This document shows, one piece after another, positions 1 to 64,000 of a stretch of 64,000 nt of DNA. The notes beneath the pieces are model-generated. The model was not told where the DNA came from and searched no databases. It saw only the letters and a program-made list of their open reading frames with translations. Positions within the stretch are counted from its first letter, which is position 1, and each line of letters begins with the position of its first letter. The stretch comes from Alphaproteobacteria bacterium. Lineage in GTDB: Bacteria > Pseudomonadota > Alphaproteobacteria > Rhodobacterales > Rhodobacteraceae. Made by a program: the position numbers and the translations under genes. Location: the NCBI GenBank assembly GCA_030427405.1, contig JAUHXK010000001.1, forward strand, positions 62,001-126,000, written 5' to 3'.

Positions 1-1587
1 CTTCAGAACCTTGTCCAGCATCTGCGGCGGCATCGGTTCGCCGGTCTCGGCATGGGTGGCGAATTCTGACAGAACCTCGGGCACCTCCAGCCAGTGTTCA
101 TACAACTGGCTGGGCAATTCCACGAAATCCCGCGCGACCGATGTTCCTGATATGCTTTCATAGGTCACGTTCGACAGCATCTGATGCAGGGCGTGACCGA
201 ACTCGTGAAACAGGGTCCGCGCGTCGTCATAGGACAACAGCGCCGGGTCGCCTTTGGCAAAGTTGCACACATTGATCACGACTGGCGCCTGCTCCGCCGG
301 AACCTTGGCCTGCGCCCGCATCGCGCTGCACCACGCCCCCGAGCGTTTGGACCCACGCGCAAAGTAATCCCCGATGAATACTGCAACATGCTTGCCATTG
401 CGCGTGACTTCCCAGGCGCGGCAGTCGGGGTGATACAGGGAAACATCCAACGGTGCGAATTCCAGCCCGAACAGGCGATGGGAACAGGAAAACGCAGCCT
501 CGATCATGCGGTCCAGTTGCAGGTAGGGCTTCAGCGCGGCCTCATCCAGATCATGTTCCGCCTTGCGGCGTTTCTCGGCGTAATAGCGCCAGTCCCAGGC
601 TTCAAGCGGGGCGTTCACCCCGTCATCCTGCATCAGCCCGGTCAGAATTTCGGCATCCGACTCCGCCCGCGCTCTGGCAGGCTCCCAAACTTGCATCAGC
701 AGGTCTCGCACCCGGTCCGGCGTCCGGGCCATTTCCGTTTCAAGTTTGAACCCGGCGAAGCTGTCATACCCAAGCAGCTTTGCCCGTTCCTCGCGCAGCG
801 CCAGGATTTCAGCAGCAATTTCGCGGTTGTCGGTCTTGCCGCCATTGGCCCCGCGCGCGGCCCACGCGCGATAAGCCTTTTCGCGCAAATCCCGCCTTGC
901 CGAGAACTGCAGGAATGGCACGATCAAAGAACGCGAGAGCGTTACCACCGGACCAGCAGCGCCCTTTTCCGCCCCTGCCGCGCGCGCGGCGTCAACGACA
1001 AAATCCGGCAGCCCCTCAAGGTCGTCTTCGGACAGGTCCATGAACCAGTCGCGCTCGTCTGCCAGCAGGTTCTGCGTGAACGCGGTTCCCAAGGATGCCA
1101 GCCTTGCCTTTATCTCTTGCATCCGCACGTCCTCGGCCCCCTGCAGGGCCGCGCCCGACCGCACAAAGCTGCGATGGGTCAGCATCAGCACGCGCGCCTG
1201 TTCATCCGTCAGATCCAGCGTGTCACGCCTGTCCCACAAATCGGCGATCCGCTGAAACAGCGCCTTGTTCGACGAGATACCCGAGAAGTGCGCCGATATC
1301 CTGGGGGAAAAGTCGCGTTGCAAGGCCTCGCGCGCCGGGTTGCTGTCGGCCCCTGCGACGGTGAAAAAAACCGAAAGAACCTTGTCCAACGCCTCGCCCG
1401 CGGTTTCCAGCACCTCGATCGTGTTGGCGAATGTCGGCGGCTCAGCATTGCTTGCGATTTCTTCGATCTGGCTGTTGTGGGCCTTCATGGCCTGCTCCAG
1501 CGCGGGCGAAAAATCTGCGTCAGATATCTCTGTGAACGGCGCGATTTGAAACGGCGTGGTCCAGTTGGACAGGATCGGGTTGGTCAT
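1..1587 (-). CDS. M3 family oligopeptidase (partial, C-terminus outside window)
   Basis: Zinc metallopeptidase of family M3 (oligopeptidase A / dipeptidyl carboxypeptidase type), expected to degrade short peptides in the cytoplasm. Translation begins MTNPILSNWTTPFQ and stays open for 529 codons to the window edge, so only the last part of the protein is missing. The zinc-binding HEFGH motif (HEXXH) is encoded at 193-207 within the context LFHEFGHALHQM, typical of M3 enzymes. The ATG at 1587 is preceded on the minus strand by an AAAGGAGA-like ribosome-binding site. It is transcribed divergently from the PLP enzyme at 1719. The exact M3 subfamily cannot be fixed without the C-terminal part. Confidence 0.93.
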   Translation of the reverse strand, partial: MTNPILSNWTTPFQIAPFTEISDADFSPALEQAMKAHNSQIEEIASNAEPPTFANTIEVLETAGEALDKVLSVFFTVAGADSNPAREALQRDFSPRISAHFSGISSNKALFQRIADLWDRRDTLDLTDEQARVLMLTHRSFVRSGAALQGAEDVRMQEIKARLASLGTAFTQNLLADERDWFMDLSEDDLEGLPDFVVDAARAAGAEKGAAGPVVTLSRSLIVPFLQFSARRDLREKAYRAWAARGANGGKTDNREIAAEILALREERAKLLGYDSFAGFKLETEMARTPDRVRDLLMQVWEPARARAESDAEILTGLMQDDGVNAPLEAWDWRYYAEKRRKAEHDLDEAALKPYLQLDRMIEAAFSCSHRLFGLEFAPLDVSLYHPDCRAWEVTRNGKHVAVFIGDYFARGSKRSGAWCSAMRAQAKVPAEQAPVVINVCNFAKGDPALLSYDDARTLFHEFGHALHQMLSNVTYESISGTSVARDFVELPSQLYEHWLEVPEVLSEFATHAETGEPMPPQMLDKVLK

Positions 1588-1718
1588 TCAGGTCTCCTTT
1601 GCCGGTCAAGCTATGTAGCCTGGAACCGATGGTCCAGTGCTGCGGAAAAATTCGACGCAAATGCACTTGCGCATCGCCAGATTGGTCAGCAATGTCACCC
1701 CGGAAAAGGAGGTTCCAG

Positions 1719-2930
1719 ATGACAAAACCCAATCGCCCCGCCGGTATCATGACCACCGCGATTCACGCGGGTGACCATCCGGACCCCGCAACCCGAGCAT
1801 CGGCCCCGCCGATTCACATGAGCTCGACCTTTCTGTCCGACGATATCGCGGGATTTTCCGCCCATGATCTGACACCCGACAGCCCATACACCTACACGCG
1901 CTGGGCCAACCCGACGGTTGCCGGTCTGGAAGCCAAAATTGCGGCTTTGCAGGGAACCGAGGCTTGCCTGGCCACAGCGTCCGGCATGGCGGCCGCTTCG
2001 GCCATCTTTTTCACTTTTCTGTCCTCGGGCGATCACCTGATTGTTTCCGATGTCTCTTATGCTGGGGTGGCAGAGCTGGCCCGCGATACCCTGCCCCGCA
2101 TGGGGGTCGAGGTTTCGACGGTCAACATGTCGGACCCGGCATCCGTTGCACAAGCCATTCGGCCCAACACGCGCCTTATTCACACCGAATCCCCGGTCAA
2201 CCCAATCGGCCGCCTGACCGATCTGGCCGCAATTTCGAAACTGGCGCGGCAGGCCGGTGCCTTGCTCAGCTGCGATGCAACCTTTGCCTCGCCCTTGGGT
2301 ATGGACACGTCCGCCTTGGGTGTCGATCTGACGATGCATTCGATCACGAAGTATATCGGTGGCCACGGTGATGCCGTCGGCGGCGCAGTCGCCGGATCAT
2401 CCGAGTTGATCGGCAAAATGCGGGCCGAGGCCTCTATTCACCATGGCGGTATCTTGTCTCCGTTCAACGCATGGCTGATCGCGCGCGGTGCAACGACGCT
2501 GCCACTGCGCATGAAAGCCCACGAAGCGGGTGCAATGGCCGTTGCAAAGTGGCTGGAGGCCGACCCTCGCGTAACGCGGGTTATCTATCCCGGTCTGGCG
2601 TCGCACCCCCAGGCCGACCTGGCGGCGCGACAGATGTCCAACATGTCCGGCATGATCTCTTTCCAGGTGGGCAGCGCCGCCGATGGCGAGCGGATTGCCC
2701 AGTTGATGATCGAACGGCTCAAGGTCATTCACTATGCCGTTTCTCTGGGCCATCACCGCAGCCTGATTTTTTGGATGGGCACAGACGGGCTGATGGAAAC
2801 GTCGTTCCGGCTGGAGGGCGCACAGCTTGCGGATTACCGCAGCTTTGCGGGCGACGGGATTTTCCGCCTGTCGGTCGGGCTTGAGGATGCCGAAGACCTG
2901 ATTGCCGATCTGGACGGGGCGCTGGGGTAG
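1719..2930 (+). CDS. Cys/Met metabolism PLP-dependent enzyme (transsulfuration family)
   Basis: A 403-residue fold-type I PLP enzyme of the cystathionine gamma-synthase / beta-lyase / methionine gamma-lyase family, acting on sulfur amino acids in the cytoplasm. The Schiff-base lysine is K211 in HSITKYIGGHGD, and YTRWANPT near residue 60 is the phosphate-contacting region. I start at ATG 1719 rather than the longer open frame from 1599, because a good ribosome-binding site (AAAAGGAGG) ends 5 bases upstream and homologues start with this N-terminus. Which of the transsulfuration activities it has cannot be told from motifs alone. No sulfur gene flanks it. Confidence 0.93.
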   Translation: MTKPNRPAGIMTTAIHAGDHPDPATRASAPPIHMSSTFLSDDIAGFSAHDLTPDSPYTYTRWANPTVAGLEAKIAALQGTEACLATASGMAAASAIFFTFLSSGDHLIVSDVSYAGVAELARDTLPRMGVEVSTVNMSDPASVAQAIRPNTRLIHTESPVNPIGRLTDLAAISKLARQAGALLSCDATFASPLGMDTSALGVDLTMHSITKYIGGHGDAVGGAVAGSSELIGKMRAEASIHHGGILSPFNAWLIARGATTLPLRMKAHEAGAMAVAKWLEADPRVTRVIYPGLASHPQADLAARQMSNMSGMISFQVGSAADGERIAQLMIERLKVIHYAVSLGHHRSLIFWMGTDGLMETSFRLEGAQLADYRSFAGDGIFRLSVGLEDAEDLIADLDGALG

Positions 2931-3032
2931 CCGCCCGCGCATTTGTCAACGCCCCTGTAGACACACCATCGCACGACTTGGCCGGGCAGCGCGCCTGCGC
3001 GCGCGGCAGGCATCGCAACCGGTCAGCCTGGG

Positions 3033-4082
3033 CTATTGCCCGCCCGGACCGCAGACCGGACAATCGGCGCGACGCGACAGGGTGATCTTGCGGCTTTCAC
3101 CATAAAGCGCGTCATAGATCAGCATCTCGCCGCGCAATGCCTGACCCGCCCCGGTGATCAGCTTGATCGCCTCGACGGCCATCATTGACCCCACCACCCC
3201 CGGCAAAGGGCCGATCACGCCCGCCTCGGCACACGAGGGTGCGAGGCCGGGGGCCGGGGCCTGGGGAAAGATGCACTGGTAACAGGGGGCGCCATTGGCC
3301 GGGTCAAAAACGCTCAGCTGTCCTTCCCATTGCGACAGGGCGCCCGAAATCAGCGGCTTGCCCAGGGCAGCGGCGGCCCGGTTCGCAAGATAGCGGGTTT
3401 CAAAATTGTCGGTTCCATCCAGGACCAGATCGAAATCGGCAAAAAGCTCTGCCGCGATTTCGTTGGTCAAACGCCGGTGATACGGCAGGACGGTCACGTT
3501 GGGGTTCTGGGCCTGCATGGCCCGTTGCGCCGAAAACACTTTTGGCGTGCCGATGTCAGCATCCCGGTGGATGACCTGCCGTTGCAGGTTGGCATTCTCG
3601 ACCTCGTCATCATCTATCACGCCGATCGTGCCCACTCCGGCGGCTGCCAGATATTGCAAGGCGGGCGCGCCCAGCCCGCCCGCGCCAATAACCAGAACGC
3701 GGGACTGCTTCATCCGTTTCTGGCCCGGCCCGCCCAGTTCGCGCAAAACAATGTGGCGGGCATATCGCTCAAGCTCGGTTTCTGAAAACTGATCGGATGG
3801 CATCGCTTGCTCCTGCGTTACGGCGCGGGCCGCGCGGGCGCGCAGGGCCTTCAGACCCCATCCGTAAACCAGAACAAGAACCCCCGTACCAGCCAATATC
3901 AGCCACAGAGCCGCAGACCCGCCGGTCGCCTCGCGCAGCGGGTGCCCGAAGGGCAAGGCCACCTGGGCGATAATGACGCCAAGCACCAGCACGCCCACCG
4001 CAGCCGCACGCGCAGAGCGCGACACGCCAGCCAGATATCCCCCCGCCCAAAGCGCTGCGGCAAGACAGAAAACCAGCAGCAT
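3033..4082 (-). CDS. moeB: MoeB/ThiF-type adenylyltransferase with N-terminal membrane region
   Basis: E1-like enzyme that adenylates the C-terminal glycine of a small sulfur-carrier protein (MoaD in molybdopterin synthesis, or ThiS). From about residue 100 it shows the canonical domain: nucleotide-binding VIGAGGLGAP, GTDNFETRY, and the zinc pairs CYQC and CPVC. There is no C-terminal rhodanese domain. Residues 1-80 form about three hydrophobic segments, giving 349 residues instead of about 250. Its ATG overlaps the dut stop (ATGA at 4080-4083), so it is probably translated by coupling. A second start, M94 at 3803, has a strong AGGAG site 6 bases upstream and would yield a soluble enzyme of usual size. 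Confidence 0.88.
   Translation of the reverse strand: MLLVFCLAAALWAGGYLAGVSRSARAAAVGVLVLGVIIAQVALPFGHPLREATGGSAALWLILAGTGVLVLVYGWGLKALRARAARAVTQEQAMPSDQFSETELERYARHIVLRELGGPGQKRMKQSRVLVIGAGGLGAPALQYLAAAGVGTIGVIDDDEVENANLQRQVIHRDADIGTPKVFSAQRAMQAQNPNVTVLPYHRRLTNEIAAELFADFDLVLDGTDNFETRYLANRAAAALGKPLISGALSQWEGQLSVFDPANGAPCYQCIFPQAPAPGLAPSCAEAGVIGPLPGVVGSMMAVEAIKLITGAGQALRGEMLIYDALYGESRKITLSRRADCPVCGPGGQ
3810..3814 (-). promoter_or_regulatory. Internal ribosome-binding site in moeB
   Basis: On the minus strand AGGAG is followed by a 6-base spacer and an in-frame ATG (3803-3801) that opens the conserved MoeB core (MPSDQFSETELERYARH). This is a better initiation site than that of the upstream ATG and may produce a second, soluble isoform. 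Confidence 0.5.
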
Positions 4083-4537
4083 CAGCTGCGCCCCGTCGAC
4101 CCGAAACCGCCCGTGCCACGCTGCGTGGTGTCCAGCGTCTCGACCAGATCAAACGCCGCCTGCACCACCGGAGCAACAACCAATTGCGCGATGCGGTCGC
4201 CATGAACAACTTCGAACATCTCGGTCCCGGCATTCAGGACGATTACCCCCAGCGGCCCGCGATAGTCGCTGTCGATCGTACCCGGCGCATTGGGCAGGGT
4301 GATACCGTGTTTCAATGCAAGCCCCGAACGGGGGCGGACCTGAACCTCGAACCCGGGCGGGATTTCGATCCTGAGACCGGTGGGCACCAGGGCCCGCTGA
4401 CCGGGCGCGATCATGACCGAGCCACCGCCGGGCAGATTAGCCCGCACATCCGCGCCCGCCGCCCCTGCGGTTTCGTAGGACGGCAAGGCGATGGACGGGT
4501 CGGCGCCATCCTCGCGGATTACACGAATTGCAACCAT
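4082..4537 (-). CDS. dut: dUTP diphosphatase
   Basis: Hydrolyses dUTP to dUMP and diphosphate, keeping uracil out of DNA and supplying dTMP synthesis. The 151-residue size is that of trimeric dUTPases. All family motifs are visible: AGADVRANL near the N-terminus, [24 protein letters not shown] with the catalytic aspartate, and the glycine-rich C-terminal arm [14 protein letters not shown] at 4540 is also possible, but ATG 4537 lies 7 bases from an AGAGGA ribosome-binding site and is preferred. Its stop overlaps the moeB start, and coaBC ends just upstream at 4553, an arrangement consistent with one leftward operon. Confidence 0.96.
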
Positions 4538-4552
4538 CACTGTTCCTCTTGG

Positions 4553-5749
4553 TTAGTCCTCAAGCGCATCCGCGATCTGTTGCGCCAGGCGTTTGGCCAC
4601 GGCGTGCTTGTCCATGCGCGGCCAGATTTCAGCACCTTGTTCCGTGATCAGCGTCACCGCGTTTTCAGAACCGCCCATGATCCCCGTCTCTGGCGAGACG
4701 TCATTGGCCACGATCCAGTCACACCCCTTGCGCGCACGTTTCGCGGTGGCATGTTCAACCACGTCATCCGTTTCGGCCGCAAACCCGACGACCAGCGCAG
4801 GGCGACCATCCGCCAGCTGGGAAACCCGCTTCAGGATGTCGGGGTTTTCGGCAAATTCCAGCGCAGGCATACCGTCGCGGCTTTTCTTCAGCTTCCTGTC
4901 CGAGGCGCTGGCAACACGCCAATCCGCGACCGCCGCCGCAAAGACGCCCGCATCAGCCGGCAGCGCGGCATCCACCGCGTCAGACATCTGTTGCGCGGTT
5001 TCAACCTGAACCACCTGAACACCTTGCGGCGGGGGAACATCCGCCGGACCCGTTACAAACACCACATCAGCACCCAGCGCAGACAAGGCCCGCGCGACCG
5101 CGGCGCCTTGCGCGCCCGAAGATCGGTTGGCGATATAGCGCACCGGGTCAATCGGTTCGTGCGTCGGGCCGGACGTCACGAGAACCCGCTTGCCGCGCAG
5201 CGGGCCATGGCCCAGCGCAGCCTCGGCGGCGGCGACGATCTCAAGCGGTTCGGACATGCGGCCCGGCCCGTATTCGCCACAGGCCATGTCCCCTTCGTTC
5301 GGGCCGACAAAACGGATACCGTCCGCCTGCAACTGTTCCAGATTGCGCCGGGTTGCCGGGTGGTCCCACATGCGAACATTCATCGCCGGGGCGCAAAGAA
5401 CCGGAGTGTCGGTGGCCAGCAACAGGGTTGAGGCCAGGTCATTGGCCAGCCCCGTGGCCATCTTGGCCATCAGGTCGGCCGTGGCCGGGGCAACCACGAT
5501 CAGGTCGGCAGAGCGCGACAACTGAATATGCCCCATCTCGGCCTCGTCGGTCAGGTCGAACAGGTCGCGATATATCTTTTCACCGGCCAGCGCCGAAACA
5601 GACAGCGGCGTCACGAATTCTTCGGCCGCGCGGGTCAACACCGGGGTGACGACCGCACCGCGGTCCTGAAGACGGCGGATCAGGTCCAGCGACTTATAGG
5701 CCGCGATCCCTCCGCCGATGATCAGCAGAATACGTTTCGATGCCAGCAT
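4553..5749 (-). CDS. coaBC: Bifunctional phosphopantothenoylcysteine decarboxylase / phosphopantothenate-cysteine ligase
   Basis: Carries out two successive steps of coenzyme A synthesis: CTP-dependent joining of cysteine to 4'-phosphopantothenate, then FMN-dependent decarboxylation to 4'-phosphopantetheine. The N-terminal flavoprotein half has GHIQLSRSADLIVVAPATAD and the PAMNVRMW signature. The C-terminal ligase half has SGPTHEPIDPVRYIANRSSG and the lysine-rich KLKKSRDGMPALEF segment. The length of 398 residues is normal for Dfp/CoaBC. It lies 15 bases upstream of dut, the same coaBC-dut order found in many proteobacteria. Confidence 0.96.
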   Translation of the reverse strand: MLASKRILLIIGGGIAAYKSLDLIRRLQDRGAVVTPVLTRAAEEFVTPLSVSALAGEKIYRDLFDLTDEAEMGHIQLSRSADLIVVAPATADLMAKMATGLANDLASTLLLATDTPVLCAPAMNVRMWDHPATRRNLEQLQADGIRFVGPNEGDMACGEYGPGRMSEPLEIVAAAEAALGHGPLRGKRVLVTSGPTHEPIDPVRYIANRSSGAQGAAVARALSALGADVVFVTGPADVPPPQGVQVVQVETAQQMSDAVDAALPADAGVFAAAVADWRVASASDRKLKKSRDGMPALEFAENPDILKRVSQLADGRPALVVGFAAETDDVVEHATAKRARKGCDWIVANDVSPETGIMGGSENAVTLITEQGAEIWPRMDKHAVAKRLAQQIADALED

Positions 5750-5822
5750 GTTCAGCCCTTCCCGTCCCGGTCGGCCCTGACATTAGGCAACGCCTGTGCC
5801 AAGTTCCAGCGTAAATGCCTTG

Positions 5823-6647
5823 TCAGTCCTGCACCTGGAACGCCTTGCAGGGGTCTTCGCGATCCACCGGAGGGCTTTCGACAACCGCATCAAACTCACC
5901 CGCGATTTCACCGCCTTCCGACTGGCCCAGTGCAAACACCTTCAACCCCGGCCGAAGGCGCGAAAGGAAAGTGGGGATACCCCAGTCCCTGCGGGCGTGG
6001 CCATTGCCGGTGATGACAACAACCGGCCCGCCGGTATCATCAACCGCCTGAAGGGTCGCACGCGCCAGAACCGCGTCGCGCAACCTTTGTATCGCAACAA
6101 GCTGCGGCAGAATCTCCGCCGGAACCGCATCACAATGCGCCGCCAGTTGATCTGCTTCGCGCGCGGCCTGTTCCGCCGCGGGCAACGGGACGGTCAGGCC
6201 GTACCGGGCCGCATCGGCCCCCAGGGCGGTGGCGGCCCCCCGCTCCATCGCAAGGCGGGCCGCCGAACGCGGCACCATCGCGCCATAAACAGGAGCCTCC
6301 GACGCTCCAAATATCGGATAATACATACTGAGAGGAGGCCAACCCAACTCGGCCCACCGCAGGATTTCGGACAGTTCCTGCGGGTTCGAAGCCGCCTTCT
6401 GCGCCAATCGCTGCGCACCTTCTTCTGTAACCATTTCCCAAACGACAGCGGTCGGCGCGATTGCTTCAACAGCCTCGGCCTGAACCAGGTGATGCTGCGG
6501 GTTGTCATGTGTTTCGCCCAGGATGATGACGTCGAAATTCGACATCTGCTGGCGCAGTTCCGTGGACAGCAGGCTTTCGGCCATTGCCCCTTGACCGGGG
6601 CAGCCAAAGATCACGATCGCGGTGGCCAGAATCGCAAGATTTCTCAT
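5823..6647 (-). CDS. ChaN family heme/iron-linked protein
   Basis: Member of the ChaN/DUF399 family, whose Campylobacter member is a heme-binding surface lipoprotein. A hydrophobic leader of about 23 residues (cleavage suggested after AMA) implies export; a cysteine at 16 follows IFG but is not a classic lipobox. The mature part opens with the family signature LGETHDNPQHH (G44-E45-T46-H47-D48) and later has VITGNGHARRDWG. The ATG overlaps the stop of the upstream sigma factor gene rpoH (6644-6647), so the two are translationally coupled. The real ligand in this organism is unknown. Confidence 0.82.
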   Translation of the reverse strand: MRNLAILATAIVIFGCPGQGAMAESLLSTELRQQMSNFDVIILGETHDNPQHHLVQAEAVEAIAPTAVVWEMVTEEGAQRLAQKAASNPQELSEILRWAELGWPPLSMYYPIFGASEAPVYGAMVPRSAARLAMERGAATALGADAARYGLTVPLPAAEQAAREADQLAAHCDAVPAEILPQLVAIQRLRDAVLARATLQAVDDTGGPVVVITGNGHARRDWGIPTFLSRLRPGLKVFALGQSEGGEIAGEFDAVVESPPVDREDPCKAFQVQD

Positions 6648-7522
6648 GCGAAGAAGTGTTGCACCTCTCGGGTTTGCGCTTCAAGGTTCTTGCGCATTTT
6701 CACGAAGGCCGCCGCCTCAAGCTGGCGCACGCGTTCCTTGGACAACCCCAGTTCCTGCCCCAGGCTTTCCAATGTTCGCGCAGGCTCGCGCAGTTTGCGT
6801 TCCTGCACGATGAACCGCTCGCGGTCATTCAGCGCCTGCATCGCGGAAATCAGCCATTCTCTCAGCTGATGGGTATCGTGCCGATGCGCAACCGTTTCCG
6901 CCGCCTGTTCGCGGTCGTCCTCAAGCGCGTCAATCCACTCGCGCCCGTCCTCATCCGCCGATTGCACCGCGTTCAGTGAAAAATCCGAGCCCGACAGGCG
7001 GCCTTCCATCATCTCTACGTCCCTGAGCGGAACGCCAATTTCAGCAGCAATCAACTGGTGCAACTGATGACGATCCAATTCCAGACCGTCTGTCGCCGCG
7101 TCCCGTTCCAACTTGGCCTGAACCCGGCGCATGTTGAAGAAGAGCGACTTTTGGGAAGAGGTTGATCCAGTCCGGACCATCGACCAGTTTCGCATGACAT
7201 AGTCCTGAATGCTGGCCTTGATCCACCAGACCGCATAGGTCGAAAACCTTACTCCGCGATCGGGATCGAACTTGTCCGCGGCTTTCATCAGCCCCAGTCC
7301 CGCCTCTTGGATCAAGTCGTTCATCGGGGCGCCGTAGCGCTTGAATTTCGCGGCCATGGAAATCGCAAGGCGCATATATGCCGTGATCAGCCGGTGCAAA
7401 GCCTGTTCATCGCGGTTATCGCGCCATGCATAGGCCAGGCGCAGCTCGGTCTCGGCATCCAGCAATTCGGCCTTCATGGCCTGACGGGTCATGATCTGGT
7501 CGTTTGGATTGTCCAGTGCCAT
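6644..7522 (-). CDS. rpoH: RNA polymerase sigma-32-type factor (RpoHII group)
   Basis: Alternative sigma factor of the heat-shock group; in Rhodobacter a second copy of this type (RpoHII) serves the singlet-oxygen and general stress response. Region 2 spans about residues 45-118 (AYMRLAISMAAKF, DLIQEAGLGLMKAADKFDP, RFSTYAVWWIKASIQDYVM). The RpoH box is visible at 124-133 as QKSLFFNMRR, and region 4 has LGLSKERVRQLE. The shift from the more usual KLFFNLR to SLFFNMR is one reason for assigning the RpoHII branch, but this needs a tree. The start has an AGGGAGAG site. It is divergent from cobU and overlaps the chaN-like gene. Confidence 0.88.
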   Translation of the reverse strand: MALDNPNDQIMTRQAMKAELLDAETELRLAYAWRDNRDEQALHRLITAYMRLAISMAAKFKRYGAPMNDLIQEAGLGLMKAADKFDPDRGVRFSTYAVWWIKASIQDYVMRNWSMVRTGSTSSQKSLFFNMRRVQAKLERDAATDGLELDRHQLHQLIAAEIGVPLRDVEMMEGRLSGSDFSLNAVQSADEDGREWIDALEDDREQAAETVAHRHDTHQLREWLISAMQALNDRERFIVQERKLREPARTLESLGQELGLSKERVRQLEAAAFVKMRKNLEAQTREVQHFFA

Positions 7523-7622
7523 GCAACTCTCCCTTTTCTGGCAGGCGCGGTCGGACTTGCCATGCTGATCTGGGGTCGATACGCAGGATCAAGCCGGGTG
7601 GATCACTAGAAAGGTAACAAAA

Positions 7623-8144
7623 GTGCATCCCAATTTAACCTTTGTATTGGGCGGCGCAGCCTCTGGCAAATCGGCATTTGCCGAACAACTTGCTGTTTTG
7701 TCAGGAAAAAACCGCATTTATGTCGCCACTTCACAAGTGTTTGATGACGAGATGCAAAGCAAAATTTGCCAACATATTAAGCAACGCGGCACAGGGTGGG
7801 ACACGATCGAGGCACCATTTGATCTGGCTCCTGCCCTGAAAGACCTTGGACCAAGCCACGTTTGTCTGATTGACTGCGCGACGATGTGGCTGACCAATCA
7901 CCTTCTGGCAGAACATGACATTGCCAGGGCCCAAACCGCATTTCTTGATGCCTGCGCGGCTTGTCCTGCGCAGATCATCGTCGTTTCCAACGAGGTCGGG
8001 CAGGGTATCGTGCCGGAAAACGCCTTGTCCCGCAGGTTCCGCGAGGCGCAGGGCCGTTTGAACATCGCGATTGCAGCGCAGGCCGATCTGGTGGTGCAGG
8101 TCATTGCGGGTTTGCCGCGGGTTCTGAAGGGCCAGATGCCGTGA
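7623..8144 (+). CDS. cobU: Adenosylcobinamide kinase / adenosylcobinamide-phosphate guanylyltransferase
   Basis: Bifunctional enzyme of the late cobalamin pathway (CobU, called CobP in aerobes): phosphorylates adenosylcobinamide and then attaches GMP, preparing nucleotide-loop assembly. The P-loop GGAASGKS lies at residues 9-16. The histidine that becomes guanylylated in the family is in CQHIKQRG, and VVSNEVGQGIVP and SRRFREAQG are typical. Translation starts at GTG 7623 after AAAGGTAAC. The stop overlaps the GTG start of the phosphatase at 8141. No other cobalamin gene is in the window, although the B12-dependent Ecm is encoded at 39444. Confidence 0.93.
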   Translation: MHPNLTFVLGGAASGKSAFAEQLAVLSGKNRIYVATSQVFDDEMQSKICQHIKQRGTGWDTIEAPFDLAPALKDLGPSHVCLIDCATMWLTNHLLAEHDIARAQTAFLDACAACPAQIIVVSNEVGQGIVPENALSRRFREAQGRLNIAIAAQADLVVQVIAGLPRVLKGQMP

Positions 8145-8719
8145 CCCGCCTGCATCTGGTGCGACACGGCCCCACCCATGCCAAGACCATGGTCGGTTGG
8201 TCCGATCTGCCGGCAGATCTCAGCGACCTTGACGTGCTGGCAAGATTGCAGGCTTACCTGCCGTCATCCGCCCTGCTCGTGTCATCCGACCTGACGCGGG
8301 CGGTGGACACCGCCACGGCAATCCAGGCCAACCGCCAACGCCTGCCGCATCACCCGGACCTGCGCGAAATTCATTTCGGGCAGTGGGAGCTAAAATCCTT
8401 TGCCCAGATCGAGGCCGAAGACCCGGAACGCGCCTTTGCCTATTGGGACACCCCCGGAGATGTTCGCCCCCCCGGCGGCGAAAGCTGGAACCAGGTGCGC
8501 GGCCGGGTCGATGCCGCAATTGACCTGCTGATAGCGAACCATCCTGGCGCCGATATCATAGTTGTCGCCCATTTCGGCGCAATCCTGACTCAGCTGCAGC
8601 GTGCCCTGTCCCTGGACGCCCAACAGACATTTGCGCACCGCATCGACAACCTTTCGGTTTCCGAAATCGCCTTTGAGAAAGGCACTTGGACCGTAGGGCG
8701 GATAAATCACTGCCCGTGA
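8141..8719 (+). CDS. Histidine phosphatase, probable alpha-ribazole phosphatase (CobC-like)
   Basis: Branch of the phosphoglycerate-mutase superfamily, 192 residues. The catalytic RHG motif is at the N-terminus (LHLVRHGPTHA) and the second histidine is in VVAHFGAILTQL. Directly after cobU, with a GTGA overlap at 8141-8144, the most likely job is removal of the phosphate from alpha-ribazole-5'-phosphate (or adenosylcobalamin phosphate) in nucleotide-loop assembly. I start at GTG 8141 because the longer open frame from 7961 lies inside cobU. The family alone would not fix the substrate; the context does most of the work. Confidence 0.8.
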   Translation: MTRLHLVRHGPTHAKTMVGWSDLPADLSDLDVLARLQAYLPSSALLVSSDLTRAVDTATAIQANRQRLPHHPDLREIHFGQWELKSFAQIEAEDPERAFAYWDTPGDVRPPGGESWNQVRGRVDAAIDLLIANHPGADIIVVAHFGAILTQLQRALSLDAQQTFAHRIDNLSVSEIAFEKGTWTVGRINHCP

Positions 8720-8777
8720 TCGGCCTGCGCACAAATCTCTGATTTACCAGACCCACCGGATCAATCATCCTAACAGC

Positions 8778-9662
8778 ATGACTTATGACCTTTTTATCGG
8801 TGACCGGCTGTTTTCAAGCTGGTCCTTGCGTGGATGGCTGATGCTGGAAAAGTTCGGCCTATCGCATCAAAGCCATATGATCGGGCTGTATTCCGGGACG
8901 ATGGCGGCTGACATGGCGCCCCTGGCCCCCGCTCGACTGGTGCCCGCCCTGCGGCTGCCCGACGGCACGGTGGTCGGCGAAAGCCTCGCGATGGCGGAAA
9001 CCTTGGCAGAGCTCAATCCCGGTGCAGGACTATGGCCAAGCGACAGCGCGGCACGTGCAACCGCCCGCTGGCTGTGTTCCGAAATGACGGCCGGGTTCAG
9101 TGGTTTGCGGGGCGAATGCCCCATGCAGCTTTTGCATGTCTGGCAAGGGTTTTCACCGTCGCAAGCCACGCTGACGGACCTGGACCGGATCGAAACACTT
9201 TGGGCGCATGCGCGCGCTGTTTCCGGCGCCGAAACCGGGCCGCTATTTGGCGCATATTCCCTGGCCGATGTCTTCTATACGCCGGTCGCGGCCCGGATCA
9301 TTGGGTATGATCTGCCCGTTTCAGATTCCAATCGCGCCTATTGCCTTGAATTGCTGAGCGATCCCACGGTGCGTCAATGGCGGGCGATGGGGCTGACGGT
9401 CACCTACGACCCGTTCCCCTATCCCCAGCCCCTGGAACCTCGCGCCTGGCCTGTGGGCACAGCGACAGACGCACGCCCCGTCGAATCCGGTCCCGCCGAA
9501 AACGACGCCTGCCCCTATTCCGGCCAGCCCGTCACCCATTTCCTGGAACTGGACGGACGGCGCTGGGGGTTCTGCAACGCGTTCTGCCGCGACAAGACCG
9601 TTGCCGATCCGGGTGCCTGGCCGAAATTCCTGGAAATGACGGCGGGCGTTAACCAAACCTAA
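8778..9662 (+). CDS. Glutathione S-transferase-like protein with C-terminal TRASH-like metal-binding domain
   Basis: A 294-residue protein. Residues 1-80 form a thioredoxin-like GST N-domain (YDLFIGDRLFSSWSLRGWL and VVGESLAMAETLAEL), and about 85-205 are the helical GST C-domain. After a proline-rich linker comes an extra module at about 243-290 containing C245-x20-C266-x3-C270 within CPYSGQPVTHFLE and FCNAFCRDK. That spacing is the TRASH/YHS-like pattern (C-x19-22-C-x3-C), which elsewhere binds metal such as copper. GSTs do not normally carry this. The function of the combination is unknown; metal-linked thiol chemistry or sensing is an inference. Confidence 0.82.
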   Translation: MTYDLFIGDRLFSSWSLRGWLMLEKFGLSHQSHMIGLYSGTMAADMAPLAPARLVPALRLPDGTVVGESLAMAETLAELNPGAGLWPSDSAARATARWLCSEMTAGFSGLRGECPMQLLHVWQGFSPSQATLTDLDRIETLWAHARAVSGAETGPLFGAYSLADVFYTPVAARIIGYDLPVSDSNRAYCLELLSDPTVRQWRAMGLTVTYDPFPYPQPLEPRAWPVGTATDARPVESGPAENDACPYSGQPVTHFLELDGRRWGFCNAFCRDKTVADPGAWPKFLEMTAGVNQT

Positions 9663-9709
9663 ACCGAGGCCATGGCAGCAACGTCCTGTTAACCAAAAAC
9701 AGGAAAGCC

Positions 9710-11224
9710 ATGGTCGCCCGCGCGCATACAGTTGCCTTTCAAGGCGTCGAAGCCCGCCCGGTTGAGGTGCAATGCGCCGTCTCGCCAGGCCTGCCCGCCT
9801 TTTCAATCGTAGGTTTGCCAGACAAGGCCGTTTCCGAAGCGCGCGACCGTGTGCGCAGCGCGCTCAGCGCGATGGCCATTGCGCTTCCGTCCAAGCGGAT
9901 CACGATCAACCTCTCGCCAGCCGACCTGCCCAAGGAAGGCAGCCATTTCGACCTGCCCATCGCCGTGGCCCTGCTGTCAGCGCTCGACATCATCCCCGCC
10001 GACGCGGCCGAGGGCGCTGTGGCGCTTGGAGAGTTGTCCCTGGACGGCTCCCTTGTTCCGGTCGTTGGGGCGCTGCCTGCGGCGATGACGGCGGCCAGCG
10101 AATGCCGCGCGCTTCTGTGCCCTTGCGGTTCCAGCGCCGAGGCCGCCTGGGTCGATGCGGCGCAGGTGATTGGCGCAGCGACCCTGGGGGATGTCGTGCG
10201 CCACTTTTCGGGACAGGCCCCTCTGCAAGCGGCCCAACCCGGCGAGGTTCTTTTGCCTCCTGGCAGCCGGGATTTGCGCGACGTCAAGGGGCAGGAGCGG
10301 GCCAAGCGGGCCCTGGAGATCGCGGCCGCCGGACGGCACCACCTGATCATGACGGGAACGCCTGGGTCGGGAAAGTCAATGCTGGCATCGCGCCTGCCGG
10401 GTATCCTGCCGGCCCTGTCTCCGGTCGAGGCGCTGGAAACATCAATGATCCACTCTTTGTGCGGATTGCTGGACGAAGGCGGCATCAGCCGCGCCCGGCC
10501 CTTTCGTGAACCCCATCACACCGCATCGATGGCCGCCATCGTCGGTGGCGGCAAAGGTGCCAAGCCGGGTGAGATTTCATTGGCTCATAACGGCGTCCTG
10601 TTCATGGACGAGCTGCCGGAATTCCCACGCACCGTCCTGGAAACACTGCGACAACCGATCGAAACCGGTGAGGTCATGATCGCCCGCGCCAATGCGCATG
10701 TGAAATACCCCTGCCGGTTCATGCTGGTGGCGGCGGCCAACCCCTGCAAATGTGGGTACCTGACGGAACCGGCCCGCGCATGTTCACGCGCACCGGGATG
10801 CGGTGAAGATTACCTGGGAAGGATTTCCGGCCCTCTCATGGACAGGTTCGATTTGCGGATCGAAGTGCCACCTGTCAGCTTTACCGATCTGGACCTGCCT
10901 CCGTCCGGGGACAGCTCTGCCACCGTCGCGGCACGGGTCGAACGGGCCCGCGCAGTTCAGGCGGACAGGTTCAGCGGCTCGCCCGCCATCCGCCAAAATG
11001 CAGATGTCGAAGGTTCACAACTGGAAGAAATCGCCGCGCCGGATGCTGAGGGCAAAGCCCTGTTGCTGCAGGCCGCCGAACGTTTTGGCCTGTCAGCTCG
11101 TGCCTTTCACCGCATCCTGAGGGTGGCGCGCACCATTGCGGACCTTGACGGTGAACCTGATATTCGCCGCCCCCATATCGCCGAAGCCCTGAGCTATCGC
11201 ATTTCGGCGAATGTCGCGGGCTAG
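9710..11224 (+). CDS. comM: YifB/ComM family Mg-chelatase-like AAA+ ATPase
   Basis: 504-residue protein of the ComM group; in Vibrio ComM is a hexameric helicase that promotes branch migration during natural transformation. An N-terminal Lon-like S5 fold (residues 1-165, containing [18 protein letters not shown]) precedes the AAA+ domain with Walker [10 protein letters not shown] near residue 215 and the Walker B-like segment [11 protein letters not shown]. The zinc-type cysteines PCKCGY and CSRAPGC are present, followed by a C-terminal Mg_chelatase_C region. The gene is convergent with gshB, and the two stop codons overlap at 11221-11224. No other competence gene is nearby. Confidence 0.92.
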
Positions 11225-12153
11225 ACCCTGGCTTCGATCGCCTCCCAGATCTTCTGGGCAATGTTGTCCCCGTTGAAACGTTCAAGTTCCTGAATGCCGG
11301 TCGGCGATGTCACGTTGATTTCGGTCAGGTAATCCCCGATCACATCGATGCCGACGAAAACCTGTCCCTTTTCTTTCAAAAGCGGCCCGATCGCCGCGCA
11401 GATTTCCATGTCCCGCTCTGTCAGCCCGACCTTTTCGGGGCGCCCGCCGACATGCATGTTCGACCGGGTTTCCCCCTCGGCAGGAACGCGGTTGATGGCC
11501 CCGACCGGTTCACCATCTACCAAGATGACGCGTTTGTCGCCATTGCGCACATCGGGCAGAAACTTCTGAACGATCAAAGGCTCGCGCGAGAAACCCGTGA
11601 ACAATTCGTGCAACGATGTCAGGTTGCGGTCGCTGGCGTCCAGCCGGAACACCCCGGCGCCGCCATTTCCGTAAAGCGGTTTGAGGATGATGTCGCCGTG
11701 TTTTTCCTTGAATGCCTTGATGGTGCGCAGATCCCGCGCAATCGTCGTCGGAGGCGTCAGATCGGGAAAGTCCAGCACCAGCAGCTTTTCCGGATAGTTG
11801 CGCACCCAGAACGGATCGTTGACGACAAGCGTCTGCCCGGCCAGCCGGTCCAGCAAATGCGTCGACGTGATATAATGCATGTCAAAAGGCGGGTCCTGGC
11901 GCAGCCAGACAACGTCGAACTCTGCCAGATCGACATCGCGTTCAGGTCCCAGAACGGCAGGATCGCCCGGCACCCGCTGCACCGTCATGTCATGGCCCTT
12001 CGCCGTCACTCGGCCTTCCTGATAGGCCAACTGATCGGGCCCATAGAAAAAAAGCTGGTGCCCGCGCGCCTGCGCCTCTTCCGCAAGCCGAAATGAGCTG
12101 TCGGCGTTGATGTCAACGTCCCCGATCGGGTCCATCTGAAAGGCGATTTTCAT
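11221..12153 (-). CDS. gshB: Glutathione synthetase
   Basis: ATP-grasp ligase joining gamma-glutamylcysteine and glycine to form glutathione. The 310-residue size and start [20 protein letters not shown] are characteristic. Family segments include [21 protein letters not shown], the ATP-grasp lysine region [19 protein letters not shown], and [24 protein letters not shown]. It is transcribed leftward downstream of rsmI and yraN, a common proteobacterial neighbourhood, with 61 bases to the yraN stop. A GST-fold protein that might use its product is encoded at 8778. Confidence 0.97.
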
Positions 12154-12214
12154 GGCGTGTCCCTCGTGTTTCAGCCAGATACATGGCGCACAGACCGCGA
12201 GGGTTCAATGGGGA

Positions 12215-12586
12215 TCAGAACGCGCCAAAGGCGTTTTCAATGATTTTCACCTGCCCGCAGGAATTAACCAGCGCTGCATCAAAACGCATTTCGCTCAACT
12301 GGCCCGCCGGCTCCTGTTCCACGAATTGCGCGGCCGAGGCACAGATTCGGTCCATCTGCCTGCGGCTGATGCGTGCCGCCGCCATATCGAAACTAGAGCT
12401 TTTCTTGACCTCGACAAAAGCAAGCCCATTGGCGTTGCGCACAATCAGGTCAATCTCACCCCCGGCGCCGCGCCACCGGCGATGCAGCACGCAATACCCG
12501 CGCCGCTTGTAATCTTCAGCCACCTGCAGTTCGGCGGCCTTCCCCGCGTGATAGGACAGCGAACTGCGCGCCGATTTGCCGGTCAT
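12215..12586 (-). CDS. YraN family (UPF0102) endonuclease-fold protein
   Basis: A 123-residue protein of the YraN family, which has a restriction-endonuclease-like fold but no settled function. The nuclease-type core GAGGEIDLIVRNANGLAFVEVKKSSS shows the D and ExK arrangement (only part is quoted). It lies one base downstream of rsmI on the same strand, and an lpoA-like gene is divergent from rsmI. That grouping (rsmI, lpoA, yraN) is the same as in Escherichia coli and supports the call. Confidence 0.9.
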   Translation of the reverse strand: MTGKSARSSLSYHAGKAAELQVAEDYKRRGYCVLHRRWRGAGGEIDLIVRNANGLAFVEVKKSSSFDMAAARISRRQMDRICASAAQFVEQEPAGQLSEMRFDAALVNSCGQVKIIENAFGAF

Positions 12587-12587
12587 G

Positions 12588-13445
12588 TCATTTGTTCCCC
12601 AAACTCAACGCCCTTTGGTAAATCGGCCGCCGCGGCAAATCGAACATTTCTGACACCAGGTCAGCCGCATCGCGGACCGAATGGGACTGCAGGGCCTTTA
12701 ACAATGCCTCTTCTATGTCAGAATCGTTAACAGCTTGCGAACGGGCACGGTCCACCAACAGCACGATTTCGCCCTTGACCGTCCTTTCCGCGAATTCTTC
12801 GGCCAGTTCCGACAGCGTTCCGCGGCGAATTTCTTCGAATTTCTTGGTCAGTTCCCGGCACAAGGCTGCCTGACGCTCAGGCCCCAGGCTGGCGGCCAGA
12901 TCGGCCAGGCAACCAGAAACACGTTTGGGGGATTCGTAGAAAACCAGCGTTCCCGGGATTGAGCGCAACGCTTCGATCCTGGTTCGGCGCGCCTTGGTGG
13001 CATTTGGCAGGAAGCCTGCGAAAAAGAACGCATCTGTTGGCAACCCCGCAAGGGTCAGGGCCGCCAGCGCCGCCGACGGGCCCGGTGCGCATGTGACCGG
13101 AAACCCTTTTTCGGCCACGGACCGCCCCAGATCGTATCCCGGATCTGCGATCAATGGCATACCGGCCTCGGACGCGTAGGCAACGGACCGCCCCTGTTCC
13201 AGCGCCTGGATGATTTTTTCGCGCGCAGCCGGGCCGCTGTGGTCGTGATAGGCCAGTATCCGCCGCCCCTCCAGTGGCACGCCATGTATTTCCATCAACC
13301 TGCGCAGGCTGCGTGTATCCTCGGCTGCGATCACATCCGCCGAGGCCAGAATGTCCAGCGCCCTGAGAGTTATGTCGCGCGCAGTACCGATCGGCGTGGC
13401 GACAAAATACAACCCGGCGGTCAAACTGATCTTTTGGAAATTCAA
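12588..13445 (-). CDS. rsmI: 16S rRNA (cytidine(1402)-2'-O)-methyltransferase
   Basis: SAM-dependent methyltransferase that 2'-O-methylates C1402 in the decoding centre of 16S rRNA. The 285-residue protein has the tetrapyrrole-methylase-like fold: GLYFVATPIGTARDITLRAL at the start, DVIAAEDTRSLRRLM, ASEAGMPLIADPGYDLG, CAPGPSAALAALTLAGLP, and FYESPKRV. All are hallmark segments of RsmI. It is divergent from the lipoprotein gene at 13534, with an 88-base shared promoter region, and it leads yraN and gshB. Confidence 0.96.
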   Translation of the reverse strand: MNFQKISLTAGLYFVATPIGTARDITLRALDILASADVIAAEDTRSLRRLMEIHGVPLEGRRILAYHDHSGPAAREKIIQALEQGRSVAYASEAGMPLIADPGYDLGRSVAEKGFPVTCAPGPSAALAALTLAGLPTDAFFFAGFLPNATKARRTRIEALRSIPGTLVFYESPKRVSGCLADLAASLGPERQAALCRELTKKFEEIRRGTLSELAEEFAERTVKGEIVLLVDRARSQAVNDSDIEEALLKALQSHSVRDAADLVSEMFDLPRRPIYQRALSLGNK

Positions 13446-13533
13446 AGCTGGACCCTCACAGCGTGACGTTTATTATCGCGGCCTGATAGTATAGCAGCAC
13501 CTCAAGCCGCCGGATCAGGGAGTTTTCATTTAG

Positions 13534-14706
13534 ATGGTTACTGTTTGCAAGCCCGTACGCAACCTGGCGAAGTCCGCCCTTGCGTTGGCCGCAGCCGCGT
13601 TTCTGGCCGCCTGTGAACCCGGAGCGATCGGTGGCGGCCCCTCGATCAACGCATCCAAACCCGTTCCGGTGGCGCTGCTGGTTCCCAAGGGATCGGCCCA
13701 GTCCGGCGACGCCGCATTGGCGCGCAGCCTGGAAAACGCGGCGCGAATGGCGATGTCGGATCTGCAAAACGTCCAGATCGACCTGCGGGTCTATGACACG
13801 GCCGGCAACCCCAACACCGCATCGACCGTCGCGCAACAGGCGGTGTCGGACGGCGCCAAGATCATTATCGGGCCCGTCTACGCTCAGGCCGCCAACGCCG
13901 CCGGGCTTGCGGTTCTGAACAACAAGGTCAATGTTCTGTCCTTTTCGAACAACACCAGCATCGCCGGCGGCAATGTTTTCGTGCTGGGCCCGACCTTTGA
14001 CAATACGGCCAGACGGCTGGTCAACTATGCCGGATCGCAGGGCAAGAACGGCATGGTCATCGTGCACAGCGAGGACGCCGCCGGACAATTGGGGCAGGCC
14101 GCAATCGCCAACGCGCTGAGCGGCAGCCGGGTCAACAATGCAGGAAGCATTGCCTTTGACAGGTCGCAGCAGGGGGTCATCAACTCGGTCCCGTCGATCA
14201 AGGCCGCCGTTGATTCCTCGGGTGCCGATTCGATTTTCCTGACCGCGACCACGGCAGGCGCATTGCCACTGTACAGCCAATTGCTGCCCGAGGCCGGACT
14301 GTCGCCTGCGACAACCCAATATGTTGGCCTGACGCGGTGGGACATCCCGCCGCAGACGCTGGAACTTCCCGGTGTTCAGGGCGGCTGGTTCGCCCTGCCT
14401 GACCCTGCCAAGGCACAGGCGTATCGCACACGCTATAACGCGACCTATGGCGAGGCGCCGCACCCGATCAGCGGGCTTGCCTATGACGGGATCGCCGCGA
14501 TTGGCGCGTTGGTTGGCCAGGGCAAATCGGATGCCCTGACCGCAGCGGCCCTGACGCAGAACGCCGGTTTCCAGGGCGTCGGCGGCATATTCCGCCTGCG
14601 TCCCAACGGCACGAATGAACGCGGTCTGGCGGTGGCCACGATCCAGAACAAACAGGTGGTTGTGATTGACCCTGCCCCACAAAGCTTCTCTGGCGCCGGT
14701 TTCTGA
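13534..14706 (+). CDS. LpoA-like penicillin-binding protein activator lipoprotein
   Basis: A 390-residue outer-membrane lipoprotein candidate with a periplasmic-binding-protein (type I) fold, related to the C-terminal domain of LpoA, which stimulates PBP1a. A signal peptide ends in a lipobox at FLAACEP (cysteine 28). The mature chain has SVPVALLVPKG-type and IIGPVYAQAANAAGLAVLN segments seen in LpoA and branched-chain amino acid binding proteins. Its position beside rsmI and yraN supports an LpoA-type role rather than solute uptake, since no ABC permease is adjacent. The extra N-terminal TPR domain of enterobacterial LpoA is absent. Confidence 0.8.
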   Translation: MVTVCKPVRNLAKSALALAAAAFLAACEPGAIGGGPSINASKPVPVALLVPKGSAQSGDAALARSLENAARMAMSDLQNVQIDLRVYDTAGNPNTASTVAQQAVSDGAKIIIGPVYAQAANAAGLAVLNNKVNVLSFSNNTSIAGGNVFVLGPTFDNTARRLVNYAGSQGKNGMVIVHSEDAAGQLGQAAIANALSGSRVNNAGSIAFDRSQQGVINSVPSIKAAVDSSGADSIFLTATTAGALPLYSQLLPEAGLSPATTQYVGLTRWDIPPQTLELPGVQGGWFALPDPAKAQAYRTRYNATYGEAPHPISGLAYDGIAAIGALVGQGKSDALTAAALTQNAGFQGVGGIFRLRPNGTNERGLAVATIQNKQVVVIDPAPQSFSGAGF

Positions 14707-17485
14707 TCTACCGGCGCCGATCCAGGCGCCAAGCGGCGCGCTGATCTGCGAGGCCTCTGAAATCTTTGACAGTGCCGGGATCAATTCCCGACTGTCTGAC
14801 GCCTTCGAAAATTGCAAGGACGCCGCGGCCATTCGCGGCGAAACTGTGCGTATCCTGCGCGACGCGCAAAAAGCCGGGCGCGCGGCAATCGCGTCTGCTT
14901 TTGCGGCCAAGCCGTTCGATGCCCGGCCCCTGACGCGTTCCTACACCTACCTGACTGACGGGTTGGTATGCACGGCGATGCAGGTGGCCAGCCAGTATAT
15001 CCATCCACTGGCAACCCCGACCCAGGGCGAGAAAATAGCGGTTATGGCGGTTGGCGGTTATGGCCGTGGTGAAATGGCACCGGCATCGGATGTCGATCTG
15101 CTGTTCCTGACCCCGTACAAGATCACGGCCTGGGCCGAGAGCGTGATTGAATCCATGCTCTATATTCTCTGGGATCTGCGCCTGAAGGTCGGCCATTCCT
15201 CGCGCACCATCCGCGACTGTCTGCGTTTGGGAACCGAGGATTTCACGATTCGCACCGCCATGCTCGAGCAGCGCTTTCTGGCCGGTGACAGCGCTCTTGC
15301 GGCCGAGTTGGAAACCCGGTTGAAGGCCGATCTTTTCAAGGGCAGCGAGCGTCAATTCATCGAGGCCAAGCTGAATGAGCGCGACGAGCGTCACCAGAAA
15401 CAGGGTGAGCGCTATATGGTCGAGCCCAACGTAAAAGAAGGCAAAGGCGGGCTTAGGGACCTGCAGTCGCTGTATTGGATCGCCAAATATGTCTATGGCG
15501 TGCAGGACGTTGCCGAACTTGTTCCCCTGGGCCTGTTCACACCCGAAGAGTTCCAGACTTTTGTTCAGGCCGAAGATTTCCTGTGGGCCGTGCGCTCGCA
15601 TCTGCACCTTGTGACCGGCCGGGCGACGGAACAGCTGACCTTTGACCTGCAGGTCGAAGTCGCGGACCGCATGGGGTACAAGGACCGCGCCGGCCGCCGG
15701 GCCGTTGAGATCTTCATGCAACGCTATTTCCGGGAAGCGACCCGCGTCGGAGAGCTGACCCGGATATTCCTGACCAAGCTGGAAGCCCTGCACATGAAGA
15801 ACGCGCCCCTGCTGGAGCGTATTTTCCGCAGGCGCCCCAGGATGAAGCCCGGCTACAGCGTGGTGCACGGACGCCTGGACGTGGCCGACCCGGACAAGTT
15901 CCTGGCGGACAAGGTCAACATGTTGCGTCTGTTCGAAGAAGGATTGCGCACGGGGATGTTGATACATCCCGACGCGATGCGCCTGGTCACGGCCAACCTG
16001 AACCTGATCGATGAGGATATGCGCAACAACAAAGAGGCCCAGCGTATTTTCCTGGACCTCATGCTGAAACACGGCAACCCCGAACGCGGCCTGCGTCGGA
16101 TGAACGAGCTTGGCGTGCTGTCTGCATTTGTCCCGGAATTCGAACACATCGTGGCGATGATGCAGTTCAACATGTATCACAGCTATACGGTGGACGAGCA
16201 CACGATCCAATGCATCGTGAACCTTGCTCAGATCGAGCGCGGAGAATTGATCGAAGAGCTTCCGCTGGCGTCTTCGATTTTGGAACGCGGCGTCAATCGG
16301 CGCGTTCTTTACGTGGCGCTTCTGGTGCATGACATCGCCAAGGGACGCCCCGAGGACCACTCGATCCTCGGCGCGCAAATGGCGCGGAAGATCGCGCCGA
16401 GACTGGGGCTGAACAAGTCGGAATCCGAAACCGTGGAATGGCTTGTGCGGTATCACCTGCTGATGTCGGACATGGCCCAGAAACGCGACATCTCGGACCC
16501 CCGTACAGTGCGCGACTTTGCCAAGGCGGTGAAAACCGTCAAGCGGCTGGACCTTTTGACCGTTCTGACCGTGTGCGACATTCGGGGCGTGGGCCCGAAT
16601 ACGTGGAACAACTGGAAAGCCACCCTGTTGCGGGCGCTTTACGCCGAAACCAAAAGTGCCCTGGAAACCGGGATGGAAGACCTGAACCGCGCCAATCGCG
16701 GTGCCGAGGCAAAGAAGGCCCTGCGCGCCGCTTTGCAAAGCTGGAACAAGGCCGACCTCAAGACCGAGACCGGCCGGCACTATGGCCCGTATTGGCAAGG
16801 TCTGAACCTGTCCACCCATGTCGAATTTGCCGAAATGCTGCGCGAACTTGAAAGCAGCGGAGATGCAGGTGCGATGGAGATCCGCCTGCACCCGGACGAG
16901 GATCGCGACGCCACACGGGCGTGTTTCGCCATGGCCGACCATCCTGGGATCTTTGCCCGAATTGCGGGGGCGCTGGCGCTTGTCGGCGCAAATGTCGTGG
17001 ATGCGCGCAGCTATACGACCAAAGACGGGTTCGTCACCGATGCCTTCTGGATACAGGACGCCGAAGGGCACCCGTTCGAGGCAAGCCGCCTGCCGCGGCT
17101 AACCCAGATGATCCAGAAAACGCTCAAGGGGGAAGTCGTCGCCGGAGAAGCCCTGAAATCGCGCGACAAGATCAAAAAGCGCGAACGGGCGTTCGACGTG
17201 CCGACCCATGTCACCTTTGATAATGACGGCTCTGAAATCTACACGATCATCGAGGTGGACACCCGAGACCGCCCCGGGCTACTTTATGATCTGACACGGT
17301 CCCTGGCCAGCGCAAACGTTTACATCGCCAATGCGGTGATCGCGACCTATGGCGAACAGGTCGTGGACACGTTCTATGTCAAGGACATGTTCGGGCTGAA
17401 ATACCATTCGGAAAACAAGCAGCGCGGTCTTGAGGCGAAACTGCGCAAGGCCATTGTCGAAGGTGCGGAGCGCGCGGCCTCATGA
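14666..17485 (+). CDS. glnD: [Protein-PII] uridylyltransferase / uridylyl-removing enzyme
   Basis: Nitrogen sensor that uridylylates PII proteins when glutamine is low and removes the UMP when it is high. The 939-residue chain shows the nucleotidyltransferase motif GGYGRGEMAPASDVDLLFL near residue 130, the HD hydrolase motif VHDIAKGRPEDHS near 554, and two C-terminal ACT domains (about 740-810 and 855-930, with DRPGLLYDLTRSLA in the second). No ATG fits the N-terminus; TTG 14666, preceded by AGGTGG with a 6-base spacer, is the best start and makes the gene overlap the lipoprotein gene by 41 bases. It overlaps murJ by ATGA. Confidence 0.95.
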   Translation: MTLPHKASLAPVSDLPAPIQAPSGALICEASEIFDSAGINSRLSDAFENCKDAAAIRGETVRILRDAQKAGRAAIASAFAAKPFDARPLTRSYTYLTDGLVCTAMQVASQYIHPLATPTQGEKIAVMAVGGYGRGEMAPASDVDLLFLTPYKITAWAESVIESMLYILWDLRLKVGHSSRTIRDCLRLGTEDFTIRTAMLEQRFLAGDSALAAELETRLKADLFKGSERQFIEAKLNERDERHQKQGERYMVEPNVKEGKGGLRDLQSLYWIAKYVYGVQDVAELVPLGLFTPEEFQTFVQAEDFLWAVRSHLHLVTGRATEQLTFDLQVEVADRMGYKDRAGRRAVEIFMQRYFREATRVGELTRIFLTKLEALHMKNAPLLERIFRRRPRMKPGYSVVHGRLDVADPDKFLADKVNMLRLFEEGLRTGMLIHPDAMRLVTANLNLIDEDMRNNKEAQRIFLDLMLKHGNPERGLRRMNELGVLSAFVPEFEHIVAMMQFNMYHSYTVDEHTIQCIVNLAQIERGELIEELPLASSILERGVNRRVLYVALLVHDIAKGRPEDHSILGAQMARKIAPRLGLNKSESETVEWLVRYHLLMSDMAQKRDISDPRTVRDFAKAVKTVKRLDLLTVLTVCDIRGVGPNTWNNWKATLLRALYAETKSALETGMEDLNRANRGAEAKKALRAALQSWNKADLKTETGRHYGPYWQGLNLSTHVEFAEMLRELESSGDAGAMEIRLHPDEDRDATRACFAMADHPGIFARIAGALALVGANVVDARSYTTKDGFVTDAFWIQDAEGHPFEASRLPRLTQMIQKTLKGEVVAGEALKSRDKIKKRERAFDVPTHVTFDNDGSEIYTIIEVDTRDRPGLLYDLTRSLASANVYIANAVIATYGEQVVDTFYVKDMFGLKYHSENKQRGLEAKLRKAIVEGAERAAS

Positions 17486-19023
17486 AACAGATCCGGCTGT
17501 TCTCGGGCCTGTTCACGGTCGGGTTCTGGACATTGACAAGCCGGATACTGGGGTTCTTGCGAGAGATCCTTTTGACTGCCTATATCGGTCCGGGTCCCGT
17601 CATGGACGCGTTTGTGGCCGCGTTTCGCCTGCCCAACATGTTCCGCCGGTTCTTTGCCGAAGGCGCGTTCAACGCCGCTTTTGTCCCGATGTTCTCAAAA
17701 CGGCTGGAAGCCGGAGAAGACGCACAGGGCTTTGCCCAGCAGGCCTTCAACCTGCTGGCCGCCGCCGTGCTTGGCCTGGTCGGGCTGGGCATGATCTTTA
17801 TGCCCGGCCTCGTATGGTTGACCGCCGAAGGGTTTTACGGCGACGAGCGGTTCGATCTGGCGGTTGATTACGGGTATGTGGTTTTTCCCTACATCCTGTT
17901 CATGTCCCTGGCCGCGCTGTTTTCCGGCGTGCTGAATGCGACAGGCCGGTTTGCGGCAGCTGCGGCTGCGCCTGTCCTGCTGAACATATTCGCCTGCACC
18001 GCCCTGATCACCGCAGCCCTGTCCGGCGCCGAGGTCATTCGTTGGCTTATTGCCGTTATTCCCATCGCAGGCGTGGCACAGCTGGCCCTTGTCTGGGTTG
18101 CGACCGAACGCGCGGGCATTCGCATCCGGCCCGGCATGCCCCGCCTGAACCCTCAGATGCGGCACATGGTACGAGTCGCTGTACCGGCCGCACTGGCAAT
18201 GGGGGTGACCCAGGTCAACCTGGTTGTCGGACAGTTGGTTGCGTCGAAAACGGAAAAGGCCGTCAGTTGGCTGTTTGCCGCGGACCGGCTGTATCAGTTG
18301 CCGCTTGGGGTTGTCGGAATCGCCGTTGGCATCGTTTTGCTGCCTGACCTGTCACGTCGCCTGCGTGCTGACGACAAGGACGGCGCCCGAAACGCATTTT
18401 CGCGGGCGGGCGAATTCACGTTGTTGCTGACCATTCCGTCCACGGTGGCCTTTGTGATCATCCCGAACCCGTTGGTTTCGGTCCTGTTCGAGCGGGGCCA
18501 GTTCGGCAGTGCCGACACCTCGGCCACCGCATTGGCCGTGGCGGTTTATGGAATCGGCCTGCCTGCATTCATGTTGCAAAAGCTGCTGCAACCGCTGTTC
18601 TTTGCGCGTGAAGATACTAAATCGCCGTTTCGCTACGCCATGGTCGCCATGGTAGTTAACGCGGCGCTGGCCTTTGGGCTGTATCCGCTTGTCGGATGGA
18701 TCGCGCCCGCCATTGCCGCCTCGGTCGCGGGCTGGGCCATGGTCGCCCTGCTGATCATCGGGGCGCGGCGAATGGGGGAAGAGGCTCGTTTTGACGATCG
18801 CTTCAAGCGCAGGGCCTGGCGGATCGTGGCTGCGTCATGCGGCATGGGGGCGGTTTTGTATGCCGGAATTCACCTGTTTGGCTGGGCCTTCCAGATGTCG
18901 GGGTGGCGGTACCTGGCGCTTCTCATCCTGATCAAAGTTGCCGCTGCGACCTATTTCTTTCTGGGGCACCTGTTCAAAGCCTTTGAACTGGCCGAGTTCC
19001 GTCAGGCCTTGCGGCGGCGCTGA
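17482..19023 (+). CDS. murJ: Lipid II flippase MurJ
   Basis: Multi-spanning inner-membrane protein of the MVF/MOP superfamily that moves lipid II across the membrane for peptidoglycan synthesis. 513 residues with about 14 hydrophobic segments. The N-terminal TLTSRILGFLREILLTAYIG and PNMFRRFFAEGAFNAAFVPMF segments are diagnostic. The ATG overlaps the glnD stop (17482-17485), an arrangement (glnD-murJ) common in alphaproteobacteria. The stop codon abuts the stop of the convergent rhomboid-like gene at 19024, leaving no space for a terminator between them. Confidence 0.96.
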   Translation: MKQIRLFSGLFTVGFWTLTSRILGFLREILLTAYIGPGPVMDAFVAAFRLPNMFRRFFAEGAFNAAFVPMFSKRLEAGEDAQGFAQQAFNLLAAAVLGLVGLGMIFMPGLVWLTAEGFYGDERFDLAVDYGYVVFPYILFMSLAALFSGVLNATGRFAAAAAAPVLLNIFACTALITAALSGAEVIRWLIAVIPIAGVAQLALVWVATERAGIRIRPGMPRLNPQMRHMVRVAVPAALAMGVTQVNLVVGQLVASKTEKAVSWLFAADRLYQLPLGVVGIAVGIVLLPDLSRRLRADDKDGARNAFSRAGEFTLLLTIPSTVAFVIIPNPLVSVLFERGQFGSADTSATALAVAVYGIGLPAFMLQKLLQPLFFAREDTKSPFRYAMVAMVVNAALAFGLYPLVGWIAPAIAASVAGWAMVALLIIGARRMGEEARFDDRFKRRAWRIVAASCGMGAVLYAGIHLFGWAFQMSGWRYLALLILIKVAAATYFFLGHLFKAFELAEFRQALRRR

Positions 19024-19710
19024 TCAATCGCGGCGGATGCGCCCGACAATCCTGGCCCAGCCGCCGGGCGCTAGGAAAAAGGACAGGCAAAACCCCGTTG
19101 CAAAGCCGCCCAGGTCAGCAACCCAATCCGAGGTGCCCCCGAACAGCAGCCCAAAAAGCAATTGAATGCCCATCAGGACGGCAATCAGTTGAAACGCCCG
19201 CGCCTGGTTTTCACCCACCAATGACAACTTGCGCCACAACAGCCATGTGAACGCCCCGATCAGCCCATAGACGGGTGGGAAACCGCCAATCAGCGGGTAT
19301 CGCGGGTCCAGAAACAAGGCATAGGCCAGGGCACCGCCGACCCCCGAAAGGACAAAGATAATAAGCATCGGCAACCCGCCGAAAACCTCTCCGACCATCT
19401 TGCCCATCGCCAGCACGAACACGCAGACAAACAAAGCCTGCGTGAAACTGCCCGAAACGAAGGGGTAGGTGACGAACCGGATCACATGCTCAAAAGGCCA
19501 CCGACCATTTTGAATCATCCAGTCAAAAATATCGGCAGAAAACGCATAGGTCTGAATTGCGTCCAGACGCCACCCGACCGCGGTCGGGCCACCGATCAAA
19601 CCGCGGCTTCCCAAGGTGAACGCCAGTTCGACCCCCATGATGAACAGGACCAGCGCCACCACGACCGGCGGCAGGGGGTTCACGGCGGGGGTATAATGTT
19701 CACTGCTCAT
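19024..19710 (-). CDS. Rhomboid-fold membrane protein lacking the catalytic dyad (pseudoprotease)
   Basis: A 228-residue protein with about six membrane segments and the architecture of rhomboid proteases. The region that should hold the catalytic GxSG reads GGFPPVYGLIGAF (residues 142-153): the flanking VYGLIGAF matches active rhomboids, but serine is replaced by F144 and the next glycine by P145. In the last core helix the usual AHLGGF reads ADLGGF, with D199 in place of the catalytic histidine. It should therefore bind but not cut membrane substrates, like iRhoms or derlins; that role is inference. It is convergent with murJ and divergent from trpS. Confidence 0.85.
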   Translation of the reverse strand: MSSEHYTPAVNPLPPVVVALVLFIMGVELAFTLGSRGLIGGPTAVGWRLDAIQTYAFSADIFDWMIQNGRWPFEHVIRFVTYPFVSGSFTQALFVCVFVLAMGKMVGEVFGGLPMLIIFVLSGVGGALAYALFLDPRYPLIGGFPPVYGLIGAFTWLLWRKLSLVGENQARAFQLIAVLMGIQLLFGLLFGGTSDWVADLGGFATGFCLSFFLAPGGWARIVGRIRRD

Positions 19711-19796
19711 TGGGCTGGCCTTTCGCGGCTGTTGACGTCCCTTTGCCTCATGGGTAAGCGACGGGGACTGATTTTTCCAGACGGGAGTTCCCTTCG

Positions 19797-20825
19797 ATGA
19801 GCGCGACCCAGTTCACGCCACGCGTGTTTTCCGGCATCCAGCCTTCGGGAAACCTGCACCTGGGCAATTACCTGGGTGCACTCAAACGGTTCGCGGATAT
19901 GCAGGGCCTGGAAATGGAGACCGTGTACTGCATGGTCGACATGCACGCGATCACCGTCTGGCAAGACCCGTCAGAGCTGGCCCATTCTACCCGCGAACTA
20001 TGCGCAGGTTTCATTGCGGCCGGTGTCGACCCCGAACAATCAATCCTGTTCAACCAAAGCCAGGTGCCTGAACATGCGCAACTGGCCTGGATATTCAACT
20101 GCGTCGCCCGCATGGGCTGGATGCAGCGCATGACGCAGTGGAAGGACAAGGCCGGCAAGAACCAGCAGAACGCATCGCTGGGTCTGCTTGCCTATCCGTC
20201 ATTGATGGCAGCGGACATACTTGTCTATCACGCCACGCATGTGCCGGTGGGTGACGACCAGAAACAGCATCTGGAACTGACCCGAGACATTGCGATCAAG
20301 TTCAACAACGATTTTGGCATCGACTTCTTTCCGATTACCGAGCCGGTGATCGAAGGAGCCGCAACGCGGGTCATGAGCCTGCGTGACGGGGCAAAGAAAA
20401 TGTCCAAATCCGACCCGTCGGACATGAGCCGCATCAACATGACCGACGACGCCGATGCGATTGCCAAAAAGATCCGCAAGGCCAAGACGGACCCGGACGC
20501 GTTGCCATCGGATGTGGACGGTCTTGAGGGCCGGCCCGAAGCGCGCAACCTGGTGAACATTTACGCCGCGCTCAGCGATCAGACCGTTGCACAGGTCCTG
20601 TCCGAAGTCGGCGGAAAGCAATTTGGAACCTTCAAACCGATGCTGGCCGATCTGGCGGTGGCGCGCCTGTCTCCGATTTCGACAGAAATGGCGCGCCTGA
20701 TGAACGACCAGTCAGAGATCGACCGGATTCTGGCCCGTGGCTCGGAACGGGCCCGCGCGATTGCCGCGCCGATTCTGGACCGCACCTATGAAATCGTTGG
20801 GATGGTCGGGGCAGGCAAACGCTGA
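19797..20825 (+). CDS. trpS: Tryptophanyl-tRNA synthetase
   Basis: Class I aminoacyl-tRNA synthetase charging tRNA-Trp. The 342-residue length is typical of bacterial enzymes. The HIGH-equivalent [13 protein letters not shown] is at about residues 16-28, and the KMSKS loop [11 protein letters not shown] is near residue 200. Other family segments are [33 protein letters not shown] and [15 protein letters not shown]. The ATG follows GGGAGTTCCCTTCG. A hairpin terminator follows at 20842. Confidence 0.97.
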
Positions 20826-20841
20826 GCCCCGCACAAATGTG

Positions 20842-20864
20842 ACGCCGCCCGATTTGGGCGGCGT
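20842..20864. terminator. Hairpin terminator between trpS and the convergent dehydrogenase gene
   Basis: ACGCCGCCC (20842-20850) pairs perfectly with GGGCGGCGT (20856-20864) around a 5-base loop, followed on the plus strand by TGCGTTTC. It sits 17 bases after the trpS stop and 23 before the stop of the convergent gene, so it may serve both directions. Confidence 0.7.
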
Positions 20865-20886
20865 TGCGTTTCGGCAGCGCGCGCCC

Positions 20887-21936
20887 TCAGGCCGCCTGCG
20901 CGCGCAAGACGTCCTGAACGATCTGCTCTGCCACCGCATGGGGGCTGACCGTTTCGTGCCCGGCGCGCGTCAGGATACGGTCCATTGTCCGTTCCAACGC
21001 CTCAAGCCGTTGACCAACCCAGGCCTGCCGATCCGATATCTGCAGAATCTCGGTTGCGACATTGACGATGCCTCCGCCATTGGCCACGAAATCAGGTGCG
21101 TACAGGATGCCCCGTTCATGCAGGCGCTGTGCATCCGCATCGGTCGCAAGCTGGTTGTTCGCCCCCCCGGCCACCGCGGCAACCTTCAAGGACGGAATCG
21201 TGGTTTCGTTCAGAATGCCGCCAATGGCGCAAGGCGCAAAAATGTCGGCCTCGACCGCGTAAATGGCATCGGGTGCAACGCGCCGCGCGCCAAACTTTTC
21301 TGCTACCGTCGCAGCCTGTTGCGGGTCGATATCGGTAACAACCAGTTGCGCGCCGTCTTGATGCAGAAGGCTGCACAGATGTTCGCCCACATGGCCCAAA
21401 CCCTGCACCGAAACAACCCGGCCGGACAGATCGTCCGATTCGAACCGATGTTTCGCGGTGATCCGTATGGCGTTGTATATACCACGTGCAGTAATCGGCG
21501 AGGGGTCGCCGCTGGCAAAAGCGCCATCGGCAAGTCCGGCAACAAAGTCAGCCTTGGCACCGATCTGCGCCATGTCGGCGGGGGTCATGCCCATGTCTTC
21601 GGCGGTCCAGTACAGCCCGTCCAGGCTTTGGACCACGCGACCAAAAGCCTGCAGCAAGGCCGGGGTCTTGTCGGCAGACGGGTCCCCGACGATAACCGCC
21701 TTGCCACCGCCCAGCGGCAAGTCGGCGGCGGCGTTCTTGAATGTCATGCCGCGCGACAAACGCAGCGCATCGTCCAACGCCTCGGCCGAATGCGCGTATG
21801 GGCGCATCCTGACGCCCCCGGCCGCGGGCCCCAGCTGCGTTGAGTGGATCGCGACATACCCAAAAAGGCCGGTCGCCGTGTCATTGAATTCAACCACATG
21901 TTCGTGGCCAGGTGCGTCTATCGCGGTAATTTCCAT
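20887..21936 (-). CDS. Leucine dehydrogenase (Glu/Leu/Phe/Val dehydrogenase family)
   Basis: NAD-dependent oxidative deaminase of branched-chain amino acids, 349 residues. Catalytic-region lysines are K67 (GMTFKNAAA) and K79 (LPLGGGKAVI); the Rossmann motif VQGLGHVGEHL lies near residue 180, and DFVANGGGIVNVA is typical of leucine dehydrogenases. I use ATG 21936, which has a GGAGGA site just upstream, instead of the longer open frame to 22143 that runs into the divergent regulator. Together with the Lrp-type regulator at 22066 and the aminotransferase at 22586 it forms a branched-chain amino acid module. Activity on valine or phenylalanine is not excluded. Confidence 0.9.
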   Translation of the reverse strand: MEITAIDAPGHEHVVEFNDTATGLFGYVAIHSTQLGPAAGGVRMRPYAHSAEALDDALRLSRGMTFKNAAADLPLGGGKAVIVGDPSADKTPALLQAFGRVVQSLDGLYWTAEDMGMTPADMAQIGAKADFVAGLADGAFASGDPSPITARGIYNAIRITAKHRFESDDLSGRVVSVQGLGHVGEHLCSLLHQDGAQLVVTDIDPQQAATVAEKFGARRVAPDAIYAVEADIFAPCAIGGILNETTIPSLKVAAVAGGANNQLATDADAQRLHERGILYAPDFVANGGGIVNVATEILQISDRQAWVGQRLEALERTMDRILTRAGHETVSPHAVAEQIVQDVLRAQAA

Positions 21937-22065
21937 CGGGTCCTCCGGCGTTCTGCCCAAAGTTTGCCACGCCACCACGAGCGATTTTCGCCAATACACA
22001 CTGGCCGATGCTAAATTTTTAGTGGTATCCATTAACCAGGACGAGAAAGATAGAGAAATACTCCA

Positions 22066-22527
22066 ATGGATCAAATCGACAGAAAGATTGTTCGAGCCCT
22101 GCAAAAGGATGGCCGCATGACAGTTGTCGATCTGGCCGAGCAAGTAGGGTTGTCAGCAACGCCGTGCGCGCGGCGACTTGACCGGCTGCAACGGGATGGC
22201 GTCCTGACGGGGTATGCCGCACAGGTGAACCATGAAAAGCTGGGGTTTTCCGTCACGATCTTTGTGTCTGTCGAACTTGAAAAACAAGACCGCAGCGCGA
22301 TTGACGCGTTCGAACGGGCGATCCGCCATTTTGACGAGGTGATGGAATGTTACCTGATGACAGGGTCGCGCGACATTCTTCTTCGCGTCGTGGCGCAGGA
22401 CCTCAACGCCTTTGATTCTTTTCTTGAGAACCGATTGATGAAAATCCCCGGTATCCGGAATCTGCGATCCAATTTTGCTTTGCGGACCATGCTCAAGCGC
22501 GACACGCTGCCGTTGACGACCGGATAA
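22066..22527 (+). CDS. Lrp/AsnC family transcriptional regulator
   Basis: A 153-residue regulator with an N-terminal winged HTH (MTVVDLAEQVGLSATPCARRLDRLQ) and a C-terminal RAM/AsnC ligand domain from about residue 65 (FVSVELEKQ, ECYLMTGSRDILLRVVA). Proteins of this family sense amino acids, often leucine. It is divergent from leucine dehydrogenase, sharing 129 bases, and is followed by a class IV aminotransferase, so control of branched-chain amino acid catabolism is the natural inference. The ATG follows GAGAAATACTCCA. Confidence 0.93.
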   Translation: MDQIDRKIVRALQKDGRMTVVDLAEQVGLSATPCARRLDRLQRDGVLTGYAAQVNHEKLGFSVTIFVSVELEKQDRSAIDAFERAIRHFDEVMECYLMTGSRDILLRVVAQDLNAFDSFLENRLMKIPGIRNLRSNFALRTMLKRDTLPLTTG

Positions 22528-22585
22528 TCCGCTGGACCTTGGCAACGGGCCGCCCTAGTTTCCGCCGGACCGGACGGAGGACAAG

Positions 22586-23449
22586 ATGGCAGTCGGCAAG
22601 AACATCCGAACCTATTTTGAAGGTACGTGGCATGATGGGGATGCCCCGATCATGCGGGCGGCGGATCATGGCGCATGGCTGGGGTCGTCCGTTTTCGACG
22701 GCGCGCGCTATTTCGATGGCATGGCCCCGGATCTAGACGCGCATTGCGATCGCGTAAACCGATCTGCCCAGGCCCTGATGCTGACACCGTCGGTCCCGAC
22801 CGGGCGTATGGTCGAACTGGTCCGCGAAGGGCTTGATGCCTGCGACCAGGACGCGGCGGTCTATATCCGTCCGATGTATTGGGGAATCGACGGCGACGCG
22901 ACGGCCATTGTCCCGCAGGAAGGCAGCACTGGCTTTGCCATTTGCCTGGAAGAAATTCCAATGGCCCCCGAAACCGCAGGCGCAACGCTGACAACAACGC
23001 GGTTTCGCCGCCCGGTTCTGGAAACCGCGGTGGTCAACGCCAAGGCGGGATGCCTGTATCCCAACAACGCCCGCATGCTGGCCGAGGCCCGGTCCAAGGG
23101 GTTTTCGAACGCGCTGGTGGCGGACGCCATGGGCAATGTTGCCGAAACCGCGACCGCCAACATCTTCATGGTCAAGGACGGAGAGGTTTTCACCCCTGCC
23201 CCCAACGGTACCTTTCTGGCAGGGATCACCCGCGCCCGCCACATCCGGAATCTGCGGCAAGACGGTGTCACCGTCCATGAAACCGTTCTGGGGTTCGATG
23301 ATTTCCACAACGCGGACGAGGTTTTCATGTCCGGGAACATGAACAAGGTCACGCCGGTTACCGCACTGGACGACACCCTATACCAGATCGGCCCCATGGC
23401 CCGCCGGGCCCGCAGCCTGTACTGGGACTGGGCCGCCAGCGAAAGCTAG
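22586..23449 (+). CDS. ilvE: Branched-chain amino acid aminotransferase (class IV)
   Basis: PLP-dependent fold-type IV aminotransferase of 287 residues, converting leucine, isoleucine and valine to their 2-oxo acids or back. Recognisable parts are WHDGDAPIMRAADHGAWLGSSVFDGARYF at the N-terminus (part quoted), the lysine region VNAKAGCLYPNNARML, and MGNVAETATANIFMVKDGEV. A GGACGGAGGACAAG site precedes the ATG. It follows the Lrp regulator by 58 bases. The related D-amino acid transaminases and aminodeoxychorismate lyases share the fold, but the neighbourhood argues for branched-chain substrates. Confidence 0.88.
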   Translation: MAVGKNIRTYFEGTWHDGDAPIMRAADHGAWLGSSVFDGARYFDGMAPDLDAHCDRVNRSAQALMLTPSVPTGRMVELVREGLDACDQDAAVYIRPMYWGIDGDATAIVPQEGSTGFAICLEEIPMAPETAGATLTTTRFRRPVLETAVVNAKAGCLYPNNARMLAEARSKGFSNALVADAMGNVAETATANIFMVKDGEVFTPAPNGTFLAGITRARHIRNLRQDGVTVHETVLGFDDFHNADEVFMSGNMNKVTPVTALDDTLYQIGPMARRARSLYWDWAASES

Positions 23450-23524
23450 GGGAACGGGACCTCTGGTTCGAGTTGCCAGACGAAGTTTGGTCGGGCATGA
23501 TCCGCGAAACCAAAGAGGACACTC

Positions 23525-23967
23525 ATGCGCAAGTTCCTGGTCATTCTTGACGATAGCCGCGAATGCCTGAATGCGATGCGTTTCGCAGCGATGCGCGCGG
23601 CACATACTGGCGGTGGCGTCACCATCCTGTCGGTCATCCCACCGGATGAATTCAATCACTGGATCGGCGTCGCCGAAGTCATGCGCGAAGAGGCGCGCGA
23701 ACGCATTCACGCCCATTTCGAGGTCTTTGCGAAATGGATGCGCGACAAACAGGGCATCGAACCCGAACTGGCCATCCGCGAGGGCGACCCGGTTCCGCAG
23801 ATCATTTCGCATGTCCAGTCCGACCCCGAGATCGGCGTGCTCGTGCTGGGCGCGGGCACCCCGGCCCTTTGGTAACACAATTGACCCGCAACTCGGGCAG
23901 CCTGCCGATCCCGATCACCATCGTGCCCGGTGATCTGAGCAAGGAAAAACTGGAAGAAATAACCTGA
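23525..23967 (+). pseudogene. Universal stress protein (UspA family), frameshifted near the C-terminus
   Basis: UspA-fold nucleotide-binding stress protein. The frame from ATG 23525 (MRKFLVILDDSRECLNAMRF) reads well to GVLVLGAGT and then ends PALW-stop at 23875, 116 residues. The missing C-terminal strand and ATP-binding tail continue in another frame as PGPLVTQLTRNSGSLPIPIT and on to a TGA at 23965-23967. Adding one C to the CCCC run at 23859-23862 restores a single 147-residue protein, the normal size. Either a real deletion of 3n+1 bases or a sequencing error is possible. A GAGGACACTC site precedes the start. Confidence 0.85.
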
Positions 23968-23976
23968 GGCAGGATC

Positions 23977-24570
23977 ATGACGAAGCAGGTTCAGTTCTGG
24001 TTCGACTTCGCCTCAACCTATTCCTATCTCAGCGCGGTACGGATCGAACAGGCCGCCCGGCAAAAGGGCGTTGCGGTATCTTGGCAGCCGTTCTTGCTGG
24101 GTCCAATTTTTGCCGCGCAGGGTTGGGACAGTTCGCCCTTTCGCCTGTATCCAGCCAAGGGCCGCTATATGTGGCGCGATATGGAGCGTATCTGCGCAGA
24201 CCGGGGGCTGGCCTTTCAGCGCCAGCAGATTTTTCCGCAATCCAGCCTGACGGCCGCGCGCATTGGATTGGCCCTTGATGACATGGGGCAGCGGGCCGCT
24301 TTCGCGCGCGCGGTATTTGCCGCCGAATTTGGCGATGGGCGCGATATATCAGACCCCGAGGTCCTTGCGGAATGCCTTGCCGCCTGCGATGCGCCCGTGG
24401 CGTTTCTGGACCGCGCTCAGGACCCGGACATCAAGGCCGCGCTGTTTGACCAGGTCGATCGGGCAAAAAGTCTGGGCATATTTGGTGCCCCATCCTTTGT
24501 TGCAGGCACCGAGCTGTTTTGGGGCGACGACCGGCTGGATGCCGCACTGGACTGGGCAACCCAAATTTAG
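23977..24570 (+). CDS. 2-hydroxychromene-2-carboxylate isomerase-like DsbA-family protein
   Basis: A 197-residue thioredoxin-fold protein of the DsbA/HCCA isomerase branch, which uses glutathione. The N-terminal segment FWFDFASTYSYLSAVRIEQ matches the isomerase signature, where a serine replaces the CxxC cysteine, and the C-terminal GIFGAPSFVAGTELFWGDDRLD is the cis-proline region. In its best-known form it acts in naphthalene catabolism, but no aromatic pathway genes are here, so the true substrate is open. It begins 9 bases after the stress-protein frame ends. Confidence 0.87.
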   Translation: MTKQVQFWFDFASTYSYLSAVRIEQAARQKGVAVSWQPFLLGPIFAAQGWDSSPFRLYPAKGRYMWRDMERICADRGLAFQRQQIFPQSSLTAARIGLALDDMGQRAAFARAVFAAEFGDGRDISDPEVLAECLAACDAPVAFLDRAQDPDIKAALFDQVDRAKSLGIFGAPSFVAGTELFWGDDRLDAALDWATQI

Positions 24571-24639
24571 AACGGTTCCAAAACTTGACTTCCCACGCGG
24601 CTGCGCGCATATCAGGTGCAACGCAAACGGAGCTCTGCC

Positions 24640-25200
24640 ATGTTCATCCAAACCGAATCCACGCCCAACCCGGCCACCCTGAAATTCCTTCCCGGTCAAA
24701 CGGTTCTGGAAGCCGGAACAGCGGATTTTCCAACTGCTGACGCGGCGGAAAAATCACCGCTTGCAACGCGGATTTTTGCGGTGAATGGCGTGACAGGCGT
24801 GTTTTTTGGCAATGATTTCGTCACCGTGACCAAATCGGATGACGTTCAGTGGGATCACATCAAACCAGCCGTTCTGGGCGCGGTGATGGAACATTACCAA
24901 TCCGGCCAACCGGTCATGTCGACCGAGGCCGCGGCCTCGGGCCACGCGGAACATTCCGGCGAAGACGCCGAGATTGTAAACCAGATCAAGGACTTGCTTG
25001 ACAGCCGTGTACGGCCCGCCGTGGCGCAGGATGGTGGCGACATTACCTTTCACGGGTTTGAACAGGGCGTCGTCTACCTGCATATGCAAGGGGCCTGTGC
25101 AGGGTGCCCATCGTCGACCCTGACCCTGAAAATGGGGATCGAGAACCTGCTGCGCCACTACATCCCCGAGGTTACCGAGGTACGCCCCGTTGCCGTCTGA
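24640..25200 (+). CDS. NifU-like iron-sulfur scaffold/carrier protein (NfuA type)
   Basis: A 186-residue protein with an Nfu N-terminal domain (MFIQTESTPNPATLKFLPG) and a C-terminal NifU-like domain holding the cluster-binding pair C153-x2-C156 in GACAGCPSS. It probably carries [4Fe-4S] clusters to apo-enzymes; abundant clients such as SdhB are encoded in the window. I start at ATG 24640 with GGAG upstream instead of the open frame from 24616, since homologues begin MFIQTE. Its last codons contain the TTG start of tsaB. Confidence 0.94.
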   Translation: MFIQTESTPNPATLKFLPGQTVLEAGTADFPTADAAEKSPLATRIFAVNGVTGVFFGNDFVTVTKSDDVQWDHIKPAVLGAVMEHYQSGQPVMSTEAAASGHAEHSGEDAEIVNQIKDLLDSRVRPAVAQDGGDITFHGFEQGVVYLHMQGACAGCPSSTLTLKMGIENLLRHYIPEVTEVRPVAV

Positions 25201-25780
25201 CCCAAAGATTCTGGCATTTGACACATCGGCCGCGCATTGCGCGGCCGCTTTGTTGTGCGGTGGGGAAATCAGGGTTTGCCGGGCCGAAGCGATGAACCGC
25301 GGACAGGCCGAGCGATTAATGCCCCTGTTGCATGACGTGCTGGCGGACGCCGAAATCGACTGGAAAGATCTTGATGCAATTGGTGTCGGTGTCGGTCCGG
25401 GGAACTTCACCGGAATCCGGATTTCCGTTTCCGCGGCCAGGGGGCTGGCATTGGGGCTAGGTGTTCCCGCAGTCGGAGTGTCGGGCTTCGACGCAATAGG
25501 TGCCTTGATGCCCGAGGGTCGATTGGCGGCTATTCCAGCACCCCGCGACCAGGTTTACCTTGATCTGCCCGAAGCCGGCCCGCAGCTGATGCCCCTGGCC
25601 CAGGCGCAACAAAAAGGGCCGTTGTATTTTTGCCCGGACCCGCGTGCGCAGGTTCAGTCTGTTGCGCGCATCGCCGCGCTTCGCTTTCCTGAAACACGCG
25701 TTGCGCCTGCCCCGCTGTATGTCCGGGCAGCAGATGCCGCCCCCTCGCGGGACACGCCGCCCGTGCTGCTGGACGGATGA
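25190..25780 (+). CDS. tsaB: tRNA threonylcarbamoyladenosine biosynthesis protein TsaB
   Basis: Partner of TsaD in forming the t6A modification at position 37 of ANN-decoding tRNAs. The N-terminal ASKHA fold is visible as PKILAFDTSAAHCAAALL, with GVGVGPGNFTGIRISVSAARG around residue 62. The start is TTG 25190, eleven bases inside the end of the nfu gene, with a GAGG site upstream; no ATG is available near the conserved N-terminus. The stop overlaps rimI by ATGA. At 196 residues it is a little shorter than the E. coli protein. Confidence 0.92.
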   Translation: MPSDPKILAFDTSAAHCAAALLCGGEIRVCRAEAMNRGQAERLMPLLHDVLADAEIDWKDLDAIGVGVGPGNFTGIRISVSAARGLALGLGVPAVGVSGFDAIGALMPEGRLAAIPAPRDQVYLDLPEAGPQLMPLAQAQQKGPLYFCPDPRAQVQSVARIAALRFPETRVAPAPLYVRAADAAPSRDTPPVLLDG

Positions 25781-26190
25781 CGCCCGCACAGATGGCCCGC
25801 ACGCATGCCGCGGCGTTCGACCAGGCCCGGCCCTGGTCAGCGGCAGAATTCGCCAGCCTTTTGGACAACCCTTTTACGCATGTGGTCGGTTCGGCCTCAT
25901 GTTTCGCGGTTTTCCAGGTCATCGCGGGCGAGGCCGAATTGCTGACCATAGCCACGGACCCGAAATTCCAAAGGCAGGGTCTTGCGTTTGCATGCATGCA
26001 AGCCTGGCACCGCCGCGCATCCGACTTGCAAGCCACACGGGCATTGCTGGACGTGGCCGCCGACAACGGCCCGGCAATTGCGCTTTACCGGCGCTGCGGC
26101 TATGCGCAATGCGGGCGACGGCAAGGGTATTACGCCCGCGACAATGCGGAAAACGTTGATGCAATTTTGATGGATCGCAGCCTGCCCTGA
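25777..26190 (+). CDS. rimI: Ribosomal-protein-alanine N-acetyltransferase (GNAT family)
   Basis: A 137-residue GNAT acetyltransferase. Strand-loop-helix features of the acetyl-CoA site are visible: ELLTIATDPKFQRQGLAFACM (quoted in part: PKFQRQGLAFACM), and the later ALLDVAADNGPAIALYRRCGY. Its ATG overlaps the tsaB stop (25777-25780). tsaB-rimI pairing is widespread, and RimI acetylates the N-terminus of ribosomal protein bS18. The arginine/glycine loop is slightly shortened (QRQGLA), so other protein substrates are possible. Confidence 0.88.
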   Translation: MTPAQMARTHAAAFDQARPWSAAEFASLLDNPFTHVVGSASCFAVFQVIAGEAELLTIATDPKFQRQGLAFACMQAWHRRASDLQATRALLDVAADNGPAIALYRRCGYAQCGRRQGYYARDNAENVDAILMDRSLP

Positions 26191-26210
26191 CGACAGGAAG
26201 GCGATTCTGG

Positions 26211-26239
26211 GACCAAATGGTCAAAAAAGCGGTTGACCA
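26211..26239 (+). promoter_or_regulatory. Putative operator and promoter of the BMP transporter operon
   Basis: GACCA-AA-TGGTC (26211-26222) and TGGTCAA-N8-TTGACCA (26218-26239) form three alternating half-sites. The last half-site supplies a TTGACC -35 box (26233-26238) with CTTAAT (26257-26262) 18 bases on as a possible -10. A dimeric regulator bound here would cover the promoter. Confidence 0.5.
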
Positions 26240-26295
26240 CCGTAGATTCAAACGGCCTTAATTGCCGTCATCACAGCAGTTCTGCTCGCTCTGAG

Positions 26296-26322
26296 CGGGG
26301 CTGGGCCAACGTCCCTGCCCCG
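26296..26322 (+). promoter_or_regulatory. Strong hairpin in the leader of the BMP-type binding protein gene
   Basis: CGGGGC (26296-26301) pairs with GCCCCG (26317-26322); inside, GGG pairs with CCC across one T-T mismatch around a 7-base loop. It ends 28 bases before the ATG and just upstream of the GGGAG ribosome-binding site. It may stabilise the mRNA or modulate expression. I do not recognise a riboswitch class. Confidence 0.45.
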
Positions 26323-26350
26323 AAACTATAAAAACCAACGGGAGTATATT

Positions 26351-27349
26351 ATGACCCTGATGAAATCCTTGATGGGTGCTGCGGCTGCGGTCGCGCTGAC
26401 ATCCGGTGCAGCCCTTGCCGATCCTGCCCTGATCTTTGACCTGGGCGGCAAGTTCGACAAGTCGTTTAACGAGGCCGCCCATAACGGCGCGTCGCGTTGG
26501 GCCGAGGAAACCGGCGGCACCTACCACGAAATCGAGCTTCAGTCAGAAGCGCAGCGCGAGCAGGCCCTGCGCCGTTTCGCCGAATCCGGCGCAAACCCGA
26601 TCATCACGATGGGCTTCGCAATGGCGGACCCGCTGGCGGCCGTTGCCGGTGACTATCCTGACACCAAATTCGTGGCCGTCGACGTGAACTGGCTGGATAT
26701 TCCGAACATCCGGCAGGTTGCCTTTGCTGAACATGAAGGGTCCTACCTGGTCGGCATGATGGCCGCCATGGCATCCGAATCCGGCACGGTCGGCTTTATC
26801 GGGGGCATGGATATTCCGTTGATCCGCCACTTTGGCTGTGGCTACGCCCAAGGCGCCAAGGCCGTGAACCCGGACATCAATATCGTGGCCAACATGACCG
26901 GCACGACCCCAACCGCGTGGAACGACCCGGTGAAAGGGTCGGAATTGACCAAGGCACAGATCAGCCAGGGTGCTGACGTGATCTATGCCGCAGCCGGCGG
27001 TACCGGCGTTGGTGTCCTGCAGACGGCGGCCGACGAGGGCATTCTGTCGATCGGCGTGGACAGCAACCAGAACCACCTGCACCCCGGCAAGGTTCTGACC
27101 TCGATGCTGAAACGTGTGGATGTCGCGGTTTATGACGCGATGAGCGCTGGCGAAGATGTTGAGACCGGCGTCTTCACCATGGGCCTGGCCGAAGAAGGTG
27201 TCGGCGTCGCGCTGGATGACAACAACGCCGCCCTGATCTCGGACGAGATGAAGGCCGCCGTGGACAAGGCCCGTCAGGAAATCATCGACGGCAATGTTTC
27301 GGTCGTAAGCTACTATGAGAACGACAGCTGCCCGGCGCTTCAGTTCTGA
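26351..27349 (+). CDS. BMP family nucleoside ABC transporter substrate-binding protein
   Basis: Periplasmic binding protein of the basic-membrane-protein (BMP/PnrA) family, 332 residues, which binds purine nucleosides. A signal peptide of about 23 residues ends at AALA before DPALIFDLGGKFDKSFNEAA; that GGKFDKSFN segment is the family's nucleoside-binding N-terminus. Further family segments are VAFAEHEGSYLVGMMAA and GFIGGMDIPLIRHFGCGYAQG. No lipobox cysteine is present, so it is likely free in the periplasm. The next three genes encode the ATPase and both permeases. The ATG follows CGGGAGTATATT. Confidence 0.94.
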   Translation: MTLMKSLMGAAAAVALTSGAALADPALIFDLGGKFDKSFNEAAHNGASRWAEETGGTYHEIELQSEAQREQALRRFAESGANPIITMGFAMADPLAAVAGDYPDTKFVAVDVNWLDIPNIRQVAFAEHEGSYLVGMMAAMASESGTVGFIGGMDIPLIRHFGCGYAQGAKAVNPDINIVANMTGTTPTAWNDPVKGSELTKAQISQGADVIYAAAGGTGVGVLQTAADEGILSIGVDSNQNHLHPGKVLTSMLKRVDVAVYDAMSAGEDVETGVFTMGLAEEGVGVALDDNNAALISDEMKAAVDKARQEIIDGNVSVVSYYENDSCPALQF

Positions 27350-27357
27350 TATCTTGT

Positions 27358-27381
27358 ACGGCGGGGTCCTGTCCCCGCCGT
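27358..27381 (+). terminator. Intra-operon hairpin after the binding protein gene
   Basis: ACGGCGGGG (27358-27366) and CCCCGCCGT (27373-27381) form a 9-bp stem with a 6-base loop, followed by GTTTTC. It lies between the binding protein and ATPase genes, so it is likely a partial terminator or 3' stabiliser that keeps the binding protein transcript more abundant. Confidence 0.65.
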
Positions 27382-27443
27382 GTTTTCACTTTGCCGCCTC
27401 GGCCTTTGGGCCGGGCGGACTTCTGGGCAATTAAGGACATGAC

Positions 27444-28973
27444 ATGACCGTCCCCGCCATTGAGCTCAAAGGGATTTCCAAAGCCTTTGGGCCGGTTCAA
27501 GCAAACAAGGACATCTCGATCAGCGTCGCCCCCGGCACGATCCATGGGATCATCGGTGAAAACGGTGCGGGCAAATCCACGCTGATGAGCATCCTCTACG
27601 GCTTTTACAAGGCCGACAAAGGTGAAATCTGGATCAACGGTCAAAAGACCGAGATACCCGACAGCCAGGCAGCAATCGCCGCGGGCATCGGGATGGTGTT
27701 TCAGCATTTCAAGCTGGTCGAGAATTTCACCGTTCTGGAAAACATCGTCCTGGGCGCCGAAGATGGCGGTCTTTTGGGACCTTCTCTGGCAAAGGCTCGC
27801 AAAGAGCTGAAAGAGCTTGAGGAAGAATACGAACTGTTCGTGGACCCGGACAAGCGCATCGACGAGATCGGCGTGGGCATGCAACAGCGGGTCGAGATCC
27901 TCAAGGCGCTGTACCGCCGGGCCGAGATCCTGATTCTGGACGAGCCAACCGGCGTTTTGACGCCCGCCGAGGCGGACCAGCTGTTCCGCATCCTCGACCG
28001 GCTCAGAGAGGAAGGCAAAACGATCATCCTGATTACGCACAAACTGCGTGAAATCATGGAGGCCACGGACACCGTCTCGGTCATGCGGCGCGGGCAGATG
28101 ACGGCCACGGTAAAAACCTCGGAAACCAATCCCCAGGAACTGGCCGAACTGATGGTCGGGCGCAAGGTTCTGTTGCAGGTCGACAAGACCCCGGCACAAC
28201 CCGGCGATCCCGTTCTTGAAATCGAAAATCTGCGGGTCAGCGATTCGTCCGGCGTTGAGCGCGTAAAGGGCATAAACCTGACCGTTCGTGCCGGCGAAAT
28301 CGTCGGGATTGCGGGCGTTGCCGGAAACGGTCAGTCCGAATTGCTTGAGGTTCTGGGCGGCATGCGCCCGGGCCAGGGAACAATCCGGCTGAACGGAGAG
28401 CCGCTGGCCCTAAGCGGTCACGGGTCAGACGGGCAAGCGCGGCGCGCGCAGCGTATCGCCCACGTCCCCGAAGACCGGCAGCGCGAAGGGCTGATCATGG
28501 ATTTCCACGCCTGGGAAAACGTCGCCTTCGGTTATCACCGCGATCCCGCTTATCAACGCGGGATATTTATGGACAACGCCGCCTTGCGGGCCGACACCGA
28601 AGCCAAGATCGAAAAATTCGACGTACGTCCGCCAGACGGGTGGCTGGCTGCCAAGAACTTTTCGGGCGGCAACCAACAGAAAATCGTCGTCGCCCGCGAG
28701 ATCGAGCGCAACCCGGACCTGCTGCTGGTCGGTCAGCCGACCCGTGGCGTTGATATCGGCGCGATTGAATTCATTCACAAGCAAATCGTCGCCCTGCGCG
28801 ATCAAGGCAAGGCCATCTTGCTTGTTTCCGTCGAGCTGGAAGAGATCTTTTCGCTATCCGATCGGATTGCCGTCATGTTCGACGGCCATATCATGGGCGA
28901 ACGCCTGCCCCAGGAAACCGACGAAAAAGAACTGGGCCTGTTGATGGCCGGTGTTGCGGGGGAGGCCGCGTAG
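27444..28973 (+). CDS. Nucleoside ABC transporter ATP-binding protein (two NBDs)
   Basis: A 509-residue ATPase with two nucleotide-binding domains in one chain, as in the sugar/nucleoside CUT2 type. The first has Walker A GENGAGKST (about residues 38-46), signature VGMQQRVEI and Walker B ILILDEPTGVL. The second has the degenerate P-loop GVAGNGQSE and a normal signature FSGGNQQKIV, as expected for this family. It energises import of nucleosides bound by the BMP protein encoded just upstream, and ends one base before the first permease ATG. Confidence 0.95.
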   Translation: MTVPAIELKGISKAFGPVQANKDISISVAPGTIHGIIGENGAGKSTLMSILYGFYKADKGEIWINGQKTEIPDSQAAIAAGIGMVFQHFKLVENFTVLENIVLGAEDGGLLGPSLAKARKELKELEEEYELFVDPDKRIDEIGVGMQQRVEILKALYRRAEILILDEPTGVLTPAEADQLFRILDRLREEGKTIILITHKLREIMEATDTVSVMRRGQMTATVKTSETNPQELAELMVGRKVLLQVDKTPAQPGDPVLEIENLRVSDSSGVERVKGINLTVRAGEIVGIAGVAGNGQSELLEVLGGMRPGQGTIRLNGEPLALSGHGSDGQARRAQRIAHVPEDRQREGLIMDFHAWENVAFGYHRDPAYQRGIFMDNAALRADTEAKIEKFDVRPPDGWLAAKNFSGGNQQKIVVAREIERNPDLLLVGQPTRGVDIGAIEFIHKQIVALRDQGKAILLVSVELEEIFSLSDRIAVMFDGHIMGERLPQETDEKELGLLMAGVAGEAA

Positions 28974-28974
28974 C

Positions 28975-30069
28975 ATGGAGAAAATGCCCAAATGGGCCGA
29001 TGTTGTCCTGATCCCGCTGATCAGCCTGCTATTGGCCGCCCTATTGTCTGCACTGGTCATCCTGGCCATCGGCGAGAACCCGATCGAGGCCGTGAACCTG
29101 ATGGTGACGGGCGCGCTGGGTTCGACCTATGGCTGGGGTTATACGCTGTATTACGCCACCAATTTTATGTTCACCGGTCTTGCGGTCGCTGTTGCGTTTC
29201 ATGCCCGGATGTTCAACATCGGCGGCGAGGGTCAGGCGATGCTGGGCGGGCTTGGCGTTGCCGTGGTCTGCCTGTATGTCCCCTGGCCGCATTGGAGCAT
29301 CGCCCTGCTGGCCGCCTGCGCGGCGTCGATGCTGTTTGGAGCGGCCTGGGCTGCGATCCCCGCCTATCTGCAGGCCAAACGCGGCAGCCATATCGTGATT
29401 ACCACGATCATGTTCAACTTTATCGCGGCCGCCTTTCTGAACTATATGCTGGTCAACGTCATGCGGCCGCAGGGGTCGCAAGACCCCGCCACCGCGCGCT
29501 TTGCGGAAACCGTGCATCTGCCGACCTTCCAGTCGATGTTCTCGACAGCGGAAAACGTGATGTTCCGGGGTGCGCCTGCGAATATCTCGTTCTTCGTGGC
29601 CCTGCTGGCCTGCGTGGTTGTCTGGGCACTGATCTGGCGCACGCGCCTTGGGTATGAAATCCGTGCCTATGGCCATTCGGAAACCGGCGCGGTCTATGCC
29701 GGCATTTCGCCGGTGCGCATCACCATTATCGCGATGCTGATTTCCGGGGCTCTGGCGGGCCTCATGGCCATCAACAACGTCATGGGAGAGGCCGAAAGGC
29801 TGGTGCTCAACTCGACCGAAGGCGCGGGCTTTATCGGGATCGCGGTCGCGTTGATGGGCCGCTCGCACCCGTTTGGCGTATTCCTGGCGGCGATCCTGTT
29901 CGGGTTCCTGTACCAGGGCGGCGCAGAGCTGGCCTTGTGGACCTCGATCCCGCGCGAGTTGATCGTCGTCATTCAGGCGCTGGTCATCCTGTTCACCGGA
30001 GCATTGGACAACATGGTGCGCATGCCGCTTGAAAAACTGTTTCTCGGACTGCGTAGAGGGGCAGAGTGA
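28975..30069 (+). CDS. Nucleoside ABC transporter permease 1
   Basis: A 364-residue inner-membrane permease of the BPD_transp_2 family with about nine or ten hydrophobic segments. Characteristic stretches are FTGLAVAVAFHARMFNIGGEGQ and YGHSETGAVYAGISPVRITI, the latter being the cytoplasmic coupling region. I start at ATG 28975, which immediately follows the ATPase stop, instead of the open frame from 28951. The stop shares bases with the start of the second permease (TGATG), so the pair is translated by coupling. Confidence 0.95.
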   Translation: MEKMPKWADVVLIPLISLLLAALLSALVILAIGENPIEAVNLMVTGALGSTYGWGYTLYYATNFMFTGLAVAVAFHARMFNIGGEGQAMLGGLGVAVVCLYVPWPHWSIALLAACAASMLFGAAWAAIPAYLQAKRGSHIVITTIMFNFIAAAFLNYMLVNVMRPQGSQDPATARFAETVHLPTFQSMFSTAENVMFRGAPANISFFVALLACVVVWALIWRTRLGYEIRAYGHSETGAVYAGISPVRITIIAMLISGALAGLMAINNVMGEAERLVLNSTEGAGFIGIAVALMGRSHPFGVFLAAILFGFLYQGGAELALWTSIPRELIVVIQALVILFTGALDNMVRMPLEKLFLGLRRGAE

Positions 30070-31037
30070 TGGAGTTTTTTCTGACCCTCATCCAGGTACT
30101 GGATTCCACGATTCGCCTGGCCACGCCGCTTTTGCTGGCCTGCCTTGCCGGGCTTTATTCCGAACGCGCGGGTATTTTTGACATCGGCCTGGAAGGCAAG
30201 ATGCTGATGGCTGCGTTCTTTTCCGCCGCCGTCGCCGCCGTGACCGGTTCGGTGTGGCTGGGCCTGCTTGCCGGTATCGCCTCATCGCTGGCCCTGTCGG
30301 GGCTGCACGGCTTGGCCTCAATCACGTTCCGCGGCAATCAGCTGATCTCGGGCGTTGCAATCAACTTTCTGGCGGCGGGTTTGACGGTTCTCGTGGCGCA
30401 AAGCTGGTTTCAGCAGGGCGGACGCACGCCATCCTTGTTCGGGGGCGGGCGGTTCGTTCCGATCGAGTTTCCCTTTGCCGAAACCGTAAGCGGCGTTCCC
30501 GTAATCGGCCCGATCTATTCCGAGTTGCTTTCGGGGCATTCGGTGCTGGTCTATGTCGCGTTCCTGATGGTTCCTGCGACATGGTGGATCTTGTTCCGAA
30601 CACGGTTCGGGCTGCGCCTGCGTGCGGTTGGGGAAAACCCCGCTGCCGTTGATACCGCTGGTGTTTCCGTCGTGGGATTGCGTTATGCCGCCGTGGCGAT
30701 TTGCGGCGTGCTGTGCGGCATCGCGGGCGCCTATCTTGCAACTGCCCTGCAGGCCGGGTTTGTCAAGGACATGACGGCGGGCCGCGGGTTCATCGCGCTG
30801 GCGGCTTTGATTTTTGCGAAATGGCGCCCGTGGCACGCAATGGGGGCGTGTCTGCTGTTCGGCCTGCTGCAAGCGGTCGCCTTGCGGTTCCAGAATATCG
30901 ACCTTGGCGGGGTGGTCATCCCGGTTCAGGTGATGGACGCGCTGCCCTATATCCTGACCGTCGTCATCCTGGCCGGGTTTGTCGGCAAGGCGGTCCCCCC
31001 GCGGGCAGGCGGAGAGCCATACGTCAAGGAAAGGTAA
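30069..31037 (+). CDS. Nucleoside ABC transporter permease 2
   Basis: Second permease of the BMP-type importer, 322 residues and about eight to ten membrane segments. Family hallmarks are YSERAGIFDIGLEGKMLMAAF near the N-terminus (quoted in part: ERAGIFDIGLEGKML) and FGLRLRAVGENPAAVDTAGV in the coupling loop. ATG 30069 overlaps the preceding stop by one base; GTG 30066 is an alternative. An AGAGGGG site lies upstream. This is the last gene of the transporter operon; a hairpin follows at 31079. Confidence 0.94.
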   Translation: MEFFLTLIQVLDSTIRLATPLLLACLAGLYSERAGIFDIGLEGKMLMAAFFSAAVAAVTGSVWLGLLAGIASSLALSGLHGLASITFRGNQLISGVAINFLAAGLTVLVAQSWFQQGGRTPSLFGGGRFVPIEFPFAETVSGVPVIGPIYSELLSGHSVLVYVAFLMVPATWWILFRTRFGLRLRAVGENPAAVDTAGVSVVGLRYAAVAICGVLCGIAGAYLATALQAGFVKDMTAGRGFIALAALIFAKWRPWHAMGACLLFGLLQAVALRFQNIDLGGVVIPVQVMDALPYILTVVILAGFVGKAVPPRAGGEPYVKER

Positions 31038-31078
31038 CGCGCGGGTTCGGAAATTATTTTGCCCCCGCTCGCTGCAAA

Positions 31079-31108
31079 GCGGCATGCAGAGTTGATTTTG
31101 CATGCCGC
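31079..31108 (+). terminator. Hairpin after the nucleoside transporter operon
   Basis: GCGGCATGCA (31079-31088) pairs perfectly with TGCATGCCGC (31099-31108) around a 10-base loop. It lies 41 bases after the second permease stop. No U-run follows, so termination may be weak or Rho-assisted. Confidence 0.55.
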
Positions 31109-31397
31109 AAACGCTCTAAGGGGGTATGCACGTATCCCGTCCCATCGCGGATAGCCCTTCTGGTTCGCCATCTTTTGCGCGGGGTGACTTTGGTTGCCCT
31201 CTCTCACTGACCGAGCGTACCGCGACCGTGCCCACCGATCACACGACACCTGTGTCGCCAGACCTTTTCGACCCATCAGGATACGACGCGAGGACCGCGC
31301 AGGCGGTCCCGCATCCAAAGGTCGGGCGGTCGGTTCTTAATGTCCCAAGCCGTTCTGCCATCTTGCACAGGCAGACCCCAGGTAACTAGAAATAGAC
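31109..31397. other. Gap without a recognisable gene
   Basis: Between the transporter hairpin and the TauE gene I find no convincing gene. An 87-codon open frame (31126-31389) has no family resemblance, and its proline/serine-rich composition suggests chance. A short perfect hairpin, GGACCGC (31292-31298) with GCGGTCC (31303-31309), is present. The promoter of the TauE gene must lie here, but no clear -35/-10 pair stands out. Confidence 0.5.
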
Positions 31398-32318
31398 ATG
31401 CAGATTTATCTTCCGATTGCCGAAGTTTCCGTAAATGCCTTTCTGCTGTTTGGCCTTGGCGGGATGGTGGGCATCTTGTCGGGGATGTTTGGTGTGGGCG
31501 GCGGGTTCCTTATGACGCCGCTTCTGTTCTTTATCGGCATCCCCCCTGCTGTTGCCGTGGCGACCGAAGCCAACCAGATTGTTGCTTCGTCCTTTTCCGG
31601 CGTGCTGGCACATTTCCGGCGAAAAACGGTCGACTTGAAGATGGGGTTCGTCCTGTTGGTGGGCGGTCTACTTGGCGCGGCGCTGGGTGTGATTGTCTTC
31701 AACTACCTCAAAAGCCTTGGCCAGGTCGATCTGCTGGTAAAGCTCTGCTATGTCGTATTCCTGGGCGTCATCGGCAGCCTGATGTTCATCGAAAGCCTCA
31801 ACGCCCTGCGCAGGTCGCGCCGGGCGGGATCGACCCCGCCCAAGCGGCGTCAACGCGGCTGGATACACGCGCTGCCGTTCAAGATGCGGTTTCGGACTTC
31901 GGGCCTGTATATCTCGGTGATCCCCCCGGTGATTGTTGGCCTGTTCGTCGGCGTTCTGTCCGCCATCATGGGCGTAGGGGGCGGGTTCATCATGGTGCCC
32001 GCCATGATCTATCTTTTGGGCATGCCCACCAAGGTTGTCGTCGGCACGTCGCTTTTTCAGATCATTTTCGTGACCGCCTTCACGACGATGCTGCATGCAA
32101 CCACGAACTATACGGTCGATATCGTTCTGGCCGTCCTGCTGCTGGTTGGCGGCGTTGTCGGCGCGCAGATCGGCACCGTGATCGGTGCGCGTATGCCCGC
32201 CGAACAACTGCGGGTCCTGCTGGCGGCCCTGGTTCTTGTAGTATGCGGCAAGCTGGCGCTGGACCTGCTGCTGCAACCGGCCGAGCTGTACTCGCTTGGC
32301 ACTGACGGGGGGCACTGA
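31398..32318 (+). CDS. TauE/SafE family sulfite/organosulfur exporter
   Basis: A 306-residue membrane protein of the TauE/SafE (UPF0721) family with about eight membrane segments in two repeats. Both repeats carry the family glycine motif: GMFGVGGGFLMTPLLFF near residue 35 and AIMGVGGGFIMVPAMIYLLG near residue 195. Members export sulfite, sulfoacetate or related anions, but the substrate cannot be read from the sequence. It is followed after one base by a secreted TIGR02186 protein, and the two probably work together at the membrane. Confidence 0.9.
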   Translation: MQIYLPIAEVSVNAFLLFGLGGMVGILSGMFGVGGGFLMTPLLFFIGIPPAVAVATEANQIVASSFSGVLAHFRRKTVDLKMGFVLLVGGLLGAALGVIVFNYLKSLGQVDLLVKLCYVVFLGVIGSLMFIESLNALRRSRRAGSTPPKRRQRGWIHALPFKMRFRTSGLYISVIPPVIVGLFVGVLSAIMGVGGGFIMVPAMIYLLGMPTKVVVGTSLFQIIFVTAFTTMLHATTNYTVDIVLAVLLLVGGVVGAQIGTVIGARMPAEQLRVLLAALVLVVCGKLALDLLLQPAELYSLGTDGGH

Positions 32319-32319
32319 C

Positions 32320-33084
32320 ATGCGGCGCCTGATAGCAGTGTTATGCCTGGTCTGTTTTCCTGCCCTCGCCGCCGAGGAACAGGTGGTTCTGGGTCTCAGC
32401 CAGGATAGGGTCGCGATTACAGCCGATTTTGACGGGTCCGAGATCCTGATATTTGGGGCGGTAAAACGGGAAACACCAATCCCTGACGGCCCTCCGCTTG
32501 AGGTCATCGTCACTGTCGCCGGGCCGTCTTATCCGGTGACGGTGCGCCGCAAAGAAAAGAAGTTCGGTATCTGGATCAACACCGACAGCGTCCTTGTCGA
32601 TCTGGCACCCAGCTTTTATGCCGTCGCCACCAGCGCCCCGTTCAATGACATCATCACCAGCACCGAGGACCTTCGCCACCGTATTTCGATCGAACGCGCC
32701 ATCCGCTCGGTGGGGGCGACAATGACCGTCCGCGGGGCCAAGGATTTCGCCGAGGCCGTGGTGCGCATTCGCGAGGACGAGGGGCTGTATTCCATCCGCG
32801 AGGACACGGTTGCGGTGGACCAGCAAACCCTTTTCCGAACCTCGATTGACATGCCGGCGGACCTGACCGAGGGCGCGTATCTTGCCCGCATCTTCCTGAC
32901 CCGGAACGGCGAGGTGGTGTCGCAGTTTGAAACCCCGATCGATGTGCGCAAGGTTGGGCTGGAACGATTTTTGTACAACCTGTCCAGACAACAACCGGTT
33001 ATCTATGGCCTGATGTCGCTTGTCATCGCCATCGCCGCTGGCTGGGGCGCATCCACCGCTTTCCGCCTGCTGCGCGAGAACTGA
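32320..33084 (+). CDS. TIGR02186 family membrane-anchored periplasmic protein
   Basis: A 254-residue protein with a signal peptide (cleavage near FPALAAEE) and one C-terminal membrane helix (about 230-250, IYGLMSLVIAIAAGWGAS). Between them is a beta-rich periplasmic domain beginning EQVVLGLSQDRVAITADFDG, a family known as TIGR02186 and found beside TauE-type exporters in alphaproteobacteria. Its function has not been established. ATG 32320 is chosen because it opens the signal peptide; the upstream open codons lie in the TauE gene. It converges on the helicase gene, 25 bases away. Confidence 0.85.
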   Translation: MRRLIAVLCLVCFPALAAEEQVVLGLSQDRVAITADFDGSEILIFGAVKRETPIPDGPPLEVIVTVAGPSYPVTVRRKEKKFGIWINTDSVLVDLAPSFYAVATSAPFNDIITSTEDLRHRISIERAIRSVGATMTVRGAKDFAEAVVRIREDEGLYSIREDTVAVDQQTLFRTSIDMPADLTEGAYLARIFLTRNGEVVSQFETPIDVRKVGLERFLYNLSRQQPVIYGLMSLVIAIAAGWGASTAFRLLREN

Positions 33085-33109
33085 CCGGGCCACAGACAAA
33101 GCGTCGGCG

Positions 33110-34642
33110 TCAGCCTTCCTCGGTCTCCAGCGTCAGGGCCGCAGCCGGCACTGCGTGCAGGTCATCAACCCGCAGCGGATGTGTCGGTTTGGCGAGCCGG
33201 TTTCTGACAACCCAAATCAGCCTTTCCTGCGCCCTGGTAATCGCGACATAGGCCAGCCGTTTCCACAGGGGCTGACCCGCCTCGGTCCGGCCCATCCGGG
33301 CGGCGGCATAGATGTCTGGCGCAAAAACCTGGACCGTATCCCATTGCGACCCCTGCGCCTTGTGAATTGTTACCGCGGCGCCATGCAGGAAGGTGGCCCC
33401 CATTCTGGCGGCAAACGGGATGAACGGTTCTTCCTCGTCTGGTTTCTCGATCTTGACGATCGACGCCGCGCTGACACGTGGGTCTTCGGCGCCCATGACA
33501 TGCAGCCGGGAAAACCCGGATTTGCGACCCGGCCCCAAATAGATGACCTGCGCCCCCTTGATCAGCCCTCGGGCTTCGAGGTCCAGACGTTTCTTGCGGT
33601 GTTTCAGGGGCAACTCGATACCGTCGCAGATCAGCGGCTCGCCTTCCAGCAGTTCGGTTTCCGGCGCGTTATGTACGTTGCGAAAGGCCTGGATAAGGCG
33701 AATCCGCGTCGCGTTGCGCCAGACCAGAACCGGGCTGCGCGCCATCAGATCGACCTCGACCCTTTGGCCCCAGATCACGCGGTCATCCCGACGGGCCGTA
33801 TCCTCGACCAGGCGCTCGAAATCTCCAAATCCCATCGCGGGGTCGGCAAGGGCATGCGCCAGATCCAGAATCGGGTTGTCCGCGTCCTGCCTGTGAACCC
33901 TGTGCAGGGTTAGCTTTCGCGGTTCGGGCAACCCGTCAAACACCATTGATCCGGACTGATTGACCGGCGCCAACTGAGCCGGATCACCGAACATAAGAAG
34001 CGTTGGAAAAATCTCCTGCAAGTCTTCGAATTGCCGGTCATCCAACATCGAGGCTTCATCGACAAACCCGATATCCAGCGGCTCATCACGGCGTTTCCAC
34101 CCGGTGATAAAGTCCGAACCCCGCAGACCTGCGGCCGCCAAGGCGCCCGGAATGGACTTGTTGTTCTGATAAAACGCAGCCGCCCGATCCAGCGCGTCAT
34201 CTGTCAGCCCTTCGATTTCGGGCCGTTCGTCATTTCCGGCCAGCCATTCGGCAATGCGCTCGTATTCGGGATCATAAACAGGCGTGTACAGGACCCGGTG
34301 AATGGTCGTCGCCGGAACGCCGCGCAAACGCAGAACGCTGGCCGCCTTGTTGGTCGGGGCCAGTATCGCAAGGCTTCGTTTGTCACGGGACTTGCGGCTT
34401 TCGAAATCCCCGGAAACGATATTGACCCCTGAATCCGCCAGCGCCTTGTACAACTCGGCCAGCAAAAGGGTCTTTCCCGACCCCGCCTTGCCGACTACGG
34501 CCATGACTCCTGACTTTCCCTGACCGGGCAGTTTCAGCAGCGATTCATCATCAAGATCCACGCCTGCATTGCGCAGCATCTCAGAGATACTGTCGAACGC
34601 GGCGGCCTGGTCTTCGGAAAAGGTGACTTGTGGCAACGACAT
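33110..34642 (-). CDS. RecD-like ATP-dependent DNA helicase
   Basis: A 510-residue superfamily 1 helicase related to RecD2/TraA-type enzymes. Motif I (Walker A) is GKAGSGKT at 51-58; motif Ia APTNKAASVLRLRG; motif II region IGFVDEASMLDDRQF; motif III MFGDPAQLAPV; and C-terminal motifs V/VI (ATFLHGAAVTIHKAQGSQWD, YVAITRAQERLIWV). No RecB or RecC gene is adjacent and the RecD2 N-terminal extension is absent, so a stand-alone repair or processing helicase is likely. It is downstream of luxI in the same direction. Confidence 0.9.
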   Translation of the reverse strand: MSLPQVTFSEDQAAAFDSISEMLRNAGVDLDDESLLKLPGQGKSGVMAVVGKAGSGKTLLLAELYKALADSGVNIVSGDFESRKSRDKRSLAILAPTNKAASVLRLRGVPATTIHRVLYTPVYDPEYERIAEWLAGNDERPEIEGLTDDALDRAAAFYQNNKSIPGALAAAGLRGSDFITGWKRRDEPLDIGFVDEASMLDDRQFEDLQEIFPTLLMFGDPAQLAPVNQSGSMVFDGLPEPRKLTLHRVHRQDADNPILDLAHALADPAMGFGDFERLVEDTARRDDRVIWGQRVEVDLMARSPVLVWRNATRIRLIQAFRNVHNAPETELLEGEPLICDGIELPLKHRKKRLDLEARGLIKGAQVIYLGPGRKSGFSRLHVMGAEDPRVSAASIVKIEKPDEEEPFIPFAARMGATFLHGAAVTIHKAQGSQWDTVQVFAPDIYAAARMGRTEAGQPLWKRLAYVAITRAQERLIWVVRNRLAKPTHPLRVDDLHAVPAAALTLETEEG

Positions 34643-34701
34643 GGCGCGACCCTACATGGGCGCGCCAGCCGCCACCAGATACCACTTTGGTTTTCCGCAA
34701 C

Positions 34702-35340
34702 TCACGCGCTGCGCGCGAACCTGTGCTGCCGGTTATGTCCAAAGGCCGATGTGAACCACAAACGGGACAGGTCGCGCGGGATACTCGCCCGTTCGGCCAC
34801 GCGGTTGCAGTCTTCGGGCGAATAGGGCCACAACCCGACCGAGATCTGATCACGCCCGGACCCTTCGGACCCCAAGACCACTGGTGACGATCCGATGAGG
34901 CGGTAAATTCGTATCATGCGCGCATCGAAAACCCCGGCGATATGCGTCAGCCCGAACCCTTCCATCATTTCGCCGCCGCTCAGCATGATTGCCCCGGCCG
35001 TATGCGCGCTGGCCGACCGGTTCAGGCAAAATCGCGTCACTTCCCATATCTGCGGATTTCGAATCGGGGACCCGCCGGTCAGGTGCCCGAACACGTCGTT
35101 TACCATGACGGGGCCGGTCGTTGGCATCACCCGCATCGAGCCGCCATGGCTGCCGTCAGACTCTTCCCAGATGACGTAGAGCGGGTTGAGATCATCATAT
35201 TGGTCCCGCTCCTCCCCGGCCTGGTTTACGTGCACATCCCAGCCCAACCGGGTTTTGAATTGGTCCGCCCGATCCAGAAACATGCCTCGGGCCAGTTTCG
35301 GATATTTGTGCAATTCGTCGGCATATAGATAACGCAGCAT
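34702..35340 (-). CDS. LuxI-type N-acyl-homoserine lactone synthase
   Basis: Makes an N-acyl-homoserine lactone signal from SAM and an acyl donor. The 212-residue protein has the conserved N-terminal MFLDRADQFKTRLGWDV (R, F and W of the catalytic face), DQYDDLNPLYVIWEE, GSMRVMPTTGPVMVNDVF and WEVTRFCLNR segments of the LuxI family. I start at ATG 35340, which has an AGGGGA site, instead of the open frame from 35385. The luxR-type gene ends 83 bases upstream. No classical 20-bp lux box was found in that gap. The acyl chain length cannot be predicted from reading. Confidence 0.95.
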   Translation of the reverse strand: MLRYLYADELHKYPKLARGMFLDRADQFKTRLGWDVHVNQAGEERDQYDDLNPLYVIWEESDGSHGGSMRVMPTTGPVMVNDVFGHLTGGSPIRNPQIWEVTRFCLNRSASAHTAGAIMLSGGEMMEGFGLTHIAGVFDARMIRIYRLIGSSPVVLGSEGSGRDQISVGLWPYSPEDCNRVAERASIPRDLSRLWFTSAFGHNRQHRFARSA

Positions 35341-35423
35341 GACTTGTTCCCCTTGTCGTCCTAAGCTGGAACGAAAGGGGTACAAACACGTGGTTAATTT
35401 GCGGTGTGAGGACCGCGCGCGGC

Positions 35424-36143
35424 TTAAACCACTATTAATCCTCGGCTGAGCGCGGTCGCAATCGCGTGGGTTGTGTTCAAGGCGCCCAGCTTTGACCGGG
35501 CGCTTTCGATGTAGACGCGTAGCGTATGTTCCGAAATTGACAGGGAATGGGCAACCTGTGCGCGGCTATAACCCATCGCCAGCAAGGTTATCGCGTCAAC
35601 TTCGCGCGGCGACAGGGCGCGGGCCGCATCCGGTTGTCTTTCCTTCTCGAACTCCAGCGCCTTGCGATTGAAATAGTGCGCAATCAAAATCAGATCGCGC
35701 CCATAGACCTCGACGAATTTTTCCCAACTCAGGTCGTCGCAGGTGTGGTTCACCGTGAACAACGCAAACTGCCCGCCCGGCCCCCGCAGCGGGATTGAAT
35801 AGCCCTGGTTGCCCACGCCATGTTCAAGCGCGTCCTGCAGCAACGTCTTTGACACTTTCCCCGACCAGTCGAGTTTCTTCCAGTTAACCGGGTGAAACCG
35901 TTGGAAACAGCCGACAATAACCGGGTCTATCCGGTGATAGCTTTTTTCCCGATACCGTTCGGCCCATGCATCGGGATAGGTGGTGCACCCATATTGGTCA
36001 CCTGCCCCGTCCACCCAATGATACGTAATGTGATCAATTTTCAGCATATCACGCAGCCGAAGGGCTGCGGCGCTCATTTCCTCAAGCGTGCTGGTGCTTT
36101 CCAAATCCTCCAGGATTTGGCTCAAATTGAATTCCGTTCCCAT
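35424..36143 (-). CDS. LuxR family quorum-sensing regulator
   Basis: A 239-residue regulator. The N-terminal autoinducer-binding domain shows YHWVDGAGDQYGCTTYPDAW and YREKSYHRIDP, containing the aromatic and aspartate residues that contact acyl-homoserine lactones. The C-terminal LuxR HTH is LSPREVDAITLLAMGYSRAQ through KLGALNTTHAIATALSRGL. I choose ATG 36143 from the alignment of the N-terminus; ATGs at 36179, 36167 and 36164 are in frame, and none has a clear ribosome-binding site. The gene start lies inside the small ORF 36082-36300, so it is probably translated by coupling. luxI follows. Confidence 0.93.
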   Translation of the reverse strand: MGTEFNLSQILEDLESTSTLEEMSAAALRLRDMLKIDHITYHWVDGAGDQYGCTTYPDAWAERYREKSYHRIDPVIVGCFQRFHPVNWKKLDWSGKVSKTLLQDALEHGVGNQGYSIPLRGPGGQFALFTVNHTCDDLSWEKFVEVYGRDLILIAHYFNRKALEFEKERQPDAARALSPREVDAITLLAMGYSRAQVAHSLSISEHTLRVYIESARSKLGALNTTHAIATALSRGLIVV

Positions 36144-36300
36144 TCGCGGGCGCTCGTGCCTCATCATTGAGGGACGCAATCTCGGCCGCTGCGATCAGCC
36201 TAGTATCGTCAAGCTGCTCGGCAAGCGCGCTCAACCCGTTTGCCGCGGCAAAGGCGTTGAGATCCGACAGAACGTCCAGTATCCACTTATTTTGCGCCAT
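36082..36300 (-). CDS. Small protein encoded ahead of and overlapping luxR
   Basis: A 72-residue ORF, MAQNKWILDVLSDLNAFAAA onward, with a good GGAGAG ribosome-binding site 6 bases before the ATG. The first 45 residues look like two amphipathic helices; the tail (ANGNGIQFEPNPGGFGKHQHA) is coded by DNA shared with the luxR start for about 60 bases. I recall similar short proteins near quorum-sensing genes of roseobacters, but no function. It could be a genuine small protein, a leader peptide that drives luxR translation, or both. Confidence 0.65.
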   Translation of the reverse strand: MAQNKWILDVLSDLNAFAAANGLSALAEQLDDTRLIAAAEIASLNDEARAPANGNGIQFEPNPGGFGKHQHA

Positions 36301-36319
36301 CAGGGTCTCTCCGAAACAG

Positions 36320-36335
36320 TTAACGAAGTGTTAAC
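36320..36335. promoter_or_regulatory. CtrA-type box upstream of the quorum-sensing genes
   Basis: TTAACGAAGTGTTAAC fits the alphaproteobacterial CtrA consensus TTAA-N7-TTAAC exactly, and because of its near symmetry it fits on both strands. It ends 20 bases upstream of the ATG of the small ORF that leads into luxR and luxI. A TTATGG-like -10 element lies just upstream on the minus strand, so bound CtrA would cover the transcription start region. Confidence 0.6.
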
Positions 36336-36452
36336 ACAACCATAACATGTGTGCGGCTTTTTCGCCTATTCACCGGTTTCTACTCCCCAAAAACAGCGGG
36401 TGCCCGATTTGCAAGCCTTTGAAACCGCTGATGCAGCCCCCGGAAAGGAAAA

Positions 36453-36484
36453 CACCAGCCAATCGCGTTAACGATTCGCTGGTG
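36453..36484 (-). terminator. Rho-independent terminator of ccr
   Basis: A 13-bp stem with one mismatch joins 36453-36465 and 36472-36484 (right arm CGATTCGCTGGTG) around a 6-base loop. Read on the minus strand it is followed by TTTTCCTTTCC. It lies 23 bases beyond the ccr stop and separates ccr from the quorum-sensing genes. Confidence 0.8.
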
Positions 36485-36506
36485 CCATTTGAAGGTGTCG
36501 CGGGTG

Positions 36507-37793
36507 TTAGCTGCGCGCGTCCAGAACTTCTTCCAAAGTCCGCATACCCGTATGCGGGGCCTGAACCAGAACCGACATGTTGCCAGGCTTGTGTTCATTG
36601 CGCAGCATTTTCATATGTGCTTCGGGCAGCTCGCTCCAGGTGAACACTTCGGACATGCACGGGTCCAGCCGGCGTTCAACCATCAGCTGGTTGGCCGCGG
36701 CGGCTTGTTTGAGATGCGCGAAATGCGATCCCTGCAACCGTTTCTGATGCATCCACATGTAACGTACGTCGAAAGTCAGGTTATAGCCGGTGGTACCGGC
36801 ACAGATCACGACCATACCGCCCTTTTTGACAACAAAGGTCGACACCGGGAACGTGCTTTCGCCGGGATGTTCGAACACCATGTCGACATTCACGCCCTTG
36901 CCGGTGATGTCCCAGATCGCCTTGCCGAATTTGCGGGCCTCTTTGAACCACTCGGCATATTCCGGCGTGTTCACCGTGGGCAGTTGCCCCCAGCAGTTGA
37001 AATCCTTGCGGTTCAGCACACCCTTGGCGCCCAGCCCCATGACAAAGTCACGCTTGCTTTCGTCCGAGATCACGCCGATCGCGTTTGCGCCGGCCGTATT
37101 GATCAGCTGGATCGCATATGAACCCAGACCGCCCGAGGCCCCCCAGACCAGGACGTTCTGGCCGGGCTTCAGGTCATGCGGCTCGTGCCCGAACAGCATC
37201 CGGTAGGCGGTGGCCAGCGTCAGCGTATAGCAGGCGCTTTCTTCCCAGGTCAGGTGCTTGGGACGCGGCATAAGCTGCTGCGCCTGAACATTGGTGAACT
37301 GGGCGAATGACCCATCCGGCGTTTCATAACCCCAGATGCGTTGGCTGTCCGAATACATCGGATCGCCGCCGTTACAATGTTCGTCATCACCGTCGTCTTG
37401 GTTGCAGTGAATCACAACCTCGTCGCCGACTTTCCAACGAGTGACCTTTTCACCCACGGCCCAGACGATCCCCGACGCGTCCGACCCCGCGATATGATAG
37501 GGGGCCTTGTGTCCGTCAAACGGGCTGATCGGCTTGCCAAGCGACGCCCAGACCCCGTTGTAGTTCACGCCAGCGGCCATCACCAGAACCAGAACTTCGT
37601 GGCTGTCCAACTTGGGGACATCGACGACTTCCAGCTGCATGGCTGTGTCCGGATCGCCGTGGCGTTCCTTGCGGATGGCCCATGCGTACATCTGTTTGGG
37701 CACATATCCCATCGGGGGAATTTCGCCCATTTCATAGAGGTCTTTCTCGGGTGCCTCGTAGGACGCGATACCGCTGTCGGTGTCCAAAGCCAT
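36507..37793 (-). CDS. ccr: Crotonyl-CoA carboxylase/reductase
   Basis: Key enzyme of the ethylmalonyl-CoA pathway: NADPH-dependent reductive carboxylation of crotonyl-CoA to ethylmalonyl-CoA. The 428-residue medium-chain dehydrogenase fold has the nucleotide motif VWGASGGLGSYAIQL. Residues known to bind CO2 in the family are visible in context: asparagine in GVNYNGVWASLG, glutamate in TWEESACYTLT, and histidine in GSHFAHLKQA. ATG 37793 is preceded by AAAGGAGG, so the longer open frame to 37988 is not used. ecm is encoded 1.6 kb away, across the acyltransferase gene. A terminator follows. Confidence 0.97.
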   Translation of the reverse strand: MALDTDSGIASYEAPEKDLYEMGEIPPMGYVPKQMYAWAIRKERHGDPDTAMQLEVVDVPKLDSHEVLVLVMAAGVNYNGVWASLGKPISPFDGHKAPYHIAGSDASGIVWAVGEKVTRWKVGDEVVIHCNQDDGDDEHCNGGDPMYSDSQRIWGYETPDGSFAQFTNVQAQQLMPRPKHLTWEESACYTLTLATAYRMLFGHEPHDLKPGQNVLVWGASGGLGSYAIQLINTAGANAIGVISDESKRDFVMGLGAKGVLNRKDFNCWGQLPTVNTPEYAEWFKEARKFGKAIWDITGKGVNVDMVFEHPGESTFPVSTFVVKKGGMVVICAGTTGYNLTFDVRYMWMHQKRLQGSHFAHLKQAAAANQLMVERRLDPCMSEVFTWSELPEAHMKMLRNEHKPGNMSVLVQAPHTGMRTLEEVLDARS

Positions 37794-37854
37794 TGTGGCC
37801 TCCTTTAATCTGCCATGCCGTTGCCGCGATGCAGAATCGCGGCCTTCACTGGAT

Positions 37855-37899
37855 GAAATATTGCCCACAAAGAAATATTGCAACAGTTTTCGGTGCAAA
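37855..37899 (-). promoter_or_regulatory. Repeat elements in the ccr upstream region
   Basis: On the plus strand GAAATATTGC occurs perfectly twice (37855-37864 and 37872-37881, 17-bp period), and TTGCAA (37878-37883) and TGCAAA (37894-37899) follow. TTTGCAA-type half-sites are bound by the ScfR/RamB family, which controls short-chain acyl-CoA metabolism, but the spacing here differs from the published PccR pattern as I remember it. Confidence 0.4.
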
Positions 37900-37908
37900 T
37901 TTGTAATT

Positions 37909-39297
37909 TTATGACCCAGCAGTCGCAGAATTTTCCTTTGCAGGCGCGGCAAAAGCGGTCGTGCCATCCAGACAAGTCGACGCGGCATAGTAGTTCAGCA
38001 GGTCGATCCGGCGCCCCGATGGCCTGACAACCCCATCTTCACGACACAGGATTCGCCGCTCGAGCAGTTGGTCAAGCGCGCTGGTAACCTGGGCTTCGGT
38101 GGGCGTGTCCTGCGTGCTGCGGCGCTGAAGTAATCCGGTAACGGTTGCAACCAGCGCGTCCTGGCCAATCTCCTGCTGTTCTCGGACCACCCAACATATG
38201 GCGGGGGCTGGAACCAAAGGGATCGCCCGGTCGATCCGCTGCATCAGCTCGCGGGCCAGGCCCGTCATCAGGTCCGACCTGTCGGTACCGCGAAACGCTT
38301 GCAGGGAAATCGGCATGCCGTACCGGACCGAGGCCACGCCGAACCGGGCATACCGACCGATCAACCTGCGCCAGACCTGCTTGAGCGTCCAGCGGGTGAT
38401 CACGCCGATACGGGCGCGAAACCGACGCTCTGGCCCCGAAGCGGCGGCGGTAAGGATCGTATCCTCCAACACCCTGTCATAGTTCAGCCCCACCGGAACA
38501 AAGACGACGTCGCGCCCATTATCCGATGTCCCATCGATTATGTATTTCAATAACCCCAGCTTGGGCCGCCCCAATGCGCCGGTCAGGCTCAGCCCGCCCT
38601 CGGGGAACATCGCCTGCGTTACCCCCGCCTCGGTGGCCAAACGGACATAGCTGGCAAGGACCTGGCGATACAGCTCGCTGCCTGACTTGCGGCGAATGAA
38701 ATATGCCCCCATCGCCCGAATCAATCGGCTAAGCGGCCAGACCTGCGCCCATTCGCCAACCGCATAGGACAGTGCGGAATGACGGGCCGCCAGGTATGTG
38801 ATCAGAACATAATCCATGTTGCTGCGGTGGTTCATCACGAACACAACCGTCGCATCGGGGTCCAGGTCCTTTAGCGCCTGTTCGTTTTCATAGCTAAGGC
38901 GCACGTCATAAAAAGCGTTGCTGAGCATGCGCGCGGCACGGATCGCAAAGCTGAAATAGGTGAAGGCTGAAAAGGACGGAACAATTTCGCGGGCATAACG
39001 CCGCGCCGTTTCAAAGGCGACGGCTTCGGGAATATTCAATTCATGCGCATGGGCCTGCGCTGCGCGCGCGACCTGCGGGTCATAGATAAGCCGTTGGATC
39101 ATATCGTGGCGTCGCGCCAGCTTGAAAGGTTGGATGGGCCGCTGCAGCCGCTGGTTCAGCCGAGCCACCGCCTTTTCCAGGCGACGCCGAAAAAACCAGC
39201 GTACCGACGGAAACAGAAAATGCGACGCGAAAGTGACCGCAGCGAACACCACGATCAGCACGAACAGCCAAAGCGGAAGTTCCACAGTCTGCGTCAT
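37909..39297 (-). CDS. PlsB-like glycerol-3-phosphate/1-acylglycerol acyltransferase
   Basis: A 462-residue membrane-associated acyltransferase for phospholipid synthesis. Residues 8-30 form an N-terminal membrane anchor. The catalytic HX4D motif is H157-D162 in NHRSNMDYV, block II is around YFIRRKSGSELY, block III is MFPEGGLSL, and block IV is VFVPVGLNYDRV; the set matches the PlsB family. It is roughly half the length of E. coli PlsB, as in other alphaproteobacterial forms. It lies between ccr and ecm and is divergent from ecm. Confidence 0.88.
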   Translation of the reverse strand: MTQTVELPLWLFVLIVVFAAVTFASHFLFPSVRWFFRRRLEKAVARLNQRLQRPIQPFKLARRHDMIQRLIYDPQVARAAQAHAHELNIPEAVAFETARRYAREIVPSFSAFTYFSFAIRAARMLSNAFYDVRLSYENEQALKDLDPDATVVFVMNHRSNMDYVLITYLAARHSALSYAVGEWAQVWPLSRLIRAMGAYFIRRKSGSELYRQVLASYVRLATEAGVTQAMFPEGGLSLTGALGRPKLGLLKYIIDGTSDNGRDVVFVPVGLNYDRVLEDTILTAAASGPERRFRARIGVITRWTLKQVWRRLIGRYARFGVASVRYGMPISLQAFRGTDRSDLMTGLARELMQRIDRAIPLVPAPAICWVVREQQEIGQDALVATVTGLLQRRSTQDTPTEAQVTSALDQLLERRILCREDGVVRPSGRRIDLLNYYAASTCLDGTTAFAAPAKENSATAGS

Positions 39298-39367
39298 GCC
39301 CGCAGACTGCCATTAAAATGCAGCACTCACAATCTGAAGAAACTGGCCCATGCCGCGACGCAGCGAA

Positions 39368-39415
39368 TTGACATATCCCGAAAATTACGATTTAGAAGCC
39401 GTGTACGTAATTTTC
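39368..39415 (+). promoter_or_regulatory. ecm promoter with overlapping inverted-repeat operator
   Basis: A -35 box TTGACA (39368-39373), a 17-base spacer and a -10 box TTTAGA (39391-39396) form a near-ideal vegetative promoter. GAAAATTACG (39380-39389) and CGTAATTTTC (39406-39415) are perfect inverted repeats separated by 16 bases: one arm lies in the spacer, the other at the expected transcription start. The layout suggests repression of ecm by a dimeric regulator. Confidence 0.7.
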
Positions 39416-39443
39416 TTGCTTATCCAAGCGCGAGGCCCAGATC

Positions 39444-41411
39444 ATGACGCAGATGCAGAAAGACCGCCCCTGGCTTATTCGAACCTATGCCGGTCACTCT
39501 ACCGCACGGGCCTCGAACGCGCTTTACCGGGCCAACCTGGCCAAGGGTCAGACCGGGCTTTCGGTGGCCTTCGATCTGCCGACCCAGACCGGGTATGACA
39601 GCGACCACACATTGGCACGGGGCGAGGTCGGCAAGGTTGGCGTGCCCGTCTGCCATCTGGGCGACATGCGGGTTCTGTTCGACCAGATCCCGCTGGAACA
39701 GATGAACACCTCGATGACGATCAATGCCACGGCGCCCTGGCTGCTGGCCCTCTATATCGCCGCCGCCGAGGAACAAGGCGCGGATATCTCCAGGTTGCAG
39801 GGCACGGTTCAAAACGACCTGATCAAAGAATATCTGAGCCGTGGAACCTATGTTTGCCCACCCAAGCCGTCGCTCAAGATGATCGCGGACGTGGCCGAGT
39901 ATTGTTATGCCAACGTTCCGAAATGGAACCCGATGAACGTCTGTTCGTACCACCTGCAAGAGGCAGGAGCGACGCCGGAACAGGAACTGGCCTATGCCCT
40001 GGCGACTGCCATCGCGGTCCTGGACGAACTGCGCCCGCGCGTTCCGGCGCAGGATTTTCCGGCGCTGTGTGGTCGCATCTCGTTTTTTGTGAATGCCGGC
40101 ATCCGTTTTGTCACCGAGATGTGCAAAATGCGCGCCTTCGTCGATCTGTGGGATGAAATCCTGCAAGAACGTTATGGCATCACCGAGTCCAAGTTTCGCC
40201 GGTTCCGCTATGGCGTTCAGGTGAACTCGCTGGGTTTGACCGAACAGCAGCCCGAAAACAATGTCTATCGAATCCTGATCGAAATGCTGGCCGTGACCTT
40301 GTCGAAAAAGGCCCGTGCCCGCGCGGTTCAACTGCCCGCCTGGAACGAGGCGCTGGGCCTGCCGCGCCCGTGGGATCAGCAATGGTCGATGCGCATGCAG
40401 CAGATCCTGGCCTATGAGACCGACCTTCTTGAATATGGCGACCTGTTCGACGGAAACCCGGTTGTGGACGCCAAGGTCGAAGACCTGAAGGAAGGTGCGC
40501 GGGCCGAACTTGCCAACCTTGAATCGATGGGCGGTGCGGTTGCCTCGATCGAATACATGAAATCCCGGCTGGTCGATTCAAACGCCGAGCGTCTGAACCG
40601 GATCGAACGGAATGAAACCGTAGTCGTCGGCGTTAACAAATGGACCGAGGGCGAGGCATCGCCGCTGCAGACCGAGGATGGCGGCATCATGGTCGTCGAC
40701 CCCGCGGTCGAGCAAGACCAGATTGACCGGCTGAATACATGGCGGGCCGAACGGGATGACGCGGCTGTCGCGGCCGCACTGGCTGCATTGCGCGCGGCGG
40801 CAAAATCCGGCGCGAATATCATGGAGCCTTCGATCATTGCCGCCAAGGCCGGTGTCACGACCGGAGAATGGGCCGAAGAAATGCGCAAGGTCTATGGCAC
40901 CTATCGGGGCCCGACAGGCGTGTCGGGATCTGTGTCCAACAAAACCGAAGGTCTGGATGATCTGCGCGCCGCGGTGGACGCGGTCAGCGACAAGCTTGGG
41001 CGCCGGTTAAAATTCCTGGTCGGCAAACCCGGCCTGGACGGCCATTCCAACGGCGCGGAACAGATTGCCTTTCGCGCGCGGGATTGCGGGATGGACATCA
41101 GTTACGAAGGTATCCGCCTGACCCCCGAAGAAATCGTCGCGGCGGCCATTGCGGATGACGCCCATGTCATCGGCCTTTCGATCCTGTCCGGCAGCCATCT
41201 GCCGCTTGTTCAGGACGTCATGAACCGGCTGCGCGCCGCAGGACTGGATGACATACCCGTCGTCGTAGGCGGCATCATTCCCGACGAAGACGCCGAAGCG
41301 CTCAGGTCCATGGGTGTCGCAAAAATCTATACGCCCAAGAATTTCGAACTGAATGCCATTATGGGCGATATTGTCACCTTGGTTGACCCTCAGAACCTGG
41401 CAGCAGAATAG
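39444..41411 (+). CDS. ecm: Ethylmalonyl-CoA mutase (B12-dependent)
   Basis: Coenzyme B12-dependent mutase converting (2R)-ethylmalonyl-CoA to methylsuccinyl-CoA in the ethylmalonyl-CoA pathway. The 655-residue size matches Ecm/MeaA. The N-terminal substrate barrel begins RPWLIRTYAGHSTARASN, and the C-terminal cobalamin domain has D532-x-H534-x2-G537 in GLDGHSNGAEQ, then LSILSGSHL and VVGGIIPDEDA. The start codon follows GCGAGGCCCAGATC. ccr is close by on the other strand. Methylmalonyl-CoA mutase is excluded mainly by length and ccr linkage. Confidence 0.95.
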   Translation: MTQMQKDRPWLIRTYAGHSTARASNALYRANLAKGQTGLSVAFDLPTQTGYDSDHTLARGEVGKVGVPVCHLGDMRVLFDQIPLEQMNTSMTINATAPWLLALYIAAAEEQGADISRLQGTVQNDLIKEYLSRGTYVCPPKPSLKMIADVAEYCYANVPKWNPMNVCSYHLQEAGATPEQELAYALATAIAVLDELRPRVPAQDFPALCGRISFFVNAGIRFVTEMCKMRAFVDLWDEILQERYGITESKFRRFRYGVQVNSLGLTEQQPENNVYRILIEMLAVTLSKKARARAVQLPAWNEALGLPRPWDQQWSMRMQQILAYETDLLEYGDLFDGNPVVDAKVEDLKEGARAELANLESMGGAVASIEYMKSRLVDSNAERLNRIERNETVVVGVNKWTEGEASPLQTEDGGIMVVDPAVEQDQIDRLNTWRAERDDAAVAAALAALRAAAKSGANIMEPSIIAAKAGVTTGEWAEEMRKVYGTYRGPTGVSGSVSNKTEGLDDLRAAVDAVSDKLGRRLKFLVGKPGLDGHSNGAEQIAFRARDCGMDISYEGIRLTPEEIVAAAIADDAHVIGLSILSGSHLPLVQDVMNRLRAAGLDDIPVVVGGIIPDEDAEALRSMGVAKIYTPKNFELNAIMGDIVTLVDPQNLAAE

Positions 41412-41530
41412 GCGTCTTTTCTGCGTTTTTCCCCGTTTCTATTTCCAATGCAATTGGAGTAGAAAGTGCCGATAAATGAAATCCGGTTCCGGGCAAATGC
41501 CCGGCGGAAAAAACGGCATGGAGAATACCG

Positions 41531-41848
41531 ATGGGGATCAATCTGGAAAACATGACGCGCAAGGACCTGGTCGATTTGCGCGACCAGGTCGAAAAGGCGC
41601 TGAAGGGTGCGGAAGCGCGTGAACGAAAGCAGGCTTTGAAAGCTGCGGAAAAAGCGGCTGCCGAGTTTGGGTTTTCCCTGTCAGAACTTTCGCCCTCGGC
41701 CGCGGGCGCCGCAGGTTTGACAAAGGCGCGCGCCAAGTATTGCAACCCTGCTGACCCGTCTCAGACCTGGACAGGGCGCGGGCGCAAACCCCGCTGGGTT
41801 CATGAGGCGCTGGCCTCCGGTTCCGATATTACCGATCTGGAAATCTGA
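41531..41848 (+). CDS. H-NS family nucleoid-associated protein (HvrA type)
   Basis: A 105-residue DNA-binding protein with an N-terminal coiled coil for oligomerisation (about 1-48, rich in K, E and A) and the C-terminal H-NS AT-hook-like core YCNPADPSQTWTGRGRKPRW at 70-89. In Rhodobacter such proteins (HvrA, Spb) regulate photosynthesis and nitrogen genes. A GGAGAATACCG ribosome-binding site precedes the ATG. Its upstream region contains a TCCAAT-GCA-ATTGGA repeat (41444-41458) and a short CCGGGC/GCCCGG hairpin (41489-41504), possibly for self-control. Confidence 0.93.
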   Translation: MGINLENMTRKDLVDLRDQVEKALKGAEARERKQALKAAEKAAAEFGFSLSELSPSAAGAAGLTKARAKYCNPADPSQTWTGRGRKPRWVHEALASGSDITDLEI

Positions 41849-41866
41849 CCGGGGAATTGTATCAAA

Positions 41867-42577
41867 ATGACAATTCATATTGGTGCCAGCATAGGCGAAA
41901 TAGCCGAAACAGTTTTATTGCCTGGTGATCCTTATCGGGCGAAATGGGCAGCCGAAACGTTTTTGACCAACATTCGTCAGGTCAATAACGTGCGCGGAAT
42001 GCTGGGTTTCACCGGGGAATGGAACGGACACCGGGTCACAATTCAGGGTAGCGGCATGGGAATGCCGTCGCTGTCGATTTACGCGAATGAGTTGATCCGG
42101 GATTTTGGCGCAAAGACGCTGATCCGGATCGGGTCCTGCGGTGGCATGCAAGCCGATGTCAAACTGCGCGACGTCATTCTGGCGATGACGTCCACCACGC
42201 TCAGCACGCCTTCACGCGGTATCCTGAAGGAACTGAACTTTGCGCCATGCGCGGATTGGTCTTTGCTGCAGGCCGCCGCCAAGGCCGCACAGGACAAGGG
42301 CACCCCGACGCATATCGGCGGCATCTATTCCTCGGACGTGTTTTACGATGAACGACCGGACCTGAATGAACAGATGGTGCGCCACGGAATTCTTGGCGTC
42401 GAAATGGAAGCGGCCGAGCTGTACATTCTAGCCGCGCGCCATAAATGCCGCGCGCTGGCTGTTCTTACCGTGTCCGATCACTTGCTGACCGGTGAGGCCC
42501 TGCCTTCCGAAGATCGCGAGCGCAGTTTTGGCGACATGGTCGAAATAGCGCTGCAGGCGGCGTTCACCCAAGTATAG
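41867..42577 (+). CDS. deoD: Purine-nucleoside phosphorylase
   Basis: Phosphorolysis of purine (deoxy)nucleosides to free base and (deoxy)ribose-1-phosphate. The 236-residue hexameric DeoD type is shown by [45 protein letters not shown] (part), [10 protein letters not shown] and the catalytic loop [18 protein letters not shown]. It is 18 bases downstream of the H-NS-type gene. It could process nucleosides imported by the BMP-type transporter encoded at 26351-31037; that link is inference. Confidence 0.96.
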
Positions 42578-42590
42578 GGAACGCAAACTC

Positions 42591-42617
42591 AAGGCGCGCG
42601 GTTGCCCCGCGCGCCTT
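42591..42617. terminator. Hairpin terminator between deoD and the convergent DUF1989 gene
   Basis: AAGGCGCGCGG (42591-42601) pairs perfectly with CCGCGCGCCTT (42607-42617) around a 5-base loop. It sits 13 bases after the deoD stop and 8 before the stop of the convergent gene, suitable as a bidirectional terminator, although no T-run follows. Confidence 0.65.
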
Positions 42618-42624
42618 GGCCCCG

Positions 42625-43470
42625 TCAGGCCCCATGCGACCTGTCATACCCGTTCACTGGCGGGCTTTCCCATCCCTCCAAAGCCCCGGATGGCGGCGCG
42701 AAAACCTCGACAAGCAACGGATGGCATGCGGCAACGTCAGAGGAATGTTCGGACGAACAATCACCGCCCGGACAGGCGCTAAGACTTCCCAACAGGTCGA
42801 TTTCAGCGAAAAACTCCAGATAGTCGCCCGGCCGGACGGGGGACGCTTTCATGAAGTACTGCCCGGTGTCCCTGGTGAACCCGGTACACATGAAAACATT
42901 CAGAACATCATGCACGAACGGCTCGGCCTCTTCGAGGGGAATGGACAGGTGGTCCGCCAGGCTGCGGGTCAGGTTGGAATGGCAGCAATGATGGTATTGC
43001 GACCCGCTTAGCAGGTTGCCCGTGTACGGATCGCATCGCGTACCGATGACATCATGCACCGCCCCGCCGAATTCATCTTTGCCATACCAATCCAGCGTAT
43101 CGGTCACGATCGTCGCCATGGGACGCAAAGCGGGAAAACTCGACCACATTCGTTCGCCGGATGTCAGGTGGGTGCCGTGCAGGGCGCGGGTCTTGCCCGA
43201 ATAGAAACGCTCGGACAGGTTGGCCCTGTTCCACAGGTTCAGGTCCCCAACCTGCGGACCTTCGACCGATGTGATGCGAAAGAACTGCCCGGCCGGAACT
43301 TCGAAACAGCGCGCATCGCGCGGGGGAACCAGGGTTTCACCCGTTTTGGCCGCCTGCCGCCGTGCCCGGCGCAACATATTCAGGTCCGGGGCCGGCACGG
43401 TATCGTTGGGGTAACAGATGACGGGCGCAATCGCGCGGCGCGCGGCCGCATCGGGTGGAGGTGTTGTCAT
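42625..43470 (-). CDS. DUF1989 / urea carboxylase-associated family protein
   Basis: A 281-residue protein of the family often annotated as urea amidolyase- or urea carboxylase-associated, possibly linked to guanidine and urea metabolism elsewhere. Visible family blocks are VPAGQFFRITSVEGPQVGDLN, the metal-site-like DVIGTRCDPY and SQYHHCCHSNL, and FMCTGFTRDTGQYF. No urea carboxylase or guanidine gene is near, so the substrate is unknown. A further cysteine-rich stretch (SACPGGDCSSEHSSD) precedes the C-terminus. It is convergent with deoD. Confidence 0.82.
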   Translation of the reverse strand: MTTPPPDAAARRAIAPVICYPNDTVPAPDLNMLRRARRQAAKTGETLVPPRDARCFEVPAGQFFRITSVEGPQVGDLNLWNRANLSERFYSGKTRALHGTHLTSGERMWSSFPALRPMATIVTDTLDWYGKDEFGGAVHDVIGTRCDPYTGNLLSGSQYHHCCHSNLTRSLADHLSIPLEEAEPFVHDVLNVFMCTGFTRDTGQYFMKASPVRPGDYLEFFAEIDLLGSLSACPGGDCSSEHSSDVAACHPLLVEVFAPPSGALEGWESPPVNGYDRSHGA

Positions 43471-43539
43471 GGTCGCAAGGTCCGCTGTCCTGTGATCGGT
43501 TCATTCCGCCAGACCTTGCAGGAAACACCCAGCCTGCGT

Positions 43540-43731
43540 CTAGGGCTTGCGCTTGAGGCAGGTCGAAGGTTGTTCGGCGGAATGCGAAACCGCGCCGCAA
43601 AAGGCGCAGGACCATTTACCTTCCTGGCGGTGAAGTCGCCAACGGCACTCTCGCGTCAGCGAGGATGTGCGGGAACGCCAGACGAAATAGGCGAAGACCC
43701 CGGCAGCAAGAAGAAGGATTAGGACAGGCAT
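43540..43731 (-). CDS. Small membrane protein with four conserved-type cysteines
   Basis: A 63-residue protein: one N-terminal membrane helix (residues 2-18), then a basic cytoplasmic tail with C29, C42-x2-C45 and C58 (in RECRWRLHR, WSCAFCGAV and PSTCLKR). The four cysteines could bind zinc as a small ribbon. I recall similar short proteins with a CRWR motif in Rhodobacterales but know no function. The coding sense is supported by the ordered Cys pattern and leader. It stands alone between the DUF1989 gene and the 48-residue ORF. Confidence 0.65.
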   Translation of the reverse strand: MPVLILLLAAGVFAYFVWRSRTSSLTRECRWRLHRQEGKWSCAFCGAVSHSAEQPSTCLKRKP

Positions 43732-43820
43732 CCCTGTGGATCGCTTATCCCGTTGACGAATTCAAGGCCGGCGGTCTGGCAAGCCGCGCCGCCGGAGCCT
43801 TAAATGCAGGTCGGTTCGGC

Positions 43821-43967
43821 CTACGCGGCGTTTGCGTATTCGAACAGTTCCGGTTCATGGTCGGCTGCAGTCACTACGGGTTCGGGCGTGTAATAGGCCC
43901 AAGCCTGCTCCAGCAGTTCCAGCGCTTTGGCTGCGTCTTCCACGGATTTTTTGGTTTTGGTGTTCAT
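43821..43967 (-). CDS. 48-residue small protein
   Basis: Short ORF starting MNTKTKKSVEDAAKALELLE and ending with an acidic, aromatic tail (AWAYYTPEPVV, then EPELFEYANAA). The first 27 residues should form one amphipathic helix. The amino acid pattern is protein-like, and I recall similar tiny proteins with an AWAYYTPEP stretch in Rhodobacterales. The ribosome-binding site is poor (GGGGTC). No function can be offered. Confidence 0.5.
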   Translation of the reverse strand: MNTKTKKSVEDAAKALELLEQAWAYYTPEPVVTAADHEPELFEYANAA

Positions 43968-44062
43968 CAGAGTGACCCCGTTTCGATCGTATCACTCCTC
44001 CCTGATGCGAACATAGGCCTGTCTTCTGACAATGACAGCGCATATTTTTGCAAACGGGCCAT

Positions 44063-44087
44063 GCACTTGCCGCAATGCGGCAAGTGC
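44063..44087 (-). terminator. Terminator of the sdhCDAB operon
   Basis: GCACTTGCCGC (44063-44073) and GCGGCAAGTGC (44077-44087) form a perfect 11-bp stem with a 3-base loop, 14 bases beyond the sdhB stop on the minus strand. The downstream sequence has only a short T-run (GTTTGC). Confidence 0.75.
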
Positions 44088-44101
44088 CGGTAATGCTGTG
44101 C

Positions 44102-44881
44102 CTATACGGTACGGTCGATCATCATCTTCTTGATTTCCGCGATTGCCTTGGCCGGGTTCAAACCCTTGGGGCAGGTCTTGGCGCAGTTCATGATCGTGTG
44201 GCAGCGATACAGTTTGAAGGGGTCTTCAAGCTGATCCAGCCGTTCGCCGGTGGCCTCGTCGCGGCTGTCGATGATCCAGCGATAAGCATGCAAAAGGGCC
44301 GCCGGGCCAAGATACTTGTCGCTATTCCACCAATAGCTGGGGCACGAGGTCGAACAGCTGGCGCACATGACGCATTCGTACAGTCCGTCCAGCTTTTTGC
44401 GATCTTCGATGGATTGCTTCCATTCCTTTGCCGGGCGGTTGGTCTTGGTTTCCAGCCACGGCATGATGCTGGCGTGCTGGGCATAGAAATGGGTCAGATC
44501 CGGGATCAGGTCCTTGACCACTTCCATGTGCGGCAGCGGGTAGATCTTCACGTCGCCCTTGATTTCATCCATGCCGTAGATGCAGGCCAGCGTGTTGATC
44601 CCGTCGATATTCATCGCACAGGATCCGCAAATACCCTCACGGCAGGACCGGCGGAAGGTCAGGGTCGCATCGACCTTGTTCTTGATGTAGATCAGCGCAT
44701 CCAAGACCATCGGGCCGCAATCGTCCATATCGACGAAATACGTATCGACCCTGGGGTTTTGCCCGTCATCCGGGTTCCAGCGATAGATCTTGAACTTGCG
44801 GACATTGCTGGCGCCTTCGGGCTTGGGCCATGTCTTGCCGGTGGTGATACGCGAGTTCTTGGGGAGGGTCAGTTGTACCAT
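44102..44881 (-). CDS. sdhB: Succinate dehydrogenase iron-sulfur subunit
   Basis: Electron-transfer subunit of complex II, 259 residues, linking the SdhA flavin to the membrane quinone site through three clusters. The [2Fe-2S] ligands are C80, C85, C88 and C100 (CREGICGSC region). The [4Fe-4S] and [3Fe-4S] ligands lie in [16 protein letters not shown] and [17 protein letters not shown]. It is the last gene of sdhCDAB, starting 11 bases after sdhA, with a terminator hairpin just downstream. Confidence 0.98.
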
Positions 44882-44892
44882 GGTTCCTCTCC

Positions 44893-46701
44893 TTAGAATG
44901 TGCGCGCTTTGGGCGCGATTTTCTTCAGGCTGATGCCACCTTCGTCTTCGGTCGTCAGCGGATCTGCAATGACCGGGCGATAGCTGAGGTCAACCGCATT
45001 GCCGTCGACACGCGACACCGTATGAACGCGCCATTTCTCGTCATCGCGTTCTGCGAAATCTTCGTGCGCATGGGCACCACGAGATTCCTTGCGCGCCTCG
45101 GCGCTGACGATGGTGGCGAGCGCGCTGGGCATCAGGTTGGTCAGTTCAAGCGATTCCATCAGGTCGCTGTTCCAGACCAGGGACCGGTCCGTGACCTGCA
45201 GGTCGTCCATCTTGGCCGCGATGGCCGTCATCTTGTCGACGCCTTCGGCCATGGTCTTGGCGGTCCGGAAAACGGCCGCATCTGCCTGCATTGTCTTTTG
45301 CATCTCAAGCCGCAAATCGGCCGTTGGAATTGCGCCGCTGGCGTTGCGCACCGCGTCAAAGCGATCAAAGGCCTTGTCAACGGATGCCTGGTTCAGAACC
45401 GGGTTCGGAGCTTCTGAGTCGACGACCTTGCCCGCCCGGATCGCGGCCGCGCGGCCAAAGACCACAAGGTCGATCAACGAGTTCGACCCAAGGCGGTTGG
45501 CCCCGTGGACCGAGGCGCAACCGGCCTCGCCCACCGCCATCAAGCCAGGCACGACAGCTGTCGGATCGGCCTCGGTCGGATTGAGAACTTCGCCCCAGTA
45601 GTTCGTCGGGATACCGCCCATATTGTAATGCACGGTCGGCAGAACCGGGATCGGTTCCTTGGTGACATCCACACCTGCGAAAATCTTGGCCGACTCGGAA
45701 ATGCCGGGCAGCCGCTCTGCCAGCGCCTCGGCAGGCAAATGGCTGAGGTTCAGGTGGATATGATCCCCATCTTTACCAACACCGCGACCTTCGCGGATTT
45801 CCATGGTCATGGATCGCGAAACATAGTCGCGCGGGGCGAGGTCCTTGTACTGGGGCGCATAACGCTCCATGAACCGCTCGCCTTCAGAGTTGGTCAGGTA
45901 ACCGCCTTCTCCGCGCGCGCCTTCGGTAATCAGGCAGCCCGAGCCGTAGATGCCGGTGGGGTGGAACTGAACGAATTCCATGTCCTGCAGGGCCAGACCC
46001 GCGCGGGCAACCATACCGCCACCGTCGCCGGTGCAGGTATGCGCCGAGGTCGCGCTGAAATAGGCACGTCCATAACCGCCGGTGGCCAGAACAACCATCT
46101 TGGCGTTGAAGACATGCATCGTGCCATCGTCCAGCTTCCAGCAGACAACACCCTGACACTGCCCATCCTCGGACATGATCAGGTCGATGGCAAAGTATTC
46201 GATATAGAATTCGGCGTTGTTTTTCAGCGACTGTCCATACAGGGTGTGCAGGATCGCGTGACCGGTCCGGTCAGCAGCGGCACAGGTCCGCTGAACGGCG
46301 GGGCCTTCACCGAACTCGGTGGTGTGGCCGCCGAACGGGCGCTGATAGATCTTGCCCTCTTCGGTGCGGCTGAACGGCACACCGTAATGTTCCAGCTCAT
46401 AGACGGCTTTGGGCGCTTCGCGCGCCAGGTATTCCATCGCGTCTGTGTCACCCAGCCAGTCCGACCCTTTTACGGTGTCGTACATGTGCCATTGCCAATG
46501 GTCGGGACCCATGTTCGACAGGGATGCAGCGATACCCCCCTGCGCCGCAACCGTGTGCGAGCGCGTCGGGAACACCTTGGTCACACAGGCCGTGCGAAGT
46601 CCCTGTTCGGCCATGCCCAGCGTGGCGCGCAGACCGGCACCACCGGCGCCGACAACGACCACGTCATATTCATGCGTTTCATATTCGTATGCTGCTGTCA
46701 T
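44893..46701 (-). CDS. sdhA: Succinate dehydrogenase flavoprotein subunit
   Basis: Catalytic subunit of complex II, 602 residues, oxidising succinate to fumarate with covalently bound FAD. The dinucleotide motif [15 protein letters not shown] is at 15-29, and H49 in [13 protein letters not shown] is the FAD attachment histidine. Substrate-site segments such as [23 protein letters not shown] (part), [10 protein letters not shown] and [10 protein letters not shown] are present. It follows sdhD by 24 bases. Confidence 0.98.
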
Positions 46702-46725
46702 CGTTCTTGTTCCTTACCGCACGAA

Positions 46726-47097
46726 TTACAGGGCGAGCTTGACGAGGGCGAAAAGCCCGGCGGCAATCAACGTGTACGAAAAGGCCGCGACACCCATCAG
46801 CGCCAGCTTTTCGGCAACGCCGTGGACATAGTCCTCGATTGCCATCTGCGCTTCTCGCATCAGGTGTTTTACGACCACGACAAGGGTCAGTGCCGTCACG
46901 ATGGCGGGAAACGGACGGCTGTAATAGGCCAGAACGTCTTCGTAGGTGCCGCCCAGCGCGCACCCGAAGGTGAAGACGAACAAAGGCACAAGAATGACAA
47001 GAGCGGTAGAGCTGACCATCATCTCCCAGTGGTGATGAGTGCCCTGACGGCCGGCACCAGTCCCTTGCGCGCGTTTACGGTCGGTGAGGTATTGCAT
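46726..47097 (-). CDS. sdhD: Succinate dehydrogenase membrane anchor subunit
   Basis: A 123-residue anchor with three membrane helices that, with SdhC, holds heme b and the ubiquinone site. The segments VVSSTALVILVPLFVFTFG, PAIVTALTLVVVVKHLMREA and LALMGVAAFSYTLIAAGLFAL are hydrophobic; the histidine in VVVKHLMREAQMAIEDYVHG fits the heme-ligand helix. Of two in-frame ATGs (47103 and 47097) the second is chosen, because AAGGA lies 8 bases before it and only 2 before the first. It lies 11 bases after sdhC. Confidence 0.93.
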   Translation of the reverse strand: MQYLTDRKRAQGTGAGRQGTHHHWEMMVSSTALVILVPLFVFTFGCALGGTYEDVLAYYSRPFPAIVTALTLVVVVKHLMREAQMAIEDYVHGVAEKLALMGVAAFSYTLIAAGLFALVKLAL

Positions 47098-47108
47098 GGC
47101 CATATTCC

Positions 47109-47492
47109 TTATACCACCAAAGCTGTGATGATCGTCAGGACGGTTGCCAGAACGAACATACCGATACCCAGTTTCTCGGCGACCGAGACGTCCAGGCAGT
47201 AACCCAGGTCCCAGATGACGTGACGCAACCGCCCAAGCATGTGGTAAAAGATGGCCCAGGTTGCGCCGAACATGACAAGATCACCCAGCCAGCTTCTGAT
47301 CAGCGTGTCGATAAAGGCAAACGCGCTTTCCGACGTTGCGGCGGCCAGCAGCCACCATACGACAAGCGCAGACAGGATCAGCGCCGCAATTCCCGTGATC
47401 CGAACCATGATCGACGACGCGGACGTCATTTGCGGTCGGTAGATCGTCAAGTGTGGCGATAGCGGGCGGTTTCCCCGTTTTACATCGGCCAT
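47109..47492 (-). CDS. sdhC: Succinate dehydrogenase cytochrome b556 subunit
   Basis: A 127-residue membrane subunit of complex II. The opening RPLSPHLTIYRPQMTSASSI is the hallmark of SdhC, followed by three membrane helices, and the heme-ligand region is FYHMLGRLRHVIWDLGY. ATG 47492, preceded by AAAGGAGCC, is used instead of the open frame to 47585. This first gene of sdhCDAB has two GTGATCAC palindromes 115-143 bases upstream, as has sucC. Confidence 0.95.
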   Translation of the reverse strand: MADVKRGNRPLSPHLTIYRPQMTSASSIMVRITGIAALILSALVVWWLLAAATSESAFAFIDTLIRSWLGDLVMFGATWAIFYHMLGRLRHVIWDLGYCLDVSVAEKLGIGMFVLATVLTIITALVV

Positions 47493-47606
47493 GGCGGCTC
47501 CTTTGCGGTTGGCTACCGAAGGTTTTACTGTTTTTTGCGATCCTGTCACGCGCTGCAGGTGCAAAAAAGGGCCAAATTGCCGCAAAACCGCGGATAAAGC
47601 CCTTTT

Positions 47607-47635
47607 GTGATCACGAGAAATAATGCTGTGATCAC
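47607..47635 (-). promoter_or_regulatory. Tandem GTGATCAC operators upstream of sdhCDAB
   Basis: GTGATCAC palindromes at 47607-47614 and 47628-47635, centres 21 bp apart (two helical turns), with flanking TTTT and AAA extending each toward TTTGTGATCACAAA. The same pair with identical spacing precedes sucC. Confidence 0.7.
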
Positions 47636-47707
47636 AAATTCCGACCGGCGCCTGCGATGTTAGCGTTTTCAGGGCGCCCGACGGGTCTGCCCGATTCCTC
47701 GGTCAGG

Positions 47708-48373
47708 TCATCTGACCTCTGCGGTCTGCTGTGTCACCTCACGCAGCAGCTTTCGACGGATTTTCTCGGGGTAGTCCTCGAACCCCGAGGCCGAGACGAC
47801 GAATGCACCCTCACCCACGATCACGTTTTCAAAGAAATAGGCGGTCAGTTCGGGCTCGCTTTCCTCAATCGCAATCGCGTTCACGGTTATGCCGCGGCTT
47901 CGCAGCGCGCCAAGCACCCGGGATGGTTCGATCCCTTCGTTGGATACGCCGTCACCGGACAGGTCGATCAGGTGGCGCGCGCATGGGGATACGGCATCAA
48001 AGCTGGCCATCGTCGTCTCAAGCGCCTCACCGATCGCGGTCGAGAAATTGCGCCAGGCCCGCGGCGTGGTTGCGATCTGATCGGCAAAGCGGTCAAGCTT
48101 GGCGAAACTGTCCACCTGCGTCCACGGAATGGACACCGCCTGGCGCGAAGACCCGGTCCATTGGACCAGCAAAAGCATGGCCTGCCCGCGTACCAGCGCC
48201 TCAGAAACAACCGGATCGCGCAGACCCGCCGCGAGGCCGTCCATCTGAATCCTGTACTCGCTGCCATCGACCGACCCTGACACATCCACCGCCAAGGCCA
48301 AGGCAAGATCGCAGGCACCGGCAGGCTGTGCCATGCAAAAGGCGGCGGCGACAAAGTTGCAGACCCGGTTCAT
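47708..48373 (-). CDS. DUF1194 (von Willebrand A-like) secreted protein
   Basis: A 221-residue exported protein with a signal peptide of about 20 residues (cleavage near PAGA) and a VWA-like fold of the DUF1194 family. The metal-ion-dependent adhesion site is D30-x-S32-x-S34 in LAVDVSGSVD, and a second part is HLIDLSGDGVSNEG. Such domains bind protein ligands through a divalent cation; the partner is not known. It lies upstream of sdhC on the same strand, 215 bases away, and downstream of the mch operon. Confidence 0.85.
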   Translation of the reverse strand: MNRVCNFVAAAFCMAQPAGACDLALALAVDVSGSVDGSEYRIQMDGLAAGLRDPVVSEALVRGQAMLLLVQWTGSSRQAVSIPWTQVDSFAKLDRFADQIATTPRAWRNFSTAIGEALETTMASFDAVSPCARHLIDLSGDGVSNEGIEPSRVLGALRSRGITVNAIAIEESEPELTAYFFENVIVGEGAFVVSASGFEDYPEKIRRKLLREVTQQTAEVR

Positions 48374-48452
48374 GCTCGCAGGGTATCACGAAAAACCGGC
48401 CCCGCGTTCAATTGACCGTCATTGCCGCCCTCTACCGCCTGCCCGCCCCCGG

Positions 48453-49481
48453 TCAGGTCGGCATCAGCGCCCAATAATCGAGATCCAGCAGAACGTCGGG
48501 ATTGTACCGGCCCTCGGCCGTGCGCAGATCGAAGGCCGCGCCACCTTTCGTTGCCACCAGCCGCAGACGCAGAGCACCTACACCGGGCACGCCCGTCTCC
48601 GCCTTGTCCAGCACCTCGGACCAGGCCTTGATCGTGTCACCCGCAAAACAGGGATTGGCATGCGCGCCGCCATTCAAGCCGACAATCATCTGTGCGTTGG
48701 CCAATCCGTTGAAAGAAAGCGCCCGCGCCATCGAGATAACATGGCCCCCATAAATCAGACGGCCATCGGGCCGGAATGTCAGGTCAAAATGAACCTTGGC
48801 CGTATTCTGCCACAGACGCGTGGCCAGCATATGCTCGGCCTCTTCCACCGTCACGCCATCGACGTGATCAATGGTTTCGCCGATCTCGTAATCACCCCAG
48901 CGATGCGCCTCGCCCGCCAGCGCGAAATCGTAGCCCGAAAAATCCAAACCTTCGGGGATCACCAGATCACCCGGCGCCAACACTGTCTTCAGATCGGGCA
49001 CGACGGATTCAGGGGCCGATGCACCAAGGTCCGATTTCCGCACCATCACCCAGCGTACATATTCGATCACCACCTCGTCGCGCTGATTCAAGCCGCGGGT
49101 GCGGACCCAGACCACACCTGTCTTGCCGTTCGAATTCTGCTTGAGACCGATCACCTCGGACTCGGCCCGCAGGGTGTCGCCAGGGTAAACCGGCATCAGC
49201 CAGCGGCCCTCGGCATATCCCAGGTTGGCCACCGCATTCAGCGAGATATCGGGAACGGTCTTGCCGAAGACGACGTGAAACGCCGCCAGATCGTCGAGCG
49301 GGCTTTTCGGCAAGCCGCAATTCCGGGCAAATTCGTCCGAGGAGTACAGAGCGTGGCGCGCAGGATAAAGCGCGTGGTACAAAGCGCGTTCGCCATCTGT
49401 CACCGTGCGCGGCACCGCGTGGTGCAGTATCTGCCCGATGGAATAATCCTCGAAAAATCGGCCCGGATTGGTTTTTGCCAT
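48453..49481 (-). CDS. mch: Mesaconyl-CoA hydratase
   Basis: MaoC/hotdog-fold hydratase of the ethylmalonyl-CoA pathway converting mesaconyl-C1-CoA to beta-methylmalyl-CoA. The 342-residue length and two hotdog halves fit Mch; the start MAKTNPGRFFEDYSIGQILH and the segments RNCGLPKSPLDDLAAFHVVFG (part) and HFDLTFRPDGRLIYGGHVIS are characteristic. Its ATG shares one base with the stop of the DUF1737 gene (TAATG), so the two are coupled. It is the distal gene of mcl2-nnrU-DUF1737-mch, which strongly supports the assignment. Confidence 0.95.
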   Translation of the reverse strand: MAKTNPGRFFEDYSIGQILHHAVPRTVTDGERALYHALYPARHALYSSDEFARNCGLPKSPLDDLAAFHVVFGKTVPDISLNAVANLGYAEGRWLMPVYPGDTLRAESEVIGLKQNSNGKTGVVWVRTRGLNQRDEVVIEYVRWVMVRKSDLGASAPESVVPDLKTVLAPGDLVIPEGLDFSGYDFALAGEAHRWGDYEIGETIDHVDGVTVEEAEHMLATRLWQNTAKVHFDLTFRPDGRLIYGGHVISMARALSFNGLANAQMIVGLNGGAHANPCFAGDTIKAWSEVLDKAETGVPGVGALRLRLVATKGGAAFDLRTAEGRYNPDVLLDLDYWALMPT

Positions 49482-49687
49482 TATTGCTGTCCCAGTTTCA
49501 TGTCAGGTGAATAATTCGCATCCACATCCTTGGTCACGGCCTGCGCGCAGCGCATCACGCCGCTGGCCGCGTCAAAGGCATAGGACGGCGCGCCATGCAA
49601 CGCCCACCCTTTCGCCAAGGCGTCCGAGACCTTGTGGCAGAAGGCCGATGTGTCTTCTTCGGTCAAAAGCCGGTACAGTTTGGCCAT
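49481..49687 (-). CDS. DUF1737 small protein
   Basis: A 68-residue protein of the DUF1737 family, a small alpha/beta fold of unknown function. The core KLYRLLTEEDTSAFCHKVSDALAKGWALHG (quoted in part: LYRLLTEEDTSAFCHKV and KGWALHG) is typical. It is coupled to mch by TAATG and follows the NnrU-type gene by 12 bases. Its fixed place in a pathway operon suggests a helper role for one of the pathway enzymes, but nothing in the sequence shows this. Confidence 0.8.
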   Translation of the reverse strand: MAKLYRLLTEEDTSAFCHKVSDALAKGWALHGAPSYAFDAASGVMRCAQAVTKDVDANYSPDMKLGQQ

Positions 49688-49699
49688 GCGATCATCTCC

Positions 49700-50254
49700 T
49701 TACGATGGAAAGGGTGACGGACCGACAAGCCCATGCACGTAGCCGATAATGCCAAGCAGCACGATCGAGGCGACAAAGAACATCGCGTCTTTTCCATAAG
49801 TGCCGGGCGCGGGTGGGGTCCACTCGGGCTCTGAACGGTTGATCACGATCACTTCGACCACAGCCCAGGCCAGCAACCCGCCAAACAGGATGATTGAGGC
49901 CAGATCGCCATTGACCAGCAGATGCGCAAAAGCCCACAATTTGAACCCGCCCAACATCGGGTGGCGGAATTTGTTCAGTATCCGGCCCTTGGTTCCGGCG
50001 GGGCTCATCATCCAGATCGCGATCAGCACCAGCAGGTTGTTGATGTGGACCATGAACGCCGGTGGCGCCCAGACATGGATGAAATCGGTCATGCGATAGC
50101 CGAAGATCATCAGCAAGATCGCGATGACGACTGCCCCCGCAACGGCGCCCCTTCCGGCCGCGCCCATGGCTGCACGTTGGTGCGGCATTGCACGTTTGAA
50201 CAGATGCGCAGCCCACCACAGCGCCACCCCAAGGATCAGAAGAACAAAGCCCAT
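49700..50254 (-). CDS. NnrU family membrane protein
   Basis: A 184-residue protein with about five membrane segments. The family signature is RHPMLGGFKLWAFAHLLVNGD around residues 96-117 (quoted in part: RHPMLGGFKLWAFAHL). NnrU was named from denitrification clusters of Rhodobacter; related proteins include 15-cis-zeta-carotene isomerase, whose histidines bind heme. Here it sits in an ethylmalonyl-CoA pathway operon, 7 bases after mcl2, without any denitrification gene. Its role in this setting is unknown. Confidence 0.85.
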   Translation of the reverse strand: MGFVLLILGVALWWAAHLFKRAMPHQRAAMGAAGRGAVAGAVVIAILLMIFGYRMTDFIHVWAPPAFMVHINNLLVLIAIWMMSPAGTKGRILNKFRHPMLGGFKLWAFAHLLVNGDLASIILFGGLLAWAVVEVIVINRSEPEWTPPAPGTYGKDAMFFVASIVLLGIIGYVHGLVGPSPFPS

Positions 50255-50261
50255 TGCTGGC

Positions 50262-51119
50262 CTACCCCGCTTGCAAAGATACTATCGCCTCTGCTTTTGC
50301 CAGAATTTCACGCGCAGTTACAACGTGCAGATTTTCCACGATCTTGCCATCAACGACAGCAACCCCCTGCCCCTGTGCCTCGACCTCTTCAAACGCGGCG
50401 ATCTGACGGCGGGCAAGATCGACTTCGGCCTCGGACGGAGCGAAAGCGGCGTTGGTGATATCCACCTGCGCCGGGTGGATCAGCGTCTTGCCATCAAACC
50501 CCATGTCCCGGCCCTGTGCGCATTCTGCGGCCAGACCCTCGTCATCCTTGAAGGCGTTATAGACACCGTCCACGATGATCAGCCCTTCGGCCTTGGCAGC
50601 CAACAGGCACAGGCCCAACGACGGGATCAGAGGCAGCCGGTCCGCGCGAAAGCGCGTCTGCAATTCCTTTGCCAGGTCGTTGGTTCCCATCACGAACCCC
50701 GCCATCAGCGGATGCGCGGCAATCTCGGCTGCGTTCAACATGCCCCGGGGGGTTTCCATCATCGCCCAGATTGGCAGGTCGCCGGTGATCGCCGCCAGCG
50801 CATCCACATCGGCGGCCGAGTTCACTTTGGGCAACAGGACAACATCAGCATCCATTTCGCGCAGGGCCTCGGCATCGGCGCGACCCCATTCGGTATCCAG
50901 CCCGTTGATGCGAACGATCCTGATGCGCGACCCATAGCCCCCGGCGGCCAAGGCCGCCTTTAGGGTTTCGCGCGCATTGTCCTTTTCATCCGCCGCCACG
51001 GCGTCTTCCAGGTCAAAGATAATCGCGTCGACCGGCAGGGTGCGGGCCTTGTCCAACGCCCGATCCTTTGAGCCGGGGATATAAAGAACGGAACGATAAG
51101 GGCGCTGACGCGGATCCAT
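50262..51119 (-). CDS. mcl2: (3S)-malyl-CoA thioesterase / CitE-like lyase family
   Basis: A 285-residue TIM-barrel protein of the HpcH/CitE family. Segments: RSVLYIPGSKDRALDKARTL, DAIIFDLEDAVAADEKDNAR, VVLLPKVNSAADVDAL, WAMMETPRGMLNAAEI and GFDGKTLIHPAQVDITN. In Rhodobacter sphaeroides Mcl2 hydrolyses malyl-CoA to malate after Mcl1 cleavage of beta-methylmalyl-CoA; size and linkage to mch favour Mcl2 over Mcl1. ATG 51119 has AGAGG upstream and is preferred to the open frame from 51185. It is the first gene of the mcl2-nnrU-DUF1737-mch operon. Confidence 0.88.
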   Translation of the reverse strand: MDPRQRPYRSVLYIPGSKDRALDKARTLPVDAIIFDLEDAVAADEKDNARETLKAALAAGGYGSRIRIVRINGLDTEWGRADAEALREMDADVVLLPKVNSAADVDALAAITGDLPIWAMMETPRGMLNAAEIAAHPLMAGFVMGTNDLAKELQTRFRADRLPLIPSLGLCLLAAKAEGLIIVDGVYNAFKDDEGLAAECAQGRDMGFDGKTLIHPAQVDITNAAFAPSEAEVDLARRQIAAFEEVEAQGQGVAVVDGKIVENLHVVTAREILAKAEAIVSLQAG

Positions 51120-51285
51120 GGGAGCCTCTTGTTGAAATAATGTTGCGCAGAATGGGGCATTTTTCTCAGGAAAGTTCAAGGACAAAATCGCCGCAATGCA
51201 GCATCAGCCGCGCAACGCGCGTTGCCTTAACCGGATTTATGCCCCGCACAGCCAGGCTGATCGCAGTTTTAACCAATGGGGATTG

Positions 51286-51588
51286 ATGATGCAGAACCTG
51301 CTTTTCAAAATGACGATGGGGCTGGGGATCGCGGTGCTGGCTGCACAGCAGGTTCAGGCCCGAACCTGTGCCGCGCGCGATGATGTCGTAACACGGCTGG
51401 CCGAGACCTATGGCGAAACGCGCCGCGGCATCGGGATCGCCCGACAGGGCGCCGTCATGGAGCTTTTCGCTTCGGACGAAACCGGGACCTGGACGATCAC
51501 CGTGACGCTGCCGGACGGGACGATGTGCCTTGTGGTCTCGGGGCAGGCTTACGAAGCAGTGACCGGGGCGCTGCCCCCCAATGCCTGA
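51286..51588 (+). CDS. Small secreted protein of unknown function
   Basis: A 100-residue protein with a signal peptide of about 25 residues (FKMTMGLGIAVLAAQQVQA) and a mature domain containing two cysteines (RTCAARDDVV and TMCLVVSGQAY), which could form one disulfide. I recall similar short periplasmic proteins (CAxRDxVVxRLxxxYGE) in Rhodobacterales but no function. GGGGA precedes the tandem ATGs at 51286 and 51289. It is divergent from mcl2 and ends 3 bases before the convergent TauE-type gene. Confidence 0.75.
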   Translation: MMQNLLFKMTMGLGIAVLAAQQVQARTCAARDDVVTRLAETYGETRRGIGIARQGAVMELFASDETGTWTITVTLPDGTMCLVVSGQAYEAVTGALPPNA

Positions 51589-51591
51589 TCA

Positions 51592-52347
51592 TCAGGTCAG
51601 AGCGTCCCAGATCAGCTTGCTGCCGGTGATGGTCAGCAGAACGTAGGTGATGCCGAAAAACAGGCGTTCGGACAGGATCGAATGTGCCCGGACGCCCAGC
51701 CATGCGCCAAGTATGGCAAAAGGCGCCAGCAACACATCCGCCCAGGCCGTATGCAGCGTGAACATGCCCAAATAGGCATAAGGCACGAACTTGGCGACAT
51801 TGATGGCCCAGAACACCAACACGGTCGAGGCCTGAAACTCGGTCTTGGTCAGGCGCTGGGACAAAAGATAGACGGCAGCCGGCGGCCCACCGGCATGGCT
51901 GACAAAACTGGTAAACCCTGCAACCAGGCCGGCAAACAAACCAGCAGGCGGCGGCAAGCGGTTGGCAAAGCCCCGAATCCAGCCCCGCGACTGGGCCATG
52001 TGCCAAAGAACAAAGCCGACCGATATGCCACCGATCAGCAACCTCAGCAGATCGGCGTCGGTCGCACGGTAAAGCCACGCCCCTAGCGCCACGCCCGGAA
52101 TTGCGCCCAGCATCAACAGGTATGAATCTGCCCGGCTCCATTTCTTCCAATATGGCCTCAGCGTTGCCAGGTCGATGATCATCAGGATCGGCAACATCAG
52201 CGCAAGCGCCTGCCCCGGCTCAAGGATCAGCGCCAGAATCGAAGACGACGCAAAGGCGACGCCGGACCCGAAACCGCCCTTGGAAATGCCTGCAAAAACA
52301 ACAGCAGGAATCGCCACGGCAAAAAACATAAAGTTCAGTTCGAACAT
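51592..52347 (-). CDS. TauE/SafE family exporter (second copy)
   Basis: A 251-residue membrane protein with about eight hydrophobic segments. Family features are FAGISKGGFGSGVAFASS near the N-terminus and SFVSHAGGPPAAVYLLSQRL in the second half. Sequence similarity to the other TauE-type protein at 31398 appears low, so they are different subfamilies; this one resembles the form widespread near central metabolism genes in roseobacters, substrate unknown. ATG 52347 is used because it opens the first helix; the 35 extra codons upstream look non-coding. It is divergent from mdh. Confidence 0.87.
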   Translation of the reverse strand: MFELNFMFFAVAIPAVVFAGISKGGFGSGVAFASSSILALILEPGQALALMLPILMIIDLATLRPYWKKWSRADSYLLMLGAIPGVALGAWLYRATDADLLRLLIGGISVGFVLWHMAQSRGWIRGFANRLPPPAGLFAGLVAGFTSFVSHAGGPPAAVYLLSQRLTKTEFQASTVLVFWAINVAKFVPYAYLGMFTLHTAWADVLLAPFAILGAWLGVRAHSILSERLFFGITYVLLTITGSKLIWDALT

Positions 52348-52375
52348 GCAGGCGGTCCCAAATTGGCTTGTTTGC

Positions 52376-52383
52376 AAGCGCTT
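52376..52383. promoter_or_regulatory. Possible LacI-family half-palindrome upstream of mdh
   Basis: AAGCGCTT in the context TTTGCAAGCGCTTTAGCG is a perfect 8-bp palindrome of the kind found at the centre of many LacI-family operators. It lies in the 160-base region between the divergent TauE-type gene and mdh, 125 bases before the mdh ATG. Confidence 0.3.
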
Positions 52384-52486
52384 TAGCGCAATCATTGCAG
52401 CAAACGCAAACGGTATGCGGTCGCATGCCGCGCCGCAGAACCCTTGCGCCACGCTGATTTAGCGACTAGCAAAACCGCGATTTTGA

Positions 52487-53470
<984 letters not shown>

Positions 53471-53492
53471 TCCGGTCAGATTGCACATTTCC

Positions 53493-53522
53493 GAACCGGC
53501 CCACGATTGGGCCGGTTTTTTT
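53493..53522 (+). terminator. Rho-independent terminator of mdh
   Basis: AACCGGCCC (53493-53501) and GGGCCGGTT (53508-53516) form a 9-bp stem with a 6-base loop, and the stem runs into an eight-T tract (53515-53522). It lies 22 bases after the mdh stop. Confidence 0.93.
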
Positions 53523-53637
53523 GCCTCTGCATCTTTGCCCTGCCAGCTCTTGACCTGTTGGCGCTATCGACCAGATTGGCATGATTTCCGGCGCGCAGGC
53601 TTGATTGTCGAATCATGGCACACCAGCGCTTCGCTTT

Positions 53638-53666
53638 GTGATCACACCCCAAAAACCTGTGATCAC
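53638..53666 (+). promoter_or_regulatory. Tandem GTGATCAC operators upstream of the sucC operon
   Basis: GTGATCAC palindromes at 53638-53645 and 53659-53666, with outer TTT and AAA flanks, centres 21 bp apart, ending 109 bases before the sucC ATG. Same sequence, spacing and distance as the pair before sdhC. The rest of the 305-base mdh-sucC gap holds the mdh terminator and AT-rich sequence but no ORF. Confidence 0.7.
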
Positions 53667-53775
53667 AAAAACCGAAAATCTTCGGTAAAAACCTCTGTCA
53701 CGTCAAAAAACCCTTTAAACTTGCCCCTTAGACACCCCTATAACGGTTCAATCGTAGTCAGACGGGACAGTTTCG

Positions 53776-54969
<1,194 letters not shown>

Positions 54970-55029
54970 GCTGACTGCCGTGGAGCTGAACTGCAGCCCC
55001 ACGGCGCAAATAGCCAGGAGATTTTTGGT

Positions 55030-55059
55030 ATGCCGAACCGATGGAAGCAATCGACCTAA
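55030..55059 (+). other. Possible 9-codon leader ORF coupled to the glycosyltransferase gene
   Basis: The only good ribosome-binding site in this gap (AGGAGA, 55016-55021) is 8 bases before ATG 55030, which opens MPNRWKQST and stops at TAA 55057-55059. That stop shares a base with ATG 55059 (TAATG), the likely glycosyltransferase start. This suggests re-initiation after a tiny leader; it may also be coincidence. Confidence 0.35.
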
Positions 55060-55886
55060 TGTGCACCCCCATCTTCCTCATAGGCCTCGAACGCGCCGCC
55101 GGACGGGCGCGATTGATGGAGCAGGAGCTGCAAATGGCAGGCCTGGCGGCGACGCGCGTCAATGCTGTCGATTGTGCTACCGCTACCCGTGAGGATTTTC
55201 TGCGTGAGTGCAAGGCAGAAGGGCCATGGGGCCACTTCCACACAAAAGATATGGCTTGCACCCTCAGCCACGCAAAAGCGTGGGAGGCGGTGATTGCTTC
55301 TGGCGTCAAGCATGCTTTGATCCTTGAAGACGATGTATTCCTGACCCCGGAACTCGCCAATTGGCTGAACGACCCGTCTTGGTGGCCAAAGGATGCGGAC
55401 ATCGTCCGGTTTGAGCGCTGGCGTAGCAGCAAGCTTTATGTGGCGCTCGGGCGGAAACGCCAGTCCCACCTGGGGCGCGAGATCCGGCTGATGAAGTCAC
55501 GACATCCCGGTGGCGCGGCCTATGCCCTGACCCGCAAGGCGGCACAGCACTTTCTAGCACAGAAACCGTTTGACATCACGCTGGATGGCCTTCTGTTCAA
55601 CCCGTCGGCGTCGGCCGCCGCGCGTCAGATCAACATCTATCAGGTTGTTCCGGCCATGGTCGAACAGGGCAACGAAGCGCCCGGAGAAAAAAATATGGGC
55701 TCACCTCGCCGCCGCCCCAAAGGTTGGTCCCTACTGCGCCAGAAGATACGGCGCGGCATTGCCGAGATCGACGGCGGGGCCCGCACCATCGCCAACCTGG
55801 CGCTTGGACGCGCCACGCTCGAAAAAATTACTTACGCGCCGCAGGTTCTGCCGGACGCACAACCCAATCAAACCAGCACCGCCTAA
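55059..55886 (+). CDS. Family 25 glycosyltransferase (LPS biosynthesis type)
   Basis: A 275-residue protein of the GT25 family, whose bacterial members add galactose or similar sugars to lipo-oligosaccharide. The opening [20 protein letters not shown], the motif [17 protein letters not shown] and the metal-binding DDV in [15 protein letters not shown] are diagnostic; [18 protein letters not shown] follows. A start at ATG 55041 would add six residues; 55059 is preferred because family members begin just before the first strand. It is placed between sucC and sucD, with no LPS gene nearby, and its C-terminal tail from about residue 210 is basic and not conserved in type. Confidence 0.85.
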
Positions 55887-55899
55887 GGAAAGGGACAAA

Positions 55900-56781
55900 A
55901 TGGCAGTCCTCATCGACGAAAATACCAAAGTGATCTGTCAGGGCTTTACCGGCTCGCAGGGCACATTCCACTCTGAACAGGCCATCGCCTATGGCACCAA
56001 GATGGTCGGCGGTGTGACCCCCGGAAAAGGTGGGATGGCCCATCTCGACCTGCCCGTTTTCAACTCGGTCCACGAAGCCAAGCACGTGACCGAAGCCAAC
56101 GCCTCGGTGATCTATGTTCCGCCGCCCTTTGCGGCTGACTCGATTCTTGAGGCGATTGATGCCGAGATGGAAGTGATCGTCTGCATCACCGAAGGCATCC
56201 CGGTTCTGGACATGATGAAAGTGAAGCGCGCGTTGGAAGGTTCAAGCTCGCGCCTGATCGGCCCGAACTGCCCCGGTGTCATCACACCTGACGCCTGCAA
56301 GATCGGCATCATGCCCGGCCACATCCACAAGCGTGGTTCGGTCGGCGTTGTGTCGCGTTCGGGCACCCTGACTTATGAGGCAGTCAAACAGACCACCGAT
56401 GTGGGCCTGGGTCAGTCGACCTGCGTGGGCATCGGCGGCGACCCGATCAAAGGCACCGAGCATATCGACGTGCTGGAATGGTTCCTGGCCGATGACGAAA
56501 CCCACTCGATCATCATGATCGGTGAGATCGGTGGCTCGGCCGAGGAAGAAGCCGCGCAGTTCCTGGCGGATGAGGCCAAGAAAGGCCGCAAAAAGCCGAC
56601 CGCCGGTTTCATCGCAGGCCGCACAGCCCCTCCGGGCCGCCGCATGGGCCACGCGGGCGCGATTGTCGCCGGCGGCAAAGGCGGCGCCGAGGACAAGATC
56701 GAAGCCATGCGCTCGGCCGGTATCGTCGTGGCCGAAAGCCCGGCGCAGCTGGGCGAAGCCGTGCTGGAAGCGATTGGGTAA
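55900..56781 (+). CDS. sucD: Succinate-CoA ligase, alpha subunit
   Basis: CoA-binding and catalytic subunit of succinyl-CoA synthetase, 293 residues. Segments: [65 protein letters not shown], and the phosphohistidine in [14 protein letters not shown]. The ATG follows AAGGAAAGGGAC, so the 110-codon extension of the open frame into the glycosyltransferase gene is rejected. The next gene starts directly after the stop. Confidence 0.98.
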
Positions 56782-57222
56782 GTGACCAAGGACCGGGCAT
56801 ACGCTCTAAGGGCGGCGCCCGAAAAAAGGGTGGGCGCCTTGCGTCCATCCTTCTCATCTTTAGCTTGGCTGTGGTCTTTGTGCGCGACTGCGATGTTCGC
56901 ATTTTCTACCGCTGGGCAAGCCAAAGCAATGGAATGTGAAGTTCGTATTGGCTGGTCCAGCGAGGGTCAGTTTATTCAGGACGAGGCTTGCGGCATACAC
57001 AACGTTGCCAATGCAAGAGGTTTTTTTGACCTCGAGCTATCGGGGAGCAAAAAATACCAGTTCCGCTTTCGCGCAAACAAAGAAACCACCAAGGATGAAA
57101 TAGTGCAACGCGTTGGTTATGTTTGCGATTTGATAGGCAGCGAAAGGGCCGTTTTTTCGGCCAATCGCGGAAGGGAGCGTGCGCTGATCGTTTCTTTTTC
57201 ATGTGACGACGCAAGGGGGTGA
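56782..57222 (+). CDS. Unrecognised secreted protein with four cysteines
   Basis: I do not recognise this protein. The open frame begins with a GTG directly after the sucD stop (146 residues); a hydrophobic stretch at about 27-46 (LAWLWSLCATAMFAFSTAG) ending AKAMECEV looks like a signal peptide with a long n-region. The mature part has C52, C70, C115 and C141, enough for two disulfides. Its codons are visibly richer in A and T than those of sucD and sucA, suggesting later arrival. ATG 56892 is an alternative start but would remove most of the signal peptide. Confidence 0.55.
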   Translation: MTKDRAYALRAAPEKRVGALRPSFSSLAWLWSLCATAMFAFSTAGQAKAMECEVRIGWSSEGQFIQDEACGIHNVANARGFFDLELSGSKKYQFRFRANKETTKDEIVQRVGYVCDLIGSERAVFSANRGRERALIVSFSCDDARG

Positions 57223-57232
57223 ATTGACTGCC

Positions 57233-57772
57233 ATGACCTTCTCCGACGCCATCCGCACTTGTTTCTCCAAGTTCTTCACCTTCTCGGGTCGTGCCTCACG
57301 CCCCGAATACTGGTTCTTTTTCCTGTTCATCGTGATCTGGAACATCATCGCCGGGATCATCGACTGGCAGTTTTTTACTCAGGTTGCAGTGACAGAAACC
57401 GAAACGTCCAAATCCGTCACCGCCACCTCAACAGGGCCGGTGCAAAGCATCGTCAGTCTGATCGTCTTTTTCCCGCATCTGGCCGTCGCGTGGCGACGGA
57501 TGCATGATACCGGGCGCAGCGGGCTTTATGCCTTGTTGCCGATCCTTTTGATCCTAGGCGCGCTGGCGGTTCTGGTCTTTGGCATCGGCCTGGCCAGCCA
57601 GTTCCACGGCGGCAGGTTGGATACTCTGCTGACCGAGGCCACTTTGCTCATCGTCATTCCGACACTCATCGTCCTGTTTGTGTCGCCCCTTCTGGTGCTG
57701 TGGTGGCTGGCCCGCCCCAGCGAACCAGGCACCAACCAATACGGTCCCAACCCATATGAGGTAGTCCCATGA
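57233..57772 (+). CDS. DUF805 membrane protein
   Basis: A 179-residue inner-membrane protein with about four hydrophobic helices. The family signature FFTFSGRASRPEYWFFFLF is near the N-terminus, and AVAWRRMHDTGRSGLYALLP is the second DUF805 motif. Function unknown. ATG 57233 is used; TTG 57224 is closer to the AAGGGGGTG site and would add three residues. It starts 10 bases after the secreted protein gene and overlaps sucA by ATGA (57769-57772). Confidence 0.88.
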   Translation: MTFSDAIRTCFSKFFTFSGRASRPEYWFFFLFIVIWNIIAGIIDWQFFTQVAVTETETSKSVTATSTGPVQSIVSLIVFFPHLAVAWRRMHDTGRSGLYALLPILLILGALAVLVFGIGLASQFHGGRLDTLLTEATLLIVIPTLIVLFVSPLLVLWWLARPSEPGTNQYGPNPYEVVP

Positions 57773-60726
57773 CCGAACAAACGCCCAACACCGCTTTTCA
57801 CGCCTCGAGCTTCATGCAGGGGCACAATGCTGAATACCTTGAGCAGCTCTACGCTCAGTACACCAAGAACCCCGGTGCGGTCGATGCGGCCTGGGCCGAG
57901 TTCTTTCGGCAACTGGGGGACGCGACCCCCGATGTTCAGAAAGAAGCCGAGGGGCCGTCCTGGGCGCGGACTGATTGGCCACCGGCCCCCAATGATGACC
58001 TGACCGGGGCGTTGACCGGGCAATGGGCGGAAACCGATGCCAAGGCTGCGGGCAAAAAGATCAAGGACAAGGCAGCGGCAACCGGGGTCGAAGTCAGTGA
58101 CGAGCAGATCAAGCGCGCCGTTCTGGATTCGATCCGCGCCCTGATGCTGATCCGCGCCTACCGCATTCGGGGTCACCTGGTGGCCGATCTTGACCCGCTG
58201 GGCATGCGTGCCGTCACGCCGCACCCCGAGCTTGACCCCAAGACATATGGCTTCACCGATGCCGACATGGACCGGCCGATCTTTATCGACAACGTGCTGG
58301 GCCTGCAGATGGCCAGCATGCGCCAGATCGTCGAGATCGTGAAACGGACCTATTGCGGCACCTTTGCGCTGCAATACATGCATATCTCGAACCCGGAAGA
58401 GGCCGCGTGGCTGAAAGAACGGATCGAAGGGTACGGCAAGGAAATCGCCTTTACCAAGGAAGGCCGCAAGGCGATCCTGAACAAGATGGTCGAGGCGGAA
58501 GGGTTCGAAAAGTTCCTGCACGTCAAATACATGGGCACCAAGCGCTTTGGTCTCGACGGTGGCGAGGCGCTGATCCCGGCGATGGAACAGATCATCAAAC
58601 GCGGCGGCGCCCTGGGTCTGAGCGATATCGTCATCGGCATGCCGCACCGCGGCCGTTTGAACATCCTGGCCAATGTGATGGGCAAGCCCTATCGCGCCAT
58701 CTTCAACGAATTCCAGGGCGGCAGCTTCAAACCCGAAGACGTGGATGGTTCGGGTGACGTGAAATATCACCTCGGTGCCTCCAGCGACCGTGAGTTTGAC
58801 GGCAACAGCGTACACCTGTCGCTGACCGCGAACCCCTCACACCTTGAGGCGGTGAACCCGGTGGTTCTGGGCAAGGTTCGTGCCAAGCAGGATCAGCTGA
58901 ACGACACTGACCGCACCAAGGTCATGGGCATCCTGCTGCACGGTGATGCGGCCTTTGCCGGTCAGGGCGTCGTGGCCGAGGGCTTTGGCCTGAGCGGTCT
59001 TCGCGGACACAGGACCGGCGGTACCATGCATATCGTGGTGAACAACCAGATCGGCTTTACCACTGCGCCGCACTTCTCGCGCTCCAGCCCATATCCCACG
59101 GATATCGCGCTGATGGTCGAGGCACCGATCTTCCACGTGAATGGAGACGACCCCGAGGCCGTGGTTCACGCCGCCAAGGTGGCGACCGAATTCCGGCAGA
59201 AGTTCCACAAGGACGTGGTCATCGACATCTTCTGCTATCGCCGGTTCGGGCATAACGAGGGCGACGAGCCCATGTTCACCAACCCGATCATGTACAAGCG
59301 GATCAAGACGCATAAGACCACGCTGTCGCTGTATACCGAACGGCTGGTCAAGGACGGCCTGATCCCTGAAGGCGAAATCGAGGACATGAAAGCCGCCTTT
59401 CAGGCCCATCTGAACGATGAGTTCGAAGCCGGCAAGGACTACAAGCCCAACAAGGCCGACTGGCTGGACGGGCGCTGGTCGCACATGGACAAAAGCAATG
59501 AAGAATATGTGCGCGGCGAAACCGCTATCACGCCGGAAACCCTGGCTCAGGTCGGCGCGGCGCTGACGCATACACCGGACGGTCTTGCCATTCACAAGAC
59601 GGTCGGGCGTTTGCTGGACCACAAAAAGCAGATGTTCGAAACCGGAACCGGGTTCGACTGGGCAACCGGCGAGGCGCTGGCTTTTGGCTCTTTGCTGACC
59701 GAAGGCTACCCGGTTCGCCTGTCCGGGCAGGACGCAACCCGCGGCACGTTCAGCCAACGCCACTCGGGCTTGGTCCATCAGGAAACCGAGGAACGGTATT
59801 ACCCGCTCAACAACATTCGGGCCGGGCAAGCACAGTACGAAGTCATCGACTCGATGCTCAGCGAATACGCGGTGCTCGGGTTCGAATATGGCTACTCGCT
59901 GGCCGAACCCAACGCGCTGACCCTGTGGGAAGCGCAATTCGGCGATTTTGCCAATGGCGCGCAGATCATGTTCGACCAGTTCATCAGCTCGGGTGAATCG
60001 AAATGGTTGCGCATGTCCGGTCTGGTCACGCTGTTGCCGCACGGGTTCGAAGGGCAAGGCCCCGAACACTCGTCGGCGCGTCTGGAACGGTTCCTGCAGA
60101 TGTGCGGCCAGGACAACTGGATCGTGGCGAACTGTACGACGCCTGCGAACTATTTCCACATCCTGCGCCGTCAGCTGCACCGGACCTTCCGCAAACCGCT
60201 GATCCTGGTGACACCGAAATCGCTGCTGCGCCACAAGCTGGCGGTCAGCACGGCTGAGGAATTCACCACCGGGTCCAGTTTCCACCGGGTGTTGTGGGAT
60301 GACGCACAACAGGGCAATTCGGAAACCAAGCTGGTCAAGGATAACAAGATCAAGCGGGTCGTGATGTGCTCGGGCAAGGTCTATTATGACCTGCTGGAAG
60401 AGCGCGACGCGCGCGGCATCGATGACATCTACCTGCTGCGGATCGAACAATACTATCCGTTCCCGGCACATTCGTTGATCAACGAGCTTGAGCGCTTCAA
60501 AGGGGCCGAGTTCATCTGGTGCCAGGAAGAGCCCAAGAACCAAGGGGCCTGGACGTTTATCGAGCCCAATATCGAATGGGTCCTGACCCGCATCAAGGCA
60601 AAGCATACCAGGCCGCGTTACGTCGGCCGCGCAACCTCGGCCTCGCCCGCGACGGGTCTGGCCAGCCAACACAAAGCCCAACAAGAAGCGCTGGTCGACG
60701 AAGCGCTGAGCATTGAAGGAAAATAA
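57769..60726 (+). CDS. sucA: 2-oxoglutarate dehydrogenase E1 component
   Basis: Thiamine diphosphate-dependent E1 of the 2-oxoglutarate dehydrogenase complex, 985 residues. The N-terminal SSFMQGHNAEYLEQLYAQY is the E2-binding arm. GMPHRGRLNILANVMGKP, HLSLTANPSHLEAVNPVV and MHIVVNNQIGFTT belong to the TPP domain. SGQDATRGTFSQRHSGLVHQ and EAQFGDFANGAQIMFDQFIS are in the transketolase-like domain. It overlaps the DUF805 gene by 4 bases and sucB starts 3 bases after its stop. Confidence 0.98.
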   Translation: MTEQTPNTAFHASSFMQGHNAEYLEQLYAQYTKNPGAVDAAWAEFFRQLGDATPDVQKEAEGPSWARTDWPPAPNDDLTGALTGQWAETDAKAAGKKIKDKAAATGVEVSDEQIKRAVLDSIRALMLIRAYRIRGHLVADLDPLGMRAVTPHPELDPKTYGFTDADMDRPIFIDNVLGLQMASMRQIVEIVKRTYCGTFALQYMHISNPEEAAWLKERIEGYGKEIAFTKEGRKAILNKMVEAEGFEKFLHVKYMGTKRFGLDGGEALIPAMEQIIKRGGALGLSDIVIGMPHRGRLNILANVMGKPYRAIFNEFQGGSFKPEDVDGSGDVKYHLGASSDREFDGNSVHLSLTANPSHLEAVNPVVLGKVRAKQDQLNDTDRTKVMGILLHGDAAFAGQGVVAEGFGLSGLRGHRTGGTMHIVVNNQIGFTTAPHFSRSSPYPTDIALMVEAPIFHVNGDDPEAVVHAAKVATEFRQKFHKDVVIDIFCYRRFGHNEGDEPMFTNPIMYKRIKTHKTTLSLYTERLVKDGLIPEGEIEDMKAAFQAHLNDEFEAGKDYKPNKADWLDGRWSHMDKSNEEYVRGETAITPETLAQVGAALTHTPDGLAIHKTVGRLLDHKKQMFETGTGFDWATGEALAFGSLLTEGYPVRLSGQDATRGTFSQRHSGLVHQETEERYYPLNNIRAGQAQYEVIDSMLSEYAVLGFEYGYSLAEPNALTLWEAQFGDFANGAQIMFDQFISSGESKWLRMSGLVTLLPHGFEGQGPEHSSARLERFLQMCGQDNWIVANCTTPANYFHILRRQLHRTFRKPLILVTPKSLLRHKLAVSTAEEFTTGSSFHRVLWDDAQQGNSETKLVKDNKIKRVVMCSGKVYYDLLEERDARGIDDIYLLRIEQYYPFPAHSLINELERFKGAEFIWCQEEPKNQGAWTFIEPNIEWVLTRIKAKHTRPRYVGRATSASPATGLASQHKAQQEALVDEALSIEGK

Positions 60727-60729
60727 TCG

Positions 60730-62250
60730 ATGTCCATTGAAGTTCGTGTTCCCACGCTTGGCGAGTCGGTAACCGAAGCCACGGTTGCGACATGGTTCAA
60801 GAAACCCGGCGACGCCGTCGCGGTTGATGAGATGCTGTGTGAACTGGAGACCGACAAGGTCACGGTCGAAGTCCCCTCGCCCGCTGCTGGCGTTCTGGGC
60901 GAAATCGTAGCCGCCGAAGGTGAAACCGTCGGCGTCGACGCGCTGTTGGCCACCATCGCAGCCGGGGAAGGTGCCGCACCGGCCCCAGCCGCTGCGTCCG
61001 CACCAGCGGCCGAGGCCGCCCCGGCCGCATCCGGTGGCAGCGTCGATGTCATGGTCCCGACGCTGGGTGAATCCGTGACCGAGGCAACCGTTTCGACCTG
61101 GTTCAAGCAGGTTGGTGACGCTGTCGCGCAGGACGAAATGCTGTGCGAGTTGGAAACCGACAAGGTTTCGGTCGAGGTTCCTGCCCCAGCAGCGGGCGTT
61201 CTGGCCGAAATCGCAGCCCCCGAGGGCAGCACGGTTGACGCATCGGCCAAGCTGGCGGTGATCTCGGGCGCGGCGGCTGGCGCTGCTGCGGCTCCAGCAG
61301 CGGCGACAGCGACAGCGGCGGCTCCGGCCCCGGCGGCGGCATCGGGCAAGGACGTGGCAAATGCCCCGTCAGCCGAGAAAGCAATGGCCGAAGCTGGCCT
61401 GTCGGCAGATCAGGTCACCGGCACAGGTCGCGATGGTCGGATCATGAAAGAAGACGTGGCAAAGGCGATCGCGACTGCGGCGGCTCCGGCACCGGCTGCA
61501 GCGCCTGCACCAGCCGCCGCGCCGCGTGCGCCCGTCGCCGCCGAGGACGCATCGCGCGAAGAGCGCGTGCGTATGACCCGTCTGCGCCAGACCATCGCCA
61601 AGCGCCTGAAGGATGCGCAGAACACCGCCGCGATCCTGACCACCTATAACGAGGTGGACATGACAGAGGTGATGGCCCTGCGCAACCAGTACAAGGACCA
61701 GTTCGAGAAGAAGCACGGCGTGCGCCTGGGCTTTATGTCCTTCTTCACCAAGGCCTGCTGTCATGCGCTGAAAGAAGTACCCGAAGTCAACGCCGAGATC
61801 GACGGCACCGACATCGTCTACAAGAACTTCGTTCATATGGGCGTCGCCGCCGGTACGCCCCAGGGTCTGGTGGTTCCCGTCATCCGCGACGCCGACAGCA
61901 TGTCCTTCGCCGATATCGAGAAAGCCATCGCCGAAAAGGGCAAGCGCGCCCGCGACGGCAAGCTGAGCATGGCCGAGATGCAGGGCGGTACGTTCACCAT
62001 CTCGAATGGCGGCGTCTATGGATCGCTGATGTCTTCGCCAATTCTGAACCCGCCGCAATCGGGTATCCTGGGCATGCATAAGATCCAGGACCGCCCGATG
62101 GTCATCAACGGCGAGATCAAGATCCGCCCGATGATGTATCTGGCCCTGTCCTATGACCACCGGATCGTTGACGGCAAAGGCGCCGTAACCTTCCTTGTCC
62201 GTGTGAAAGAGGCGCTGGAAGATCCCCGCCGTCTGCTGATGGATCTGTAA
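60730..62250 (+). CDS. sucB: 2-oxoglutarate dehydrogenase E2 (dihydrolipoyl succinyltransferase) with two lipoyl domains
   Basis: Core acyltransferase of the complex, 506 residues instead of about 400. Two nearly identical lipoyl domains lie at 1-77 and 104-180, with lipoyl-lysines K43 and K145, each in LCELETDKV, joined by Ala/Pro linkers. A peripheral subunit-binding domain follows ([20 protein letters not shown], about 215-250), then the catalytic domain from about 280 with the active-site [12 protein letters not shown]. Most E2o proteins have a single lipoyl domain. It is in operon with sucA and lpd. Confidence 0.97.
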
Positions 62251-62252
62251 TC

Positions 62253-62522
62253 ATGGCGACACATGTCCTTTGGCAGGCCGATGTGGCGGATTTCGATGTC
62301 TGGTTGAAGGTGTTCAACGAAGACAAGCCGACGCGCAAGGCGGCCGGAATTCGCGACCTGCATATCTGGCGTGACCCTGAGCAGGCCGACCATGCGGTCG
62401 CCCTGTTCGAGATTCTCGACCTGGAACGCGCCCGAAACTTCTTCGATTCGGAAGAGCTGGCCATGCATCATGAACGTGGCGGTGTCGCGCATGTGCAGAC
62501 CAAGTTGCTGTCGCCTGTCTGA
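62253..62522 (+). CDS. Small protein, possible dimeric alpha/beta-barrel fold
   Basis: An 89-residue protein beginning MATHVLWQADVADFDVWLKV. The strand-helix-strand order, WLKVFNE, and the run DLHIWRDPEQADHAVALFEI suggest the ferredoxin-like fold of antibiotic-biosynthesis-monooxygenase-type or cyclase-like small proteins, but I cannot name a family. The ATG lies 2 bases after the sucB stop, so it is co-translated with it, and lpd follows after 66 bases. A role near the complex is guesswork. Confidence 0.7.
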   Translation: MATHVLWQADVADFDVWLKVFNEDKPTRKAAGIRDLHIWRDPEQADHAVALFEILDLERARNFFDSEELAMHHERGGVAHVQTKLLSPV

Positions 62523-62588
62523 AAATTACTTGCGGCCCTGCGGGGCCGCCTCTCTGCCGGTGAAAACCGCGGAACTTAGGAGAACAAA

Positions 62589-63977
62589 ATGGCTAACTAT
62601 GACGTCATCGTAATCGGCGCCGGCCCCGGCGGCTATGTCTGCGCCATCCGCTGCGCGCAGTTGGGGCTGAAAACCGCCGTTGTCGAAGGGCGCGAGACGC
62701 TGGGCGGCACCTGCCTGAACGTGGGTTGCATCCCGTCCAAGGCGCTGCTGCACGCCTCGCATCAACTGCACGAGGCCGAGCATAACTTTGCCGCCATGGG
62801 CCTGAAGGGGAAAAGCCCCTCGGTCGATTGGAAACAGATGCTGACCTATAAGCAGGACGTGATCGACACCAACACCAAAGGTGTCGAGTTCCTGTTCAAG
62901 AAAAACAAGATCGACTGGCTGAAAGGCTGGGGTTCGATCCCCGCCGCCGGCAAGGTACAGGTCGGGGATGAGGTTCACGAGGCCAAGAACATCATTATCG
63001 CAAGCGGATCGGAATCCGCTTCGCTGCCGGGTGTCGAGGTGGATGAAAAGGTCGTCGTGACATCGACTGGCGCACTTGAACTGGGCAAGATTCCGAAAAA
63101 GCTGGTGGTTATCGGCGCGGGCGTAATTGGCCTGGAACTGGGGTCGGTCTATCAGCGCCTGGGCGCCGAGGTTACCGTCATCGAATTCCTGGATGCGATT
63201 ACACCTGGGATGGACCCCGAGGTTCAGAAAACGTTCCAGCGCATCCTGAAAAAGCAGGGTCTGAAATTCGTTATGGGCGCCGCCGTGCAAAAGACCGAGG
63301 CGACAAAGACCAAGGCCAAGGTCACCTATAAGCTGCGCAAGGATGACAGCGAACACGTGATTGACGCCGACACTGTGCTGGTGGCGACCGGTCGCAAACC
63401 CTATCATGACGGGCTGGGCCTTGAGGCCCTGGGCGTCGAGCTGACCCCGCGCGGACAGATCAAGGTTGGCGCGGATTGGCAGACCAATGCGCCCGGTATC
63501 TATGCCATCGGCGACGTGATTGATGGTCCGATGCTGGCCCACAAGGCCGAGGATGAAGGCATGGCCGCGGCCGAACAGGTTGCGGGCAAGCACGGCCATG
63601 TGAACTATGGCGTCATTCCCGGCGTTATCTATACATGGCCCGAGGTTGCCAATGTCGGCGAAACCGAAGCCACGCTGAAAGACCAGGGCCGCGCCTATAA
63701 GGTCGGCAAGTTCAGCTTTATGGGCAATGGTCGTGCCAAGGCCAATTTTGCCGCCGACGGTTTCGTCAAGATCCTTGCCGACAAGGAAACCGATCGCATT
63801 CTGGGCTGCCATATTATCGGCCCCGGTGCAGGCGACCTAATCCACGAGGTTTGCGTTGCGATGGAATTTGGTGCCTCGGCCGAAGACCTGGCCCTGACCT
63901 GCCACGCGCACCCGACCTATTCCGAAGCCGTGCGAGAGGCCGCCCTGGCCTGCGGCGACGGCGCGATCCACGCCTGA
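62589..63977 (+). CDS. lpd: Dihydrolipoyl dehydrogenase (E3)
   Basis: FAD enzyme re-oxidising dihydrolipoamide of the 2-oxoglutarate complex with NAD, 462 residues and complete. The FAD motif [19 protein letters not shown] is at the start, the redox-active disulfide is C42/C47 in [13 protein letters not shown], the NAD motif is [16 protein letters not shown], and the catalytic base lies in [14 protein letters not shown]. An AGGAGAACAAA site precedes the ATG. It is the last gene visible in the operon. Confidence 0.98.
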
Positions 63978-64000
63978 TGATACAAAGGCTCCGGCGGTCA

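Follow-up and report, generated by a model that had tools for sequence, protein, structure and literature searches.

Introduction

The described system closest to the sites presented here is that of AkgR of Rhodobacter sphaeroides, which shares with them the GTGATCAC motif, suc and sdh targets and a regulator of the GntR plus FCD type. In the accessible text of PMC6365646, GTGATCAC is found among the AkgR binding sites and AkgR is termed a transcriptional activator; in that of PMC4344238, the GntR-family protein RSP_0981 is predicted to regulate succinyl-CoA synthetase, succinate dehydrogenase and 2-oxoglutarate dehydrogenase, its predicted targets being RSP_0967-6, RSP_0974-6 and RSP_0965-62. 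The accessible parts of PMC11323563, PMC4419725, PMC7471390, PMC5507952 and PMC8557541 do no more than cite AkgR, and it does not appear among the regulators shown in the accessible part of PMC5343134. A further likeness is found in the related Cereibacter johrii, where the akgR ortholog adjoins sdhB; in the source genome of the DNA analysed here, by contrast, akgR lies on another contig than sdh and suc. We take RSP_0981 to be AkgR, an assignment that the location of the C. johrii ortholog fits. The defining account of AkgR is reportedly that of Imam et al. 2015 (mBio e02461-14), whose motif is known here second-hand.

Several related regulators offer partial parallels. Sites of the FadR type usually carry GT and AC 2–3 nt apart, many have weak extra half-sites 7–12 nt from the centre, and full paired palindromes are not described in the accessible part of the source (PMC4494728). 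In GTGATCAC the two dinucleotides are 4 nt apart, outside the FadR/FCD rule, and the site is therefore atypical, which leaves the assignment of the protein unaffected. NanR of Escherichia coli places several dimers on the neighbouring sites of (GGTATA)3; binding of three NanR dimers is cooperative and becomes weaker with longer spacers, but NanR represses, its repeats are GGTATA and its co-operativity requires a 32-residue N-terminal extension (PMC8012715, accessible part), whereas the GntR domain of our candidate AkgR begins at residue 15. GTGATCAC has also been proposed as the site of PS417_07240, a GntR-like protein of a deoxyribonate cluster that is 32% identical to AkgR, although it belongs to Pseudomonas, governs other genes and has one palindrome mentioned in the accessible text (PMC6365646).

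Regulator and motif are already known, and the pair described below is a widespread instance of them. What is added here is the fixed 21-bp pair, the phasing of promoters, the triple arrays and the autoregulatory box, with priority subject to Imam et al. 2015, which lies outside the open literature in whose accessible text no description of the 21-bp pair was found.

Results

Paired palindromes upstream of sucC and sdhC

The window, by which we mean the whole 64-kb stretch of DNA analysed, contains a distal and a proximal copy of GTGATCAC at 53638–53645 and 53659–53666, 21 bp or two helical turns apart as the preliminary description had reported, and 109 bases separate the end of this pair from the ATG of sucC (succinate-CoA ligase beta subunit, 53776–54969, + strand), the first gene after it. 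The same form, GTGATCAC-N13-GTGATCAC, recurs at 47607–47635 (distal copy 47628–47635, proximal copy 47607–47614), 114 bases before the ATG of sdhC at 47492; the matching arrangement is thus where it was said to be, with the correction that sdhC is read on the − strand. TTT/AAA flanks had been described for the palindromes, and these are seen on the outer sides of each pair and not on the inner ones. Relative to the predicted transcription starts, the distal and proximal centres lie at about −109 and −88 for sucC and at about −117 and −96 for sdhC. Chance does not account for the two pairs, in line with the earlier argument that 64 kb should hold about one such 8-mer but not two like pairs: the window has 5 copies of GTGATCAC against 0.92 expected, a count that 0 of 100 shuffles reach, and 2 spaced pairs against 0.00 expected when spacers of 5–30 are admitted. 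Throughout the source genome (3.62 Mb, 20 contigs) these are the only exact pairs, and the reversed-pattern control gives 0. The fifth copy in the window, at 38396, is single, and the DNA around it looks coding-like by eye.

Both pairs precede genes of the TCA cycle. The gene sdhC (succinate dehydrogenase cytochrome b subunit, 47109–47492, − strand) is the first of sdhCDAB, with sdhD, sdhA and sdhB at 44102–47103 on the same strand, and sucC is followed in its own direction by a frame containing sucD (succinate-CoA ligase alpha subunit; 55570–56781, the limits of the frame rather than a mapped gene start) and by the 2-oxoglutarate dehydrogenase genes sucA and sucB (57769–62250). Between sucC and sucD sits a Glyco_transf_25 (glycosyltransferase family 25) gene at 55041–55886 (+), an odd guest in a TCA-cycle cluster. 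Upstream of sdhC are a DUF1194 gene (47708–48373, −) and a mesaconyl-CoA hydratase-like gene (48453–49481, −), the latter adjoining sdhC in C. johrii too.

Conservation and spacing of the pair

The proposal of the preliminary description depended on conservation of the pair in relatives, and conservation is what we find. Within an evenly drawn sample of 61 genomes of the family, source genome included, the exact 21-bp pair occurs in 49, and the reversed-pattern control gives 0 in all 61. The counts of the 61 genomes sum to 88 exact pairs, of which 84 distinct ones were read (the other four were unread or identical in sequence to one that was read); the next gene is sucC in 46 cases, sdhC in 37 and fumC (fumarase) in one, so that every pair read stands before a TCA-cycle gene. 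In 48 of the 60 genera sampled the pair is retained at sucC and sdhC, with spacers that differ in sequence. Among 80 loci returned by a scan of named genomes, 14 named relatives were tested, each of which has pairs with a spacing of 20 or 21 bp; in C. johrii the order of genes is ygjP-like, akgR, sdhB, sdhA, sdhD, sdhC, pair, mch, mdh, pair, sucC, sucA. In Rhodobacter calidifons and Pseudotabrizicola formosa, sucC is preceded by triple GTGATCAC arrays with 21+21 bp spacing (L291, boxes at 15610, 15631 and 15652; L292, boxes at 8319, 8340 and 8361). Shimia ponticola has an additional 20-bp pair (L296, 1044–1071) before a gene for a Vut_1-family transporter, a possible further target.

Across the class, the exact pair occurs in 5 of 289 genomes, namely in three of the four that belong to the same family and in two of the 285 outside it. 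One of the two outside pairs (L173, 992–1020, in another family) directly precedes a different GntR/FCD gene whose product is about 30% identical to AkgR, and the paired layout may for this reason be wider than AkgR alone. The other (L174) falls under a 282-residue frame and was taken as chance.

When all centre spacings from 8 to 52 bp were surveyed in the same 61 family genomes, 88 pairs were found at 21 bp, 5 at 20 bp, all of them at sucC or sdhC, and 12 at every other spacing together (two spaced by 18 bp, the remaining 10 by 22 to 52 bp). Eight of these 12 lie in frames of recognised unrelated proteins according to Pfam; for three more (L267, L270 and L271) no Pfam family was found, with one frame tried for each. 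In the twelfth, L264 (G042, 1501–1539), two boxes stand 31 bp, or three turns, apart with A/T-rich DNA between them, and some 250 bases further on lies a gene whose product, by eye, resembles an outer-membrane protein. None of the 84 pairs read at 21 bp lies inside a gene. The concern that the spaced pair might be found as often within genes is therefore answered by 0 of 84 at the observed spacing, and the small number of pairs with other spacings are mostly intragenic. A long reading frame alone was dropped as a criterion for chance pairs in favour of Pfam, because long chance frames also cover L258 and L259, which are among the five genuine 20-bp pairs.

Predicted promoters mostly keep their position relative to the pair

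Comparison of upstream regions predicts a promoter beyond each pair, at a position kept in most relatives. For sucC it would occupy 53713–53744 (+), with a weak −35 element CTTTAAA at 53713–53719 and a −10 element TATAAC at 53739–53744; for sdhC it would occupy 47522–47549 (−), with a −35-like GTGACA at 47549–47544 and a −10 element TAAAAC at 47527–47522. Transcription is predicted to start about 85 bases past the pair at sucC and about 92 bases past it at sdhC. In 36 sdhC upstream regions (of 37, L019 being left out for a run of N), the motif search returned CGTGACA-N16-TAt.aA with a score of 398.7, against 107.8 for one shuffle. GTGAC starts 57–60 bases past the pair in 27 of the 36 regions and at 36, 47, 68 and 68 bases in four, while five have no GTGAC match past the pair; the distance from pair to ATG is more variable, at 98–170. 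The top motif in 46 full sucC regions is the flank of the pair rather than a promoter (310.0 against 114.9), and a second search was made with the first 25 and last 12 bases removed. It returned a TTTA- or TTTG-like −35 element with a conserved stretch about 18 bases further on (276.9, against 96–105 in five shuffles), located 39–41 bases past the pair in 34 of the 46 regions, 30 bases past it in 5 and elsewhere in 7.

Several outliers are displaced by whole helical turns. A protein that occupies one face of the helix would be predicted to tolerate displacements in steps of about 10.5 bp; the test for such steps, made on the sdhC outliers, gives a modest result (P 0.013, or 0.032 with the two at 68 counted as a single event). 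A/T-rich stretches lie in the middle of the spacer and 10–13 bases beyond the pair, and might mark bent DNA. In 11 of 46 sucC promoters the proximal box continues directly into AAATGTC, often as AAATGTCGGATTTT, which might represent an additional site or bent DNA; the source genome has no AAATGTC at this place (53667–53680). A block like GCGCCAAAAAACCGCG is present up to 56 bases after the pair in 11 of 37 sdhC promoters and in 0 of 46 sucC promoters.

A candidate AkgR and its co-occurrence with the pair

The source genome, which has 16 FCD matches, encodes a GntR/FCD protein of 215 aa at G000:C2:83852, preceded by a GTGATCAC box 8 nt before its ATG, within a TTTGTGATCACATG element at G000:C2:83833-83846 that ends 5 bases before the ATG. 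Both of its domains score over the cut-off (N-terminal GntR helix-turn-helix, PF00392, 54.4 bits; C-terminal FCD, PF07729, 59.9 bits), and the protein is 74% identical to the product of the gene adjoining sdhB in C. johrii, the reference being C. johrii and not R. sphaeroides. We know of no TCA-cycle role for McbR of E. coli, which has another regulon. Its structure (PDB 4p9f) is the closest solved one by sequence (E 9.1e-19).

Orthologs of this candidate, defined by 48% identity or more, occur in 51 of the 61 family genomes; two genomes (G019 and G054) have only a paralog of 35–40% identity, and eight further genomes have no match at the cut-off used. Exact pair and ortholog are both present in 48 genomes and both absent from 9, with the ortholog alone in three and the pair alone in one (G019). 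The three with the ortholog alone carry variant pairs before sucC, spaced by 20 bp in G009 and G055 and with one mismatch in G040, and with variants included the pair is found in all 51 genomes with the ortholog and in one of the 10 without it. The Fisher P values, 1.2e-7 for exact pairs and 5.8e-10 with variants, overstate independence, because the co-occurrence partly follows phylogeny: on a weak SucC tree the label needs four changes (4–5 by bootstrap), of which well-supported branches force only one. Eight of the nine genomes lacking both were read upstream of sucC and have no pair there (G021, whose best hit is 51% identical to SucC, was left out of this reading), and one of them, G017, has a lone GCGATCAC in this region. 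As to G019 (L160), where a pair precedes sucC and the ortholog was not found, the genome is 91% complete and fragmented, and the exception may reflect an incomplete assembly or a replaced regulator.

A search of the source genome for single boxes with up to 3 mismatches gave 78 matches against 27 in the reversed control and was too noisy to define a regulon; of the sites inspected (L033, L039 and L041) only L033, before the GntR gene, is convincing.

A single box in front of akgR

Among the best 30 of the 51 akgR orthologs, 24 loci have a box 8–10 nt before the likely start codon (GTGATCAC in 23 and GCGATCAC in one); the other six have none. By eye, TTGAC stands some 35 nt ahead of that codon in 23 of the 24 boxed loci, and the remaining one (L077) has TTGAT. 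In C. johrii TTGAC is present before akgR and the box is absent. Given a TTGAC at −35 from the ATG, the arrangement suggests that the akgR message is leaderless, with a predicted start at or near the ATG, and that the box covers the −10 region, which would amount to putative self-repression. In the source genome this TTGAC includes the stop codon of the upstream gene, and the stop codon alone could conserve part of it.

Discussion

The analyses presented here lead us to propose, with a probability of roughly 0.82, that the paired palindromes are predicted binding sites of AkgR, a GntR-family activator with an FCD domain that acts on TCA-cycle operons in Rhodobacteraceae; the pair itself is real and very probably has a function. 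AkgR, one of two regulators that the preliminary description had offered for comparison, emerges as the best-supported candidate through the motif passage, the target genes, the box before its own gene and the co-occurrence of its ortholog, and there is good support for a single regulator that co-ordinates the sdh and suc operons.

We suggest that two AkgR dimers would sit on one face of the helix and would probably co-operate in binding. Centred about 88–96 and 109–117 bp upstream of where transcription is predicted to start, they would help RNA polymerase at promoters with a poor −35 element (GTGACA at sdhC, a TTTAA-like sequence at sucC). Since the promoter elements tend to keep the helix turn relative to the pair, contact with polymerase is likely, for example via the alpha C-terminal domain. 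The signal molecule is expected, from the type of protein, to be a TCA-cycle-linked carboxylic acid. At akgR itself the single box over the likely −10 region would give a negative feedback loop. The dimer of dimers proposed earlier would fit the 20–21-bp spacing and the 21+21-bp triple arrays, which support it indirectly. A more specific version, in which two and sometimes three AkgR dimers are stacked in a 21-bp ladder and touch polymerase whole turns away, and in which a single box shuts the leaderless akgR promoter, is put forward tentatively, at slightly less than even odds.

Most characterised GntR proteins are repressors, and the single akgR box overlaps the likely −10 region, a repressing position; AkgR might by the same token bind the pair as a repressor of sdh and suc that is released by a TCA metabolite. 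We regard this as improbable, since in most genomes about 47–60 bp separate the boxes at sdhC and sucC from the conserved −35 element downstream, the −35 elements there are poor, and AkgR is termed a transcriptional activator in the accessible text of PMC6365646. The chance that some other protein binds the pair and AkgR merely shares its motif is slimmer still, whether this were another GntR/FCD regulator, for instance the paralog at G000:C7:146377 (38% identical), or a protein of unrelated type. The 16 FCD matches of the source genome, the link of a Pseudomonas GntR-like protein to the same palindrome (PMC6365646, accessible part) and the 21-bp pair before a GntR/FCD gene of another family (L173) all lend it something, but the two genomes that have only the paralog differ, one having the pair and one not, and AkgR is favoured both by the akgR box and by the closeness of the C. 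johrii gene to sdh.

Control of central carbon metabolism by CceR, CRP or an FNR-type protein is a very remote prospect as the source of the pair. The published CceR motif, [AGT]GTT-N6-8-AAC[ACT], has no match upstream of sdhC or sucC, and neither have, at up to 2 mismatches, the CRP motif TGTGA-N6-TCACA and the FNR motif TTGAT-N4-ATCAA. With their motifs absent from both upstream regions, all three were rejected as binders, CceR, the other regulator named in the preliminary description, among them. In favour of CceR, the accessible text of PMC4344238 gives sdh and mdh as predicted targets of RSP_1663 in R. sphaeroides; we presume that RSP_1663 is CceR. Against CRP, according to the same text a CRP analogue is not predicted for R. 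sphaeroides. Finally, although single GTGATCAC copies do arise by chance, a chance or structural repeat devoid of regulatory role has a negligible probability and is refuted by conservation, the pair being kept at the same two genes in most genera while the spacers change.

The AkgR reading offers a precise, testable site through which succinate dehydrogenase would be tied to succinyl-CoA synthetase and 2-oxoglutarate dehydrogenase. If the 21-bp ladder is true, promoters could slide by one turn but not by half a turn, and a GntR/FCD protein would serve as an upstream, helix-phased activator, unlike the usual repressor; this geometry, with its ladder and its one-turn promoter shifts, is open to simple spacing mutants. 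Rhodobacteraceae, a family with marine and purple bacteria, consume a major share of marine organic carbon, and the AkgR circuit is indicated across most of the family sampled.
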